DNA of 64,000 nt from Thermovibrio guaymasensis (lineage in GTDB: Bacteria; Aquificota; Aquificia; Desulfurobacteriales; Desulfurobacteriaceae), in contig NZ_RBIE01000003.1 of the NCBI RefSeq assembly GCF_003633715.1, forward strand, positions 1-64,000, written 5' to 3'. The notes below the pieces were generated by a model. It made no database searches and was not told where the DNA came from. It saw only the letters and a list, made by a program, of their open reading frames with translations. This document shows positions 1 to 64,000 of the stretch, one piece after another. Positions within the stretch are counted from its first letter, which is position 1. Each line of letters opens with the position of its first letter. The position numbers were made by a program, and so were the translations under genes.

Positions 1-7
1 TTTCACT

Positions 8-122
8 GAAAACCTGCGGAACACCTCAATTGAAAGCCTAAGTAGGCTTGCTCTCTCTCCGCAGGTGCGTGTCCCTTATTCTCCTGTCAAAGACCCTTTC
101 AGTTTCCCGCCTTCGCGGGCAT
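8..122 (-). ncRNA. Candidate small RNA unit 4 with terminator-like end
   Basis: From a start near 122 the leftward transcript would contain a GC stem CCCGC/GCGGG with a 4-nt loop (106-110 with 115-119). It then has a strong 9-bp stem ACCTGCGGA/TCCGCAGGT (12-20 with 58-66) enclosing AAGCCTA/TAGGCTT (34-40 with 43-49). On the minus strand TTTTC follows the outer stem, like an intrinsic terminator. This is the only unit with a plausible end. The downstream gene, if any, lies outside the window. Confidence 0.35.
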
Positions 123-128
123 TACTTT

Positions 129-157
129 AATTTATGCCACCAGCTTCTCCCTGTCAA
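129..157 (-). promoter_or_regulatory. Leftward promoter of unit 4 (TTGACA-17-TAAATT)
   Basis: The minus strand shows TTGACA (157-152), 17 bases, TAAATT (134-129). A further TTGACA at 90-85 has no -10 box at the right distance, so I do not count it as a promoter. Confidence 0.6.
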
Positions 158-234
158 CCCCTTTTCGGGATTTACTCCCTGATTCAAGGGGTTACAGGTG
201 CCGTGCGCTTTTAATTTAATTTCAGCGCAGGTAA
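158..234 (-). ncRNA. Candidate small RNA unit 3
   Basis: The predicted transcript is about 77 nt with two stem-loops. TGCGCT/AGCGCA pairs 204-209 with 224-229. A nested pair follows, AACCCCTT/AAGGGGTT (156-163 with 186-193), enclosing GGGA/TCCC (167-170 with 176-179). The outer pair overlaps the TTGACA box of unit 4, so folding and the next promoter share bases. No ORF is seen. Confidence 0.35.
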
Positions 235-240
235 AATTTA

Positions 241-269
241 AATTTATCCCTTCCTCACCCTCTTGTCAA
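241..269 (-). promoter_or_regulatory. Leftward promoter of unit 3 (TTGACA-17-TAAATT)
   Basis: The minus strand shows TTGACA (269-264), 17 bases, then TAAATT (246-241). This is the best match to the ideal spacing in the array, together with unit 4. Confidence 0.6.
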
Positions 270-357
270 GTCTTAAAGGCCCTCAATTGATGAAGAGCCT
301 TTTACTCAAGGGCGAGGAGCAGGCGGCCGTATTCAGCTTTGTTTTCAAAGAGCGCAA
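270..357 (-). ncRNA. Candidate small RNA unit 2
   Basis: The predicted leftward transcript is about 88 nt. Stems are CTTTG/CAAAG with a TTTT loop (337-341 with 346-350 on the plus strand) and an outer GCCCT/AGGGC pair (279-283 with 309-313). The word CTCAATTGA (plus strand, 282-290) recurs at 25-33 in the leftmost unit. No coding potential is seen. Transcription and function are inferred. Confidence 0.35.
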
Positions 358-363
358 AATGAT

Positions 364-391
364 AATTTATACCTTTCTTCGTCCTTGTCAA
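364..391 (-). promoter_or_regulatory. Leftward promoter of unit 2 (TTGACA-16-TAAATT)
   Basis: The minus strand shows TTGACA (391-386), a purine-rich 16-base spacer and TAAATT (369-364). A TATAAATT string covers the -10 region, as in the rplU promoter. Confidence 0.55.
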
Positions 392-467
392 GGGGAGAGG
401 AGCCTTTAAGGCTCATCACCTGACGGTGCCCTTTGGCACCGGTTTGGAAGCTTATTCAACTGGCGAC
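392..467 (-). ncRNA. Candidate small RNA unit 1
   Basis: The predicted transcript starts near 467 and runs left about 75 nt to the next promoter. It can form CGGTGCC/GGCACCG (424-430 with 435-441, 4-nt loop) and GAGCCTT/AAGGCTC (400-406 with 408-414). No ORF is seen. No clear U-tract follows the last stem, so the 3' end is uncertain and read-through into the next unit is possible. Seen: promoter and stems. Inferred: that an RNA is made. I recognise no known RNA family. Confidence 0.35.
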
Positions 468-472
468 AGCAA

Positions 473-500
473 AATATAGGCTATCCTCTCTGAGTGTCAA
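473..500 (-). promoter_or_regulatory. Leftward promoter of unit 1 (TTGACA-16-TATATT)
   Basis: On the minus strand TTGACA (500-495) is followed after 16 bases by TATATT (478-473). The -35 box lies inside the last codons of the RND pump gene. This is the first of four similar leftward promoters in tandem. The rplU promoter in the same window (TTGACC, 16 bases, TATAAA) has the same architecture. Confidence 0.55.
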
Positions 501-3500
501 CTCCCCTTAACCAATTTTTTATGTCCTCTATCAATGATAAGAGGACGGGGACGAAGAAGAGAGTTAGGAAAGTTCCAAGGATTAATCCTCCAATTGCAAC
601 TACCGCTAAAGGAGCGAGCCTCTCTAGACCCAAAGCCCAACCTAAGGCTATCGGTATCATTCCCACAGCCGTTCCGAAAGCCGTCATCAGGACGGGACGA
701 GTCCTTACTTTTATTGAGTTAAGAATAGCCTCTTTAACTGGTGTACCTTTATCCCTGTCCCACTTGAAAAAGTCTATTAGGAGAATTGAGTTTTTAACGA
801 TTATTCCGGCCAATAAAATCATTCCCATAAAGGAAGGCATACACTGGGGTTTATGGGCTATTAGCATTGAGATTGCTGCACCCATAAGGGCAAGAGGTAT
901 TGCTGCAAGAATTGAGATTGGGTAGGTGAAGGACTCAAAGGCTGGGACTAGTGAGAAGTAGAGGATGAGTATCCCTATTGCTAAAGACCCTATAAGCCTT
1001 TTAAAGCTCTCTCTCATCTGCTTTATTTCTCCTTCGTGGGAGATTCCGTAACCGGGTGGGAGCTCCAGGTTCCTTTCAAGCCTATTTACCTGCATCTGAA
1101 GGAAGGTTGTTGGAGCAGTTGAGCGATAACCGTAAACGTCAAGGGTATTAAGAAGGTTCTGGTGGGTTATCCTACTCTGAGTAAGGTGGTTCTCTGACTC
1201 AATAAAGTAGGAAAGGGGAACTTCTCCTCTCTTTGTAGGAATCGGAAGGAGGTTTAACTTCTGGAGGAAGTCTCTTTCATTCCGGGGAAGTATAACTTTT
1301 ATTAAGAGGCCGTTCTGGTTAGGAACTGTGAAGAGTGAAGCGTTCACTCCTTTAACGAAATTCCCCAGATAGCCAACAACCTGAAGGGGAGTTAGACCGT
1401 AATGGGCCGCTTTTTCTCCGTCCACTTTAATTAGGAGCTCCCTCTTATCGTAATACCAGCTCCTTGAAGTTGAGGTAAGTCCTTTAACTCTCTGCATTAG
1501 GTTTTCTAACTTCTCTCCCAAGGTGTTAAGGATTTTCGGGTCTTCTCCGTAGAGCATCTCATCTACTGTTGCCTTTATTGAAGAGAGGGGAGTTGCGCCG
1601 AAGTCCATAACGTTAACATACTTGAGTCTAGGAATTTTGAGGAGTTTTTCCTGAAGTCTGCGCTCAATTTCCCATATTGACTCTTTCCTGTGGAACCTAT
1701 CAACAAACTGAATTTTCATCTCTATCTGTTGAGGGGTCTTTCCGCTTCCAAAGGAAAGTACTCCCGGTTCTGAGCCGATTGTTGATGAAACCCTTATCAC
1801 TCCAGGGAAGGAGTAAAGGACTTTCTCCATCTCCGTTAAAGTCTTCTCGGTTTTCTCAAGTGAGGTATTTGCTTCAGTTTCAGCCCTTACTATCACTATT
1901 CCAGTGTCCATAGGGGGCATTAAGTCTCTTCCGAGAACAGGAATTACGTTCTTCATCGTTATTCCGAATAAGACAAAACCTAAAACTACAGTTATCAGCT
2001 TTATCCAGAAGCGTTTTAAAAAGGGTTCTGTGAGGGAGGTGTAGAAATCCCTCAACCTGTAGACGACCGCTTTGACGAAGTAATCGTAGATCTTCCTTTC
2101 AAGCCAGTTCTTATCTGGTGTCTTTTTAAGTATGTAAGGAGCAACTATTGGAATGAGGGTTACCGCAACGAAGTAGGAGACAACCAGGGCAATTATAAGC
2201 GTAAGGGATAAGGGCCTTAGTATGTGCTGTACATAACCTCCTATAAAGGCTATTGGAAGGAGCATAAAGACTGTCGTGTAGGTACCGCTGAGAACCGCGA
2301 GCATTACCTCTTTCGTTCCGTCACGGGCGGCCTGCCATATGTCCTTTCCTAGCTCAAAGTAGTGGCGCTCAATATTCTCAAGGACTACAACTGCATCGTC
2401 TGTTAACATTCCAAGCGCAAGGATTACGGCAGTTAGGGTAACTATGTTGAAGTTGAAGCCCAAAAGCCACATTAGGCCTATGGTGATTAAGTAGGTAACG
2501 GGAATGGAGAAGAAGGAGACAATCAGCATCCTCAAGTTTGCAAGGAAGATGAATATTACAAGAAGGGTCATTATTATTGCATCTCTTAATGACTCAAGCA
2601 TGTTTTTGTTTGAGAGCTCTATTAACCACTTCTGGGTATCTGCAATTTCAAAGTTGAGCTGTGGAAATTCCTTTTTTAACTTTGGAAGGTAGGCCATAAC
2701 TGAGTTAATAGTTGGAAGTTCATAGCCCTTTTCTGAGCGGAGAATGGATATTCCTATGGTCCTCTTTCCGTTTCCGTGGTATGCAGATAGGTTGTCCTCG
2801 TGTCCCCACCTTACCTTTGCAACGTCTTTAAGTTTTACTCCCGGTTTTACCGTTATCTCCTTAAGTTCCTCTATCCGCTCGGCCTCTCCCTTTAATTTTA
2901 AAGTTAGCATTCCATCTTTGTTTATTAAAAAACCTGCAGGAGCATTAATGTTGTTTCCCCTTATAGCTTCCAGTAGTTGCCCGAGGCTGACCTTTAAGTT
3001 TGCCATCTTCAAGTAATCGGGATTTACTTCAATAACCCTTTTAAAGCCACCAAACACCTCAACGTCGGAAACGTGGGGAAGGCGCAAAAGCCTATCTTTT
3101 ATCTGGTTCTCTGCGATCTGTCTCACCTGGGAAAGGGTAAGGTTGGAGCCCTCTTTAGGGTAAACTGAAATGATCATTACCGGCTTTGTAGCATCAGTTA
3201 TCTTGTAAACCTGAGGAGGGAGTATCCCTTTTGGAAGTAGCGGTATAACCCTTGAAAGCTGGTTTGACACTTCAGTTTGAGCTGCTGAGATACCTTTCTG
3301 GTACTCAAACTCGGCAACTACCACTGAAACGCCGTCCTTAGACGTTGAACGAACTTGCCTTAAGAGGCTTATACTCATAAGCCTCTCTTCAATTGGCCTG
3401 GTTACGTGTGAAGCAACGTCCTCTGCTGAAGCTCCGGGGTAGAGAGTTACTACGGCAACCTGGGGCCTGTTTGCATCGGGGAAGAACTTCCTCGGGATTT

Positions 3501-3594
3501 CTTTAAATCCTACTATCCCCAAAAGGGAGAAGAATAGTAGTACTGCTAGAACGCCGTGGGGTTTCCTTAGATAGTAATCAACGATTTTACCCAT
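481..3594 (-). CDS. RND-family efflux pump, inner-membrane permease
   Basis: Proton-driven inner-membrane pump of the AcrB/HAE1 class (1037 residues, normal length). TM1 is near residues 13-33 and the large periplasmic porter loops follow TM1 and TM7. TM4 carries the proton-relay pair in GMLTDDAVVVLENIER (about D399/D400), and a TM10 lysine sits in GIIVKNSILLID (about K933). These match AcrB D407/D408/K940. It is the last gene of a three-gene operon and overlaps the adaptor gene by 8 bases. A complete tripartite exporter is therefore encoded. The substrate (drug, metal or lipid) cannot be read from sequence. Its 3' end carries the first -35 box of the leftward promoter array. Confidence 0.93.
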   Translation of the reverse strand: MGKIVDYYLRKPHGVLAVLLFFSLLGIVGFKEIPRKFFPDANRPQVAVVTLYPGASAEDVASHVTRPIEERLMSISLLRQVRSTSKDGVSVVVAEFEYQKGISAAQTEVSNQLSRVIPLLPKGILPPQVYKITDATKPVMIISVYPKEGSNLTLSQVRQIAENQIKDRLLRLPHVSDVEVFGGFKRVIEVNPDYLKMANLKVSLGQLLEAIRGNNINAPAGFLINKDGMLTLKLKGEAERIEELKEITVKPGVKLKDVAKVRWGHEDNLSAYHGNGKRTIGISILRSEKGYELPTINSVMAYLPKLKKEFPQLNFEIADTQKWLIELSNKNMLESLRDAIIMTLLVIFIFLANLRMLIVSFFSIPVTYLITIGLMWLLGFNFNIVTLTAVILALGMLTDDAVVVLENIERHYFELGKDIWQAARDGTKEVMLAVLSGTYTTVFMLLPIAFIGGYVQHILRPLSLTLIIALVVSYFVAVTLIPIVAPYILKKTPDKNWLERKIYDYFVKAVVYRLRDFYTSLTEPFLKRFWIKLITVVLGFVLFGITMKNVIPVLGRDLMPPMDTGIVIVRAETEANTSLEKTEKTLTEMEKVLYSFPGVIRVSSTIGSEPGVLSFGSGKTPQQIEMKIQFVDRFHRKESIWEIERRLQEKLLKIPRLKYVNVMDFGATPLSSIKATVDEMLYGEDPKILNTLGEKLENLMQRVKGLTSTSRSWYYDKRELLIKVDGEKAAHYGLTPLQVVGYLGNFVKGVNASLFTVPNQNGLLIKVILPRNERDFLQKLNLLPIPTKRGEVPLSYFIESENHLTQSRITHQNLLNTLDVYGYRSTAPTTFLQMQVNRLERNLELPPGYGISHEGEIKQMRESFKRLIGSLAIGILILYFSLVPAFESFTYPISILAAIPLALMGAAISMLIAHKPQCMPSFMGMILLAGIIVKNSILLIDFFKWDRDKGTPVKEAILNSIKVRTRPVLMTAFGTAVGMIPIALGWALGLERLAPLAVVAIGGLILGTFLTLFFVPVLLSLIEDIKNWLRGVDTQRG

Positions 3595-4768
3595 TAAGCT
3601 CCTCCACAGGTATTACTCTCTTTATCCTGTAGGCTCTAAGAAGGGCACTTTCCCTTCCTACAACAACTTTCTGTCCCGGTGAAAGCCTTCCAGATACAAC
3701 TGATAGCTTAGGTGCTTCTTTTAAAACTTTGACTTTAACGGGTTTAACTTCTCCTTTCTCTATCAGGAGGACGAAAACACCCTCTTTTAAGTGGAGGAGG
3801 GAAGAAGTTGGAACTATTAGACCTTTAACTTCTCTAGTTGGAATCTCTACCTTTACCAGCTGGTTTGGTTTAAGAGTTGTATTCTTTTCAAGCTTAACTT
3901 CAAGTGTTACAAGGCCCTTAGGAGTTGCGGCCGGATAGAACTTTACTACCTTTCCCCTTTCTGCTCCGCTAACGCTAACGGTCGTTCCAACTTCAACTTC
4001 TCCGGCCTTCTCGGGAGGGAGCTCCACCAGCACCCTCATTCCCTCTTCAGGGTAAAAAACCTTCAGAAGTGGCTTTCCGGGTAGAGCCACGTCTCCCGGA
4101 TAGGCAAGAACCTGTGCAACCACTCCGTCTTTAAGGGCTACTACCTTTGTGTAGGAAAGGGAGCCCCTTAGAGCTTCAGCCTTCTCCCTAAGGCTCTTTA
4201 TTGAGTTCCTGAGCTCTTCAATTTGGGCCTTTAAACTCTTAACCTGAGCCTGTGCAGACCTGTAGAGGTTCTCAGCTTTCTCCACTGCCTCTCTCGGAAC
4301 CGCCTTTCTCTCAAAGAGGAAGAGCTCCCTTTTATACTCCCTCTCTGCATTCTTCTCCTTAACTTTAGCTGCTTCAAGTTGTGCTTCCAAACCCTTTATT
4401 AAAGAGGCCTTTGCCCTCCTCTGGCTCTCAATGGAAGCTAGGTTGTTTGAAATCTCGGAGGAGTCAATTTCAACAAGGACTTCTCCTTTCCTAAACCTTT
4501 CCCCCTCACTCTTGTAGACCTTTAAAACCGTTCCTGCAACCTTCGTTGAAAGAGTTGCATACTGATAGGGAAGGACTCTGCCGAAATAGTGGAGCTCCTC
4601 CCCTAGAGCTCCCTCTTTCACCTCTGCCCACTCTACCGGTAAAGGATTGACCTTCGGAGGAGGGTAAGAGAGTAGCTCCTTCTTCCTCTTCTCTATAAGG
4701 ACTTTCCCGATTACTGCTCCCGCTAGTATGAGAACTAAGAAAATTAGAACAGCTTTTCTACTACTCAT
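3587..4768 (-). CDS. RND efflux periplasmic adaptor (membrane fusion protein)
   Basis: HlyD/AcrA-type adaptor (393 residues) that links the RND pump to the outer-membrane factor. An N-terminal membrane anchor lies at about 6-24. The two lipoyl half-motifs (about 60-105 and 210-245) flank a long charged alpha-hairpin at about 108-205. Beta-barrel and membrane-proximal domains follow. No lipobox cysteine is visible, so it should be held by the uncleaved N-terminal helix. The ATG at 4768 overlaps the end of the upstream outer-membrane factor gene by 8 bases, and its own end overlaps the pump start, indicating translational coupling. Confidence 0.92.
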   Translation of the reverse strand: MSSRKAVLIFLVLILAGAVIGKVLIEKRKKELLSYPPPKVNPLPVEWAEVKEGALGEELHYFGRVLPYQYATLSTKVAGTVLKVYKSEGERFRKGEVLVEIDSSEISNNLASIESQRRAKASLIKGLEAQLEAAKVKEKNAEREYKRELFLFERKAVPREAVEKAENLYRSAQAQVKSLKAQIEELRNSIKSLREKAEALRGSLSYTKVVALKDGVVAQVLAYPGDVALPGKPLLKVFYPEEGMRVLVELPPEKAGEVEVGTTVSVSGAERGKVVKFYPAATPKGLVTLEVKLEKNTTLKPNQLVKVEIPTREVKGLIVPTSSLLHLKEGVFVLLIEKGEVKPVKVKVLKEAPKLSVVSGRLSPGQKVVVGRESALLRAYRIKRVIPVEELNG

Positions 4769-6041
4769 TGTTTACCTCCAGCAGGGCTTTTAACCTTTCA
4801 AGGGCGGAGAACCACTCGTAGTAAGAAGCGTTGAGGTCTGCCTGACTCTCAAACCTCTGAGCTTTTGCTAGAAGAAGGTGGTTTATATCCCCTTTCCCCG
4901 AAACGTACTTGAGTTCCTCTATCCTCTCTACTTCCTTTGCGAGCTTTAGCTTTTCCTTATCTGCCTCTAACCTTTCCTGAATTGAGTTAAGGAGTGCTAC
5001 AACCTCTGCTAGCTCCCTTTTAAGCTCCCTCTTCACGGTTTCCTGCTCGTAGAGAGCTCTCCTTACTTCAGATTCCCTCTGTAAGAGCTCAAGGCCCTTT
5101 CTCCCTCCCGTAAAGACTGGAAAGGAAAGGTTGAGGGATATTGAGCTGTAAGCTTCGTTTTCCCCAGAATCAAACCCGTACCTTCTGGTTAGAAGGCCGT
5201 TTACGGTAAACTTCAATCCGTACTTTGCCTTCGTTAGCTTCTCTTTAACCTTTGATAGTTCAACTCTGCGCTCTGCAGCCTTTACTCTGCTGTTCCTTTC
5301 AAGGAGCTCAGAGTAAAACTCCCCTATCTTCCACTCTTTAGGCTGATAGGAAAAGTGGGGAGGTTGGAGGTCTTTAACTTTTCGGCCAAGGAGCGTTTCT
5401 AAGGCTGTTAGCAGGGCCTTTTTCATCTCTCTCACTTCTTTAAGCCCGGCCTCAACTTCCCTAACTGAGTACCCTATTTTCATCAGGTCAACCGGAGCGA
5501 GCTTGCCTACCTCTACACCTGCCTTGGTGTTTTCGTAGAGCTTTTCTAGGCTTTTAAGGTGTTCCTTTAGGGCTTTCTCCCTTTCACTGAGGGAGAGGAT
5601 CTTTAAAAAGAGGGTTGTTGCGTTGAGCTTAACCTGCCAAGTTGCAGCTTTTAAGGAGTTTTTTAGGAGCTCCTCCTTAACCTTATTAAGCTCAACTTTC
5701 CTGCTTATAACTCCTCCAAGGTAGAGGGGAACTTTCAGAGAAATCCCGTAAGTTAACTTCCTGCTGTCAAAGGGAGGAGGGTTTAAGGGGTTTGGCGGAT
5801 GAAACATGGGAACTAGTATGTAGTTCCTGTTGTAGGAGGTATAGCTTCCTACAGAGTCTACTTCTCCAAACCTCTCCCTCCTGGATATTTCGGCTGAGAG
5901 AGAACTCTCCCTTACCTCCTCCCTTAAGGCCTTCAGCTTCGGGTAGTTCTTCTCTGCAAGCTCTTTTGCCTCCTTTAGGGTTAGGCCTTGAGCAGATAGG
6001 ATGGGAAGTAGGAATGCTATGAGGCTTAAAAGTATTTTCAT
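4761..6041 (-). CDS. TolC-like outer-membrane efflux protein
   Basis: Outer-membrane factor of the TolC family (426 residues) forming the exit duct of the tripartite pump. Residues 1-19 are a typical signal peptide (hydrophobic run, then SAQG). The rest is mostly long amphipathic helices in two internal halves, as expected for the periplasmic tunnel with strand-rich membrane segments. It is the first gene of the operon. An SD-like GAGG lies just upstream of the ATG. Transcription must start in the 73-bp gap shared with the divergent TauE gene. Confidence 0.9.
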   Translation of the reverse strand: MKILLSLIAFLLPILSAQGLTLKEAKELAEKNYPKLKALREEVRESSLSAEISRRERFGEVDSVGSYTSYNRNYILVPMFHPPNPLNPPPFDSRKLTYGISLKVPLYLGGVISRKVELNKVKEELLKNSLKAATWQVKLNATTLFLKILSLSEREKALKEHLKSLEKLYENTKAGVEVGKLAPVDLMKIGYSVREVEAGLKEVREMKKALLTALETLLGRKVKDLQPPHFSYQPKEWKIGEFYSELLERNSRVKAAERRVELSKVKEKLTKAKYGLKFTVNGLLTRRYGFDSGENEAYSSISLNLSFPVFTGGRKGLELLQRESEVRRALYEQETVKRELKRELAEVVALLNSIQERLEADKEKLKLAKEVERIEELKYVSGKGDINHLLLAKAQRFESQADLNASYYEWFSALERLKALLEVNNE

Positions 6042-6114
6042 CTTTGCCTCTAGGATTTTTAGTTATTTGGCTAAATTAATATATAATATACCATACATTT
6101 AGCGGAGGTTAGCC

Positions 6115-6843
6115 TTGGAGTTTCTAGAAATATCCGTTGCCTCTTTCCTGCTCTCCTTCCTGTTTGCCTTGGGAGGGCTTGGTTCTGCCGTAGCCCTTAT
6201 ACCGGTTCTCGTATTCCTTGGAGTCCCCTTTTCCCTTGCAAGGCCGGCCGGACTGTTTACAAACTTTATCTCTACTTTCTCAGCTTCAGTTCACAACGTT
6301 AAAAACGGACTGGTAGACTTCAGACTCGCCGTTCCCCTTTTATTCTCATCCCTCTTATTTGCTCCCTTTGGGGCTTACGCCTCAACTATTATCCCTGAAA
6401 GGATTGTAGGAATAGCCTTTACCCTATTTCTCTTCTTTGCAGGAATTATGGTTTACACTCCTAAGAGAGAGCTCCTTAAAGTAAAAAACCCCCTATACCC
6501 AGTCTTTGTAGGCTGCTTATCAGGTTTTGTTTCCGGACTCCTCGGAGTAGGAGGGGGAGGATTAATATCTCCCCTTTTAATAATTGCCGGGTACCATCCT
6601 AAGAAAGTTGTTCCTGTTACTGCTTTGGCCGTAGTCTTCTCATCTTTATCGGCCTTCTTGACATACTTAAAGCTGGGGAAGGTTGACTGGGAAATAACCC
6701 TTGCCGCTGCAATTCCTGCTGCATTTGCCGGCTACTTAGGAGCTCATATAACCCACAAGTATCTGAGCCCTGCTCAGGTTAAAAAGCTCTTAGGTATAGT
6801 ATTCATCATACTGGGAATAAAATTCCTTACTAAGTTCATTTAA
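6115..6843 (+). CDS. TauE/SafE family permease (probable sulfite/organosulfonate exporter)
   Basis: Eight-helix membrane protein of the TauE/SafE (DUF81) family (242 residues) with two internally similar halves. Each half has a glycine-rich loop; the second contains GLLGVGGGGLISP. Family members export sulfite, sulfoacetate or similar anions. TTG start with GCGGAGG 6-7 bases upstream. It is followed within 10 bases by a rhodanese gene and then an ArsR regulator, which suggests regulated sulfur-compound handling. The exact substrate is inferred. Confidence 0.85.
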   Translation: MEFLEISVASFLLSFLFALGGLGSAVALIPVLVFLGVPFSLARPAGLFTNFISTFSASVHNVKNGLVDFRLAVPLLFSSLLFAPFGAYASTIIPERIVGIAFTLFLFFAGIMVYTPKRELLKVKNPLYPVFVGCLSGFVSGLLGVGGGGLISPLLIIAGYHPKKVVPVTALAVVFSSLSAFLTYLKLGKVDWEITLAAAIPAAFAGYLGAHITHKYLSPAQVKKLLGIVFIILGIKFLTKFI

Positions 6844-6853
6844 GGAGGTAGAG

Positions 6854-7234
6854 ATGGGTTTAAAAGAAAAAATTAGGGAAATGAACCTTGATTGGCTTAC
6901 CCAGAACAACCACAAGATATCTTTAGAGGCCTTCATTGAGAAGTGGAAGGCGGGGGAAGCCGTTCTCCTTGACGTTAGAACTGACGAGGAGGCTAAATTT
7001 TACACCCTTGAAGCCTTTGGAATCAGAATTCCTTTAAACCAACTTCCAGATAGACTCAACGAAATCCCAAAGGACAAGCTCGTCTGTCCTATCTGCCCCG
7101 GCAAAATCAGGGCAACTATCGCTTATTCACTTTTAATTAATGCAGGATTTAATAACGTTAAAGTCCTTGCCTCAAGCCCTTCAGAGTTGATAGATTACCT
7201 TAAACCCGGCGTTGTCAAGAAACTTTCGGAGTAG
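6854..7234 (+). CDS. Rhodanese-like domain protein
   Basis: Single-domain rhodanese-like protein (126 residues). The fold is marked by VLLDVRTDEEA (about 37-47). The active-site loop CPGKIR (C81 to R86) fits the Cx4R pattern of sulfurtransferases. A second cysteine three residues earlier (C78) could form a disulfide or persulfide relay. No signal peptide, so probably cytosolic. Its place between a TauE permease and an ArsR regulator suggests sulfane-sulfur handling or delivery. The N-terminal ~20 residues are not part of the canonical domain. Confidence 0.85.
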   Translation: MGLKEKIREMNLDWLTQNNHKISLEAFIEKWKAGEAVLLDVRTDEEAKFYTLEAFGIRIPLNQLPDRLNEIPKDKLVCPICPGKIRATIAYSLLINAGFNNVKVLASSPSELIDYLKPGVVKKLSE

Positions 7235-7237
7235 GTC

Positions 7238-7579
7238 TTGAAGCCTGAAGAGTTTGCAGAAGGCCTTAAAGTCTTGGGAGAACCCACAAGGCTGAAGATT
7301 TTAAGGCTCTTAATGGAAAGGCCCCTTTACGTCTGCGAAATTTCAGCTGTCCTTGGCCTTTCAGATCCAACAGTTTCCGTTCCCCTTTCAAGGCTTAAGA
7401 AGTTTGGTTTCGTTGAAGTTAAAAGGGAGGGAAGGAAGGTTCTCTGTGAGCTGGGAACTCCTCCTTCCCAGCTCCTTCCCCTTTTTAACAATCTCCTTGA
7501 CTACTTAAAGGATAAGTTTCCAGAGGAAGTTGGTAAGATGAAAGAGGTAAAACTTAAAGACGTTTGCCCTTACAAATGA
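7238..7579 (+). CDS. ArsR/SmtB-family transcriptional regulator
   Basis: Small winged-helix repressor (113 residues). The helix-turn-helix is at about 30-60 (ICEIS-like segment VCEISAVLGLSDPTVS) followed by the wing. C32 in YVCEIS sits where ArsR proteins place thiol ligands, and a second cysteine is near the C-terminus (DVCPYK), so thiol-based sensing of arsenite, sulfide or persulfide is possible. TTG start 3 bases after the rhodanese stop. Its last codons overlap the permease start (ATGA), so it probably represses this operon, perhaps from the gap at 6042-6114. Confidence 0.87.
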   Translation: MKPEEFAEGLKVLGEPTRLKILRLLMERPLYVCEISAVLGLSDPTVSVPLSRLKKFGFVEVKREGRKVLCELGTPPSQLLPLFNNLLDYLKDKFPEEVGKMKEVKLKDVCPYK

Positions 7580-8625
7580 GGACTTTTTTAAGGCACTTCT
7601 TTGACGAGTGGCTCTTTTACCTCTCCCTCTTCCTTGCCCTCTCTACAAGCCTCTTTTTAAAGAAGTTTCCCCGTATAACGGCCGACGAGGTTCAAGTTCT
7701 CTTTATCCTCTGGGTCTTTCTGATTCTGATTAAGGGACTTCAAACTTCCGGCCTCCTTGACCGGATAGCACTAAAGATAAGCAAGGGAAGGTTTCTCGGC
7801 CTAAAGCTGGTTCTCTTTACTGGTTTCCTCTCTACCTTAATAACCAACGACGTTGCCCTGATAGTTATGGTTCCCCTGACCCTTGCTGTAGGGAGCGGCG
7901 GAGTGGAGAAGGTTCTCATATTTGAGACCCTTGCGGCCAACGGCCTCTCTGCAGTTTCGCCCATAGGGAACCCTCAGAACATCTTCATCTACTTGAAGTA
8001 CTCTTTAGGACCGGGAGAGTTCTTTAAGGTTATCTGGCCTTTCGGAGCTCTCGTCCTTATTCTCCTTACTCTCCTCTCTCCCAAAGAGCTGAAGGGAAGG
8101 GGAGCTTTCAGGGAGCTCTGCGTTAAGAGTGCTCTTCCTGTGGCTCTTCTCTTTCTAATTTTTGTTTTTGTGGCCTTAAAGCTCCTTCCCCTCTACTTGG
8201 GGGTTTTACCCCTCCTCTACGCTCTCCTTTTTAGGAGGGAGCTCTTTAGAGTTGACTACTTCCTGCTTGGAACATTCCTCTTCTTCTTTGCCTTTACCGA
8301 TAACCTCTCTTACGCCTTAAAGATTCAGATAGATAGTGACATTTCCGTATTTAGCTACTCTGCCCTTTTAAGCCAAGTTATGAGCAACGTTCCTGCAGCT
8401 CTGCTGGTCTCTGAGTTTACCGATAGGTGGGCTCCCCTTCTGTGGGGCGTTAGTGTGGGAGGTTTCGGGACCTTAGTCTCCTCAATGGCAAACCTAATAA
8501 CCTACAGGCTCTATAAGAAGTGGAGAGGCGACGGTAAAGGATTTTTGCTGAGATTCCACTTCTACAACTTCCTCTTCTTCTTTATAGGTTTCCTGATCTA
8601 TATCTTAATGTTAAGAGCTCTCTAA
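7576..8625 (+). CDS. ArsB/NhaD-type (ion transporter superfamily) permease
   Basis: Polytopic membrane protein with about ten helices. It carries signatures of the ArsB/NhaD/SLC13 superfamily: TNDVALIVMVPLT near residue 85, SPIGNPQNIF near 134, and SQVMSNVPAALL near 270. These half-repeats line the ion path. I chose ATG 7576, which overlaps the regulator stop as ATGA; a TTG at 7564 would add four residues. The ArsR gene beside it makes arsenite or another oxyanion a reasonable substrate, but Na+/H+ exchange cannot be excluded. Confidence 0.82.
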   Translation: MRTFLRHFFDEWLFYLSLFLALSTSLFLKKFPRITADEVQVLFILWVFLILIKGLQTSGLLDRIALKISKGRFLGLKLVLFTGFLSTLITNDVALIVMVPLTLAVGSGGVEKVLIFETLAANGLSAVSPIGNPQNIFIYLKYSLGPGEFFKVIWPFGALVLILLTLLSPKELKGRGAFRELCVKSALPVALLFLIFVFVALKLLPLYLGVLPLLYALLFRRELFRVDYFLLGTFLFFFAFTDNLSYALKIQIDSDISVFSYSALLSQVMSNVPAALLVSEFTDRWAPLLWGVSVGGFGTLVSSMANLITYRLYKKWRGDGKGFLLRFHFYNFLFFFIGFLIYILMLRAL

Positions 8626-8626
8626 A

Positions 8627-9916
8627 TTACCAGAGGGAGCTCCTTAGAATTGTCTCGTCCCTCTGGGGTCCCGTTGAAATTATGGGGACGGGAACTCCGA
8701 GGTAGTCCTCAATGAACCTTATGAAGTTTTTAGCCTCTTTTGGGAGCTCTTCCCACTTCTTTATGTGGGTAGTCTCTGTTTTCCAGCCTGGAAGGGTCTG
8801 ATAGATTGGCCTAACTCTTGAAAGTTCTTCTGCAGTTGATGGAAACCTTTCAATAACCTCTCCATCAAGCTCGTAGCCAACGCAGACCTTTATCTCATCA
8901 AAGGCATCTAAAACGTCAAGTTTAGTTATTACTACTCCGTCAAGATGGTTTACCATAGTGGAGAACTTTACGGCAAAGAGGTCAAGCCATCCGCAGCGCC
9001 TTGGCCTTCCGGTAGTCGAACCGTACTCGTGACCCCGAGCCCTCAGGAGCTCTCCCAAACTGTCCTTCAACTCCGTTGGAAAAGGACCGCCCCCCACTCT
9101 CGTCGTGTAAGCCTTTGCAATTCCGTAGATTTTTTCAACCTTCTTCGGGCTTACTCCTGCTCCTGCCGATATTCCAAGGGCTGATGAGTTTGAGGAGGTT
9201 ACAAATGGGTAAGTTCCAACGTCTATGTCAAGGAGGGTTGCCTGAGCCCCTTCAAAGAGTACTCTCCTTCCAGAATCAATCTCCCTGTTTAAGAGGGAAA
9301 CAGTGTCACAGACAAACTCCTCTATCTTCTCATAGAGCCTCATAGTTGTTGAGTAAATCCTGTCAAAGTCAAAGGAAACCGGGTAGTTGTAAACATATTT
9401 AAGGGTTAGCTCCTTTTCTCTCAAGTTCCACTTTAACTTTTCCTTAAAACTCTCTTCGTTTTTAAGGTCTGAAATCCTTATCCCTACCCTTCCAGCTTTG
9501 TCTTTATATGCAGGTCCTATTCCCTTTAAAGTGGTTCCTATTGAACCGTCTCCCTTTAACTTCTCAGAGGCGGCATCAAGCTCCTTGTGGTAGGGGAAGA
9601 TTACGTGGGCCCTCTCGCTTACAAATAGCCTCCCTTCGGGGCTTTTCCCAACTCTCTTTATGAACTCTATCTCGTTGAGGAGGCCTTCAAGGTCAATGAC
9701 CATTCCGTTTCCAAGGACGCACTTTTTATCATCGTGAAGGATTCCGGAAGGGAGAAGGTGGAGAATGTACTTGTTCCCGTTAATAACAACTGTATGTCCT
9801 GCGTTGTTCCCTCCCTGAAACCTTACGATGTAGTCTGCTTCCAGAGAGAGTATGTCAACGATTTTCCCCTTTCCTTCGTCGCCCCACTGGGTTCCGACTA
9901 TCGCGAGAGTGGCCAT
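8627..9916 (-). CDS. purA: Adenylosuccinate synthase
   Basis: Catalyses GTP-dependent condensation of IMP with aspartate to adenylosuccinate in AMP synthesis. 429 residues, the usual bacterial length. The N-terminal GTQWGDEGKGKIVD loop holds the catalytic Asp and P-loop. NNAGHTVV holds the catalytic His. Later segments include GIGPAYKDK, TTTGRPRRCGWLD and TKLDVLD. It is the last of a minus-strand group with hisZ and thrC, 51 bases after hisZ, and converges on the permease gene with only one base between stops. Confidence 0.97.
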   Translation of the reverse strand: MATLAIVGTQWGDEGKGKIVDILSLEADYIVRFQGGNNAGHTVVINGNKYILHLLPSGILHDDKKCVLGNGMVIDLEGLLNEIEFIKRVGKSPEGRLFVSERAHVIFPYHKELDAASEKLKGDGSIGTTLKGIGPAYKDKAGRVGIRISDLKNEESFKEKLKWNLREKELTLKYVYNYPVSFDFDRIYSTTMRLYEKIEEFVCDTVSLLNREIDSGRRVLFEGAQATLLDIDVGTYPFVTSSNSSALGISAGAGVSPKKVEKIYGIAKAYTTRVGGGPFPTELKDSLGELLRARGHEYGSTTGRPRRCGWLDLFAVKFSTMVNHLDGVVITKLDVLDAFDEIKVCVGYELDGEVIERFPSTAEELSRVRPIYQTLPGWKTETTHIKKWEELPKEAKNFIRFIEDYLGVPVPIISTGPQRDETILRSSLW

Positions 9917-9967
9917 TTACTTCCTCCTCTTAAATTCTGCCGCCGCAAATATACAAACTTTTTACTT

Positions 9968-11233
9968 TCAATTAAAGTTTCTAACTAACTCAAGGATACG
10001 TTTAAGGGGCTCTTCCCCTAAGTCAACGAAGTTCTCCGGAGACGTAAACAGGACGTTTACAGGACTTTCTTCCCTGTTTAGGACAACTACGAACCTGTAT
10101 CCCTTAGAAAAGGCAACTTCTACCGACTTTCTATAGTCCCTCTTTAAAATGTCCCTTGCCACAGAATAACCGAGTTCCCTTAGCTCCTTTGCAAGGTGGT
10201 AGGCAACGTGGAGCTCCTTTTTAAGGTCAATTATGTAAAAGTCCTTCTCTTCCCTTGAGAGAGAAACCCTCTTCTTCTCAAGGAGTTCCATCAATGAGTC
10301 AAGGTTAAGGGCTATTCCCGTTGCCGGGAGCTCTCTCCCAAACTTCTTAAGGAGCTGGTCGTACCTGCCCCCTATTCCCAGAGGTGATGAGAGTAGAGGG
10401 TGAAAGACCTCGTAAGTTATTCCGGTGTGGTATCCCATTCCCCTCTTTTCTGAAAGGTCAAAAATTACTTTCTCTTCAAAGCCGTAACTCTTAAGGATTT
10501 TATAGACGGAAGAGAGCTCTGAAATGGCCCTCTGAGAAAGGGGATTTTTAAAGAGAGCTTTTGCCCTCTCTAAAACCTCCTCTTTACCGTAGAGCTCTAA
10601 AAGGTTAAAGAGCTTCTCCCTTTTCTCTCCCGTTAACTTTAACTTCTGCGAGAAGAGGTCTATTCCCGAAAAGTCTTTGTGGCGTAAAATCTCTACCAGC
10701 TCCTCCTTCTCCTCTCCCTCAATCTCCAGTTCCCTCAAAGCCCCTTCCAGGAAGAGACCGTGTCCTATGTCTATCTGGAATGACTTTATTCCAAGCTCTG
10801 AAAGTCCGTTAGCTACTACTCCTATAACTTCGGCATCGGCCTCAACTTCATCTACCCCTAAAAGTTCTATCCCCAGCTGGCTAATTTCCCTCTCGTTTCC
10901 AGCATCCCTAAAGATCTTCCCCCAGTAGTAGAACCTAAAAGGGGGGTCTTCATCCTTAAAGGAGGAGGCCACAACCCTTGAGACCTGGGGTGTAAAGTCT
11001 GGCCTTACTGCCATTAACCTTCCAGTTTTCCTGTCAACGAGCTTAAAAGAAATCTCCTCTAACTTCTCATCAACCGCTTTAAAGACCTCAAGGAACTCAA
11101 TAGTTGGAGGTAATAGGGGCTCGTACCCCCAGAGCTCAACGACCTTAGTTAACTTCTTAAAGAGCTCTTCCCTCTGCCTCACTTCCTTCGGCAAAAGGGT
11201 TCTAAATCCCTGTGGTATTTCCGTTAATCTCAT
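9968..11233 (-). CDS. hisZ: ATP phosphoribosyltransferase regulatory subunit
   Basis: HisRS-like protein without tRNA ligase function that pairs with a short HisG to catalyse and regulate the first step of histidine synthesis. 421 residues. The class II synthetase core opens with PQGFRTLLPKEVRQREELF and has a degenerate histidine-binding region KRGMGYHTGITYEVF. The weaker match to the HisRS histidine motif and the more diverged tail favour HisZ over HisS. HisG is not in the window. The gene sits 2 bases after thrC, so the two are probably co-transcribed. Confidence 0.82.
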   Translation of the reverse strand: MRLTEIPQGFRTLLPKEVRQREELFKKLTKVVELWGYEPLLPPTIEFLEVFKAVDEKLEEISFKLVDRKTGRLMAVRPDFTPQVSRVVASSFKDEDPPFRFYYWGKIFRDAGNEREISQLGIELLGVDEVEADAEVIGVVANGLSELGIKSFQIDIGHGLFLEGALRELEIEGEEKEELVEILRHKDFSGIDLFSQKLKLTGEKREKLFNLLELYGKEEVLERAKALFKNPLSQRAISELSSVYKILKSYGFEEKVIFDLSEKRGMGYHTGITYEVFHPLLSSPLGIGGRYDQLLKKFGRELPATGIALNLDSLMELLEKKRVSLSREEKDFYIIDLKKELHVAYHLAKELRELGYSVARDILKRDYRKSVEVAFSKGYRFVVVLNREESPVNVLFTSPENFVDLGEEPLKRILELVRNFN

Positions 11234-11235
11234 CT

Positions 11236-12297
11236 TTAAAACCCTAAATACTTGACTATTTCTTCCCTCTCTGCAGGGAGAGTAACAGGCCTAACTCCCA
11301 TTGATATTGCAGTATCTGGGTCTTTAAGGCCGTGGCCTGTAAGGGTACATACAATCACGTCTCCCTTTTCAAACATTCCCTTTTCCCTAACGCTCTTTAT
11401 TACCCCTGCAATTGAGGCTGCAGAGGCCGGCTCGCAGAATATACCCTCAGTTCTTGCAACAAGCTTATAGGCTTCCAAAATCTCCTCATCTGTAACCATA
11501 TCTATAAAGCCCCCAGACTCGTTGGCCGCGTTTACTGCTCCCTTCCAGCTTGCAGGGTTTCCAATCCTTATCGCAGTTGCTATAGTCTCAGGGTTTTTGA
11601 CTGGGTGACCAAGGACTATTGGAGCTGCTCCTGCAGCCTGCCATCCGCACATCTTAGGCTTTGAGTCAACTTTACCAGCTTCGTAGTACTCTTTGTATCC
11701 CATCCAGTAGGCCGTTATGTTACCTGCATTCCCCACAGGGATAAAGTGGTAGTCCGGAGCTCTACCTAGCTGCTCGCAAATCTCAAAGGCTGCGGTCTTC
11801 TGCCCCTGAAGCCTGTAAGGGTTGATTGAGTTAACTATCGTTATAGGGTACTGCTGGCCTATCTCTCTAACTATTTCAAGGGCTTGGTCAAAGTTCCCCT
11901 TAATCTGAATTACCTCCGCTCCGTACATCACTGCCTGGGATAGCTTTCCGAGTGCTATTTTCCCTTCAGGAATTAAAACTACAGCCTTTAGTCCGGCCTT
12001 TGCCGCATAGGCTGCAGCTGAGGCTGACGTGTTTCCAGTTGAGGCACAGATTACTGCCTTTGCCCCCTCCTCAACGGCCTTTGAAACGGCCATAGTCATT
12101 CCCCTATCCTTGAAAGAGCCAGTCGGGTTTAAACCCTCAAACTTCAGGTAGAGCTCTATTCCCGGCTTAATCTCCCTTGCAAGGTTATTTGCCTTTATTA
12201 GAGGAGTGTTACCCTCTAAAAGGGTTATTACTGGGGTTTTATCAGAAACCGGTAAGAATTCCCTGAACTCCTCAATTACGCCTTTCCACCTTTCCAT
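11236..12297 (-). CDS. thrC: Threonine synthase
   Basis: PLP enzyme converting O-phosphohomoserine to threonine (353 residues, the compact class). The PLP lysine is in [12 protein letters not shown], the substrate serine/asparagine loop in [17 protein letters not shown], and the phosphate-binding glycine loop in PVGNAGNIT. It is the first gene of the leftward thrC-hisZ-purA group. The 81-bp gap to dapA must hold divergent promoters for two branches of aspartate-derived amino-acid synthesis. Confidence 0.95.
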
Positions 12298-12378
12298 CTT
12301 TTCCCTCTCTAAAAGGATAAAATAACGAGAGCAATTATACTTTTATAAAGCTCCCTTTTAAAAACTTCTGGAGGAGCC

Positions 12379-13254
12379 ATGTTTGAAGGCATATACGTTG
12401 CTATTCCTACCCCCTTTAAAGAGGGTAAAGTTGACCAAGAAGCTCTAAGGAAACACATCAAATTCTTAATTGAAAACGGCGTTGACGGAATTGTCCCGTG
12501 CGGAACTACGGGGGAGAGCGCAACCCTTTCTTACGAAGAGCACGAAGAGGTAATAGCAATAACAATTGAGGAGGCTAAAGGAAAGGTAAAGGTAATTGCA
12601 GGAACCGGTTCAAACTCAACTTCAGAAGCCATAATGCTTACGGAGTTTGCCTATAAAGCAGGTGCCGATGGAGCCCTACTAATAACCCCCTACTACAACA
12701 AGCCAAACCAGGAAGGTCTATACCTCCACTTTAAGGCCGTAGCTGAAGCCGTTCCAATTCCAATAGTCCTATACAACGTTCCGAGCAGAACGGGAGTAAA
12801 CATGCTCCCTGAAACTGTTGCGAGGTTGGCCGAAATTGACAACATAGTAGCTATAAAGGAGGCGACCGGAAGCACAAACGTTGCTACCGAAATAGTTAAC
12901 CTCTGCGGGGATAAGATAGAGATCCTCTCAGGTGACGATTTAACCTTCTTCCCGCTTTTAACGGTTGGTGCTAAAGGCGTTATCTCTGTTACTGCAAACG
13001 TAGTTCCTGAAAGAGTCGTAAAGATGTACAGGGAGTTTTTAAACGGAAACTGGAAAGAGGCTTCAAGGATTCATAGGGAGCTCTACAACCTATCAAAAGT
13101 CCTCTTCATAGATACCAATCCGATTCCCGTTAAAACAGCCCTCTCAATGATGGGGATGATGGAAAAGGAGTTCAGACTTCCCCTGTGCCCCACAACCCCT
13201 GAGAAGGAAGAGGTAATCCAGAAAACCCTTAAAGAGTACGGAGTAATTCAGTAA
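12379..13254 (+). CDS. dapA: 4-hydroxy-tetrahydrodipicolinate synthase
   Basis: Condenses aspartate semialdehyde with pyruvate in the lysine/diaminopimelate route. 291-residue TIM barrel. The Schiff-base lysine is in IVAIKEATGS (about 161), the proton-relay tyrosine in VLYNVPSRTG (about 133), and GTTGESATLS is the conserved loop. SD GGAGG lies 5 bases before ATG. Its stop overlaps the start of the globin-PsiE gene (TAATG), placing that protein inside the dapA-dapB operon. Confidence 0.97.
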   Translation: MFEGIYVAIPTPFKEGKVDQEALRKHIKFLIENGVDGIVPCGTTGESATLSYEEHEEVIAITIEEAKGKVKVIAGTGSNSTSEAIMLTEFAYKAGADGALLITPYYNKPNQEGLYLHFKAVAEAVPIPIVLYNVPSRTGVNMLPETVARLAEIDNIVAIKEATGSTNVATEIVNLCGDKIEILSGDDLTFFPLLTVGAKGVISVTANVVPERVVKMYREFLNGNWKEASRIHRELYNLSKVLFIDTNPIPVKTALSMMGMMEKEFRLPLCPTTPEKEEVIQKTLKEYGVIQ

Positions 13255-14282
13255 TGGGGATATCTACCGTTGACTACAGGGATTTAGAGAGGCTTTTTCT
13301 CTACTTTGAAATCAGGGAAAAAGACATAAAAAACCTTCAATTCCTTGGAAATATACTCCTTCCCTATAAGGAAGAGTTTGCAGAAGCGTTCTACGATAAT
13401 CTAATGAAGTTTCCAGATATTAAGGAGTACATTCCCGAAAGTAAACTCCAAAAGTTAAAACAGACCATTAAAGAATGGTACGAAAAACTCTTTTCTGGAA
13501 AGTACGACTCAGAGTACCTCCTTTACCTGCTTAGGATAGCGAAGGTTCACGTTGAGGAGGGAATTCCTCCCCACTACATAATTGTCGCGATGAACTTCGT
13601 TAGCCGCTTCTGTACTAGGAGAATTTCTGAGTACTTTAAAAAGCACGGGGAGGAATTCTTCAGGCACTATCAGGAAGAACAGAAGAAAGTTTGTGATCCT
13701 AATAAAATCGGAGAGCTTGAAAAGTTCGTTATTGAAGAGCTCTTTGACAGAATGGAGGACCTTACCCGCTCTCTAAGGAAGATCCTTGCACTCAACGAGG
13801 ACGTTTTTATCTCCTACTACGTTGACGTTGAAATGAAGATTTTCCTCGAAGCCGGTAGGGTGGAGAGAACTGCAATCAGCTTCAGTAAGAAGTTTGCAAT
13901 CTTTATGGACATTGCAATCCTAATAGGCCTCATGTTCCTTGCAATATTTGTTATTGCCCTCTTCATCTCAGATATAATGCACTTCTTCCACGGAGACCTT
14001 GCCCACAGTCTAATTGCAGCCCTTGGAGACCTACTGATACTCTGGACCGTTTTAGAGCTCCTAAACAGCGAAATAAAGTTCATGCTTGGCGGTGAGCTTG
14101 CCGTTAGTGCCTTCGTCAGCGTTGCGTTAGCCGCAACAATCAGGGAAGCACTGGTCGTTTCCCTTGAACACAACAAACCCATTGAGTTTAAACTGGGAAT
14201 CGGAGCTCTAATTTTCATTCTGGGAATAGTTTACGGAATAGTTAAGTGGTTTGAAGTAAATCGGAAGAAAAAGTTGAGGTAG
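13254..14282 (+). CDS. Globin-sensor / PsiE-like membrane fusion protein
   Basis: 342 residues in two parts. Residues 1-170 resemble the sensor globin (protoglobin) domain of globin-coupled sensors, with a proximal-His candidate H99 in LRIAKVHVEEGIPPHYI. Residues about 208-335 are four hydrophobic helices resembling the PsiE (phosphate-starvation-inducible) family. The linker has helical charged sequence. A haem-based O2 or redox sensor wired to a membrane domain is therefore likely; the output is unknown. It starts at the dapA stop (TAATG) and ends 6 bases before dapB, so it is co-expressed with lysine synthesis for no obvious reason. Confidence 0.7.
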   Translation: MGISTVDYRDLERLFLYFEIREKDIKNLQFLGNILLPYKEEFAEAFYDNLMKFPDIKEYIPESKLQKLKQTIKEWYEKLFSGKYDSEYLLYLLRIAKVHVEEGIPPHYIIVAMNFVSRFCTRRISEYFKKHGEEFFRHYQEEQKKVCDPNKIGELEKFVIEELFDRMEDLTRSLRKILALNEDVFISYYVDVEMKIFLEAGRVERTAISFSKKFAIFMDIAILIGLMFLAIFVIALFISDIMHFFHGDLAHSLIAALGDLLILWTVLELLNSEIKFMLGGELAVSAFVSVALAATIREALVVSLEHNKPIEFKLGIGALIFILGIVYGIVKWFEVNRKKKLR

Positions 14283-14288
14283 TGAATC

Positions 14289-15071
14289 ATGGTAAAGTTG
14301 GCAGTTGCAGGTGGAGCAGGAAGAATGGGCAGATTGATTGGGAAGCTTGCCCTTGAAGATAAGGACTTTAAACTGGTTGGAGTTCTGGAAAGGCCGGACA
14401 GTCCCTTCGTCGGTAAGGAGTTTGAACCGGGAATAAAGTTCTACAGAAGTATCAAGGATATGGAAGAAAAACCGGAAATCGTGATTGACTTTACAGCTCC
14501 AGAAGGAACAATGGCACTTGTGAGGGAAGCTAGAGAGGTCGGTTTTGGCTTGGTTATCGGAACTACCGGTTTAACAAAAGAGCAGATTGAAGAGATAGAG
14601 AAGGTTTCTAAAGAAGTCCCGATAGTCTATTCGCCGAACATGAGTTTAGGGGTCAACCTCCTCTTTAAGCTTGTTGAAGAAGCAGCTAGAGCTCTAAAGG
14701 ATAAGGGTTACGATGTAGAAATATTTGAGATTCACCACAGGTTTAAGAAGGATGCCCCCTCTGGAACGGCAGTCCGCCTTGCAGAGATTGTCGCTAAGGA
14801 ACTGGGCCTAAACCTTGAGGAGAGTGGTGTTTACGGAAGGAAGGGAATGATAGGACCGAGGAAAGACGACGAAATAGGAGTCTTGGCAGCAAGGATGGGC
14901 GACGTTGTAGGAGAGCATACAGTCTACTTCGCCACTTTGGGAGAGAGGATAGAGCTAACCCACAGGGCTACCAGCCGTGAGACCTTTGCAAGGGGAGCTT
15001 TAATAGCTGCAAAGTGGCTTAAAGGGAAAGAGCCGGGACTCTACAATATGTTTGACGTTCTGGAAATATAG
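14289..15071 (+). CDS. dapB: 4-hydroxy-tetrahydrodipicolinate reductase
   Basis: NAD(P)H-dependent second step after DapA. 260 residues. Nucleotide-binding GGAGRMGRLIGKLA is at the N-terminus. The signature EIHHRFKKDAPSGTA holds catalytic His and Lys. The C-terminal half forms the tetramer and substrate domain. Follows the globin-PsiE gene by 6 bases and precedes hisA by 24. Confidence 0.97.
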   Translation: MVKLAVAGGAGRMGRLIGKLALEDKDFKLVGVLERPDSPFVGKEFEPGIKFYRSIKDMEEKPEIVIDFTAPEGTMALVREAREVGFGLVIGTTGLTKEQIEEIEKVSKEVPIVYSPNMSLGVNLLFKLVEEAARALKDKGYDVEIFEIHHRFKKDAPSGTAVRLAEIVAKELGLNLEESGVYGRKGMIGPRKDDEIGVLAARMGDVVGEHTVYFATLGERIELTHRATSRETFARGALIAAKWLKGKEPGLYNMFDVLEI

Positions 15072-15095
15072 TAAACTGTTAAGTAGGGAGGTTTT

Positions 15096-15815
15096 ATGTT
15101 TGAGGTAATTCCTGCAGTTGACATAAAGGGAGGTAAGTGCGTTAGGCTCTACCAAGGTAGGGCCGACATGGAAAAGGTCTACTTTGAGAACCCGGTTGAA
15201 GTTGCTAAAAGGTGGGAAGAGGAGGGAGCTCCAAGGATTCACGTTGTTGACCTTGACGGTGCCTTTGAAGGAGTTCCTAAGAACATAAGGATAGTTGAGG
15301 AGATAGTTAAGAACGTCAGCGTTCCAGTTCAGTTTGGGGGAGGCGTCAGGACTTTGAAGGCCCTTGAGGAGCTCTTTAAGATAGGTGTTGACAGAGTAGT
15401 CGTCGGAACTGTTGCAGTGGAGGAACCCCAACTCTTTGACCAGATGGTAAAAGCTTTTCCCGGAAAAATAGTTGTTGGCATAGATGCTAAGGATGGAATG
15501 GTAACAACGAAGGGTTGGGTTGAGGTTTCCGGAGTTAGTGCAGTTGAGCTTGCAAGGAAGATGGAAGAAAAACCTATCTGGGGGTTTGTTTACACCGACA
15601 TCTCAAAGGACGGAACTTTAACAAACCCTAACTTCTCTGAAGTTGAAAAGTTCGCAAGTAGCACCTGTAAGCCTGTTATAGCCTCAGGGGGAGTGGCAAA
15701 GCTGGAAGACCTTATTAAACTTTCAGAGATAAGAGGTGTTTCTGGTGCAATAGTTGGTAAAGCACTTTACGAGGGTAAAGTAAGCTTAAAAGAAGCTCTT
15801 GAGGCACTTAAGTGA
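15096..15815 (+). CDS. hisA: ProFAR isomerase
   Basis: Isomerises ProFAR to PRFAR in histidine synthesis (239-residue half-barrel repeat protein). The two catalytic aspartates are in VIPAVDIKGGKCVRL (D8) and VYTDISKDGTLTNPN. Phosphate loops are GGGVRT and ASGGVAKLEDL. The paralogue hisF is at 52771, so his genes are dispersed. Its stop overlaps the GTG of the RNA ligase gene by 4 bases. Confidence 0.96.
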   Translation: MFEVIPAVDIKGGKCVRLYQGRADMEKVYFENPVEVAKRWEEEGAPRIHVVDLDGAFEGVPKNIRIVEEIVKNVSVPVQFGGGVRTLKALEELFKIGVDRVVVGTVAVEEPQLFDQMVKAFPGKIVVGIDAKDGMVTTKGWVEVSGVSAVELARKMEEKPIWGFVYTDISKDGTLTNPNFSEVEKFASSTCKPVIASGGVAKLEDLIKLSEIRGVSGAIVGKALYEGKVSLKEALEALK

Positions 15816-16930
15816 AGATTAAACTCCCAGAAGTCCTCAAAGAAGTTGAGGGTAATAAGTTCTTTAAGGTCATTGAAAAAGACGGTCTTATAAAGGTTTC
15901 CTACAGGTTTAATTCACCTAAAGTCTTTGACTCCCCTATAAAGAGGGAACTCAGGGGAATAACCTTCTCAAAGGGAACCGGAGAGGTTGTTTCCCGTCCA
16001 TTTCACAAGTTTTTCAACCTTGACGAATCTGAAGAGAGCAGGAGGGAGAACTTAGAAGGGAAAGAGTTTATTTTCAGAGAAAAGCTTGACGGAACGATGC
16101 TTCACCCCGTTATCTTAAACGGAGAATTAAAGCTTTTAACCCAGAAGGACTTTGAAAACCCTCAAACTAAAAAGGGTGAGGAGCTCCTTAAGAAAAAAAC
16201 TAACCTATACGAATTTACAAAGAGGATGGTTGAAAAGGGATTTACTCCTATTTTTGAGCTCGTATCTCCAGAGTTTCAGCTTGTCATCCCCTACGATAGG
16301 GAGGAGCTTTTTTTAACCGAAGTAAGGAATAACAGAACGGGAGAGTACCTATTAGAAAGGACGGAAGAGGAGCTAAAAGAGGCAGGATTTGAGCTACCGG
16401 AGAAAATCACTGGTAAATTTGAAGATGTTGAGAAGGAACTTAAAAACAGAGAAATGGTTGAAGGTTTTGTTTTAAAGGACTTTTCGGCCAAAGAGCCTTT
16501 TCCGCTCTTTGTAAAACTTAAGTCTCCGTGGTATTACGACAGACACTACGCCTTTACGTATCTGCACAACATACCACCCCATAAGCTCTTCAACCTTTAC
16601 CTTATGGGAAAGCATGACGACGTCTTTTCAAAAGTTCTGAACAGGAAGTTAAGAGAAAGGAGAGAGGAGGAGCTGAGAAAGATGGTGGAGCTCCTTCTGA
16701 ACCTTTCAGACTTGGTTTCTAAGTATAGGGAGCTCCCAACAGGTAAAGCCGTTAAGAAAATCATCTCACAAGTTAAAAAACAGTTTTCAGACAAGTTTAA
16801 AAAACTGGAGCTTGAGGAGAACTACATTTCCGAGGCTTTAAGAATAGCAAAAAAGAGGGGAAAATTTGAAAACTTCTTAGGAAATAAACTCTACATACTC
16901 CTTAAAGAAGGAAAAATTATCCTTCGTTAG
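15812..16930 (+). CDS. Rnl1-like ATP-dependent RNA ligase
   Basis: 372-residue nucleotidyltransferase with all ligase motifs. Motif I EKLDGT has the AMP-accepting lysine at K91. An upstream RELRGITF (R48) and RPFHKFFNL resemble T4 RNA ligase 1. Motif IIIa is FELVSP (148-153), motif IV EGFVLKD (217-223) and motif V VKLKSPWY (K235, K237). Residues 245-372 form a helical C-terminal domain. Known relatives join 5'-phosphate and 3'-OH RNA ends in repair or phage counter-defence. GTG start overlaps hisA by 4 bases. No partner kinase/phosphatase or RtcB gene is visible nearby. The RNA target is unknown. Confidence 0.85.
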   Translation: MKIKLPEVLKEVEGNKFFKVIEKDGLIKVSYRFNSPKVFDSPIKRELRGITFSKGTGEVVSRPFHKFFNLDESEESRRENLEGKEFIFREKLDGTMLHPVILNGELKLLTQKDFENPQTKKGEELLKKKTNLYEFTKRMVEKGFTPIFELVSPEFQLVIPYDREELFLTEVRNNRTGEYLLERTEEELKEAGFELPEKITGKFEDVEKELKNREMVEGFVLKDFSAKEPFPLFVKLKSPWYYDRHYAFTYLHNIPPHKLFNLYLMGKHDDVFSKVLNRKLRERREEELRKMVELLLNLSDLVSKYRELPTGKAVKKIISQVKKQFSDKFKKLELEENYISEALRIAKKRGKFENFLGNKLYILLKEGKIILR

Positions 16931-16983
16931 GAATACTCTTAACTTCTCGCCTGATATAAAGTTAACTAAAATCCAAATTTTAT

Positions 16984-17004
16984 GCCTTTCAAAGGCTTTT
17001 CTTT
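16984..17004 (+). terminator. Weak intrinsic terminator after the RNA ligase gene
   Basis: GCCTT/AAGGC stem with a 3-base loop (16984-16996) followed by TTTTCTTT. Short stem, so only moderately convincing. Confidence 0.45.
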
Positions 17005-17007
17005 ACA

Positions 17008-17037
17008 GTTTCAATTCCTTAAAGGAGAGCTAAAAAC
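17008..17037 (-). repeat. Single CRISPR-type repeat, no array
   Basis: Read on the minus strand the 30 bases begin GTTTTTAGC and end GGAATTGAAAC. This matches the form of type I-B/III repeats of thermophiles, including the ATTGAAAC crRNA handle. No second copy or cas gene is in the window. A possible minus-strand promoter precedes it: TTGACC (17082-17077), 15 bases, TATAGT (17061-17056). Downstream comes the ligase terminator region. It may be a decayed array, an off-target acquisition site or a crRNA-like gene. Confidence 0.6.
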
Positions 17038-17084
17038 CTCATTTATTAAAGAACCACTATAAAATTGCGAAGAAAGGGTCAATA

Positions 17085-17189
17085 GTCACACATCTTTATT
17101 AAGAACTTTAATGAAAATCTAATATAGGTGCTTTAAAGTCAAGTAGTACAAGCCTTTGAAGTAATTGTTTCTGAAATTTGATGTGTGAC
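17085..17189. repeat. 10-bp perfect inverted repeat pair bounding 105 bp
   Basis: GTCACACATC (17085-17094) and GATGTGTGAC (17180-17189) are exact reverse complements separated by 85 AT-rich bases without an ORF. The pair could be ends of a very small mobile element, two operator half-sites in opposite orientation, or a long hairpin. No convincing target-site duplication is seen. Confidence 0.5.
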
Positions 17190-17210
17190 AAATAGAGTAA
17201 TTTTTGGTTG

Positions 17211-17238
17211 TTGACCTAACGGATAATTCTGATATAAA
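17211..17238 (+). promoter_or_regulatory. rplU-rpmA promoter
   Basis: TTGACC (17211-17216), 16 bases, TATAAA (17233-17238), ending about 36 bases before the rplU start. Well placed for a short leader. Confidence 0.65.
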
Positions 17239-17274
17239 TTACACCTCACCGAAAACAGCCGGAGGTAGGGCAAG

Positions 17275-17580
17275 ATGTATGCCGTTATTAAGACAGGAGG
17301 AAAGCAGTACGTTGTGGAGCCCGGTCAGGTTTTAAAGGTTGAAAAGCTCAACCTACCTGAAGGCTCCGAAGTAGAGTTTGAAGCTCTCCTAGTTAGGGAC
17401 GACAGTAGCGTAAAGGTTGGCGATGAGGCCAAAGGTTACAAGGTTAAAGCTACAGTTGTAAGGCACGGTAAGGGTAAGAAGATTATCGTATTTAAGTACA
17501 AGAAGAAGAAGCACTACCAGAGGAAGTACGGCCACCGCCAGCACTTTACAGAACTCCAGATTAATGAAATCGTAAGCTAA
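17275..17580 (+). CDS. rplU: 50S ribosomal protein L21
   Basis: 101-residue L21 starting [18 protein letters not shown], the family hallmark, with basic [10 protein letters not shown] near the C-terminus that contacts 23S rRNA. SD GGAGG is 8 bases upstream. Paired with rpmA as in most bacteria. The usual third partner obgE is absent here. Confidence 0.97.
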
Positions 17581-17593
17581 TTGGAGGTTTGTC

Positions 17594-17848
17594 ATGGCAC
17601 ATAAGAAAGGTATGGGTTCTACCAAAAACGGTAGGGACTCAATCGGAAAGAGACTGGGTGTTAAAAGACACGACGGCCAGATTGTAAGGGCCGGAAACAT
17701 CATCGTTAGACAAAGGGGAACGTCAATCCACCCAGGACAGAACGTTGGAATGGGTAGTGACTACACCCTCTTTGCCCTAATTGACGGTGTAGTTAAGTTT
17801 GAAACAAGAAGGAACAAGAAGTTCGTAAGCGTTTACCCCGTTCAGTAA
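17594..17848 (+). CDS. rpmA: 50S ribosomal protein L27
   Basis: 84-residue L27. The N-terminus [16 protein letters not shown] reaches the peptidyl-transferase centre, and [20 protein letters not shown] is the core signature. No Firmicute-type cleavable extension is present. 13 bases after rplU and followed by a strong terminator. Confidence 0.98.
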
Positions 17849-17855
17849 CCTGCTT

Positions 17856-17873
17856 GGGGGCTCTGCCCCCTTT
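17856..17873 (+). terminator. Intrinsic terminator after rpmA
   Basis: GGGGGC, loop TCT, GCCCCC, then TTT. The stem is GC-only. It also separates the converging minus-strand MgtC gene. Confidence 0.75.
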
Positions 17874-17884
17874 AACTCTCCTTT

Positions 17885-19150
17885 CTACTTCAACCAGAAT
17901 AAAAGGGCTACTCCTATAACTTCCCCGAATATGAGGGCTATAAATCCGGGTGTCGTTTGTCTAAAGAGCTCCCTACTTCCCATTGAAAAGGTCAAGAACC
18001 ACTTGAAAACTGTATTTACAAACGCTGCAATTAAGACTGCAGTAACTCCAGCCAATATCTCAACAGACCCGGTTTTAAAGAGTTTCGTAACTGAAAGAGT
18101 AATCGCATCAACGTCGGAAAGACCTGAAATTGCAGAAACAACGTAGAGTCCAAGGTTTCCAAAGTAAGTAAGTGCGTTCCTTGAAAGGAAGAGAATGAAG
18201 GCGTAAAAAATGCCGAACTTTACCGCAGTTGACAGTTCGTAGGGGTTTTGAACTTTAACTTCCGTCCTATCCCCCTTACTTCCCTTAGCAATCCTGTAGG
18301 CAAAGAAGATACCAAGTAGAAAGGCAATAAAACTCGGAACCAGGAGAACCTTTGCAAACTGGGGGGATACGATTGAGGAGAGAAATGTCATTCTTGGGAA
18401 CATTATGGCAGAGGCCCCTACAATTCCTGCAGCGTATTCGCTAGTAAGGGCAGAATTAACCTTTGAAAGGGAGGAAAAAGTTACTGTAACTGCCGTGCTT
18501 GAGACGAGTCCTCCTATGAGTCCCGTTATGAGAACTCCCCTTTCCCCAGCCAGCTTCGTTAGGACGTAGCCTATGAAGTCTATAGTTGAAATCACTACGA
18601 CCATAGTCCAAACTTCCCTCGGATTGACTCCGTAGAAGTTCTGGTCTGGAAGGAGGGGATAGACTATTACAGTTACGGCCGCAAACTTTAAAAAGGCATA
18701 TAGGTCTTCCAAAGTTAAATGTTTAACGAAAGAGTGCATCTGTTCCTTGAAGGAGAGGACGAAGAGAATTAAGACTCCCGTGAAGGCTGCAAGCTGGAAC
18801 TCCTCCTTGTAGCAGAGAGCTCCCAGTGTAAAAGTTATAAGGGCTGAAACTTCAGAAGTTAAACCGGGCAGTCCCTCAAGGTATTGGGCAACTGCCACCA
18901 AGAAGGTTAAAGAAGTTAGAGCTATGTAGAAGAAGTAGGGAACTCCGAAGACGTCTGAAACGTGGGCTGATAGCGTCCCGAAGAGGGAAATGAGGATAAA
19001 AGTCCTTATTCCTCCAAAGAACGGAACCTTTTCCCTCTGCTTTTTAAACTCCCTTTCAGTTCCAATGAGGCCACCGATTATGAGTGATATGAAATAGGGC
19101 TGATAGAGTTTCCAGACTTCAGAGTTTACAAGTTCTTTAAACAGATCCAT
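17885..19150 (-). CDS. MgtC/SapB and DUF4010 domain membrane protein
   Basis: About 421 residues, 11-12 helices. The N-terminal third is MgtC/SapB-like (GGLIGTEREFKKQ, then FGGIRTFILISLFG). The rest resembles DUF4010, with a conserved SGLSDVDAITLSV near the end. The molecular function is not established; MgtC relatives affect ATP synthase or Mg2+ physiology. I prefer ATG 19150, which has GAGGAG 5-10 bases upstream; a TTG at 19165 would add five residues. The start overlaps the aroE end by 14 bases. Confidence 0.8.
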   Translation of the reverse strand: MDLFKELVNSEVWKLYQPYFISLIIGGLIGTEREFKKQREKVPFFGGIRTFILISLFGTLSAHVSDVFGVPYFFYIALTSLTFLVAVAQYLEGLPGLTSEVSALITFTLGALCYKEEFQLAAFTGVLILFVLSFKEQMHSFVKHLTLEDLYAFLKFAAVTVIVYPLLPDQNFYGVNPREVWTMVVVISTIDFIGYVLTKLAGERGVLITGLIGGLVSSTAVTVTFSSLSKVNSALTSEYAAGIVGASAIMFPRMTFLSSIVSPQFAKVLLVPSFIAFLLGIFFAYRIAKGSKGDRTEVKVQNPYELSTAVKFGIFYAFILFLSRNALTYFGNLGLYVVSAISGLSDVDAITLSVTKLFKTGSVEILAGVTAVLIAAFVNTVFKWFLTFSMGSRELFRQTTPGFIALIFGEVIGVALLFWLK

Positions 19151-19991
19151 AGAGCTCCTCTTCAAGAACTTTCTTCATCTTTTCAACCGGTGCTTTCTTA
19201 CCAGTCCATATTTCAAAGGCTACGGCTCCCTGATGAACCAACATTCCAAGTCCGTTAATCGTTTTACAGCCCTTTTCCTTTGCAGCTTTGAGTAGAGGGG
19301 TCTGTGGAGGGTTGTAGATAATATCAACTACGGTTATTCCTGAAGGGATTTTAGAGTAGTCAAAGAGTTGGGGATCACCCTCCTTCATTCCAACGCTTGT
19401 CGTGTTAACTATTATGTCTGCGTCTTTTAATAGGGCCTCAACGGTTCCTTCCTTCAGGGGATATACTAAAACGTTTCCCCTCCTACCGAGTATTTCTGCC
19501 ATCTTCTTAGCCTTTGAAAAGCTCCTGTTTACTATGTTTAAGAACTTCACTCCTCCCTTTAAGAGGGCATAACCTACAGCCCTTGCAGCTCCCCCTGCTC
19601 CAAACATAAGGGCCCTCTTTCCTTCAAGCTCAACTCCCTCTTCAATAAGCGAGCGGAGGAACCCTTCAGCATCTGTGTTGTATCCGGTAAGCTCCCCACC
19701 TTCGTTCTTCACCGTGTTAACTGCTCCAAGTATTTCTGCATCCTCCGTTAAGTAGTCAACCAGCTGTGCTACCTTTTCCTTGTGGGGAACTGTTACGTTG
19801 AAACCTCTTACAGATAGGGCTCTCAATCCCTTTACTGCATCTTCAAGGTTCTCAGGAGGCACCTCAAAAGGAACGTAAACTGCATCCAACCCTAACTCCT
19901 GAAAGGCCGACGTCTGCATGAGCGGGGAGAGGGAGTGCTTAACAGGGTAGCCTATTATTCCGTAAACGGCGGTTCTTCCGGTTATCTTCAT
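19137..19991 (-). CDS. aroE: Shikimate dehydrogenase
   Basis: NADPH-dependent reduction of 3-dehydroshikimate in aromatic amino-acid synthesis. 284 residues. Shikimate-binding GYPVKHSLSPLMQ, catalytic Lys in NVTVPHKEKV, catalytic Asp in GYNTDAEGF, and NADP loop MFGAGGAARAVGYAL. Sits between nfo (12 bases upstream) and the MgtC gene. Confidence 0.97.
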   Translation of the reverse strand: MKITGRTAVYGIIGYPVKHSLSPLMQTSAFQELGLDAVYVPFEVPPENLEDAVKGLRALSVRGFNVTVPHKEKVAQLVDYLTEDAEILGAVNTVKNEGGELTGYNTDAEGFLRSLIEEGVELEGKRALMFGAGGAARAVGYALLKGGVKFLNIVNRSFSKAKKMAEILGRRGNVLVYPLKEGTVEALLKDADIIVNTTSVGMKEGDPQLFDYSKIPSGITVVDIIYNPPQTPLLKAAKEKGCKTINGLGMLVHQGAVAFEIWTGKKAPVEKMKKVLEEELYGSV

Positions 19992-20002
19992 TTCTTCCTC
20001 CT

Positions 20003-20857
20003 TTAACCTTCAACGAGGGAGTAAAGGAGCTCTATCTCCTCTTTCCAGATAGAAGGGTCTATCGTCTCAAGGATGAGAGGAATGTCGTTTAACCTATCAT
20101 CGTTCATTATGAGCCTGAAAGCCTCAAGGCCTATATTCCCCTTTCCTATTGAGTGGTGACGATCAACTCTACTCCCAAGTGTAGACTTTGCATCGTTTAG
20201 GTGCATTCCCTTTAGGTATTTAAAACCGACAACATCGTCAAACTCTTTCATAGTCCTCTCGTAAGCCTCTGGAGTCCTTATGTCGTATCCTGCAGCAAAC
20301 ATATGGCAGGTATCAAGGCAGACTCCTATCCTGCTTTTATCCTCAACCAGCTCAATTATCCTTGCAATGTGTTCAAACCTGTAACCTACGTTACTCCCCT
20401 GACCTGCGGTGTTTTCAATTACCAGTATAACTTCCTTTGTCCTTGAAAGGGCTTCATTTATTGATTCTGAAACTATTTTAAGGCACTCATCCTCACTAAC
20501 CTTTCCGAGGGAGCTCCCGGGGTGAAAGTTTAAATACTTAAGGCCTAACTGATAACACCTTTCAACTTCATCTACAAAGGCCTCAATTGACTTCCTCCTC
20601 TTTTCCTTATCGGGACTTCCGAGGTTTATCAGGTAACTGTCGTGGGGAAGAACGTGGTCGGGAGAGATTCCAACCTTCTTTAGGTTCTCCTTAAACTTCT
20701 CAACATCCTCTTCCTTTAAAGGCCTCGCCTTCCACTGTCTCTGGTTCTTTGTAAAGAGGGCAAAGGCCTTAGCTCCTATCTTCTCTGCGTTGAGTGGTGC
20801 GTTGAAAACTCCTCCAGCAGAGCTTACGTGGGCTCCGACGAACTTCTTTAACTTCAC
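20003..20857 (-). CDS. nfo: Endonuclease IV (AP endonuclease)
   Basis: Zn-dependent apurinic/apyrimidinic endonuclease for base-excision repair. 284-residue TIM barrel. Metal and DNA-binding segments are [39 protein letters not shown] and [12 protein letters not shown] followed by [11 protein letters not shown]. First gene of the leftward nfo-aroE-mgtC group. Confidence 0.96.
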
Positions 20858-20934
20858 TCCAATTCCCTCTTTTGGTAGATTAAAGGAAATTATAGAGTAA
20901 GGCTGATTTAATAATTAAAGATGAGGTCAAGTAG

Positions 20935-21729
20935 TTGGAACTTTTTGAGGTTTCCCTTTTGCTCCTTGCCGGAGTCTTCTCCGGCTTTGCTGCAGGTCTC
21001 TTTGGAATAGGCGGTGGAGTTATACTGGTTCCCGTATTCTGGATTCTCTTTAGAAGTTTTGGAGTTGAGGAGGGGCTCTCAGTAAAGCTCTCAGTTGCAA
21101 CAAGCCTATCTGTAATAGCCTTTACAACTCTCTTTACATCCCTTTCTCACCTCTTAAAGGGAAGTTTACGTTTGAAGGACATTTTAACTTTAGGCCTCTT
21201 CTCAGCTCCAGCCGTTGCCCTGGGTGTTTTCCTGGCCAAGTTTATACCGGCCTTGGCTTTAAAGAAGTTGTTTGGAGCTCTCTTAATAGTGTTAGGTTTT
21301 AGAAATTTCCTAAAAGGGGAAATTAAGAAAGCTCACTTGAGTAGGGGAGGAGAGGGTATAGTAAGGCTTTCCGTCTTTATCTCGGGCTTCCTCAGCTCCC
21401 TCTTCGGTATAGGAGGGGGGGTTGTTGTCAATTCGATCCTCTTTTCCTTCTCTTCACTGCCGGTTGAAAAGGTTGTTGCTGCCGCTTCTCTTTCATCTTT
21501 CCTCAACGCCCTCTTTGGAACTCTCCTCTACATGGTTGTCCCGGCCAAAAAAGTTCTAAGTTACCAGTTAGGGTACGTTTACCTTCCTGCAACCTTCTTA
21601 GTTTCGCTGGGCTCTCTGGTCGGTAGCCGTTTGGGACTGAACCTTTTAAGGAGAATCAGCCAAAGCCACTTGAAGAGGAGCTTTGGAGTTTTTATGGTTT
21701 TAATAGGGATCAAAATCCTAATAAGTTAA
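20935..21729 (+). CDS. TauE/SafE family permease (second copy)
   Basis: 264 residues, about eight helices, two DUF81 halves each with a glycine-rich loop (AAGLFGIGGGVIL and LFGIGGGVVVNSIL). Paralogous in family to the permease at 6115 but clearly diverged and without regulator or rhodanese neighbours. TTG start. Probably exports a sulfur-containing anion; substrate unknown. Confidence 0.83.
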   Translation: MELFEVSLLLLAGVFSGFAAGLFGIGGGVILVPVFWILFRSFGVEEGLSVKLSVATSLSVIAFTTLFTSLSHLLKGSLRLKDILTLGLFSAPAVALGVFLAKFIPALALKKLFGALLIVLGFRNFLKGEIKKAHLSRGGEGIVRLSVFISGFLSSLFGIGGGVVVNSILFSFSSLPVEKVVAAASLSSFLNALFGTLLYMVVPAKKVLSYQLGYVYLPATFLVSLGSLVGSRLGLNLLRRISQSHLKRSFGVFMVLIGIKILIS

Positions 21730-21730
21730 A

Positions 21731-21752
21731 GGGAGGAGAGACTCCTCCCCAT
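21731..21752 (-). terminator. Terminator between TauE and cytochrome genes
   Basis: Perfect 8-bp stem GGGAGGAG/CTCCTCCC with a 3-base loop (21731-21749). On the minus strand TTTAA follows (below 21731), so it best serves the TauE side of a leftward transcript or acts for both converging genes. Confidence 0.6.
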
Positions 21753-22993
21753 TAGAAGGTGTGACCGTGGACGTGGCACTGTGTACATTCGTTGTTGGAT
21801 CCCCCGTGGGTTTCAACGTCTTTTGGGAGGGAAAGGTTATTTACCGGTGAGTAGTAACTACCGGAGTGGCATGCAGCACATAGGGACGAAGTGTAAGCCC
21901 TAGCAGTTTTAACGTCTACCTGGTCAAGGTTTTTAACCGGCAAGTTCATGAAGGCCTTTAGGTCTTCAGCTTTAGAGAGGTCGTAAGTCCTATCCTTTGC
22001 TGTAACTATCCCTGAGAATGAAAGGTCTTTAAAGTAAGCTGTTACCTGTGGGTCAATTACTGCGTACTTAACCTCAGAGGTGTTGTCAACCTGCCTAACT
22101 ACTTTCTCAGAAATTAAAGTCTCTCCTACCTTCTCTACAATTAACTTATCGTTGTTTGAAGCGTGGGGGTTGTGGCACTGGGAGCAGACAAGGGGAGAGT
22201 GGTTTGAGTGGAACAGGAGCTCCCCTGAAAGGGTTATTTCCTCAAACAACCTTTCTGAAGTAAAGGAGTTTTGACCGTGCCAGTCGTTGTTATTCCAAGG
22301 AGTTTCTATATCCGGAGGAAGTTTTGAAGGAGTTAAGAGGGAATCGGCCTTTCCGTCTCCGTCGGTATCTGCTACTGGAGAGTTAAATATTTCTGGGCCT
22401 GTAGCTGAGTGGCAGGTTAAACACAGGTCATTAACCTTTCTGGGATGGACTCCGTTTAGAGCTCCAAGGTCGGTGTCTGGCTCAACGATTCCATCCATGT
22501 CGGACTGCCAGTGGCATACTACGCAGTCCCCATCGTCAATCTTCTCGTTTCCGTTAAAGTCGTGGAAGGACTGCTTCCTGGAGGATGTATTCTTGTAAAA
22601 GTGAAGCTTATCTATTGAATCGTGGCAGACCAGACAGTTCCTCTTAACACCCTCTACTCCGTTCGTTCCATGGCAGGCTGAACATACGTTTATTGCCTTC
22701 TCCTTTCCAACCTTTGAGACTGCCCTCTCAATCAGACTTTGGTACGCCTGTGTTGGAAACGAAGGGGTTGCCATTGTATGTTTAAATCCCTGGTGACAAA
22801 GAAGGCAGTTTGGCTGCCCCCAGCCGTCTGGGTGGTTCTCCTTAGTTAGGTAAGGAGAGCTCCTTACCGCTACGTTTACTCCAAAGTCCCTATAGTAAAC
22901 GTCAGGGTCAGCAATTCCGCTTCCACCTCCACCACAGCCGGATAGGGCAAAAGCAGAAAGCCCTGCTGCCGTTAAAATTAGCCTTTTCACCAT
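21752..22993 (-). CDS. Octahaem c-type cytochrome lipoprotein
   Basis: 413 residues. The signal peptide ends in a lipobox LSGC followed by a GGGGSG spacer, so it should be lipid-anchored outside the inner membrane. Eight CxxCH haem sites are present: CLLCH, CSACH, CLVCH, CVVCH, CLTCH, CSQCH, CAACH and CTQCH. There is also an EF-hand-like stretch DTDGDGKAD. The pattern suits electron transfer across the periplasm or at the cell surface. It is a stand-alone gene with no porin or menaquinol oxidase partner beside it. I cannot place it in a named cytochrome family. Confidence 0.85.
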   Translation of the reverse strand: MVKRLILTAAGLSAFALSGCGGGGSGIADPDVYYRDFGVNVAVRSSPYLTKENHPDGWGQPNCLLCHQGFKHTMATPSFPTQAYQSLIERAVSKVGKEKAINVCSACHGTNGVEGVKRNCLVCHDSIDKLHFYKNTSSRKQSFHDFNGNEKIDDGDCVVCHWQSDMDGIVEPDTDLGALNGVHPRKVNDLCLTCHSATGPEIFNSPVADTDGDGKADSLLTPSKLPPDIETPWNNNDWHGQNSFTSERLFEEITLSGELLFHSNHSPLVCSQCHNPHASNNDKLIVEKVGETLISEKVVRQVDNTSEVKYAVIDPQVTAYFKDLSFSGIVTAKDRTYDLSKAEDLKAFMNLPVKNLDQVDVKTARAYTSSLCAACHSGSYYSPVNNLSLPKDVETHGGSNNECTQCHVHGHTF

Positions 22994-23061
22994 ATCCTCC
23001 TACCCCTATAAGACCTAAAGGAAGGTTTAAAATAAGCGATTCAAAATCGTATTATAATCAA

Positions 23062-23727
23062 TTATCCTCTTAATGAGTAAATCGTCGCCAGTCCCCCCAT
23101 GAGAGTTCTATAGCTGGCCTCTTTAAATCCCACTTCCTTAGAGAGCTCTATAAGCTTTTCGTAGTGGGGAAAGTTGACTATAGTCTCATAGAGGTGCCTC
23201 GTAACGTCTGCCTTTGAGCGAACCTTACCTAGAGGTAGCATCACCCTCTTTAGGAAAGTTATGAAGAGGCCCTTCAAAACAGGGTTCTTTGGAATTGAAA
23301 CTTCAAGGATCCTTACCCTACCCCCCTCCTTTAAAATCCTTCTAACCTCAGAGAGGGCCTCTTTCGGCCTTTCAAAGTGGCGAAGGGCAAGTGAGATTAA
23401 AACAGTGTCAAAAGTTCCGTCTCTAAACGGCGTTCTTAGGGCATCTCCTCTAACGAAGAGGATTTCAGGGTACTTTCTCTTTGCAACCCTTAACATAGGC
23501 AGAGAATAGTCAAGGCCCACTACCCCCTTTGATTTCCCTTTAACGAGAGCTCCAACGTCTCCAGTTCCGCAGGCAAGGTCAAGGACAAAGCCCGGTTTTT
23601 CAAGGCCTCTAACTAATTCCCTCTGCCACCTCTTTATAATCCCGAGTGAGAGGAAGGTGGATATTGAATCGTACCTCTCGGCTATCCTGTCAAAAATTTC
23701 AACTCCAACAGGCTGTCTCTTTTCCAT
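23062..23727 (-). CDS. ubiE: Demethylmenaquinone methyltransferase (MenG/UbiE type)
   Basis: 221-residue class I SAM methyltransferase for the C-methylation step of menaquinone synthesis. The SAM loop is LDLACGTGDVGALV, followed by GLDYSLPMLRVAK and DALRTPF. The UbiE-family C-terminus has LMGGLATIYSLRG. Most anaerobic Aquificota use menaquinones, so MenG is the likely role. It is divergent from hyuA with a 58-bp shared promoter region. Confidence 0.85.
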   Translation of the reverse strand: MEKRQPVGVEIFDRIAERYDSISTFLSLGIIKRWQRELVRGLEKPGFVLDLACGTGDVGALVKGKSKGVVGLDYSLPMLRVAKRKYPEILFVRGDALRTPFRDGTFDTVLISLALRHFERPKEALSEVRRILKEGGRVRILEVSIPKNPVLKGLFITFLKRVMLPLGKVRSKADVTRHLYETIVNFPHYEKLIELSKEVGFKEASYRTLMGGLATIYSLRG

Positions 23728-23785
23728 ACCTTTACCATTAAGATTAAGTTTTTCCTAAGTTTAACATTGAAAAGAGGGGAGAGGT

Positions 23786-25768
23786 ATGGAAGAAGTTATA
23801 GTAGGAGTTGATACCGGCGGAACGTTTACCGACTTCATCTATAAAAAGGACGGTAAGTGGAGAGTCTTAAAGGTCCTCTCAACTCCCGAAAATCCGGCTG
23901 AGGCAATTTTAAAGGGTTTAAGGGAAATCGGTGGAGAGAGGAGAAGAATAACCCACGGGACTACCGTTGCCACAAACGCCCTCCTTGAGAGGAAGGGAGC
24001 AAAGACAGCCTTTATTACAAACAAAGGCTTTGAGGAGCTCCTCCTCATAGGAAGGCAGGACAGACCTTTCCTATACTCCCTGAAGGTGAAGAAACCTGAA
24101 CCTTTGGTCAAAAGGGAGCTCTCCTTTGGCCTTGACTGTAGGGTTAACAGCAGAGGAGAGGTAACTAAAGAGATTGATAGAAAAGAAGTTGAAAAACTCT
24201 CCGAAGTCTTAAAGGAAAAGAAAGTAGAGTCTGTAGCAGTGTGCTTTCTCTTTTCCTTCTTCAATCCAGCCCACGAGGAACTTGTGAAGGAAATCCTTGA
24301 AAGCAAGGGTTTTATGGTCTCAATATCAAGTCAAATTCTCCCAGAGTTCAGGGAGTACGAGAGGGCTTCAACTACAACGGTGAACGCATACGTCATGCCG
24401 AAAATGAAGGGCTATATCTCCTTTATTGAGGAGAACTTACAAAGAGAGGATACCCTCAGGATAATGCAGTCAAACGGAGGGGTAATCTCCTCCGAAACTG
24501 CAAAGGAGCAGCCGGTTAGAACTGTTCTCTCAGGCCCTGCAGGAGGTGTTATAGGTGCTTGGGAGTTAGGGAAGTTAGCAGGCTTTGAGAGGCTAATAAC
24601 CTTTGATATGGGAGGAACTTCAACCGACGTTTCACTCGTTGACTCAAGACCACAAATTACCACTTCCTTTAAGATCTCGGGAGTTCCGGTTGCAGTTCCG
24701 GTTATAGACATACACACCGTAGGAGCCGGAGGAGGTTCAATAGCCTGGATTGACAGGGGAGGTTCACTGAGGGTAGGACCGAGGAGTGCAGGAGCTTCTC
24801 CAGGACCTATCTGCTACGGTAAAGGTGGAAAGGAGATAACCATAACAGATGCAAACCTTTATCTTGGAAGACTTGACGAAGATTTCTTCCTGGGCGGGAA
24901 GATGAGGCTGAGGAGGGAGCTCCTTGAAGAGCCATTCAGTAAGATGGCCTCAGAGCTCGGTTTAACTCCCGTTGAGCTCGCAGACGGAATACTAAGGGTA
25001 GCAAACGCAACTATGGAGAGGGCAGTAAGGGTAATATCCATTGAGAGGGGATACGACCCGAAGGACTTCTCCCTCTTTACCTTCGGTGGAGCAGGAGGTC
25101 TCCACGCGCCCTTCCTTGCCCTCTCCTTAAAGATACCGAAAGTTATAGTCCCAAGAAACCCCGGTCTCCTTTCAGCCTTTGGAATGGTAATGTCAGACGT
25201 TATAAAAGACTACTCAATAACAGTTATGAAGAAGGAAGAAGAGGCAAATCCTGAAGAACTCCAGAAACACCTTGATAGGTTGGCCCAAAGGGCAATTTCA
25301 GAGATGGAGGAGGAGGGATTTAAACCTGAAGAGATAACCTTTGAACCGTCACTTGACGTTAGGTTTGAAGGCCAGTCATTTGAAATAAGCGTTCCCTTCT
25401 GTAAAAACTTCGTTGAAGAGTTTAAGAGGAAACACAAGAAGCTCTACGGCTACGTCCACGATAGAAGAATTGAAGTAGTTAACTGCAGGTTAAGGGTTAT
25501 CGGAAGGGTGGAAAAGCCGGAGGTTGAGGAGTTTGAAGTAAGGGAGTGTTCCCTTCCAAACGAAGCCATCCTAAAGGTTAAGAAGGTCTTCTTTAACGAA
25601 GAGTGGATTGAGACCCCGGTTGTTGACAGGGAGAAACTCCCGGCGGGCTGTTCCTTTGAAGGCCCGGCCGTAGTAGTAGAGTACAGCTCAACTACCCTAG
25701 TTCCTCCCGGTTTCAATCTAAAGATTGATAGGTTTAAAAACCTGATATTAGAGGTAGAGAATGGTTGA
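23786..25768 (+). CDS. hyuA: Hydantoinase/oxoprolinase subunit A
   Basis: 660-residue HyuA-type subunit with an actin-like ATPase core: VDTGGTFTDFIYK, THGTTVATNALLERKG, SGPAGGVIGAWELG, TFDMGGTSTDVSLVD and a C-terminal glycine-rich FGGAGGLHAPF. With HyuB it opens cyclic amides (N-methylhydantoin, 5-oxoproline) using ATP; related pairs form acetone carboxylase. It overlaps hyuB by 8 bases. The missing third, small subunit argues against acetone carboxylase. Confidence 0.88.
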   Translation: MEEVIVGVDTGGTFTDFIYKKDGKWRVLKVLSTPENPAEAILKGLREIGGERRRITHGTTVATNALLERKGAKTAFITNKGFEELLLIGRQDRPFLYSLKVKKPEPLVKRELSFGLDCRVNSRGEVTKEIDRKEVEKLSEVLKEKKVESVAVCFLFSFFNPAHEELVKEILESKGFMVSISSQILPEFREYERASTTTVNAYVMPKMKGYISFIEENLQREDTLRIMQSNGGVISSETAKEQPVRTVLSGPAGGVIGAWELGKLAGFERLITFDMGGTSTDVSLVDSRPQITTSFKISGVPVAVPVIDIHTVGAGGGSIAWIDRGGSLRVGPRSAGASPGPICYGKGGKEITITDANLYLGRLDEDFFLGGKMRLRRELLEEPFSKMASELGLTPVELADGILRVANATMERAVRVISIERGYDPKDFSLFTFGGAGGLHAPFLALSLKIPKVIVPRNPGLLSAFGMVMSDVIKDYSITVMKKEEEANPEELQKHLDRLAQRAISEMEEEGFKPEEITFEPSLDVRFEGQSFEISVPFCKNFVEEFKRKHKKLYGYVHDRRIEVVNCRLRVIGRVEKPEVEEFEVRECSLPNEAILKVKKVFFNEEWIETPVVDREKLPAGCSFEGPAVVVEYSSTTLVPPGFNLKIDRFKNLILEVENG

Positions 25769-27308
25769 TCCTGTGGAGCTCCAGATATTCAACAACCTAT
25801 TTAGTGCAGTTGCGCAGGAGATGGGAGCAGTCCTTCAGAGAACGGCTTTCTCCCCTAACATAAAGGAGAGAAGGGATTTTTCGTGTGCAATCTTTGACAG
25901 GCACGGAAGGTTAATTGCTCAGGCCGCCCACATACCTGTTCACCTTGGCTCAATGCCCCTCTCTGTAAAGGAAGTTATAAAGGCCCTCAAACTTGAAGAA
26001 GGAGATATGGCTGTATTAAACGATCCCTACAGGGGAGGAACTCACCTTCCGGATATAACAGTCGTAGCTCCAGTTTACTACGAGGGAGAGCTCCTATTTT
26101 ACGTTGCAAACAGGGCCCACCACTCGGACGTCGGAGGAGTTAGTGCCGGCTCAATGCCCCTTTCAACTTCCCTCTTTCAGGAAGGGCTTGTAATTCCTCC
26201 CGTAAAAGGGGTTGTGGGAGAAGAGATTAACAGGGACTTTTTAGAGCTCTTAAAAGCCAACTCCCGCTCCCCTGTTGAAAGAGAGGGAGACTTTAAAGCT
26301 CAGGTAATGGCAAACAGAATAGGAATTAGGAGACTAAAAGAGCTCCTTTCAAAGTACTCTCCTATAAAGCTTGAGGCTATGGGGGAAGCTCTCCTTGACT
26401 ACTCAGAGAGAATGATTAGGAGCTTTATATCTGAAATTCCAGATGGAACCTACACGTTTGGCGACTTTATGGAGGACGACGGAGTAGGTGGGAGAGACTT
26501 TAGAATAAACGTCCTTTTAACCATAAAAGGGGATAGAGCAGTTGTTGACTTCTCCCCCTCCTACCCCCAGAGTAGAGGAAGTATAAACAGCGTTAGGGCA
26601 ATAGCCCTCTCCTCAACCCTTTACGTCTTTAAGTGCCTTGCAGGAGATGACGTTCCTCCAAACGAAGGGATTCTGAGGCCGATAGAGGTTATTACCAAAA
26701 AGGGGACTATTGTTGATGCAGACTTTCCAAGTGCCGTCTCTGCAGGTAACGTTGAAACTTCCCAGAGGTTAGTTGACGTTCTACTGGGGGCCCTCTCAAA
26801 GGCTATTCCTGAGAGGATTCCTGCAGCAAGCCAGGGAACTATGAACAACCTCTCCTTTGGAGGAAAGGGATTCACTTACTACGAGACTATTGGAGGTGGT
26901 GCTGGAGCTCACCCTGAAGCCGACGGAGAGAGTGCAGTTCAGACCCACATGACTAACACATTAAACACTCCCGTTGAAGCCCTAGAACTATACTACCCTG
27001 TTGAAGTTACCGCCTACAGGATAAGGGAAAACTCAGGAGGAGAAGGGCTGAAGCGGGGAGGTGACGGGATAGTAAGGGAAATCCTCTTTAAAGAAGAAGT
27101 TGAGCTAACAGTTATCTCTGAAAGGAGAGTTCACAGGCCTTACGGTCTAATGGGAGGTTTACCTGGAAAGCCTGGAAAGAACCTCTTAATCAAGGAAAAC
27201 GGAGAGGTTGTGGAGCTCCCTTCAAAGTTCACAATAACCGTAAAACCGGGCCAGAGAGTTAGGATAGAGACCCCCGGTGGGGGTGGCTGGGGTCATAAGA
27301 AAGTTTAA
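25761..27308 (+). CDS. hyuB: Hydantoinase/oxoprolinase subunit B
   Basis: 515-residue HyuB-type subunit, translationally coupled to hyuA. Typical segments are KERRDFSCAIFDRHGRLIAQ, AHIPVHLGSMP, NDPYRGGTHLPDI, NRAHHSDVGG, and a glycine-rich C-terminal GGGGWG. The metal-site histidines are in the HLGSM, THLPD and AHHSD regions by analogy with the family. The substrate is unproven; 5-oxoproline salvage is simplest. Confidence 0.88.
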   Translation: MVDPVELQIFNNLFSAVAQEMGAVLQRTAFSPNIKERRDFSCAIFDRHGRLIAQAAHIPVHLGSMPLSVKEVIKALKLEEGDMAVLNDPYRGGTHLPDITVVAPVYYEGELLFYVANRAHHSDVGGVSAGSMPLSTSLFQEGLVIPPVKGVVGEEINRDFLELLKANSRSPVEREGDFKAQVMANRIGIRRLKELLSKYSPIKLEAMGEALLDYSERMIRSFISEIPDGTYTFGDFMEDDGVGGRDFRINVLLTIKGDRAVVDFSPSYPQSRGSINSVRAIALSSTLYVFKCLAGDDVPPNEGILRPIEVITKKGTIVDADFPSAVSAGNVETSQRLVDVLLGALSKAIPERIPAASQGTMNNLSFGGKGFTYYETIGGGAGAHPEADGESAVQTHMTNTLNTPVEALELYYPVEVTAYRIRENSGGEGLKRGGDGIVREILFKEEVELTVISERRVHRPYGLMGGLPGKPGKNLLIKENGEVVELPSKFTITVKPGQRVRIETPGGGGWGHKKV

Positions 27309-27339
27309 ACCCTTCCGAATAACAGAACCTTTTTATATA

Positions 27340-27446
27340 TTTCCACCTGAAAACTCACCGGGCCAGACTCAGGGATGGGTGCTCCTTTTAAGAGGGGGTT
27401 CTCCCTGAGGGTGAAGGCCCGGGAGGGAAAACCCTTATAGGAGGAT
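27340..27446 (+). promoter_or_regulatory. Structured 5' leader of rpsB
   Basis: Between hyuB and rpsB lies a two-helix element: CCGGGCC (27358-27364) pairs with GGCCCGG (27416-27422), and inside it CTCAGGGA (27368-27375) pairs with TCCCTGAG (27402-27409). The apical loop is 26 nt and purine-rich. The SD AGGAGG follows. The position and shape suit an autogenous S2 leader, but I do not recognise a described motif. Confidence 0.55.
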
Positions 27447-27451
27447 AAAGA

Positions 27452-28279
27452 ATGAGCGAAGAGATCAGAGAGACTCAGCAACAACCGCAGGAGCAAACTC
27501 CACCACCTGCACAGGAAACTTTTAAGCCGAGGCCTCCCGGCCAGAGAGTAACTATGAAGGAGCTCCTTGAGGCAGGGGTTCACTTTGGCCACCAGAAGGA
27601 GCGCTGGAACCCCAAAATGAAGAAGTTTATCTTTACAGAGCGTAACGGAATCCACATCATCGACCTTCAGCAGACCCTCCAGTACTTTGAGAAGGCCTAC
27701 GATTACATCGCCGACCTTGTTGCAAACGGAGGGAAAGTTCTCTTCGTATGCACAAAGAAGCAGGGTCAGGACATCGTTAAGGAAGAGGCCGAGCGCTGTG
27801 GAATGTTCTACGTCAACAAGAGATGGCTCGGTGGTACCCTTACGAACTTCCAGACTATCAGGAAGTCTGTATTTAAGCTGAAGATGCTCAAAAAGATGGA
27901 AGAGGAAGGTGTCTTTGACCAGCTTCCAAAGAAAGAGGCGGTTAAGCTAAGGCGTAAAAAGGAAAAGTTAGAGAAGTACATTGGCGGAATTGAAAACATG
28001 AACCGCCTCCCAGATGCCCTCTTCATCGTTGACATCGTTAGGGAAGAGAACGCAGTTAGGGAAGCAAGGAAGGCTGGAATTCCAATAGTGGCCCTCGTTG
28101 ATACAAACGCAGATCCGGACCTCGTTGATATTCCAATTCCAGCAAACGACGACGCTATAAGGGCTATCAGGCTCCTCACCTCAAGGATTGCAGACGCCGT
28201 TCTTGAAGGGAAGATGAGAAGAGAGGCCGTTAAGCTTGCAGAAGGAGAAGAGGCAGACTTTATACCAGAGGAAGAGTAA
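27452..28279 (+). CDS. rpsB: 30S ribosomal protein S2
   Basis: 275 residues. The S2 core begins [21 protein letters not shown] at about residue 35 and includes [12 protein letters not shown] and [20 protein letters not shown]. It has an N-terminal extension of about 34 residues rich in Gln and Pro that most S2 proteins lack. AGGAGG at -13 supports this ATG. Followed by tsf after 11 bases, the conserved rpsB-tsf-pyrH-frr order. Confidence 0.97.
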
Positions 28280-28290
28280 GGAGGGAAAAG

Positions 28291-30232
<1,942 letters not shown>

Positions 30233-30244
30233 AGGAGGAAAGTT

Positions 30245-30424
30245 ATGGCACACAAGATTGACCCTGAACTCTGCATTGGCTGTGGAGCCTGTGCTTCAGT
30301 ATGCCCAACGAACTGTATTGAGCCAACAGAAGATGGAAAGTACTATATAAGGCCTGAAGATTGTATTGACTGCGGAGCTTGCGTAGAGGTCTGCCCAACA
30401 GATGCAATCTCCCCAGAGGGCTAA
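30245..30424 (+). CDS. 2[4Fe-4S] ferredoxin, copy 1
   Basis: 59-residue bacterial ferredoxin with two full cluster motifs, [12 protein letters not shown] (C10, C13, C16, C20) and CIDCGACVEVCP (C40, C43, C46, C50). Each has the Cx2Cx2Cx3CP pattern, and the internal symmetry is clear. A low-potential electron carrier, likely for reductive carboxylation enzymes. SD AAAGGAGG is 6 bases before ATG. It is a near-duplicate of the next gene. Confidence 0.95.
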   Translation: MAHKIDPELCIGCGACASVCPTNCIEPTEDGKYYIRPEDCIDCGACVEVCPTDAISPEG

Positions 30425-30447
30425 ACTATACCTAAAGGAGGAAGACT

Positions 30448-30624
30448 ATGGCACACAAGATTAACCCAGAACTTTGCATCGGCTGTGGAGCTTGCGCCGA
30501 GGTATGTCCTACAAACTGCATCAGCCCAACGGACGACGGAAAGTACGTAATCAATCCGGACGAGTGCATTGACTGCGGAGCTTGCGCCGAAGTATGCCCT
30601 ACAGACGCTATCTCTGCAGAATAA
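30448..30624 (+). CDS. 2[4Fe-4S] ferredoxin, copy 2
   Basis: 58 residues, clearly a tandem duplicate of copy 1 and identical over long stretches, including MAHKI at the start and CPTDAIS near the end. Both Cx2Cx2Cx3CP motifs are intact. It differs mainly in the linker and the surface Asp/Asn positions. AAAGGAGG precedes the ATG. A terminator follows 12 bases after the stop. Confidence 0.95.
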
Positions 30625-30636
30625 CTTTGTCAAAAA

Positions 30637-30657
30637 GGGGGCTTTTGCCCCCTTCTT
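30637..30657. terminator. Bidirectional terminator between ferredoxin 2 and smc
   Basis: GGGGGC, loop TTTT, GCCCCC (30637-30652) with TTCTT on the plus side and a T run on the minus side. Serves both converging genes. Confidence 0.8.
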
Positions 30658-33600
30658 AAACTAAAGCCTCAAAGGATACTCCAATAACTTTTGATACCCC
30701 AGGAACTTCCATAGTTACCCCGTAGATTACGTCTGCAGCTTCCATAGTTATCTTGTTGTGTGTAATTATTATCACCTGAGTCTCCTCTGCCATCTGCTTA
30801 AGGAGCTCTGTAAACCTTAGTGTATTTGCGTCGTCAAGGGCAGCATCTACCTCATCAAGGACGAGAAAGGGAGCAGGTCTAACTGAGTAGAGGGCATAGA
30901 GGAAGGCAATTGCAACGAGAGTCCTCTCCCCTCCCGAGAGGAGGTTAATGTTTGAGTGTTTCTTCCCCGGCGGCCTAACCTCTATTTCAAGTCCTGCCTC
31001 ACTGATTTCAGAACTTGTAAGGTAGAGCCTTCCGCTCCCACCACCGAAGATTCTCTTAATCGTGTTTTTAAAGTGCCTGTTAACGGCACTAAAGGTTGAG
31101 ATAAAGCGCTTTTCTATCTCATCGTCAAGCTTTTTTAAAGCCTCTTTAAGGTTCTTTATTGACTCAATTAGGTCTCTTTCTTGCTCAAGGATAAAGCCGT
31201 ACCTCTCCTTTACCTTCTCATACTCCTCAATTGCAAGTAGGTTAACTGCTCCAATCTTCCCTAACCTCTCCTTTAGGTTAATCAACTCCCTCTTTACTTC
31301 CTCCTCACTCTCTACCCTCTCTCCAAGCTCAAGGGCCTCTGAAACGGAAGAATCAAGATCCAGTACCTTCTTTACTAACTCCTCCTCCTGAACCGTTAGC
31401 TTCGCAAGGGAGACCTCTGTCTCCTTTAACCTCTTTGAAACCTCTCCGAGTTCCTTGTTCCTCTGCTTTAAGGCCTCCTCTTTACCCCTTATTAGCTCAA
31501 GGAGTCCGTTTCTCTTATTTTCTACCTCTGAGAGCTCCCTCCTTATCTCCTCTATCCCCTCATCAACTCCTGAGAGAATCTCTATCGCTTTCTTTAAGGC
31601 TTCCTTAGCCTTCTCAAGTTCCCTCTCCTCCTTTGATATCCTATCGTCCAAATGGTTTATCTCCTTCCTGATAGCCTTTAAAGCCCCCTCTTTTCCCCTC
31701 TTTTTCTCCCTCAAATTCCTCAACTTCTCAAGGAGAACACCCTTTCTAGAGGAGAGTTTTGAGAGCTCTTCCCTTAACTCCCTCTCCCTTCCTTCAACTC
31801 CTTTCAGCTCCTCTTCAAGTCCTTCAAGCTCTTTGAGTAACTCTTTCCTTTTCTCCTCAAGCTGAGATATCTTCTCCTTAAAGAGCTCTATTTTCCTACT
31901 AAACGAAGAGAGAATTTCCTCAGCCTTTTTCCTCTTTTCAAGGAGCTCCTCCCTCTTCCTCTTTACCTCCTTTAACCTCTTTTGGTTTTCGCTGAGTTTA
32001 ACTTCAAGTTTATAGAGCTGGCTCTCCTTCTCCCTTATCCTTTCCTTCAGAAGTTCTATTTCCTCCTCAACTTCGGTTAACTCCTTTCTGATGGAGCTCC
32101 CCTTTCCTTCAAACTCCTTTAACTCTCCTTCCTTCTCCTTAAGTTCACTCTCGGTCTCCTTAAGCTTCCTCTCAAGCTCTAAAAGTGAACTTCCACCAAA
32201 CTTCCCTACGAGAGAGCCTTTTCCAGAAATGAGGTTGAGGTTTTCATCAACGAAGATTGAATCCGGATTTTCCTCTGCTAGCCTGTGGGCATTTGAAGGG
32301 GCATAGTAAACCTTATAAAAGAGGGATTTTAGGAGTTTTTTAACTCTTTCATCTTTCGGCTTAACTTTATCTACTAACTTAACCGCTCCTTCAACCTCTG
32401 GAGTCTCAATTTCCTTAACCGATGCCGATAGAATGTAGATCCTCCCGTTTCCCCTTATCCTCTCTCCTATCCAGACTGCAGTTTCAAAGTCCTTAACTAC
32501 AATCCCTGCTCCAAGCCGTGAGAGGAAGCTCTCAACGACCTTCTCAAATCCAGGCTCAACCTCTATAAGGTTGACTATCGGACCGATAAATCCCTTTACC
32601 TTCCCGGCCTTTCCGCTCTTTATAATCTTCTCCTCAAGCTTTCCAACGTTAATTGATGAAAGTACTTTTTTCGTGCTTTCAACTTTCGCCCTGAGCTGGT
32701 AGACTTCCCTCCTCCTCCTTGAGAGCTCCTCCTCAAAGTCGTTTAACCTCTCTAAGATTTCCTCCCTCTCTTCTCTCCTCTCTTTAAGTTCGGCTCTCTT
32801 ACTCTCTATTTCACCTTTAATTTTCTCTATCTCTCCTTTAATCCTATCGGACTGGGAGGAGTAGTACTCAATCTCCCTTTCAATCTGGGCTATTTCAGAA
32901 GGAAGCCTCTCAAGGAACCTCTTCTGGGAACTTCCCCTTTCCTCTTCCCTTGCAAGGTTCATCTGTAGCTTAGTTATCTGAGCATTAACCCCTGAAACCT
33001 CCCTACTCTTTTTTAACTTTTCGTTCTCAATCTTTCTCCTCTTATCCTCAACCTCTTTCAAACTCTCCCTTAACTTCCTCTCCTCTCCCTCTATCTCCCC
33101 AACCTCCCTTAGGAGGCTCTCCTCAAGCCTGCAGAGGTCTTGGAGCTTCCCCTTTATTACTTCCAACCTCTTTACTTTCTCCTCCCTCTCTACTCTCCTG
33201 TCCTCAATTTCTCTTACAAGCCTCTCAATCTCCCTCTCAAGGAAGTCCTTCTTTACTGAGGCCTCCTTTTTACTCTTTTCAACTTCAAAGAGTTCCTTGC
33301 TGAGCTCTTTTACCTGCTGGGTTAAGTCCTCAAGCTCCTTCCTCTCCTCCTCAAGGGAGTTCTCAAGAGAGGCAACCTCTTTCAAGAGAGAGCTCCTGTC
33401 CTCCCTTAAAACCTTTATACTCCCCTCAAGCTTTGCCCTCTCTTCCCTAACCTTTTTAAGCTGATATCCGAGGAGGGAGAGCTCCAGCTCCCTTTCTCTC
33501 TTTCTAAGCTCTGTGAACCTCTTTGCCTTCTCAGCCTGACTCTTTAAGCTCCTTAAGTTCTTTGCAACTTCGTCTATTACGCCCCTTACGTTCTCAAGGT

Positions 33601-34156
33601 TCTGCTGGGCTTCCTCAAGCTCCCTCAAGGTCTCTTCCCTCTTCTCCTTAAAAGCCGTTATTCCGGCGGCCTCATCTATTAGAACCTTCCTCTCGGAAGG
33701 CCTCATCCTGAGAATCCTGTCAATCTGCCCCTGCTCAAGGAATGCGTAGTCCCTATTTCCAAGGCCTAAAGATGTAAAGAGCTGGTGGACGTCCTTTAAC
33801 CTTACTTTCCTACCGTTTATTAAGAATTCGCTCTCTCCTTTAGAGTTTATCCTCCTTCTTACCTCCGTAAGGCCGCTTCCTCCTGAAAAAAGGTCGTCCT
33901 GCTCAATCAGGATACTTACCTCAGCGCTCCTTGCAGGCCTTCTCCCCTCAGAACCCTTAAAAATCACGTCCTTGATAGTATCCGCCCTCATTCCTTTAGC
34001 GCTCGTCACTCCAACTACCCACTTAAGGGCATCAACTACGTTACTCTTCCCACAGCCGTTGGGACCTACTATACAGTTTATTCCGTCCGTAAACCTTATC
34101 TCCGTTTCGTCCGCAAAGGACTTAAAACCCTTTAGTTTTAGGGTTCTTATCATCAA
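30656..34156 (-). CDS. smc: Chromosome segregation protein SMC
   Basis: 1166-residue condensin ATPase. Walker A GPNGCGKSNVVDALKWVVG near residue 35. Coiled coils run about 165-500 and 660-1010, split by a hinge near 510-640 that begins KVKGFIGPIVNLIEV. The signature LLSGGERTLVAIAFLYAL and Walker B FLVLDEVDAALDD are in the C-terminal head. Full length and intact. ScpA and ScpB are not in the window. A palindrome lies in the gap to the divergent epimerase gene. Confidence 0.97.
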   Translation of the reverse strand: MMIRTLKLKGFKSFADETEIRFTDGINCIVGPNGCGKSNVVDALKWVVGVTSAKGMRADTIKDVIFKGSEGRRPARSAEVSILIEQDDLFSGGSGLTEVRRRINSKGESEFLINGRKVRLKDVHQLFTSLGLGNRDYAFLEQGQIDRILRMRPSERKVLIDEAAGITAFKEKREETLRELEEAQQNLENVRGVIDEVAKNLRSLKSQAEKAKRFTELRKRERELELSLLGYQLKKVREERAKLEGSIKVLREDRSSLLKEVASLENSLEEERKELEDLTQQVKELSKELFEVEKSKKEASVKKDFLEREIERLVREIEDRRVEREEKVKRLEVIKGKLQDLCRLEESLLREVGEIEGEERKLRESLKEVEDKRRKIENEKLKKSREVSGVNAQITKLQMNLAREEERGSSQKRFLERLPSEIAQIEREIEYYSSQSDRIKGEIEKIKGEIESKRAELKERREEREEILERLNDFEEELSRRRREVYQLRAKVESTKKVLSSINVGKLEEKIIKSGKAGKVKGFIGPIVNLIEVEPGFEKVVESFLSRLGAGIVVKDFETAVWIGERIRGNGRIYILSASVKEIETPEVEGAVKLVDKVKPKDERVKKLLKSLFYKVYYAPSNAHRLAEENPDSIFVDENLNLISGKGSLVGKFGGSSLLELERKLKETESELKEKEGELKEFEGKGSSIRKELTEVEEEIELLKERIREKESQLYKLEVKLSENQKRLKEVKRKREELLEKRKKAEEILSSFSRKIELFKEKISQLEEKRKELLKELEGLEEELKGVEGRERELREELSKLSSRKGVLLEKLRNLREKKRGKEGALKAIRKEINHLDDRISKEERELEKAKEALKKAIEILSGVDEGIEEIRRELSEVENKRNGLLELIRGKEEALKQRNKELGEVSKRLKETEVSLAKLTVQEEELVKKVLDLDSSVSEALELGERVESEEEVKRELINLKERLGKIGAVNLLAIEEYEKVKERYGFILEQERDLIESIKNLKEALKKLDDEIEKRFISTFSAVNRHFKNTIKRIFGGGSGRLYLTSSEISEAGLEIEVRPPGKKHSNINLLSGGERTLVAIAFLYALYSVRPAPFLVLDEVDAALDDANTLRFTELLKQMAEETQVIIITHNKITMEAADVIYGVTMEVPGVSKVIGVSFEALV

Positions 34157-34186
34157 TTCCTCCAGTTAGTTCTTCCGCTCAAGTAG

Positions 34187-34198
34187 TGTAATATTACA
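34187..34198. promoter_or_regulatory. Perfect palindrome in the smc/epimerase divergent promoter region
   Basis: TGTAATATTACA is a 12-bp perfect dyad 31 bases from the smc start and 29 from the epimerase start. It could bind a dimeric regulator or simply overlap AT-rich -10 boxes. Confidence 0.35.
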
Positions 34199-34226
34199 TC
34201 AACTGAAAATAGCACGGAGGGCTGAA

Positions 34227-35201
34227 GTGAAAAGCGTTCTCTTAACCGGTGCAGCCGGTTTTATAGGCTTTAAGACGGCAATGGAGCTCCTTAAAAGGGG
34301 CTACAGTGTAATCGGAGTTGACAACCTTAACGACTACTACGACCCGAGGTTAAAGGAGTACAGGCTAAACACTTTAAAAGAATATGAAAACTTCAAGTTC
34401 TACAAGGTTGATATAGAAAACCTTGAAGCTTTGAGGGTAATCTTTGAGGATAACGAAATCAGAGGTGTAATAAACTTAGCAGCAAGGGCAGGAGTAAGGT
34501 ACAGCATAGAAAATCCCTTCGTTTACACATCAACTAACACTATGGGAACTTTAAACCTCCTTGAACTCATGAGGGAGTTTGGAATAAGGAAGTTTGTCCT
34601 TGCCTCAACCTCCTCACTCTACGCAGGCCAGCCGATGCCCTTTAAGGAAGACCTCCCAGTTAACACTCCTATCTCCCCCTACGCTGCAAGTAAAAAGGGT
34701 GCAGAGGTCATGGCCTACACCTACCACTACCTCTACGGCTTTGACGTTACAGTTGTTCGCTACTTTACGGTTTACGGCTCGGCAGGAAGGCCCGATATGT
34801 GCATCTTCAGGTTTATAAAGTGGATAGATGAGGGAACTCCTATAACTGTTTACGGAGACGGAACCCAAAGTAGGGACTTTACTTACGTCGACGACATAGC
34901 AGAGGGAACAGTAAGGGCTTACGAGACAGAGACCGGCTACGAGATAATAAACCTCGGTGGTAATCAACCCCACCAGCTGAAAGAGGTCATTAAGCTAATA
35001 GAAGATTACTTGGGCAAGAGGGCGGAGATCATCTACAAACCTTTCCATAAGGCAGACCTTAAAGCAACGTGGGCCGATATAACAAAGGCAAGGGAAATTT
35101 TAGGCTGGGAACCTAAAGTTCCCCTTGAGGAAGGTTTAAGGAGAACTGTAGAGTGGCACAAGGAAAACAGGAATTTCGTAAAGGAAATCCCCCTCCCGTA
35201 A
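34227..35201 (+). CDS. NAD-dependent nucleotide-sugar epimerase (UDP-glucuronate 4-epimerase-like)
   Basis: 324-residue extended SDR. NAD loop TGAAGFIGFKTAM is at the N-terminus. The segment VDNLNDYYDPRLKEYRL is typical of UDP-GlcA 4-epimerases (CapI type). The catalytic pair is Y152/K156 in SPYAASKKGAE with the serine stretch ASTSSLY before it. RDFTYVDDIAEG is near residue 210. GTG start with CGGAGG upstream. Supplies UDP-galacturonate or a related sugar for LPS or capsule; exact specificity is inferred. Confidence 0.87.
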   Translation: MKSVLLTGAAGFIGFKTAMELLKRGYSVIGVDNLNDYYDPRLKEYRLNTLKEYENFKFYKVDIENLEALRVIFEDNEIRGVINLAARAGVRYSIENPFVYTSTNTMGTLNLLELMREFGIRKFVLASTSSLYAGQPMPFKEDLPVNTPISPYAASKKGAEVMAYTYHYLYGFDVTVVRYFTVYGSAGRPDMCIFRFIKWIDEGTPITVYGDGTQSRDFTYVDDIAEGTVRAYETETGYEIINLGGNQPHQLKEVIKLIEDYLGKRAEIIYKPFHKADLKATWADITKAREILGWEPKVPLEEGLRRTVEWHKENRNFVKEIPLP

Positions 35202-35206
35202 GGTTT

Positions 35207-36880
35207 TTAAATACAAACCACTCTATTCCTGCCGGTTTCCTTGGCCCTGTATAGGGCCTTATCAGCCTTGTCAAACTCCTCCTTAAAGTTCTCTAAGTTT
35301 AGAACCTGCCTTACACCGGCACTTATAGTAACCTTTAGGTTAAGCCCCTCCTCCTTACAGAAGGTGTGCTCTTCAACTTCCTTCCTCAACTTTTCTGCCT
35401 TTTTACAGGCGGTCTCTAAGTCGCAGTTATTCAGGACTACTAAGAACTCCTCTCCGCCGTACCTGATTACGCAGTCAGATTCCCTAAAGTTTGACCTTAA
35501 AATTTTGGCCAGCTCCTTCAGTACACAGTCTCCAATTTGGTGGCCGTAGGTATCGTTTATTGACTTAAAGTGATCAATGTCTATTACTATAATTGACACA
35601 GGCTTGTCCTTATCCATACTCTCAAGGCAACGCTTTAAGTATGCCCTATTGTGTAGACCTGTAAGGGGATCTTTGAAGACGTGTTCCTCTAAAATCTTGC
35701 TCTTTATCGTCAGAGCTTCAATTGTTAACTCCTTCTCAAGGCTTATGGATAATGGATACTTTATGTGACTGTAAAGGAGGTCAAGGAACTTAAGCTCTTC
35801 ACGGCTTAAGTTTTTCTCGGAAAAGAGGTAGAGGGTACCTATCTTCCTTGTTTCTGTTTCCAAAATTCCCCTGAACGAAAAGTTTTTAAGTTCGTAATCT
35901 TTCGGGATGAAAACAAGCTCAACCTTTTTATCTGTTACCTCTAACAGGAAGTTCTTGTGGTCTATCGGTATATCTGAAACTATAACAAGCTTTGAGAGGT
36001 GAGGAATTTCACTCTTTAGAATTTGGAAAACTTCCAGTAAAAGGGTTTTAATGTTGCTCTTTGAGAGTATGTTCCTTATCAGTTTTTTCAGTAATTCATC
36101 AACTTTATTGAGGATTTTGATGTCCTCAGCCCCCTTTTGAAGGAGGAAGAGGCCGCAGTCAAGCTTTCTAAGCCTGTTAACTACCGGAATAATCATATCT
36201 TCCTTTATTATACTTCCGTGTTGTGGGGCAATTAATTTAGGGTTTTTCTCCATTATTCTATCAAGGGCGTAGTTTAAAATTGCACTACTTGGCATGTAGT
36301 GTTTGTGGAAAAGCTCAACCCCTTGGTAGTACTCTTCATCGTCGGTAGCAAAGAGCTGGAACTTATCGGATATGGCCCCAAAGATATCGCTTGAAAAGAG
36401 TATTTCACTCTTAGGGTCATAAGTACAGAAGGCTCCGGGAAAGTGGGCGTAGGGTGTAAAGACGAACTCTAAAAGCCTATCTCCGGCCTGGAGTTTCCAG
36501 TCGTGTTTATCGACCAAGTAAAAAGGGGTCTTCCACTTGTAGTGTTTAAGCAGAGTTTTTGCCCTCCAGTGGGTTACTGCAAACCTCTCCTTAGAGGGGT
36601 TAGGGAATAACTGTTCTAAAATGTTGTAGCAACCGGTTATATCGGGATCTTGATGGTGGAATATTATGTACTTTATATCCTTGAGCTCTACCAGCTTTAA
36701 AATTTTCTCTAAAACTATCGGGAAAGTTATCATACTTCCCGGGTCTATCAGAATGGACTCTTCACCGTTCCTAATTAGGTAGGTGTGACACTGGAATGGG
36801 TCGTTAGGAACAACGTACCCTACCCAGAAAACCTCTGGACCGAGCTCTATAGGTTTTGTTAAGTCTAGATTTTGTGACAT
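35207..36880 (-). CDS. ODP (diiron metallo-hydrolase-like) sensor diguanylate cyclase
   Basis: 557 residues. The N-terminal ~250 resemble the metallo-beta-lactamase/ODP oxygen-binding diiron fold: HHQDPD (75-80), a mid-domain FTPYAHFPGAF, SSDIFG, and PQHGSII. A regulatory middle region (about 255-385) precedes a GGDEF domain with active site RYGGEEF (about 473-477). The inhibitory-site RxxD (RESD) is exactly five residues upstream of GGEEF. So it is likely an active, product-inhibited c-di-GMP synthase gated by O2, NO or redox. No membrane helix. It converges on the epimerase gene. Confidence 0.85.
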   Translation of the reverse strand: MSQNLDLTKPIELGPEVFWVGYVVPNDPFQCHTYLIRNGEESILIDPGSMITFPIVLEKILKLVELKDIKYIIFHHQDPDITGCYNILEQLFPNPSKERFAVTHWRAKTLLKHYKWKTPFYLVDKHDWKLQAGDRLLEFVFTPYAHFPGAFCTYDPKSEILFSSDIFGAISDKFQLFATDDEEYYQGVELFHKHYMPSSAILNYALDRIMEKNPKLIAPQHGSIIKEDMIIPVVNRLRKLDCGLFLLQKGAEDIKILNKVDELLKKLIRNILSKSNIKTLLLEVFQILKSEIPHLSKLVIVSDIPIDHKNFLLEVTDKKVELVFIPKDYELKNFSFRGILETETRKIGTLYLFSEKNLSREELKFLDLLYSHIKYPLSISLEKELTIEALTIKSKILEEHVFKDPLTGLHNRAYLKRCLESMDKDKPVSIIVIDIDHFKSINDTYGHQIGDCVLKELAKILRSNFRESDCVIRYGGEEFLVVLNNCDLETACKKAEKLRKEVEEHTFCKEEGLNLKVTISAGVRQVLNLENFKEEFDKADKALYRAKETGRNRVVCI

Positions 36881-36949
36881 TTTGAATCTCCATTTAAAGG
36901 TTATTTATGTGAAACATTATACTAGTGGAAAATACCTGCTTTTAAACAT

Positions 36950-37924
36950 TTAAAGGCTCCGGGATACTATAAAATCGGCAATTTCGTATAGAGCCTCTTT
37001 AAACTTTGAATCGGGAAAGATTTTTAAGCTCTCCTTTGCCCTTTCAACGTACTCCCTGGCAAGTTTTAAGGTTGCCCTCTCTCCTCCCCTTTCAAGGACG
37101 AAGTTCCTAACCAACTCTACCTCTTCCTTTGAAGGGTTTGGGTTATTCAAAACTTTCTCTATTTCTTGCCTTTCCCCTTCAGTTGCCCGCTTTAAAGACC
37201 AGAGGAGAGGGTACGTAACCTTCCCTTCCCTTATATCGTTTCCAGCAGGTTTTCCAATCGTCCTTTCGTCTGAAACGTAGTCAAAGGCATCATCAACAAG
37301 CTGAAATGCATAACCTATAAAAGTCCCGTAGTCTTTAAGGGCCTTTCTTTCTTCTTCTTTTGCCCCTCCAACTATCCCCCCACACTCACAGCAGGTTGAA
37401 AGGAGGGATGCAGTCTTCTTGTAGATTATGTCAAAGTACTCACTTTCAGTTAAGTTCACATCCCCTATCTTTTCAAGCTGAAAGAGCTCCCCCTCAGCCA
37501 TATCCTGAACAGTCTTTGAGGCAACCTTTAGGACCTCCTCCCCACCGTAAACTGCCAAGACGTAAATTGCCTTTGCAAACATGTAGTCGCCAACTAGGAC
37601 CGCAACGTCATTCCCAAAAACCACGTTAGCAGAAGGCCTTCCCCTTCTCAGCTTCGCTCCATCAACTATGTCGTCGTGTAAAAGTGTAGCCGTGTGCATG
37701 TACTCCATTACGGTTGCAATGGGAATTAACCTTTCAAGGGGAGCATCTACGAGCTTTCCTGAAACAATTGTTAAACCGGGCCTTACTCTCTTTCCTCCGC
37801 TGTCAAGGATGTAACCGCCGGCCCTTAAAACGAGGTCAACTTTGCTGTTAAGGAGCTCCCTTGAGAACTCCTCTGCCTTTAAGAGCTCCTCTTTAACTAC
37901 CTCAAAAGGCTTAAAAATTTTCAT
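36950..37924 (-). CDS. Trans-polyprenyl diphosphate synthase
   Basis: 324-residue long-chain isoprenyl diphosphate synthase. It makes the side chain of menaquinone by condensing IPP units. First Asp-rich motif LLHDDIVDGAKLRRG and second QLVDDAFDYVSDE, both DDxxD. The small residue pattern before the first motif (EYMHTATLLHDD) suits a heptaprenyl/octaprenyl product but length cannot be fixed by eye. Follows pyrE by 10 bases. Confidence 0.92.
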   Translation of the reverse strand: MKIFKPFEVVKEELLKAEEFSRELLNSKVDLVLRAGGYILDSGGKRVRPGLTIVSGKLVDAPLERLIPIATVMEYMHTATLLHDDIVDGAKLRRGRPSANVVFGNDVAVLVGDYMFAKAIYVLAVYGGEEVLKVASKTVQDMAEGELFQLEKIGDVNLTESEYFDIIYKKTASLLSTCCECGGIVGGAKEEERKALKDYGTFIGYAFQLVDDAFDYVSDERTIGKPAGNDIREGKVTYPLLWSLKRATEGERQEIEKVLNNPNPSKEEVELVRNFVLERGGERATLKLAREYVERAKESLKIFPDSKFKEALYEIADFIVSRSL

Positions 37925-37934
37925 CTATCTCCTT

Positions 37935-38528
37935 TTACTTTAAAGGAATATTCCTACTTCCAGGCTTTACAAGCGGAACCTTTCCTTCCCTACACAGGGG
38001 ACAGTTCTCAGGCTGGTAAACCGGAACCTCTAACCTCCAGAGAGTTGTAAACGGAACTCCAAAGTCAACCTTTCCGCCACTCCTGTCAACTAAACTTCCA
38101 ACTGCTACGACTTCTCCTCCGTGGGACTTTACAACTTCTATAGTCTCCCTCGTAGACTTTCCAGTCGTTACAACATCCTCAACAACAACGGCCCTTTCAC
38201 CAGGCTTTATCTCAAAGCCTCTCCTTAAAGTTAGTCTTCCGTCAACCCTCTCTGCAAAGATTCCCCTGACTCCCAAGTGCCTTGCGGTCTCGTAAGAAAC
38301 TATTATCCCGCCGATTGCAGGAGCTATAACGAAGTCAAAATCACTTACCTTCTCCTTAATTCTCCTTGCAAGCTCCTTACAGAGGATTTCTGAATACTTA
38401 GGGTACTGGAGAACCCTTGCACACTGGAGGTAGTAAGGACTGTGTAGTCCGCTTGAAAGGAGGAAGTGCCCCTGTAAGAAAGCATCTGCTTTCAGGAAAA
38501 TTTCCTTTATCTTATCCTCTGTTAACAT
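37935..38528 (-). CDS. pyrE: Orotate phosphoribosyltransferase
   Basis: Converts orotate plus PRPP to OMP. PRPP loop VVVEDVVTTGKSTRE, with the N-terminal FLLSSGLHSPYYLQCAR. It has a C-terminal tail with CPLC, a possible metal or thiol site. I chose ATG 38528, which has GGGAGG 5 bases upstream; ATG 38543 would add five residues, and the SD would then lie inside the gene. Confidence 0.95.
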   Translation of the reverse strand: MLTEDKIKEIFLKADAFLQGHFLLSSGLHSPYYLQCARVLQYPKYSEILCKELARRIKEKVSDFDFVIAPAIGGIIVSYETARHLGVRGIFAERVDGRLTLRRGFEIKPGERAVVVEDVVTTGKSTRETIEVVKSHGGEVVAVGSLVDRSGGKVDFGVPFTTLWRLEVPVYQPENCPLCREGKVPLVKPGSRNIPLK

Positions 38529-38594
38529 TTGTCCTCCCGACATTTAGTAGGGTTAAATTTTAAATTTGCGAATGACTTCTTTCAAGGAGCCAAA

Positions 38595-39803
38595 ATGGAA
38601 AACCTAAAAGATGAAGTTCTTAAACTCTCAGAGGACATAAAAGGCGAAGTTATTGAGTGGAGAAGGCATATTCACATGTACCCGGAGCTCTCAGGAAGGG
38701 AGTTCAATACTTCAGAGTTCGTCGCCGATAAGTTAAAGGAATTCGGAGTTGATGAAGTTCTTGAGAACTTTGCTGGTTCAACTGCAGTTATCGGTTTAAT
38801 AAAGGGGAAAAAGGAGGGGCCAACGGTTGCCTTAAGGGCCGACATGGACGCCCTTCCGACCGAGGAAAAAACTGGAAAGCCTTACGCTTCAAAAATAAAG
38901 GGAGTTATGCACTCATGCGGCCACGATGCCCACACGGCAATGCTCCTTGGAACAGCTAAAGTCCTGTGTCAACTGAGAGAGAAGGTCCACGGGAACGTAA
39001 AGCTAATATTTCAACCCTGTGAGGAGAGGCACGACTGTAAGGGTGCAAAGTGGCTTGTTGAAAATGGAGTCCTTGAAAACCCGAAAGTTTCGGCAATTTT
39101 TGGACTTCACGTTTTCCCAGACCTTCCCACAGGTTACGTTGGAACAAAGCCCGGCCCTTTTTTAGCTTCCTCCGACGTATTCAGAGTAAAGATAAAGGGT
39201 AGAAGTACTCACGCCTCCCGTCCCCATCAAGGGATAGACCCTGTTTTAATTTCAGCTCAGGCAGTAACCTCCCTCCACCACGTAGTCAGCCGGTACGTTG
39301 ACCCTTTAGAACCTGCAGTTTTAACGATCGGAAAGATAGAGGGCGGATTTGCAGAGAACGTCATTCCAGATGAGGTTAGGTTTGAAGGTACTGTTAGAGC
39401 TCTAAGCAACGAAGTTAGGGAAAACTTCCCAAAGTTAATAAACAGAACTCTGAAGGGGGTTAGTGAAGCCTACGGAGGTAATTACGAGTTTGAGTTTGAG
39501 GAGGGAACTCCTCCTTTAATAAACGACGAAAAGGTCACTCTATTTGTAATTGGAAAGATGAGGGAACTCCTTGGTGAAGAAAGAGTCATCATCCTTGATA
39601 GGCCTACGATGGGAGGAGAGGATTTCTCAGTTTACCTACAGTACGTTCCCGGAACCTTCATAAGGCTTGGAAGTCGGAACGAGGAGAAGGGAACAGTTTA
39701 CCCTCTCCACAACTCCCGCTTTGACGTAGACGAGGATGCCCTACCGGTCGGTGTTGCAGTTGAGAGCTATCTAGCCCTTCAGTGGCTTATCACTCACAGC
39801 TAA
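38595..39803 (+). CDS. M20-family amidohydrolase/peptidase
   Basis: 402-residue zinc hydrolase of the M20D type (IAA-amino acid or N-acyl-amino acid hydrolase). Metal-ligand segments are ADMDALP, HSCGHDAHTAM and CEERHDCKGAKWLVENG. A dimerisation domain sits in the middle and MGGEDFSVY near the end. An internal ATG at 38595 preceded by AAGGAGC is the start; the open frame runs further upstream without an SD. Could be the N-acetyl-diaminopimelate or N-acyl amino-acid deacylase. Confidence 0.87.
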   Translation: MENLKDEVLKLSEDIKGEVIEWRRHIHMYPELSGREFNTSEFVADKLKEFGVDEVLENFAGSTAVIGLIKGKKEGPTVALRADMDALPTEEKTGKPYASKIKGVMHSCGHDAHTAMLLGTAKVLCQLREKVHGNVKLIFQPCEERHDCKGAKWLVENGVLENPKVSAIFGLHVFPDLPTGYVGTKPGPFLASSDVFRVKIKGRSTHASRPHQGIDPVLISAQAVTSLHHVVSRYVDPLEPAVLTIGKIEGGFAENVIPDEVRFEGTVRALSNEVRENFPKLINRTLKGVSEAYGGNYEFEFEEGTPPLINDEKVTLFVIGKMRELLGEERVIILDRPTMGGEDFSVYLQYVPGTFIRLGSRNEEKGTVYPLHNSRFDVDEDALPVGVAVESYLALQWLITHS

Positions 39804-39844
39804 TTGAAAATCATTTTCATCAAATATAGAATAAAATCTATTAG

Positions 39845-39936
39845 GCCGCGGGGGTGGAGCTGGGCTCCTGAGACTCGCCCGCACCGGGCGGGAACCCCTG
39901 GAACCTGAACCGGGTAATGCCGGCGTAGGGAGCGGC
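39845..39936 (+). promoter_or_regulatory. TPP riboswitch (THI element)
   Basis: Contains the conserved CTGAGA (pyrimidine sensor) and ACCTGAACCGGGTAATGC plus GCGTAGGGA of the thi-box. The closing helix is GCCGC (39845-39849) with GCGGC (39932-39936). Just downstream CCGCTC (39948-39953) can pair with GAGCGG (39930-39935), which overlaps the 3' strand of the closing helix. A ligand-controlled terminator or sequestering switch ahead of thi4-thiC is thus plausible. Confidence 0.95.
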
Positions 39937-40004
39937 AAGAGTCTTTCCCGCTCTTTCCCTCCTTACATCCCCCGTGGAGCAACTAAACCTATTAGGAGGA
40001 ATCT

Positions 40005-40817
40005 ATGGAAAACCAGAACTTAAGCGAAGTAGTAATTTCCCAGGCAATTGTAAGTTCATTCATGGAAAAGCTAAACAGATACCTTGAAACAGACGTTGCA
40101 ATCGTCGGAGGAGGGCCCTCAGGTCTAGTTGCAGGCTACTACCTTGCCAAAAGGGGCTTTAAAACCGCCATCTTTGAGAGGAAGTTATCAATCGGCGGCG
40201 GAATGTGGGCAGGAGCAATGTTCTTCAACGAGATCGTAGTTCAGGAGATGGGAAGGGAAATTTTAGACGAGTTCGACGTTAGATACAGGGAGTTTAAGCC
40301 CGGTTACTACATTGCCGATGCCGTTGAAGCTACTACCACCATAGCTTCAAAGGCAGTAAAGGCTGGAGCTGTTATCTTTAACGGAATTACTGCCGAGGAT
40401 GTAGTCCTAAAGAAAGTTAACGGCCAGTACAGGGTCTGCGGTTTAGTGGTAAACTGGACCGCTGCAGACGTTACCCACATGATGGTAGACCCCCTCGTTA
40501 TTACCGCTAAGTACGTCGTTGACGCAACCGGCCACGACGCAAACGTTGTCTCAACCCTCCAGAGGAAGGCCGGAATAAAGCTAAACACCGAAACCGGTTG
40601 CGTTGTCGGTGAAAAGCCCCTCTGGGCTTCAGTCGGGGAAGAAGACACTGTTAAGAACAGTAAGGAGGTCTTTCCGGGAATTTTCGTAAGCGGAATGGCA
40701 GCAAACGCTACCTGCGGAAGTCACAGGATGGGACCAGTGTTTGGGGGAATGCTAATGTCTGGGAAGAAGGTAGCAGACGAGATAGCCAACAGATTAAATT
40801 CAAATGAGGAGGCATAA
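40005..40817 (+). CDS. thi4: Thiazole synthase, Thi4 family
   Basis: 270-residue FAD/NAD-fold enzyme that builds the thiamine thiazole from NAD, glycine and sulfur. GGGPSGLVAGYYLAKRG at 34-50, ERKLSIGGGMWAGAMF, and DATGHDA near 173-179. The segment after GHD, where suicidal eukaryotic Thi4 has its sulfur-donor Cys, shows no Cys here. This suggests the sulfide-using catalytic type. SD AGGAGG precedes ATG. Under the TPP riboswitch and coupled to thiC (TAATG). Confidence 0.93.
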   Translation: MENQNLSEVVISQAIVSSFMEKLNRYLETDVAIVGGGPSGLVAGYYLAKRGFKTAIFERKLSIGGGMWAGAMFFNEIVVQEMGREILDEFDVRYREFKPGYYIADAVEATTTIASKAVKAGAVIFNGITAEDVVLKKVNGQYRVCGLVVNWTAADVTHMMVDPLVITAKYVVDATGHDANVVSTLQRKAGIKLNTETGCVVGEKPLWASVGEEDTVKNSKEVFPGIFVSGMAANATCGSHRMGPVFGGMLMSGKKVADEIANRLNSNEEA

Positions 40818-42130
40818 TGGCCACTTTGGTAGAGCTAGTTAAAAGGGGAGAGATTCCTAAAGAGGTAAAGTACTGTGCAGAGTACGAAAAGAGGAGCGTT
40901 GACTATATAGTAGAAGGTCTGATTGAAGGAACTATAGTAATTCCTGCAAACATTTACCACAGGGAGAGGGCGAACTTTACTCCCAGGGCCATAGGTAAGG
41001 GCTTAAAGACAAAGGTCAACGCAAACATAGGAACCAGTGGAGATATTGAGAACATTGAGCTTGAACTTGAGAAGTTAAGGGTTGCAGTTAAGTACGGTGC
41101 AGATGCTGTAATGGACCTATCAACAGGAAAGTTCATAGACAAGACCAGGAAGGCCATAGTTGAGAACTCTCCTGTTATGGTCGGAACGGTTCCAATCTAC
41201 CAAGCTGCAAAGGAGGCTGCTGAGAGGCATGGCTTTATAGGAAAGATGACCGTTGATGAGCTCTTTGATGTTATTGAGAAGCACTGCCGTGACGGAGTTG
41301 ACTTTATAACTGTTCACTGTGGAGTTACGCTAAGTGCCTTAGAGAGGTTGAGGAGAGAAGGAAGGATAATGAATATAGTTTCAAGGGGCGGAGCTCTAAT
41401 TGCCGAGTGGATGGTTTACAACGAGAGAGAGAACCCTCTCTACGAGCACTACGACCGCCTCCTTGAAATTGCAAAGAAGTACGACGTTACCCTCTCATTG
41501 GGAGACGGTATGAGGCCCGGCTGTATTGCCGATGCAACCGATAGGTGCCAGATTGAAGAGCTCATCATCCTCGGAGAGCTCGTTGATAGGGCAAGGGAGG
41601 CAGACGTTCAGGCTATGGTTGAAGGGCCAGGCCACGTTCCCCTTGACCAGATTGAGGCTAACATAACTCTACAGAAGAGACTCTGCCACGGAGCTCCCTT
41701 CTACGTCTTAGGCCCGATAGTCACAGACGTAGCTCCAGGCTACGACCACATAACGGGAGCGATAGGTGGAGCAATTGCAGCAAAGGCAGGAGCAGACTTT
41801 TTATGTTACCTAACTCCTGCAGAGCACCTTGCACTTCCAGACGTTGAGGACGTAAAGGTAGGCGTCATTGCAGCAAGAATAGCCGGTCACGCTGCAGATA
41901 TAGTTAAGGGAGTTCCTGGAGCCCTTGAGTGGGATATTGAAATGGCAAAGGCAAGGGAGGCTCTTGACTGGGAAAGGCAGTTTGAGCTTGCAATAGACCC
42001 TGAAATTGCAAGGAAGTACAGGGAAGAAAGGGCGCCTCAGGAGGACGAAAAGACCTGTACTATGTGTGGAAAGCTATGCTCAATAAAGAGAGTAGAGGAC
42101 TACTTAAACCCTAAGAAGGATAGGAAATGA
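40817..42130 (+). CDS. thiC: Phosphomethylpyrimidine synthase
   Basis: Radical SAM enzyme that converts AIR to HMP phosphate. 437 residues, the short form lacking the long N-terminal domain of the enterobacterial enzyme. Core segments are NANIGTSGD, MDLSTGK and TPAEHLALP. The C-terminal cluster motif is CTMCGKLC. Start overlaps the thi4 stop. With Thi4 it gives both thiamine halves. Confidence 0.96.
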   Translation: MATLVELVKRGEIPKEVKYCAEYEKRSVDYIVEGLIEGTIVIPANIYHRERANFTPRAIGKGLKTKVNANIGTSGDIENIELELEKLRVAVKYGADAVMDLSTGKFIDKTRKAIVENSPVMVGTVPIYQAAKEAAERHGFIGKMTVDELFDVIEKHCRDGVDFITVHCGVTLSALERLRREGRIMNIVSRGGALIAEWMVYNERENPLYEHYDRLLEIAKKYDVTLSLGDGMRPGCIADATDRCQIEELIILGELVDRAREADVQAMVEGPGHVPLDQIEANITLQKRLCHGAPFYVLGPIVTDVAPGYDHITGAIGGAIAAKAGADFLCYLTPAEHLALPDVEDVKVGVIAARIAGHAADIVKGVPGALEWDIEMAKAREALDWERQFELAIDPEIARKYREERAPQEDEKTCTMCGKLCSIKRVEDYLNPKKDRK

Positions 42131-43068
42131 ACGACCTTCAGAAGGTAAGCGGAACATTTTTATTAGTTCTTTTTGCATTGGTTGGTTTTGCCCTCTTTAA
42201 GAGCTTTGAGACTATAGAGAGTGGAAATGTCGGTGTAAAAGTTACATTTGGTAAGTACGATGATAGGGAGCTCCCTCCGGGGCTCCACTTTAGACTTCCC
42301 TTTGTACAGGAGATAAAGAAAGTTGATGTTAAGGTCCACGCAATAAACTACAAAGGAAAGGTTGATAAAGTTGACGAAGAGGGTCTGATAAACAAACCGG
42401 CTATAACTGTCCTTGACGAAAGAGGACTTCCAATTGCCGTTGAGCTTACCGTTCAGTATAGACTCCTTCCTGATATGGCCTCAGAAACCCTTCAGAGGTG
42501 GGGAGAGAGCTGGCAGGAGAAGTTAGTTAACCCGGTTGTAAGGGAAGTTGTAAGAGACGTAATTGGCAGTTACCCTGCTGAGGCGATTCCAACTAGGCGT
42601 CCTGAAATTGCAACGAGAATAGAGGAGGGAATAAGGAAAGAGATAAAAGTTCAATCTGGCGGCGCAGTTCAGGTTGTGGGAGTTCAGCTCAGAAATATCC
42701 TCCTTCCAAGGGAGATTCAGCAGAAGATAAAAGAAGTTCAGATAGCAAAGCAGGAAGCAGAAAGGATGAAGTACGTTGAGGAGAAGGCCAAGAGGGAACA
42801 GGAAGTAAAGAGAATACAGGCCGAAACGGAAAAGATACAAAAGGTTATAAAAGCTCAAGCTGAAGCAGAAGCCCGCCTTGAGAAGGCAAAGGCAGAAGCC
42901 CAAGCCAACCATATGATTTCCCGCTCAATAACTCCAAATATCCTTAAGTGGAGAGAGCTTGACATTCAAGAGAGAGTAGCTGAAAGCTTAGAGAAAAATC
43001 CAAACGTTAAGCTGTTTATAAACACTCCTTCCGGTAACTTTCACGTGTGGTTAGATAGAAATAATTAG
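42127..43068 (+). CDS. SPFH/prohibitin-like membrane protein
   Basis: 313 residues. N-terminal signal-anchor helix (about 8-25), an SPFH domain (about 30-205, with GLHFRLPFVQEI) and a charged Gln/Glu/Ala-rich coiled coil (about 215-270). It resembles stomatin/HflC-type proteins that scaffold membrane domains and regulate proteases such as FtsH. It overlaps thiC by 4 bases (ATGA), so it is co-translated with thiamine genes, a link probably of position only. Confidence 0.86.
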   Translation: MNDLQKVSGTFLLVLFALVGFALFKSFETIESGNVGVKVTFGKYDDRELPPGLHFRLPFVQEIKKVDVKVHAINYKGKVDKVDEEGLINKPAITVLDERGLPIAVELTVQYRLLPDMASETLQRWGESWQEKLVNPVVREVVRDVIGSYPAEAIPTRRPEIATRIEEGIRKEIKVQSGGAVQVVGVQLRNILLPREIQQKIKEVQIAKQEAERMKYVEEKAKREQEVKRIQAETEKIQKVIKAQAEAEARLEKAKAEAQANHMISRSITPNILKWRELDIQERVAESLEKNPNVKLFINTPSGNFHVWLDRNN

Positions 43069-43125
43069 GAACGGAGGTATTTAAGCTCACTTTACTGTCG
43101 GAAGTTTGTTTATCTTAAGGTAACA

Positions 43126-43218
43126 ATGCTTAATGATAGATGGTCTAACAGGGTAGTAAACAGCTTTTTAGAAGTTATGGAAGAGATTCAGGAGATGTTC
43201 TCTAGGAGGTATTTCTAA
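43126..43218 (+). CDS. Possible 30-residue ORF
   Basis: ATG at 43126 opens 30 codons (begins MLNDRWSN, ends FSRRYF) with an amphipathic look and a weak SD (TAAGG). It lies alone at the edge of the AT-rich island. May be a small protein, a gene remnant or chance. Confidence 0.2.
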   Translation: MLNDRWSNRVVNSFLEVMEEIQEMFSRRYF

Positions 43219-43428
43219 GTGGCTTACGCAAAATTATTGATATAATTAAAATTTTGGAAAATTACATAAGTATTGAGCAACTTTAAAGACATTTTTTTAA
43301 GATAAAAGAAATTAGATTTTAGATACGGAAATAAACATTATTTAGAATTTAGAAAACCAAAAACGATATACTTTCTAAGATAAAATATTGTTAACTATAG
43401 CCTTATCTATCTTTATGATGTTATGAAC
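43219..43428. other. AT-rich non-coding stretch
   Basis: About 210 bases before the terminator of the large protease gene, very AT-rich. I see no ORF, tRNA or repeat. It marks the left flank of the AT-rich island. Confidence 0.5.
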
Positions 43429-43452
43429 AATGGAGGGGCTTCCCCCTCCATT
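43429..43452 (-). terminator. Terminator of the protease/lipoprotein operon
   Basis: 10-bp stem AATGGAGGGG/CCCCTCCATT with loop CTTC (43429-43438 with 43443-43452). Short T content on the minus side (ATTGTTC). Strong stem, 7 bases after the stop. Confidence 0.65.
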
Positions 43453-43459
43453 AAAATAG

Positions 43460-46400
43460 TTATGAAGTAAAGAAGTCAAAGAAATTTGCAAGGTCAGTAA
43501 CGTCTGCAATAAGAGAAACATTATTAATATAATCAGTGTCGTTATACCCGGGATAATAGATAGAAACCGAATTATCGTCAAGTATGTTTGAATCATGACT
43601 AACAACAAGACTATTCACTTTCGTCTTAAGATTATCTGCATCTGTATAGAGATTAGAACCGTTATTTACTACGTTTTCTATTTTATCAGCTAAGTCTTTA
43701 AGATCGATGTATGAATCAAAAGATCCAAACTTCTCAACTTGAGACATGGTTGACTTTACTTGTGCAGCTGTGCTTCCAGTAAGATTCCTTAATTCATCGT
43801 TTAACTCCTTAAAGGCATTTATAACATTATTAACTTTAGAGGTATCAAAAGCAGAAAGTGTAACGGTTTCTGGGTAAGAGTTATAAGCAGAAACGTAGGA
43901 ATTGACGGCATATTGAACAAGTTCTTGCGTTGTAACACCATTAGTGTCACTATTTACGGCGTTGAACCATCCTTCGTAGTCCCAGCCGTCTGCCGGTTCA
44001 AGTTCTTCAGAAGCAACAATGTAGTTGGCAACATCTTTTACGCCGTAAAGAACATCAAGAGTTCCCATTAAACATGCGTCAAATCCAAGGACATCAACTT
44101 TATTATTGGGTAAGTTTGAACTTCTCAAAGCCTGAGCCACCTCACTTATTGACAGGTAGTCACCATCTGTGTCATCAACAGCAGCTCCCCTTATGCCGTC
44201 TCCATGATTCCAGATAACAAGGGCATAGTGCTGCGCAGGAGCAGTTTGAATACTCCAGTTGATAAAGTCTTTGAGAGTATTTGGGTCTCCCATGTCTTTT
44301 TCACCAACATCTTCCATGGGACTACTAATAAACGTTTTATCATTATCGTGGGAAATAATCCCCTGCTTTGTTCCACTCCATCCACCCTGAGAATCATCGT
44401 AACCATCTATTCTATCAAGGAGGAACGTAACTTTAACGTTTGATGGAAGATTAGCAGCCTCCATCTCGTTCAGATCTTTAAGAGCATACGGTTCGAGATT
44501 GTTGTCTGCAGCCATGTAAACCATAATGGTCCAATCACCCTGATTCGAACTACTTGCTATGTCAACATTCTGTTGAATTTCGGAAATTACCATTTTATAA
44601 GTTCCTATCTGGTCACTATCTGCAGCAGACACCTTAATGTAATAATCTCCTGTTTGGTTAGGTGTAAACTCAACAAAACTATCAAGAGAAATTCCATTGT
44701 TATCATTACCATCTACAATTTTATTCCCACTTCTATCTTCAATTTCAATAATTTTTGGGTCTGGAAGTGTTCCTTCATTTGAATCTGCACCAAGCATTGC
44801 TACACCATACGTTCTACCTCCTACAAGGTGGACTTTAAACATATCTTCATCACCACCATAATCTATCGTTCCGTCAACAGGAGTTCCTAAACTATCTATG
44901 TTTATTGCTGTATTTATTGTGTTATTTATATCGTTTCCTTCGCTATCTGAAGTTGATTGGGAACTGCTGCTCTGCTGGTTAATCCTAAGCAAGTATGTTC
45001 CCGTGTCAACAGGCAAAGCACTTTCTACTGCTATGTAGTAGTTTCCTGTTGCTTGAGGAGTAAAGGTTAAGGAAGAATCGGTTGTGAACGCATCTTTATT
45101 GTCATTTGAGGTGTTTGGAATGAGATTGCCGTAGGAATCGTAAATACCAGCTATCTTGGTATCTTCAAGAGTTATACCGGAAAGGTCAATGGTATAAGTT
45201 TGATTTGCTCTAAGAGAGACTTTTATCCAGTCAACATCAAACGGATAATCAATTCCACCCTGATAGCTTCCTCCAACATTGATAATTGCAGTAGTCGTTG
45301 TTGAATCTGCTTCACTGTCACTGCTTGTGTCAACTTGTTCTACTTTAACGGCATAATCTCCGGGAGAATAACCGCCAACGTCTATGTAGTAATCACCATC
45401 GGAATTGGCTTTATAGTAAAATTCTGCGTTTGTTCCTTCTCCACTATCATCATCAAAAGCGAGGAAGCTACCACTACTGTCAAGTAATTGTGCGTAAACA
45501 TCTGTATCTTTACTCTCAATAGTAAACTTGTAAACATTACCAACTGTAAGATTAACTTTAATCCAGTCTTCATCTGTTGCGGTTTCAAGAGAACCTGTGT
45601 AACCGTTGGAATCATCAACAGCTACAGTAGCAGTAGTGGAATTATCACTTGGCACATCCTGAGTAGAAGTGGTGCGAATCGTTAAATCGTAATCACCTGT
45701 TTGCCATCCGGCAACTCTTATATAGTAATCTCCCTGTTCTGATGGAGTAAATGTAATCTTTTCAACTTCTCCGTTTCCGAGATTATCCCAATTCCATTCA
45801 ACGTTTTCCCATACGTAATTACCGTTATTATCAAGAATATCAAAGTAAGGATAAAAATCGGAATCGGACGTTGTAAGTTTTATCTCAAACTCCTTACCTA
45901 CGCTATTTGCATCAACGGTAAATTTAAAGATATCCTTATCAAATTCGGCGCCGAGATTGCCGTTTTGAGTCGTTCCATTACTATTAATTGATGAAGCCAC
46001 AAACGTATCGTCACTACCAAAGATATCATCTATTTTATCAGGATGATCATCCTGTTGCAGAGTTTGTTTTTCCACATGAACAATATAATTACCAGTGTCT
46101 CCGTCAACTTTTATGTAGTAATCGGTACTTTCAGAAGGTGAAAGAACAAAAGAATCAACAACGTATTGATTTTGATTATGATTTTGAAAATCTTCCCAAA
46201 CGTAAGTTACTTCGTCCCACTTATCCGTTTCCCACAAAGGTATTCCATCTTCATCGAGGACATCAGCGTATGCCCATCTCCACTCTTGAGTAGAATCCCC
46301 AGGTCTAATAATTTGAATCTTGTAATAATTACCGGACTCCACAGGAAGTTTAAATACATCTACATCCTGCAAACTTTCAAGAGATGCACTAATATCAGCT

Positions 46401-49400
46401 TGACCATTTGAAAGATTAATAACATCGTTATCAGTAACTTCATTAACACTATCTGCATGATCATCTTGGTTAAGATAGAACCTCCTAGCATGAACAGTAC
46501 AACTTCCTATGCCTGTTCCTTCAACAGAAATATAATAATCCCCCTCACTTGAAGGAGTAAAAGCGACTTTTTCTTGATTACCTTCCCACAAATATTGAAC
46601 ATCATACACATCGTTTCCTTGAAAATCTACAACTTTTAACCACGGATAGAAAGAATTACTGTTAGTTTCAATCCAGAATTCATAAGTTTCTCCAGCGTTA
46701 GCATGAAACTTCAGATAATCTGGATCAAAGTTTGAATTTTTGCTCACATTTATCGAATCTTCATTACTATTCTGGAAATCGAAAATATCATCAGTACTAA
46801 AAGTACCACTTACTGAATTAGGATGGTCATCGTTCTGGACATTAACTTCTTTGACTTTGACTGTATAGTTTGTTCCTTCCTGCCAATCACCAACAGCTAT
46901 GAAATAATTGCCGTCCGATCGAGGAACAAGATACAATTTATTACCGCTACTCCAATCTACATCAATCTCATCCCATGCACTACTACCGTCAGATTTGTAA
47001 ACATCTATCCAGGGATAACCATTTGAAGAACTAAGGTCAATTTCATAAACTTTACCTGCCTCAACCGGTAATTTAAAATAGTCAACATCTGTAGCGGTAT
47101 TTATGGTGCCGCTTATGCTTGAGTAACCGTTAGAATCAGTATTGTTTAAGTCAAAAATATCATCACTACCGAAAGAATCTGATATGCTATCAGGATGGTT
47201 ATCCGGGTTTTGTTGCAAATCTATCTTTTTAACTTTTACGGTGTAGTCTCCTGTGTTGAATCCGTCGCCAGAAATCATAAGATAGAACGGTCCATCTGTG
47301 CTTGGAATGAAGGATAGTTTTTCAATGGTCAATCCATCGCTCGGATTAGTATCATTAACGTAAAGCCACTGAACATCACTTACAGGCATACCGCTTTGAT
47401 CCAATACATCAAGGAAAGGAAAAAGCATTTGATTAGAATCAATCGAAAGCTCTATCTGATACGTCTTTCCTTGTTCAACATTCAATTTCAGATAATCAAC
47501 ATCATTCAACGTTTCTATAGAACCAGTTACCGTAACGTCAGTTTGAGCTGCTTGAGAACCAAGATTAACAACGTCATCACTATCAGCAAAGTTCGCATTT
47601 ATAGAATTAGGATGGTCATCGGTAATTTCCCTAACCTCAACAGTATAGTCACCCGTGTTCCAATCTTGAACGACAATGTAGTAATCACCATTGCTTTGTG
47701 GAGTAAAAGTAAGCTTCTCCCTTATCCCTGTTGGATTTGAGAATTCGGACGGGTCAACGGGCTGGTAGGAAACGCCTTCCACAACGTACGTCTCGGTTCC
47801 GTTCTGGTCAATCTGGACTATGTCGATGTGAGGAAAGAGGTCGCTATTATTGTCGTTATCTTTAACAACTATCTCGTAAGAATCCCCTTGCAAGGCTGAA
47901 AGCTTGAAGTAGTCCTTATCCCCCGAAAGTTCAATTGTATTATTAGAACTAAAAGAATTATTGCTACTGAGGTCAACAGTAACTGCATGAGTATAATCAG
48001 GAATATCGTCGTTAATGGTAACTTCTTCTATTTTAAGGTCATAGTTATACTTTACATTATCACTTCCATTGTTATCGTTTGGAATTCCCCCTTCTACGAG
48101 AACATAATAGTCTCCTGCCTGATTTGCCTGAAAGATGATACCGGCTCTGTTCTGTTCCTGAATTTGAGAAACACCGTCCCAAAGAATTCTGCCGTTACTA
48201 TCAGCAACCATAACTCCAATCCATGTTCCTTGAGGGACATCATTTAGTAGAGGGATAGTTACTTTGTAATACTTTCCTTGAGTGGCTGTAAACTTGTAGA
48301 TATCCCTATCTTCTTCAATCTCAAGAGAACCGTTTGTTGAGCCTTGACTGTTGCTTAATTGAATTGTTTGAATATTGCTTATAATGTAATCTGGTGCATC
48401 ATCATTTGAACTTGATGTTGAAGAAAAGTCTTGTTCTTCAATAGTAAGAGTATAGTTGCCCTCGTTTTCCATTCCCATAACGTCAATGTAAAAATCCCCC
48501 GAAGGCACAATGATAAATGGAGGTTGCTGAAAGCTTAGGGTGCTTTCTTCAGGAGATTCAGAAGAGCTGCCGCTTTGACTATTTTCTTCAGGGGGAAGCC
48601 ACTTAATGTTAATGCTATCAAATAGGAAATTTCCTTGGCTGTCAACTGGAATAGCATAAGCATTTCCTGAAATGGAAACTTTGTAAGCTTTTCCGTTTTC
48701 AACTTTTACTTTGAAATAGTCTGAGTCCATATTGCAGTTAATTTGCCCCTGTTTTGAAACGGAATTTTGATTATTCTGCCCAGAAAAATCAATAATTGCA
48801 TTAGGAGTATCATCGTTTATATCATTAATTGAATCAGGGAAATCATCGGATTGTGAACACCCTTGTCCTGTGGGTAGTTCGCCAGTTTCACCACCAGGAG
48901 GGAGTGTTCCTCCGCCTTCACCAGATTCTCCGCCAGTTTCACCACCAGGAGGGAGTGTTCCTCCGCCTTCACCAGATTCTCCGCCAGTTTCACCACCAGG
49001 AGGGAGTGTTCCTCCGCCTTCACCAGATTCTCCGCCAGTTTCACCACCAGGAGGGAGTGTTCCTCCGCCTTCACCAGATTCTCCGCCAGTTTCACCACCA
49101 GGAGGGAGTGTTCCTCCGCCTTCACCAGATTCTCCGCCAGTTTCACCACCAGGAGGGAGTGAAATCACTTGTGGATTGCTCACATTCTCTACATCATACA
49201 GAGTAGGTTCAAAAGTACCGGCATTTGAAATCACTAAATATGCTTCATTACCATACTTAAAAGGCAGAATATCTCCATAGTTGCCACCACTAACAACATC
49301 CTGTACACTTTGACTATCAAAATCTACAAGCTTTATAGAATCTTGATTCTGACTGTCTACTCTCACATAAACTCTGGTTCCGTCTGTTTCCACTTCATTC

Positions 49401-50098
49401 GGAATACCACCATTGATAGGTATCTCCGTCGTATGCAGTTGTTGCTTCTCATCAAAAGTTACCTTAATTACTTTATTACTCTCAGAATCAACAACATAAG
49501 CCTCACCGTTCGGACCAACGGCAACATCATTAACACTCATAGAACTTATTTCAGTAGAGAAAGAAAAACTTCCGTTATTTAAAACGTAAATTTTCAAACC
49601 ACCATCATCGTTATGGCTACTGTTAACATAAGCTACATAAACTGCATTTCCGTTAACTTCCAAATCTTTGGGAAAATTATCATTATTAACCTCCACCGCA
49701 TTAACAGAGGCAATTTCGGTAACACTCCCACCATTTTTACTATAGGCTTTTAGAGTTCCATCACTCAGCAGTAGATATAGAATACCAGTTTCACTAACAG
49801 CTATGTCCGCTATACCTGCTTGTTGATAGGAAGATAAATCAAGAAGAGTTTGAGAATTCCAATTACCACTTTGGTTATCGTAGTTATAGTTATAAACTTT
49901 AGAACCATCCGCAACGAGAAATTCAGAACCAGAAGAATTACCACAAATAGAAAGTACTGGAGAACTATTATTTAGCGGAATCGTATGCAGAAGTTGACAA
50001 TTATTTGGATTGGAAAAATCATATACTCTAACACTGTAAACTCCGTTGTTGTTCACAACGGAGTATAAATAAGTTCCACTTCTGTAAGATAATTCCAT
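43460..50098 (-). CDS. Giant clostripain (C11)-family protease with PPC-type repeats
   Basis: 2212 residues, about 240 kDa. Residues 1-310 look like a beta-propeller. A Gly/Glu-rich linker at 311-406 has five and a half copies of a 17-residue unit (LPPGGETGGESGEGGGT). About eleven PPC-like beta-sandwich repeats (410-1835) follow, each beginning near DDHPDS and having DVDYFKL and a GDYY(I/V) core. The C-terminal C11 domain starts GDWTIMVYMAADN (about 1853). Catalytic His is in IWNHGDG (about 1964) and Cys in GFDACLMG (about 2009). No signal peptide is seen, although SD GGGGGA supports the start. AT-richer than its neighbours. Cotranscribed with the lipoprotein upstream. Confidence 0.88.
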   Translation of the reverse strand: MELSYRSGTYLYSVVNNNGVYSVRVYDFSNPNNCQLLHTIPLNNSSPVLSICGNSSGSEFLVADGSKVYNYNYDNQSGNWNSQTLLDLSSYQQAGIADIAVSETGILYLLLSDGTLKAYSKNGGSVTEIASVNAVEVNNDNFPKDLEVNGNAVYVAYVNSSHNDDGGLKIYVLNNGSFSFSTEISSMSVNDVAVGPNGEAYVVDSESNKVIKVTFDEKQQLHTTEIPINGGIPNEVETDGTRVYVRVDSQNQDSIKLVDFDSQSVQDVVSGGNYGDILPFKYGNEAYLVISNAGTFEPTLYDVENVSNPQVISLPPGGETGGESGEGGGTLPPGGETGGESGEGGGTLPPGGETGGESGEGGGTLPPGGETGGESGEGGGTLPPGGETGGESGEGGGTLPPGGETGELPTGQGCSQSDDFPDSINDINDDTPNAIIDFSGQNNQNSVSKQGQINCNMDSDYFKVKVENGKAYKVSISGNAYAIPVDSQGNFLFDSINIKWLPPEENSQSGSSSESPEESTLSFQQPPFIIVPSGDFYIDVMGMENEGNYTLTIEEQDFSSTSSSNDDAPDYIISNIQTIQLSNSQGSTNGSLEIEEDRDIYKFTATQGKYYKVTIPLLNDVPQGTWIGVMVADSNGRILWDGVSQIQEQNRAGIIFQANQAGDYYVLVEGGIPNDNNGSDNVKYNYDLKIEEVTINDDIPDYTHAVTVDLSSNNSFSSNNTIELSGDKDYFKLSALQGDSYEIVVKDNDNNSDLFPHIDIVQIDQNGTETYVVEGVSYQPVDPSEFSNPTGIREKLTFTPQSNGDYYIVVQDWNTGDYTVEVREITDDHPNSINANFADSDDVVNLGSQAAQTDVTVTGSIETLNDVDYLKLNVEQGKTYQIELSIDSNQMLFPFLDVLDQSGMPVSDVQWLYVNDTNPSDGLTIEKLSFIPSTDGPFYLMISGDGFNTGDYTVKVKKIDLQQNPDNHPDSISDSFGSDDIFDLNNTDSNGYSSISGTINTATDVDYFKLPVEAGKVYEIDLSSSNGYPWIDVYKSDGSSAWDEIDVDWSSGNKLYLVPRSDGNYFIAVGDWQEGTNYTVKVKEVNVQNDDHPNSVSGTFSTDDIFDFQNSNEDSINVSKNSNFDPDYLKFHANAGETYEFWIETNSNSFYPWLKVVDFQGNDVYDVQYLWEGNQEKVAFTPSSEGDYYISVEGTGIGSCTVHARRFYLNQDDHADSVNEVTDNDVINLSNGQADISASLESLQDVDVFKLPVESGNYYKIQIIRPGDSTQEWRWAYADVLDEDGIPLWETDKWDEVTYVWEDFQNHNQNQYVVDSFVLSPSESTDYYIKVDGDTGNYIVHVEKQTLQQDDHPDKIDDIFGSDDTFVASSINSNGTTQNGNLGAEFDKDIFKFTVDANSVGKEFEIKLTTSDSDFYPYFDILDNNGNYVWENVEWNWDNLGNGEVEKITFTPSEQGDYYIRVAGWQTGDYDLTIRTTSTQDVPSDNSTTATVAVDDSNGYTGSLETATDEDWIKVNLTVGNVYKFTIESKDTDVYAQLLDSSGSFLAFDDDSGEGTNAEFYYKANSDGDYYIDVGGYSPGDYAVKVEQVDTSSDSEADSTTTTAIINVGGSYQGGIDYPFDVDWIKVSLRANQTYTIDLSGITLEDTKIAGIYDSYGNLIPNTSNDNKDAFTTDSSLTFTPQATGNYYIAVESALPVDTGTYLLRINQQSSSSQSTSDSEGNDINNTINTAINIDSLGTPVDGTIDYGGDEDMFKVHLVGGRTYGVAMLGADSNEGTLPDPKIIEIEDRSGNKIVDGNDNNGISLDSFVEFTPNQTGDYYIKVSAADSDQIGTYKMVISEIQQNVDIASSSNQGDWTIMVYMAADNNLEPYALKDLNEMEAANLPSNVKVTFLLDRIDGYDDSQGGWSGTKQGIISHDNDKTFISSPMEDVGEKDMGDPNTLKDFINWSIQTAPAQHYALVIWNHGDGIRGAAVDDTDGDYLSISEVAQALRSSNLPNNKVDVLGFDACLMGTLDVLYGVKDVANYIVASEELEPADGWDYEGWFNAVNSDTNGVTTQELVQYAVNSYVSAYNSYPETVTLSAFDTSKVNNVINAFKELNDELRNLTGSTAAQVKSTMSQVEKFGSFDSYIDLKDLADKIENVVNNGSNLYTDADNLKTKVNSLVVSHDSNILDDNSVSIYYPGYNDTDYINNVSLIADVTDLANFFDFFTS
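48881..49161 (-). repeat. 51-bp in-frame minisatellite, 5.5 copies
   Basis: Units of 51 bp, effectively identical, encode the 17-residue Gly/Glu/Ser linker of the giant protease. The period is a multiple of three, so copy changes keep the frame. Near identity means recent expansion or homogenisation. Confidence 0.95.
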
Positions 50099-50120
50099 AA
50101 CTTCCCCCTAATAAGGTTAG

Positions 50121-52088
50121 CTATTGAAGTTTTTCCACTCTTACTTTGTAATATCCAAGAGCATCGGATTTGTTCAGTTTACCTTCAATCTTGAGAGTAT
50201 AGGTAGTTCCTCCTCTAAGGTTAACGGTTAAAGTTTTTTCACCTGAGCTTGAACTACCTTGCTGTTCATCAATAATCGTGGTTCCTGCTGCGGAACGAAG
50301 AGTCACAGTAAAGAACCAAAGTGGATTCTTATAGTTATCGTTATCTGTTGTTATCCTTATACGGTAATTACCTCCTTCATTCTGAGGAATAGTAAAGTTC
50401 CAAATGTGAGTTTCACCTTCAACAAGAATTTCTCCAGTATTGTCCTGATTAAGATTTAGCTGCCCACCACGTGCATGATTGATTTCATTCTGATCAGTAC
50501 TTATGGCTGCAACCCAAATATCTGAAGCAACATAAGTTCCATTTCTTTTAGCTTTTACAGGTACCGTACAAACAACGCCAGAATTCGATGGATTGTTTAT
50601 TCTTATCTTTGCAATAGAAGTATCCGTTGTTTCAGTCGAAATAATCGTTATGTCATTTGATACATCAATACCGCTTTCACAAGAAATATTGATTTCATCT
50701 ATTACAGATTTAATACTACTATCGTTACCCGAGAACTCAGCAACAACATAGTAGGATTTACCTTTAGGTATCGTTATACGGAAATTTGCAGAGTTATTTC
50801 CGTCAAAGTGAAGACGAGTCTCATACCATCCATTAGAAGGTTGAGGAACGGTTTGAGTGCTACTACCTGTTGTTCCGCCAGTGCCACCTGTTGTTCCGCC
50901 AGTGCCGCCTGTTGTTCCGCCAGTGCCACCTGTTGTTCCGCCAGTGCCGCCTGTTGTTCCGCCAGTGCCACCTGTTGTTCCGCCAATACCGCCTGTTGTT
51001 CCGCCAGTGCCACCTGTTGTTCCGCCAATACCGCCTGTTGTTCCGCCAGTGCCACCTGTTGTTCCACCAGTGTCGCCTGTTGTTCCACCAATGCCGCCCG
51101 CTGTTCCGCCAGTGCCGCCTGTTGTTCCACCAATACCGCCCGTTGTTCCTTGTTGTGGTTTTTCACTTGTAATACTGTTTATAATTTGTTGAATCTCTGT
51201 AACGTCCCCACTCTCAAGAGCTGAAACAACTTGTGCAACGTTTACTTGCAATCCTTCAGGAAAAGCATCCAATATCTCTTTAACAAGATTTTCTTTATCC
51301 AGATTGCCATAAGAAGCTATATGTTGAACCAGATGTTCAAAAGAAATCTCCGTTACTTTTTTAAGAACTTCCTTATCGGAAACCTTAGAGGTAATTTTTC
51401 CGTTTTCTTCCCTTATCTCTACAGAAGAAATAACTTCTGCAAACATTCCCTCTGTTATTAAATCTTTTAAGGTTTCACCTACAGTCTTAGCCATAACATC
51501 CACTTCTTTTGGATCATTGATCACTGAAGGAACAATAACATCTTGAGCATCCATTACTGAACTTTCTTTTTCCTTAATTTTTATTATTTTTTCCGCAAAA
51601 CCCTCCATTGCTTCTTCAGGAACATATGCATAGTCCTCTTTAATTTCTATTGGAACTCCGATCGTATTCGCCAAGACTTTTGTAGAAATAGGATTTATCA
51701 CTACTCCTTTTTGAGGAATTGTAACTGCCAATAGAGAACCGGGAAACCTCTTTTGGTCTTCTGTTGTAGAAGAAATACCGTCGCTATCAAGCTTCCCACC
51801 TTTGACAACTATGAGAACAGGAGTATTCTTATCAATACCAATAGCTCTACATGAAAATTTTCCATAATCCCCAGAAAAACAAGGAAACTCAAGTTTAATT
51901 TCCGAACCATTCGTTTTAAACAGATGAATTTCACTATTTACAATAAAATCATCAACAACCGCTCCAGTCACATCTACACTTCTTACCTCTGACGATGGGG
52001 TAACTGTTTCTCCACCTCCACCCCCTCCACATCCAAAAAAAGATAGGATAAGGAAATAGTTTAAAAGTGAAATTTTTAACTTTCTCAT
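50121..52088 (-). CDS. Lipoprotein with GGTTGG repeat linker
   Basis: 655 residues. Lipobox: the N-terminal hydrophobic run ends FFGC followed by six glycines, so a lipidated surface or periplasmic protein. The globular region (about 35-305) is of unknown family and begins with an Ig-like strand-rich stretch. A linker of hexapeptide units (GGTTGG/GGTGG type, about 307-410) is followed by two beta-rich domains (425-655), the last of PPC-like appearance ending GYYKVRVEKLQ. 22 bases before the giant protease, so one operon. I infer that it anchors or presents the protease. Confidence 0.82.
   Translation of the reverse strand: MRKLKISLLNYFLILSFFGCGGGGGGETVTPSSEVRSVDVTGAVVDDFIVNSEIHLFKTNGSEIKLEFPCFSGDYGKFSCRAIGIDKNTPVLIVVKGGKLDSDGISSTTEDQKRFPGSLLAVTIPQKGVVINPISTKVLANTIGVPIEIKEDYAYVPEEAMEGFAEKIIKIKEKESSVMDAQDVIVPSVINDPKEVDVMAKTVGETLKDLITEGMFAEVISSVEIREENGKITSKVSDKEVLKKVTEISFEHLVQHIASYGNLDKENLVKEILDAFPEGLQVNVAQVVSALESGDVTEIQQIINSITSEKPQQGTTGGIGGTTGGTGGTAGGIGGTTGDTGGTTGGTGGTTGGIGGTTGGTGGTTGGIGGTTGGTGGTTGGTGGTTGGTGGTTGGTGGTTGGTGGTTGSSTQTVPQPSNGWYETRLHFDGNNSANFRITIPKGKSYYVVAEFSGNDSSIKSVIDEINISCESGIDVSNDITIISTETTDTSIAKIRINNPSNSGVVCTVPVKAKRNGTYVASDIWVAAISTDQNEINHARGGQLNLNQDNTGEILVEGETHIWNFTIPQNEGGNYRIRITTDNDNYKNPLWFFTVTLRSAAGTTIIDEQQGSSSSGEKTLTVNLRGGTTYTLKIEGKLNKSDALGYYKVRVEKLQ
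50870..51150 (-). repeat. 18-bp in-frame minisatellite, about 16 copies
   Basis: Units such as CCTGTTGTTCCGCCAGTG (plus strand) repeat with an alternating synonymous or Ile/Thr change, giving a partly 36-bp higher period. They encode the Gly/Thr linker of the lipoprotein and may be length-variable between strains. Confidence 0.92.
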
Positions 52089-52770
52089 TTTACCCCCCTA
52101 TACAATACTCCTTACTGATGTAATATAATACAATTTCCAAATTCACGCTAATATTACCGGTACGGCTGGAAAATTTCCTTTCGAAGCCTTAAAGAACAAG
52201 CGTGAAGAAGCCTCATCAACTTTAATGTTGTCTATTTTTCTGTCGTTTTAGTTGAGAGTTTATTTGTTGCAGCTATTCAGATTGAATTGACTCATCCCTT
52301 ATTAATATTAATCAACTGTGAAAATTCCACACCTTTTCATAACTCGAAATAAGACATTCCTTATTAATCCTCCATACCTAATAAAGTTTAGCAAATCTGA
52401 AGAAAGTACCTTCTTTACAAAAGCTATTTTCTGATTACTTGACATTCTTTTAAAAGATATGGATTTTCGTAAATTTTGGAGCTCAACATGGAATCAACAA
52501 GTGAGGAAAATAAGCATATTCTAGCGAACAAATATGAAAAAGATAAGGGAAATATTCAATTTCATTTCGAAGCAAAAAAACAAAAAAGATAATCCAAGCT
52601 CAATTTGCCATCCATGAAGATTATTCCAATTCCAAGGTTTAGACTTTTAGATTTCTATTTTTAAATCTTGGAGAGTAGAAAATACAATCTTAAACACAAT
52701 CACAATAAGGAAAATACGGATCTTTATATATAATTTAATAGATTGAATATTAAAGTTCAGAGGTTTCAAG
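52089..52770. other. 682-bp AT-rich gap with gene relics
   Basis: Non-coding overall. It should hold the leftward promoter of the lipoprotein operon and the rightward hisF promoter (ATATATAATTTAATAG near 52725). A 40-codon open stretch at 52129-52251 lacks a start codon. A 16-bp direct repeat AATTTC(C/A)TTTCGAAGC lies at 52172-52187 and 52558-52573. The relics are described under findings. Confidence 0.5.
52488..52592 (+). CDS. Possible 34-residue basic small protein
   Basis: ATG preceded by GGAG with 6-base spacing opens 34 codons, starting MESTSEENKH and ending FHFEAKKQKR. A TTGACA at 52439 has no clear -10 partner. The end resembles the peptide of the relic at 52129-52251 (FPFEALKNKR). 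Could be a real small protein or a duplicated fragment. Confidence 0.3.
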   Translation: MESTSEENKHILANKYEKDKGNIQFHFEAKKQKR

Positions 52771-53529
52771 ATGCTTGCAAAAAGGGTAATTCCATGTCTT
52801 GATGTTAAAGAAGGAAGAGTAGTTAAAGGAGTAAATTTCGTTAACTTAATAGATGCCGGCGACCCCGTTGAAAATGCAAAAGTTTACGACCAACAGGGAG
52901 CAGATGAACTCGTCTTTCTTGATATCACCGCCAGTTACGAAAAGAGAGGAATAATGATTGACGTTGTTAGGAGAACTGCTGAGGAAGTCTTTATGCCCCT
53001 TACAGTTGGAGGAGGAGTTAGAACCGTTGAGGATATAAGGAACCTCTTAAACGCCGGAGCAGATAAAGTCTCAATAAATACTGCTGCGGTAAAAAATCCC
53101 CAACTTATCACCGAAGGGGCAAAGCTCTTCGGATCTCAGTGTATAGTAGTTGCAATTGACGTAAAAAGAGTAGCCCCAAGAAAGTGGGAAGTCTTCATTC
53201 ACGGAGGAAGAACTCCAACGGGAATTGATGCCGTTGAGTGGGCAAAGGAGGTTGTTGATAGGGGAGCAGGAGAAATACTGCTAACTTCAATGGATAGGGA
53301 TGGAACCAAAGCCGGTTATGACGTTGAGCTTACAAGGGCAATCTCTAAAGCCGTTTCTGTGCCCGTAATAGCCTCAGGCGGTGCAGGTAAAATGGAGCAT
53401 TTTTACGAGGGCCTTACAGAGGGAAAAGCTGATGCAGTTCTTGCAGCTTCAGTTTTTCACTTTAGAGAAATTTCAATTCCTGAGCTAAAGAAATACCTTA
53501 AGGAAAGGGGAGTTTGGGTTAGAATATAG
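52771..53529 (+). CDS. hisF: Imidazole glycerol phosphate synthase cyclase subunit
   Basis: 252-residue barrel that closes the imidazole ring with ammonia from HisH. Catalytic Asp in [17 protein letters not shown] (D11) and [13 protein letters not shown] (about D130). Phosphate loops GGGVRT and ASGGAGK. Marks the return to normal base composition after the AT-rich island. The next gene follows after 12 bases. Confidence 0.97.
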
Positions 53530-53541
53530 ATAGGGGGAAGT

Positions 53542-55509
53542 ATGATAGTAGATGAATTTCCAAACCTCGTTGAGAGCATATGCAAAACCTACCTTGATTC
53601 TTTATCCTCCTACACCAAAGAAAAGTTTGGAATTAAGAATGAAAATCTCTTTTGTAAAAAAGTGGAGGAGGAGTATAAAGAACTTTTTAAGGACTTTAAG
53701 ACAAATAAAAAGATTTTTAAAAGGAAAGTTCTAAAACTAACGTCACTTTTCTACAAGAAGGGTTTAAGTCTTGCCTTTATAATTGACATACTTAACAAAT
53801 TAGTTAAAAACTTTCTAATCAAAATAAGCGCAGAAGGTCTTCCGGCTGAACTATCTGAAGAAGTTCTTTCCTTCGTTGAGGAACTCACAAATCTTTTAGC
53901 TTATAGTTTCATTCGTCTTTCGATTAAAGAGAAGAGGAAACTAATTCCAGTTAAAACTTTTGGCTTTACAAGAACTGTAGATGAAAATCTGATATCTTGG
54001 CTGTACACTGTTGAAGGTTTAATAGAGGGTGAAGATAGGAGTATCCCTTTTAGAGATGACTGTAAGCTCCAGAGTATTTTCAACTCTATTGACTTTAAAA
54101 TTGGATGTAGTAAGTTAAAAACCTGTAAAGAATTATTTAGAATTCATAACCTTATACACGTTTACTTTTTACTTTTCTCAGATTATGTAAAAAGCAAGAA
54201 CTTTATTCCCGCATATTTGATATTAAAGGAAATATATTTACTCTTTGAAAAACTGCACGATGGAATTGCAAGCGTTGAATCGGTTTTGAGCAGACTAACT
54301 TCAGAAGACGTCCTTTCTTATTTGATAAAAGAAAATATAAAAGATAGCGAAGGATTTACGGTCTTAATTCTCAATCCTCTTGAACTTTCTTACATAAATA
54401 AGGTCTATGGTTTTAAAACAGGAAACATGATTTTAGATGAAATAACTAGCGAATTAAAGGCCTTTTTTGGTGAACATAACGTTTTAAGGTGCGTAGACGG
54501 TCTGATTTGTGGAATAAGACTTAATACTGATAATTCTGATATAGACAAACAAAAGAAATTATTTTTCCATCTCAAGGAAAAAATTTACAGTAAGTTTTCC
54601 TCCTTAGTTCCCATTCCAGATATCTCTGGATTCCTCTTAATTTTTCCTCCTAACGTCAAAATAGATAAACAAAAGGCTATCAATTTGATTAAGTATGCGA
54701 GAAGGTTAAGTAAGGAAAACCCAAAAGAACTTTTAGTTCTAAACGTTAAGGAGCTTATAGAATCTAAGAGCGTTCAACTCTTTATAAGTACGGTTGATTA
54801 CCTAAAGGAGAAATTGGAAGAAGGGAAAGTTGCCCTTGCTGTACAGGGTATTCATTCAATGGAGACCGGAGAGGCTATCCATAAGGAAGTTCTCTTCAGA
54901 CTTATTCACGAGGATGGAAGGATAATCCCTGCAGGGGAAGTTATAGATCTAATCTATAACTTCAGGTTAATTCACCTCCTTGATCTAGCAGTTTTAAGAA
55001 AACTTAAGCAAAACTATAGAGTATTCAAAGGAGAAAAAATATTTATAAATATTTCCCCCCAGACATTGAAATTTAACTCCACTAGATCAGAAATCATGGA
55101 AACTCTCAAATTTTTAACGAATAAAATGAATTTAGGAGTTGAAATAACAGAACAAGCAGTTGTTAAGGATTATAGTCTTTTGAAGGAGGTATTTCAGGAT
55201 TTTTCATTAAATATTGCATTGGATGATTTTGGAACTGGATATTCCTCTTTTTCAAATTTAATCGACTTCATTGAAAGCTTTCCAGTTAAGTTTCTAAAAA
55301 TTGATGGTAGCTACGTTAAAAAGCTTGAAACCGGTTCTCAAAAGGCTGAAATGGTTATTTCTGCAATAACGAGTATGTCACACTCCTTAGGAATCAAAGT
55401 TATAGCTGAGTTTGTAAGCTCTGAAAAGATAAGACAGAAACTAAAAGAAATTGGAGTTGATTACGCCCAAGGCTACCTCTTTTCAAAACCGGAACTGGTG
55501 GTTGTTTAA
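53542..55509 (+). CDS. CZB-like sensor with degenerate GGDEF and EAL domains
   Basis: 655 residues. The N-terminal helical domain (1-135) is unknown. Residues about 150-240 resemble the zinc-binding CZB domain, keeping C173 and HNLIH (H202, H206) while the usual first His is lost. The GGDEF domain (about 265-405) has VDGLI in place of GGDEF, so it is not a cyclase. The EAL domain (about 425-655) keeps EVLFRL, NISPQ, EITEQ, LDDFGTGYSS, LKIDGSY and QGYLFSKP. It is probably a c-di-GMP phosphodiesterase tuned by zinc or GTP. Confidence 0.82.
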   Translation: MIVDEFPNLVESICKTYLDSLSSYTKEKFGIKNENLFCKKVEEEYKELFKDFKTNKKIFKRKVLKLTSLFYKKGLSLAFIIDILNKLVKNFLIKISAEGLPAELSEEVLSFVEELTNLLAYSFIRLSIKEKRKLIPVKTFGFTRTVDENLISWLYTVEGLIEGEDRSIPFRDDCKLQSIFNSIDFKIGCSKLKTCKELFRIHNLIHVYFLLFSDYVKSKNFIPAYLILKEIYLLFEKLHDGIASVESVLSRLTSEDVLSYLIKENIKDSEGFTVLILNPLELSYINKVYGFKTGNMILDEITSELKAFFGEHNVLRCVDGLICGIRLNTDNSDIDKQKKLFFHLKEKIYSKFSSLVPIPDISGFLLIFPPNVKIDKQKAINLIKYARRLSKENPKELLVLNVKELIESKSVQLFISTVDYLKEKLEEGKVALAVQGIHSMETGEAIHKEVLFRLIHEDGRIIPAGEVIDLIYNFRLIHLLDLAVLRKLKQNYRVFKGEKIFINISPQTLKFNSTRSEIMETLKFLTNKMNLGVEITEQAVVKDYSLLKEVFQDFSLNIALDDFGTGYSSFSNLIDFIESFPVKFLKIDGSYVKKLETGSQKAEMVISAITSMSHSLGIKVIAEFVSSEKIRQKLKEIGVDYAQGYLFSKPELVVV

Positions 55510-55510
55510 A

Positions 55511-55526
55511 GCCGCCCAAAGGCGGC
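55511..55526. terminator. Hairpin between the EAL and YlbF genes
   Basis: GCCGCC, loop CAAA, GGCGGC. On the minus strand TTTAAAC follows; on the plus side CTATTAG follows, so it is more terminator-like for the leftward ylbF transcript. Confidence 0.6.
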
Positions 55527-55533
55527 CTATTAG

Positions 55534-55896
55534 CTACATTCCGCAGCCAGAACAGCCTGAACAGCCGTGGCCGTGCTGTTTAGGTCCTTCAATGGCTTCC
55601 TGCAATAGAGCGTTTACCGTTTCAAGCATCTGGCTGAACCTCTGGTTAGCCTCTAAGTACTCCTTACCAACCGGGTTTTCTGCAAACTTATTGAAGGCCT
55701 CTTCAAGCTGCTGCATCGCTTCAGGTGAACCTGACATCTGGGCCATCTGCTGAAGCCTTTGGACTTCACTTAGGAGCTCCCTCGCCTCAGGATCCATCTG
55801 AAGTTTTGCCTCTGCAGCCCTAAGGTTTGCAAGCTCTTCACACTCAGCAATTGCCTGAGCAAGCTCTGATGCCTTCTTAATTACTTCTGCTGACAT
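55534..55896 (-). CDS. YlbF/YmcA family protein with Cys-rich tail
   Basis: 120-residue helical protein of the YlbF family (core about 5-105, LQMDPEARELLSEVQ and NPVGKEYLEANQRF). In Bacillus these proteins with YaaT form an Fe-S complex affecting RNase Y and development. Here the tail ends HGHGCSGCSGCGM, giving three Cys and two His that could bind a metal. No partner is seen adjacent. Single gene, separate from the next by 63 bases. Confidence 0.8.
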   Translation of the reverse strand: MSAEVIKKASELAQAIAECEELANLRAAEAKLQMDPEARELLSEVQRLQQMAQMSGSPEAMQQLEEAFNKFAENPVGKEYLEANQRFSQMLETVNALLQEAIEGPKQHGHGCSGCSGCGM

Positions 55897-55959
55897 ACTT
55901 CCTCCAAATACGATCTTAGTTAAATGAAATCTAAAATACAGTATCTACAATTACAAGTC

Positions 55960-57231
55960 CTAGGTGATGAACTCCTTTATTAGCTTAAGCTTTTGAGTAG
56001 GCTCATCAGAGAAAGTGTAAGCTGATAGGAATTTCTCTATAAATTCCTTTTTACTTCCGCTATTACAGTAAATCTCTCCGATTAACTCACCTTCCTCTAC
56101 CCTATCTCCAACCTTCTTTGAGAAGGAAAGACCTACCGAGTAGTCTATCTCCTCTCCTGCCCTCTTCCTTCCTCCCCCAAGCTCTACGATTAACCATCCC
56201 AGTTCTTCCCCGTTAATTCCTGCTACGTAACCGCTATAGGGAGCTCTAACTTCCAACTTCTTAGCCTTTACTTCAGGGTAGGGATTTCCTCCCAAGTACT
56301 CAACCCACTCTTTAAATCTTTTAAGGGCCTTCCCTTCTCTGATTACCCTTTCTGCCTCCCTCTTTCCCTTTTCAAAACTTCCCCTCCCCGTTAAAAAGTA
56401 GAGGGCTCCAGTTAAGGATGAAACTACCTCAAGGAGGTCCTGTGAAATTTTCCCTGAGAGGGCCTCATAGCTCTCCCTCACTTCAAGGGCATTTCCTGCA
56501 TAGATTCCTAAAGGTTGGTTCATATCGGTTATCAAAGCTGCAGCCTTTTTACCGTAGAGCTTACTAACTTCAACTAGGCCCTGAGCCAGTTCTTTAGCAC
56601 TCTCCATATCCTTCATAAAGGCGCCACTTCCAACTTTTACGTCAAAAACTATCGCTTCAGTATTCACTGCTAACTTCTTACTGAGAATTGAAGAGACTAT
56701 TAGGGGAATACTTTCAACCGTTGCTGTTGCATCCCTCAGGGCGTAAATCTTCCTGTCTGCCGGTGCAATCTCCTTTGTCTGGGCTGAAATTGAAAAGCCA
56801 AACCTTCTAACCACTTCCTCAATCTCTTCTGCTGAGAGCTCCACCTTCAATCCCGTACTCTCAAGCTTGTCTATAGTTCCTCCAGTAAATCCGAGGGCCC
56901 TTCCTGCAAGAAGTGGAGCCTTAAAACCCAGTTCTGCAAGAACGGGGGCTAGAACGATAGAGACCTTATCCCCTATTCCTCCTGTGCTGTGTTTATCAAC
57001 TATTGGCCCTTCAAGGGAGAGCTCCACCGTTTTACCGCTCTTTAGCATTGCTTCTGTCATATGGAGAGTTTCGTCGTAGCTCATTCCCTTTAAGAAAACC
57101 GCCATAAGGAGGGCGGCCATCTGGTAGTCTGGCGTCTGGCCGAGAGTGTAGGATTTAACGGCAAAGGAAATTTCCTCTTTGGAGAGTTCAAAACCGTCCC
57201 GTTTCTTCTTAATAATCTCTTTAAAAATCAT
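55960..57231 (-). CDS. Pyrimidine-nucleoside (thymidine) phosphorylase
   Basis: 423-residue family-II phosphorylase cleaving thymidine/uridine with phosphate. Signature IVDKHSTGGIGDKVSIVLAP and FTGGTIDKLESTG, plus catalytic Lys in VFDVKVGSGAFMKD. The C-terminal lipoyl-like domain is present. Named deoA or pdp in other species; which specificity is not decided here. Follows the M50 gene after 13 bases. Confidence 0.94.
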   Translation of the reverse strand: MIFKEIIKKKRDGFELSKEEISFAVKSYTLGQTPDYQMAALLMAVFLKGMSYDETLHMTEAMLKSGKTVELSLEGPIVDKHSTGGIGDKVSIVLAPVLAELGFKAPLLAGRALGFTGGTIDKLESTGLKVELSAEEIEEVVRRFGFSISAQTKEIAPADRKIYALRDATATVESIPLIVSSILSKKLAVNTEAIVFDVKVGSGAFMKDMESAKELAQGLVEVSKLYGKKAAALITDMNQPLGIYAGNALEVRESYEALSGKISQDLLEVVSSLTGALYFLTGRGSFEKGKREAERVIREGKALKRFKEWVEYLGGNPYPEVKAKKLEVRAPYSGYVAGINGEELGWLIVELGGGRKRAGEEIDYSVGLSFSKKVGDRVEEGELIGEIYCNSGSKKEFIEKFLSAYTFSDEPTQKLKLIKEFIT

Positions 57232-57244
57232 GGTTCACCTTAAA

Positions 57245-57868
57245 TTAGGTTAAGACGAGAATTGCCTTGACCATTCCGTTAACGAGGGGGACTAATATCC
57301 AGTTGAGAATCGGGCTGATAACTAGAATTATCAGAATAATTGGACCGTAGGGCTCTACCTGTTTGTACTTTAAGTACAGGTTGTAAGGAAGAAAAGCCTC
57401 AAGGACTTTTGCTCCGTCAAGAGGTGGAATCGGAAGGAGGTTAAAAACTCCAAAGGCAACGTTGATGAAGAGGCTGTACTTGAGGATTAAGAATAGGGGC
57501 TGGGCTACGCCAACTGGAAGTAACTCAAAGGGAAAGTATTTTAGTAGGAGTGCTGAAACCAGGGCGCTTAAGAAGTTAGCCATCGGCCCTGCTATTGAAA
57601 CTGCAACCTCTCCCCAGCGAGGTCCGAGCTTTCTAAAGTTCCTCGGATTTACCATTACAGGTTTAGCCCACCCGAACTTAACCAGCAGTAGGGCAACGAA
57701 ACCTAAAATGTCAATGTGGGCAAGGGGATTCAGTGTGAGCCTTCCCTGAAGTTTTGGAGTAGGGTCTCCGAGTTTGTAGGCTACGATCCCGTGGGCAAAC
57801 TCGTGGATAGTTATGGCCCAGAGAACTGCCGGTAGTGCTACTAAAAGGTCAAGTATCCAGTTTTCCAA
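57245..57868 (-). CDS. Site-2-type M50 metalloprotease
   Basis: 207-residue, five-to-six-helix membrane protease. Zinc ligands: HEFAHGIVAYKLGD (HExxH) and the third ligand in NLLPIPPLDGAKVLE. Compact class without PDZ or CBS domains. Substrate unknown. Possibly in an operon with AMMECR1 (10 bases) and the phosphorylase. Confidence 0.9.
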   Translation of the reverse strand: MENWILDLLVALPAVLWAITIHEFAHGIVAYKLGDPTPKLQGRLTLNPLAHIDILGFVALLLVKFGWAKPVMVNPRNFRKLGPRWGEVAVSIAGPMANFLSALVSALLLKYFPFELLPVGVAQPLFLILKYSLFINVAFGVFNLLPIPPLDGAKVLEAFLPYNLYLKYKQVEPYGPIILIILVISPILNWILVPLVNGMVKAILVLT

Positions 57869-57878
57869 GCCTTACCTC

Positions 57879-58487
57879 CTATGGAGAAATTTCTTCCTCC
57901 ACAACTTCCCCGTAGGGTTCAACTTCTGTAAATATCTGTCCCTGAAACTTATAGAACTTACACCTTGGGTCAAGCCAGCAGTTTGGAGGAAGGCCCGCCT
58001 TCATACAGGTTTGAGATAGGAACTCTTCCTCGTTCCAGCCCCACTCTACGGGCACCTGAGGAAGGAGAAGTCCGCTTGCCATCCCACACCTTACTATAAG
58101 GCCGTCACGTCCAACCTTTATAGCCTTTGGAAGTTCTTCAGGTGGAACGTTAATTGGCTGAGGGGGAGTTAGAACTGTTACTTCAAAGGTTACGTGGGGG
58201 AGTTCCTCAGGCCTCATTGGGTAAAAGCGGGGGTCTCTCGTTGCGGCACTTATTGATGCATCAATAGTGGCTAGAACTAAGGGCATTATAGGCTCCGGAT
58301 ACCCTATACAGCCCCTAAGTTCCCTGCTTGGGTACCTCTTTATGGTTACGAAAACTCCCCTCTCTTCCCACAGTTCTTTAGGAGTGCTTGGTGGAGGTTC
58401 TACCTTAACTCCCCTCTTCAAGTACTCTTCAGCGGCCAGCCTTGCAAGTTTTACGAGGAACTCTCCCTTTTCAAGGTCAAGCAACAT
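57879..58487 (-). CDS. AMMECR1 domain protein
   Basis: 202 residues matching the AMMECR1 fold. The hallmark LRGCIGYP contains the conserved Cys; PQVPVEWGWNEEEFL is the second landmark, with Cys in MKAGLPPNCWLD. Biochemical function not established; a redox or nucleic-acid role has been proposed. The fold is common in archaea and thermophiles. Confidence 0.92.
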   Translation of the reverse strand: MLLDLEKGEFLVKLARLAAEEYLKRGVKVEPPPSTPKELWEERGVFVTIKRYPSRELRGCIGYPEPIMPLVLATIDASISAATRDPRFYPMRPEELPHVTFEVTVLTPPQPINVPPEELPKAIKVGRDGLIVRCGMASGLLLPQVPVEWGWNEEEFLSQTCMKAGLPPNCWLDPRCKFYKFQGQIFTEVEPYGEVVEEEISP

Positions 58488-58550
58488 CTCTCCCTCCTTT
58501 TAAACTTTCTACTTTTTAAGAAATTCCAAACTGGAGGGAGTAGCAACCTT

Positions 58551-58931
58551 TTAAAGTCCTCTAAAGAGTGTCTTAAAGGTCCACATACCGAGGAAGGTTG
58601 CAGTTAAGCAGAGGAAGACGTTGAGGAGGACGTTTAAGAGGGCTCTCAAGTAAGCTCCCTCAAGGATTAAGATTGAAGTTTCATAGCTAAAAGTTGAGAA
58701 GGTCGTAAGGGCACCGAGGAAACCGGTTATTAACATTCCTTTGTACTGAGGAGCTATTATTTCCTCAAAAAGTAGGACAAAAAAACCTATTAGGAAACTT
58801 CCAAGGACGTTAACCGCTAAAGTTCCCACCGGAAACGGGACTTGAAAGTGCTTTTGAACTAGCCCTGAAATTAAAAAGCGGGCAATTGCCCCGAAGAAAC
58901 CTCCTGTACCAATCCAGATTAAGGTGTTCAC
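58551..58931 (-). CDS. crcB: Fluoride channel FluC/CrcB
   Basis: 126 residues, four helices. Motifs GGFFGAIARFLISG at the N-terminus, NVLGSFLIGFF, and the Na+-site and Phe-box region GALTTFSTFSYE. Dual-topology dimer that exports F-. No fluoride riboswitch is visible upstream of the operon, so it is unlikely to be fluoride-induced here. Overlaps the kinase gene by 4 bases. Confidence 0.95.
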   Translation of the reverse strand: MNTLIWIGTGGFFGAIARFLISGLVQKHFQVPFPVGTLAVNVLGSFLIGFFVLLFEEIIAPQYKGMLITGFLGALTTFSTFSYETSILILEGAYLRALLNVLLNVFLCLTATFLGMWTFKTLFRGL

Positions 58932-60073
58932 GCCTTAACCCCCGTTAACTCAACGAGTCTATCCGTTATGACCTCAAGCGCCTTATCCCTAGTCTGGTCA
59001 AAGTCAATGTTCTCAATTACCGGAGTATTCGTCTCCTTCGCCTTTTGGTAGAGGAAGTCTTGAATTCTCCTTATGGCCTTAAAGTTCTTCAGGTACTTTT
59101 TGCTCGTTCTCTGGGAGCTCCTCTCCCTTGACTTAAACCTGCTCTTATGCATCTCCTCGTCTAGAGTTGTAAGGAGTATGTGGACAACGTAAGCCTTATT
59201 CTTGAACTTATTCGCTATTCCAGGTATTAGGTGAATTCCCTCAACAACAAGGCTAACGTTCTCCTTAATCGCCCTGTTTATTACTGCCTCTATTCCAGTT
59301 AGGACCTTCTCGCTCTGGTCAAGGAAGCCGTAGATTACCCTCTCCTCCTTCGGAAGTTCTTTAAGGTAGGGAATCTCATCTCCAGCCCGGTAAGATGAGA
59401 CGTGGAGGGAAGGGGAGAGCTCCTCTGAAACCATCTTCCTCATAACTTCCCTTATAGAGTCGGTTGAGGCTATCCTGTTAATCTCAAGGATTCCCGCAAG
59501 CTCTGCTGAGAGCCTTGACTTCCCGACTCCGGTTGCCCCTCCAATCAAAATTATTATCGGCTTATCAAACCTCTTAGCCTTCCTCCACAGGAGGTACCTC
59601 TGGGCAAACTCCTCACCTAACTTCTTCTTTAAGAGCTTTGCGGTAAGCTCCCTAAGTTCAGAGCGCTTGATGCGGAACAGCCCCCTCTTTACGAGGTAGT
59701 CGTAAACCTCTTTAGCAATCTCATAAGCTTCCTTAATATCAACGCCTGCAGAACGGATTGACGAGGCTAGTATTCCCCTTGAGAATGGGGAGAAGGACTT
59801 GCCACACTCCTCACATACTAAAACTTCCCTCTCCTTAACCAGCCTCTTATAGCGGTTTGCCACTTTCTTCCCGAACTGGGACTTTAAAACCTTATAGACG
59901 AGTTCAATAAGCTCCTCTGTAGTTATCGTCCCCTTAAACTTTTGAGCTACAAGGTCTGCAACCCTATAAGCATCCTCAACCGATAGTCCCACCTTAGTTA
60001 GTGAACGGACGAGAACGCCCCTAGAAAAGGGAAACTTCTCCCCTGAGCTCTCTACTACGAACCGTTTAGCCAT
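58928..60073 (-). CDS. ATP-cone, 2-phosphoglycerate-kinase-like protein
   Basis: 381 residues. Two ATP-cone-like helical modules come first (about 1-75 and 85-165, the second with CEECGKSFSPFSRGIL). A P-loop kinase follows: GGATGVGKSRLSAELA near 180-195, STDSIREVMRKM, EGIHLIPG and SQRTSKKYL. The architecture matches archaeal 2-phosphoglycerate kinase, first step of cyclic 2,3-diphosphoglycerate synthesis, a thermoprotectant. A zeta-toxin-like kinase would be the alternative. Overlaps mltG and fluC genes. No cDPG synthetase is seen here. Confidence 0.78.
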   Translation of the reverse strand: MAKRFVVESSGEKFPFSRGVLVRSLTKVGLSVEDAYRVADLVAQKFKGTITTEELIELVYKVLKSQFGKKVANRYKRLVKEREVLVCEECGKSFSPFSRGILASSIRSAGVDIKEAYEIAKEVYDYLVKRGLFRIKRSELRELTAKLLKKKLGEEFAQRYLLWRKAKRFDKPIIILIGGATGVGKSRLSAELAGILEINRIASTDSIREVMRKMVSEELSPSLHVSSYRAGDEIPYLKELPKEERVIYGFLDQSEKVLTGIEAVINRAIKENVSLVVEGIHLIPGIANKFKNKAYVVHILLTTLDEEMHKSRFKSRERSSQRTSKKYLKNFKAIRRIQDFLYQKAKETNTPVIENIDFDQTRDKALEVITDRLVELTGVKA

Positions 60074-61080
60074 TTTCTATACTTCCTCACCTCTTTTAAA
60101 TGCTGATTATAGCTCCGGCTGAAGGTGTGTCCTCCACGGCCGTTTGCAACAAAGTAGAGGTAGTTTACATCTGCCGGGTATAGGGCTGCCTCAATTGAAG
60201 AGAGTGAAGGGTTGCAGATAGGTCCTGGCGGAAGGCCACTGTACAGGTAAGTGTTGTAGGGGGAATTTACGGTTAAGTCTTTATAAAGGAGCCTTTCCTT
60301 TTCAACTCCTTTCAGCTTTAAAGCGTAGATTACTGTCGGGTCACACTGAACTTTCATACCCCTTTTTAACCTGTTGTATATAACTGCTGCAATTAAGGGC
60401 CTCTCCTCTTTAAGTGAAGTCTCCTTCTCAACTATTGAAGCAACCGTAACTATCTTGATTAAATCAACGTCTTTAAGGGCTTTTTTAACCCTGTCAGGAG
60501 GAGTGTAGTTTTTAAAGAGTGGGTCAACTACACTGTGGAACCTGCTGACGGCCACCTTTAGAACTTCCCTGCAGGAACTCTCTCTGTTAACGAAGTAAGT
60601 ATCTGGATATATAAATCCCTCAAGAGAGGGAACTTTAAGCCCTTTGAGGAAACTTTTGTCTTTTGATAGTTTTAGGACTTCCCCCTCTTTACAAAAACCC
60701 TTTTGAGATAAGAGTTTATCAACTTCAAAGATGTTAGAGCCGGGAACTATCGTAAATGACTTTAAGCACGGCCTACCTTCTGTTAGTTCCTTTAAAACTT
60801 CAACCGGTGAGAGTTTCCCTTTTATGTCGTAACAGCCGCTCTTTACCTCTATTCCCTTATACCTTCCAAAGTAGTACAGAAGGGTCGGCTCATCAGTAAC
60901 CCCTTCCTTTGAGAGCCTATCTACCACTTCTTTTAGCGTCTCTCCCCTCTTTACCTCAAAGTGGAGGGAGACGTATCGTTCTTTAAAGAGCTCTTGCCTT
61001 ACGTAGAGGAAGGAAAGAGCAACCCCTATTAGGAGGAGGAAAACTATGAACTTCTTCAAGAGAGCTCCCTCATTGTACAC
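60055..61080 (-). CDS. mltG: Endolytic murein transglycosylase MltG
   Basis: 341-residue YceG/MltG that terminates glycan strand growth. One N-terminal helix (about 9-27), a LysM-like part, and the catalytic core TVASIVEKETSLKEERP with the active Glu. VQCDPTVIYAL and SPYNTYLYSGLPPGPICNP are conserved. Overlaps the phosphotransferase gene upstream and the kinase gene downstream. Confidence 0.94.
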   Translation of the reverse strand: MYNEGALLKKFIVFLLLIGVALSFLYVRQELFKERYVSLHFEVKRGETLKEVVDRLSKEGVTDEPTLLYYFGRYKGIEVKSGCYDIKGKLSPVEVLKELTEGRPCLKSFTIVPGSNIFEVDKLLSQKGFCKEGEVLKLSKDKSFLKGLKVPSLEGFIYPDTYFVNRESSCREVLKVAVSRFHSVVDPLFKNYTPPDRVKKALKDVDLIKIVTVASIVEKETSLKEERPLIAAVIYNRLKRGMKVQCDPTVIYALKLKGVEKERLLYKDLTVNSPYNTYLYSGLPPGPICNPSLSSIEAALYPADVNYLYFVANGRGGHTFSRSYNQHLKEVRKYRKWLNGS

Positions 61081-61634
61081 ATTAGGCGCTGAAAGGCCGT
61101 AAAGTTCGTGAGGACGGCGAGGACACTTAAAGTCGGAAGTAGGTACCCCGTGAAAAGGGCAAAGAGGAGGATGAAGAACCTCTCAGGCCTCTCAACTAAG
61201 CCGACTTTACAGTCAACCCCCAGTGATTCCGCCCTTGCCCTTGCGTAGCTGGTCGCATAAGAGCCTGCAATAGTTAAAAGGGTTAAAACTAGGAGAAGGG
61301 AATCCTGATTAACGTGGGCAAAGTAGCATACTCCTGCAAGGGGGAAGAAGTCTGAGTACCTATCAAGGAAGGAGTCTAGAAAAGCTCCAAAAGAGCTCTT
61401 CCTCCCCGAAACCCTCGCCAAAATCCCGTCTAACGTATCACAGAGGCCTGAAAGTGTGAAAAGGAGAGCTCCTGAAAGAACTTCTCCAACTCCAATGAGT
61501 ATTCCAGATAGTAGGGAGAGAATAAATCCTAAAAAGGTAATGGCGTTAGGAGTAACCCCTATACTTTCTAAATTCTGGGCTAAAGGCCTTAGGAGCTCCT
61601 GAGTTTTGGCCTTAATGTTCGTAGAGCTTATCAT
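61056..61634 (-). CDS. CDP-alcohol phosphatidyltransferase
   Basis: 192 residues, about six helices. The perfect family motif D(x)2DG(x)2AR(x)8G(x)3D(x)3D starts at DTLDGILARVSG. The product (phosphatidylglycerol-phosphate, phosphatidylinositol or similar) is not decidable by eye, though pgsA is likely. Opens the leftward operon to fluC. A 104-bp divergent gap separates it from the acidic-protein gene. Confidence 0.88.
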   Translation of the reverse strand: MISSTNIKAKTQELLRPLAQNLESIGVTPNAITFLGFILSLLSGILIGVGEVLSGALLFTLSGLCDTLDGILARVSGRKSSFGAFLDSFLDRYSDFFPLAGVCYFAHVNQDSLLLVLTLLTIAGSYATSYARARAESLGVDCKVGLVERPERFFILLFALFTGYLLPTLSVLAVLTNFTAFQRLMCTMRELS

Positions 61635-61738
61635 CTTCCCTTCTTCGCTTTTAAACTTAATTGGAATTATATTAACTGTTCATTGTAATTTACTACTTAA
61701 GGAAATAATTTAATTTTAAGGTTCAAGGGAGGAGAGAG

Positions 61739-62122
61739 ATGGAAAAAGGATTAACGAAAGAAGAGCTTATGGAGCTCATGGCAATCCTCATGGAAGAGGA
61801 GGGTTTTGAAATCTACGAACCTGAAGCAGAGGGAGAGGAGTACCTTCCCGACTTCCTTGCAGTCTATGAGAACGAGGAGGGCGAGAGGCAACAGGTTGCA
61901 GTTCAGGTTGAAGACTGCAACACCTTAAACACCGAAGAGGCCGAGAAAAAGGCAAAGGCGATCGCAGAGCACTGCCGCCGTTCAGGAGAGGGATTTATAT
62001 TCGTTGTTCCTATTGAGTGTGAGGAGGAAGGTAGCAGGAAGTTCGAAGAGTGGGGGCTTTCGGACGTTGCAGAGTTTATTCCAATAGGGATTGAGTTTGA
62101 AGAGGAGGAAGAGGAAGAGTAG
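61739..62122 (+). CDS. Acidic hypothetical protein
   Basis: 127 residues, very rich in Glu, ending in a run of acidic residues. Strand-helix pattern with YLPDFLAVYE and QVAVQVEDC, loosely like a nuclease-type fold, but the usual catalytic Lys is missing. I do not recognise the family. GGGAGGAGAG precedes ATG; its stop overlaps the radical SAM GTG start (TAGTG). Confidence 0.55.
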   Translation: MEKGLTKEELMELMAILMEEEGFEIYEPEAEGEEYLPDFLAVYENEEGERQQVAVQVEDCNTLNTEEAEKKAKAIAEHCRRSGEGFIFVVPIECEEEGSRKFEEWGLSDVAEFIPIGIEFEEEEEEE

Positions 62123-63063
62123 TGGAGAGGTACTACTCCTACTCTAAGTATTTAAAGGAAACCTTCGGAGAGAAGGTCTTTAGAATAACGGTAGATGCAG
62201 GCTTTACCTGTCCCAACCGTGACGGAACGAAGGGAAAAGGTGGCTGCATCTACTGCTATTCAGGCTCAGAGTACAGGCCTGAAAAGAGAGCTCTCAGCGT
62301 AAGGGAGCAGATAAGGGAAGGAATGGAGAGGGTAGGCCGCCGCTACGGGGCTAAGAAGTTCCTTGTCTACTTTCAGGCCTACACAAACACCTACGCTCCC
62401 GTTAACGTTCTGAAGGAGCTCTACGACACTGTAAGGGAGTTTAAAGAAGTTGTTGGTTTCATAGTCGGAACGAGGCCCGACTGCGTTCCCGATGAAGTCC
62501 TTCAGCTCCTTAGCTCCTATACAGATAAATACCTGGTTTGGCTTGAGCTTGGCCTTGAGAGCTCCCACTTTAAGAGTTTAAGGTTCATGAACAGAGGGCA
62601 CGGAGTTTCAGACTTCGTTGATGCAGTCTTAAGGGTAAGGAACTACCCTGAGATAAAGCTCTGTGTCCACACAATCTTAGGCCTTCTAACTGAAGACTAC
62701 AAAGACATGATGGAAACTGCCGATTTTATAGCCTCTCTAAGGCTTGATGGAGTAAAGATTCATCCCTTACACGTTATTGAGGGGACAGAACTTGCAAGGA
62801 TTTATAAGGAAAAGCCCTTTAAGTTACTAGAGCTTGAAGAGTACGTAAAACTCGTTGTTGACTTTATAGAGAGGCTCCCGGAAAGTACGGTAATTCAAAG
62901 AATGACCGGGGAAGCTCCACCTGATATTCTAATCGGCCCTTCATGGTGCACCCAGAGGGAAAAGCACAGGGTGATAGAGGAAATAAGAAGGGAGTTTGAA
63001 TGGAGAGATACCTACCAGGGAGCAAAGTGCCGTTTTAAGGGGGAAGTTTGCAGAGGAAGGTAG
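62122..63063 (+). CDS. Radical SAM protein, YhcC-like (TIGR01212)
   Basis: 313 residues. The [4Fe-4S]/SAM Cys triplet is arranged in FTCPNRDGTKGKGGCIYCYS, the long-spaced form typical of the YhcC/TIGR01212 group rather than plain Cx3Cx2C. Later LELGLESSH, HTILGLLTED and HPLHVIEGTELA fit the family. Substrate unknown. GTG start overlaps the acidic-protein stop; its end overlaps the DUF6884 gene by 16 bases. Confidence 0.88.
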   Translation: MERYYSYSKYLKETFGEKVFRITVDAGFTCPNRDGTKGKGGCIYCYSGSEYRPEKRALSVREQIREGMERVGRRYGAKKFLVYFQAYTNTYAPVNVLKELYDTVREFKEVVGFIVGTRPDCVPDEVLQLLSSYTDKYLVWLELGLESSHFKSLRFMNRGHGVSDFVDAVLRVRNYPEIKLCVHTILGLLTEDYKDMMETADFIASLRLDGVKIHPLHVIEGTELARIYKEKPFKLLELEEYVKLVVDFIERLPESTVIQRMTGEAPPDILIGPSWCTQREKHRVIEEIRREFEWRDTYQGAKCRFKGEVCRGR

Positions 63064-63479
63064 CCCTAATAACCGCCTGTGGGGGAAAGAAGGAGGATAA
63101 ACCGGAAGTTGCAGGAAGGCTCTATAAGAGCGCAAGGATAAGGCACCTATACAGGCGCTCAAAGGAGCTCGGAGTTCCCTTCTTTATTCTGAGTGCTCAG
63201 TACGGCCTGGTTCCTGGAGATGAAGTAATTAAACCTTATGAAAGGGTAATGAACCCTCAAAGGTGTAAAGAACTAAAAAAACAGATAGTTAAAGTCTTAA
63301 AGGATTTTGATGCAATTGTTTACTTTAGAGGAGGAGCAAGGAAAGACTACTACGACTGCCTCAAAGAGGCTGCAGAGGAAGCAGGAGTTGAGTTTCTCTC
63401 CTTCGGAAGGGGAAATATGAAGGGAATAGGCCTTCTTCCCAAAGTTCTGAGGGAGGCTGGTTTTGGGATTTCTAAGTAA
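63048..63479 (+). CDS. DUF6884-type small protein
   Basis: 143 residues. Starts with ALITACGGKK, then SAQYGLVPGDEVIKPYE and FRGGARKDYYDCLKE, the features of the DUF6884/YaaA-like fold that includes queuosine-related and DNA-modification-linked proteins. Function undetermined. TTG start with an SD-like AAGGGGGAAG. The DNA-helicase gene begins inside its end. Confidence 0.7.
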   Translation: MQRKVALITACGGKKEDKPEVAGRLYKSARIRHLYRRSKELGVPFFILSAQYGLVPGDEVIKPYERVMNPQRCKELKKQIVKVLKDFDAIVYFRGGARKDYYDCLKEAAEEAGVEFLSFGRGNMKGIGLLPKVLREAGFGISK

Positions 63480-64000
63480 GGATGAGTTCTTTGAAGTAGT
63501 AGAGGAGATTTCGGGTAAGAGGTTAAACAAAAACCAGAAGAAGGCAATCTCCTATCCTCTAAAACCCCTAAAGGTCGTTGCAGGTCCAGGTTCTGGAAAA
63601 ACTGAAGTTTTAGTTTTGAGAGCTCTCTACTTTATGACGGTTAAAAACCTTCCTCCAAAGTCGATTTTCTTAGTTTCATTTACGCGTAAAGCAGCAAATG
63701 AGCTCCTATCAAGGATTGTCTCCTACTGTGGGAAGTTAAAGGAGATTAACCGCTCTATTTCCCTTGAACCTTACGAGCTATACTGCGGAACCCTACACTC
63801 CTTGGCAGCAAGGGTTATGGACGAGTTCCAGTACGGGAAGTACGAAAAGTACAGGCTCATAAGCGATTTTGAGAGACAGCTCTTCATATACAGGGAATTC
63901 TCAGAAGAGATAGAAAGGGGAGAGGGCCCCTTCTTTGAGGCCTTTAAAAGAGAGGATGATACTCCCTTAAGCAGGCTCTCCCTCCTTTCCTTCCTCTTTG
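63463..64000 (+). CDS. UvrD/Rep-family helicase, N-terminal part (runs off the window)
   Basis: Partial gene. From TTG 63463 (GGAGG 6 bases before) the frame stays open to the edge. Motif Q region RLNKNQKKAISYP, Walker A AGPGSGKT, motif Ia FTRKAANELL and motif Ib GTLHSLAARV are all present. Superfamily 1A 3'-5' DNA helicase; whether UvrD, PcrA or AddA-like needs the rest. Overlaps the DUF6884 gene by 17 bases. Confidence 0.88.
   Translation, partial: MGFLSKDEFFEVVEEISGKRLNKNQKKAISYPLKPLKVVAGPGSGKTEVLVLRALYFMTVKNLPPKSIFLVSFTRKAANELLSRIVSYCGKLKEINRSISLEPYELYCGTLHSLAARVMDEFQYGKYEKYRLISDFERQLFIYREFSEEIERGEGPFFEAFKREDDTPLSRLSLLSFLF

Follow-up and report, generated by a model that had tools for sequence, protein, structure and literature searches.

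Sequence evidence at the left edge of the window, a 64,000-nucleotide stretch of Thermovibrio guaymasensis DNA, indicates that positions 1-500 of the minus strand almost certainly hold the promoters and leader of an rRNA (rrn) operon, one of three, with the 16S gene lying just past position 1. Four tandem promoters, a conserved leader and its boxA can be read directly from the window (Table 1), and in relatives the leader is complementary to the 16S trailer and adjoins a 16S gene. Tandem rrn promoters are well known and are an ordinary arrangement for rRNA genes; what is mildly new here is the family-wide use of TATATT or TAAATT as the -10 box, together with additional boxA-like elements behind certain upstream promoters and inter-promoter hairpins that show covariation. 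No paper on rrn promoters of Desulfurobacteriaceae was found in the literature searched. The array is best read as an rRNA operon control region cut by an assembly gap, and should thus not be catalogued as a set of small-RNA genes.

Table 1. Features of the rrn control region and its neighbour at the left edge of the window.
Feature	Position	Strand	Description
AcrB/RND efflux pump gene	481..3594	-	Immediately upstream, same direction; neighbour, outside the rrn unit
rrn promoter P1	473..500	-	TTGACA 500-495, 16 nt spacer, TATATT 478-473
Unit 1 hairpin h1	424..441	-	CGGTGCC-AAAG-GGCACCG; 7/7 pairs, compensatory changes, 4 genomes
Unit 1 hairpin h2	400..414	-	GAGCCTTAAAGGCTC; kept in 4 genomes
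rrn promoter P2	364..391	-	TTGACA 391-386, 16 nt spacer, TAAATT 369-364
Extra boxA-like element	330..355	-	GCGCTCTTTGAAAAC...GAATA, directly downstream of P2
rrn promoter P3	241..269	-	TTGACA 269-264, 17 nt spacer, TAAATT 246-241
Unit 3 hairpin	158..191	-	CCCCTT...AAGGGG; 3' arm abuts the TTGACA of P4
rrn promoter P4	129..157	-	TTGACA 157-152, 17 nt spacer, TAAATT 134-129
Conserved 16S rRNA leader	1..93	-	Contains boxA and the leader strand of the 16S processing stem; CCTGCGG 65-59 forms a helix with CCGCAGG 19-13
rrn leader boxA	85..93	-	TCTTTGACA; within the 16S leader-trailer stem

The first-pass annotation had proposed four TTGACA boxes, each followed by a -10 box, and our coordinates for them agree, with spacers of 16, 16, 17 and 17 nt. 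The pattern TTGACA-N16-18-TA(A/T)ATT has four sites on the minus strand of positions 1-505 and no further site on either strand of the whole 64 kb window; when the 505 bp were dinucleotide-shuffled 20,000 times, a single strict site turned up in six shuffles and more than one in none. Four exact sigma70-type sites in the same direction are not expected by chance. There is also a fifth TTGACA at 90-85 that the first-pass annotation does not list; it lacks a -10 box and is a component of boxA, not a promoter. The stretch was also described as free of open reading frames, and we likewise find no credible ORF within it; the -35 box of P1 itself falls within the final codons of the pump gene. That gene belongs to an RND efflux operon encoding an outer-membrane factor, an HlyD-type adaptor and an AcrB-type pump (481-3594 and 3587-6041, both on the minus strand), which leads straight into the rrn leader, with no terminator-like site between the two. 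The same neighbourhood of RND operon and rrn leader is found in one relative (G001, locus L034).

The window begins at base 1 of contig C3, in a 1.62-Mb genome assembled as nine contigs. Positions 1-458 are repeated with 100% identity at the opposite end of the same contig and positions 1-100 with 99% identity at the end of a second contig, C1. All three leader copies face outward and stop at one same base, which is the behaviour of an assembler at a three-copy repeat; the published rrn operon count for Thermovibrio ammonificans agrees with three (PMC4227106). A 16S model was searched against 41 genomes and found 16S genes in 18; it has no match in the Thermovibrio assembly, and it recovered both copies in a single-contig relative (G005). 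Searches for 23S and 5S also returned no match in the Thermovibrio assembly, which is weak evidence on its own because the same searches missed both genes in G005.

The identity of the missing gene comes from relatives. In G002 the leader match stops at 1604473 and the 16S gene starts at 1604520, and the corresponding positions in G005 are 495014 and 495057, so that the gap from leader end to modelled 16S is about 45 nt in both; the same order is seen in three further genomes (G006, G008 and G010). The 16S gene is followed by tRNA-Ile and tRNA-Ala in G002 and G005, and by 23S in G002 and G008. Judged from these relatives and from the three contig ends that match, the expected 16S start lies about 35-40 nt to the left of position 1, so that the contig edge cuts the leader at that distance from the gene. 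The simpler of the two readings offered by the first-pass annotation, that of several promoters serving a single gene beyond the left edge, is the one that holds, and the leader adjoining 16S in relatives identifies that gene as an rRNA operon. Two other accounts of the contig ends were considered and dropped. The leader end is repeat-like and recurs three times, as a CRISPR leader might, and this idea was abandoned once relatives showed 16S there; a circular contig or an inverted mobile element, suggested by the 458-bp inverted repeat at the ends of C3, was ruled out by the end of C1 at the same base and by the identity of the elements as rrn leaders.

The leader itself carries the motif TCTTTGACAGGAGAATAAGGG, which includes the fifth TTGACA and which we take, from general knowledge of such elements and not from a model, to be the rrn boxA. 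It is little changed in all 16 distinct leaders compared, which were located by a pattern that itself includes boxA. A further copy of boxA lies just 5' of 23S in relatives. The leader strand pairs with the 3' flank of 16S in duplex folding, at -94 kcal/mol in G002 and -85 kcal/mol in G005, and a leader-trailer processing stem around 16S is thus present in both genomes; the trailer is missing from the Thermovibrio assembly. The additional boxA-like element downstream of P2 has equivalents following the corresponding promoter in six genomes, other genera among them (G001, G002, G004, G013, G018 and G021).

Taken together, these features suggest a mechanism in which the four housekeeping-sigma promoters, all of which would be expected to fire, each start leftward transcripts in parallel through the shared leader, and in which these transcripts would continue into 16S-tRNA-Ile-tRNA-Ala-23S. 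The boxA, an antitermination site, would probably recruit NusB-S10 (NusB is encoded in the Thermovibrio genome), which would modify the polymerase, while the leader would pair with the 16S trailer for processing and RNase III presumably cuts the resulting stem. Stacking of promoters in this way may serve to raise the initiation rate, and thus ribosome synthesis, from few rrn copies.

The promoter design extends across the family. All but one of 28 Desulfurobacteriaceae leaders have two to five promoters of the P1-P4 design no more than 620 bp upstream of boxA, the exception having only 57 bp of upstream sequence and a few of the records being duplicates; a counterpart of P4 stands 50-75 nt 5' of boxA in the leaders of all relatives. 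Several genomes combine one operon with a long promoter array, often behind tRNA-Gly, with another that has two or three promoters. The -10 box is TATAAT in none of the 82 family promoters, and its form varies with place: mostly TATATT at the first promoter, TAAATT or TAGATT at later ones, and mostly TATCTT before tRNA-Gly. Elsewhere in the class, the rrn operons of the other families mostly carry two to four promoters in tandem, with a -10 box that is mostly TATAAT; one genome has a single close promoter. In several genera the long rrn promoter array is preceded by a tRNA-Gly(GCC) gene (L004, at 1495-1570, and L009, L013, L022, L028, L066 and L068), which in some of these loci has its own promoter of the TATCTT type.

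Across the whole Thermovibrio genome, the strict pattern TTGACA-N16-18-TAWATT occurs 22 times, against three for a reversed control, while TTGACA with TATAAT occurs twice in the 1.6 Mb. Nine of the 22 strict sites belong to the three rrn leaders and eight stand directly before tRNA genes, giving 17 at rRNA or tRNA; two more precede genes that, from their N-termini and not from a search, we take to be rplM and rpsL. TTGACA-N16/17-TATATT or TAAATT can be read as a clean promoter signature for stable-RNA and translation genes of the thermophilic Desulfurobacteriaceae.

Comparison with known systems places the array within a familiar plan. The tandem rRNA promoters of B. subtilis (PMC7824091) and the rrn P1/P2 promoters of E. 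coli (PMC5179076) are likewise housekeeping-sigma promoters in series, followed by a leader and 16S. However, the promoters here number up to four or five rather than two, the -10 box is TATATT or TAAATT, and, in place of the A/T-rich UP elements of those two species, G-rich sequence or a hairpin directly precedes several of the -35 boxes. Mycobacterial rrn operons have two to five promoters each, the number varying by species and operon (PMC10218544), and resemble this region in arrangement, with several promoters before one operon; in contrast to them, extra boxA-like elements here also follow upstream promoters. In E. coli pre-16S RNA a leader strand is complementary to the 3' flank of 16S and the leader contains boxA (PMC10250234). 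Both features recur here, with a second, pre-23S boxA seen in relatives, but the boxA of the present leader is itself complementary to the trailer and thus falls inside the stem.

The stretch had also been called hairpin-rich, and for units 1, 3 and 4, numbered by the promoter that each follows, this stands: their folding z-scores against shuffles are -3.3, -3.7 and -2.4. Unit 2 (-0.4) does not fold beyond chance, and unit 4 contains the rRNA leader helix. Every pair of both unit 1 hairpins is intact, with compensatory changes, in four genomes (G000, G004, G001 and G002) when the stem arms, picked by eye, are compared directly; this check replaced an RNAalifold analysis of units 1 and 3 based on MAFFT alignments, in which the unit 1 hairpins were out of register and support was weak. 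At the other end of C3, the sister operon keeps the same unit 1 hairpins together with P2-P4, and a tRNA-Gly(GCC) replaces P1. Because the hairpins persist there without P1, they are leader elements and not products of P1 alone.

The hairpins and the additional boxA-like sites could point to a modular leader in the Desulfurobacteriaceae, in which polymerase would be converted to its antitermination form at successive points and released pieces may act as RNAs; we regard this as an unlikely elaboration. The related proposal of dual use, in which the rrn promoters are what they seem and the upstream units also release stable functional leader fragments, is compatible with an rrn control region and would fit both the compensated hairpins of unit 1 and the boxA-like elements behind promoters of the P1 and P2 type. 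However, the hairpins are consistent with ordinary leader folding, and we judge the proposal very unlikely.

The first-pass annotation favoured tandem small-RNA genes, with every promoter producing a separate short, structured RNA that stops before the following promoter. Better folding of units 1 and 3 than of their shuffles, and compensatory changes in the unit 1 hairpins across four genomes, are what such genes would show. However, the minus strand of positions 1-500 contains no intrinsic-terminator-like site in a scan to which Rho-dependent ends are invisible, and so no stem followed by a T-run separates one promoter from the next. An Rfam search of the promoter stretch gave no match at gathering cut-offs or at E values up to 1. 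The final unit is the 16S leader, continuous with 16S in relatives; the unit 1 hairpins occur without P1 in the sister operon, and the number of units differs from operon to operon. Matches to the units in relatives lie in rrn leaders or in leader-like contig ends, and no unit is seen conserved as a stand-alone RNA. The favoured reading finds no support in these comparisons, and we consider it extremely improbable. A protein gene or other non-rRNA gene off the left edge as the target of the promoters, with which the window alone would be compatible, has almost no likelihood, given that the leader at position 1 is the boxA and 16S-stem leader that immediately precedes 16S in several genera.

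Two Rfam matches lie elsewhere in the window, away from the rrn control region. At 17008-17037 on the plus strand there is one match, of borderline score, to a CRISPR direct repeat (RF01315; 38.0 bits against a cut-off of 37); no repeat array surrounds it, and it is probably fortuitous or an isolated remnant. A TPP riboswitch aptamer (RF00059, 78.7 bits) is found at 39840-39948 on the plus strand.
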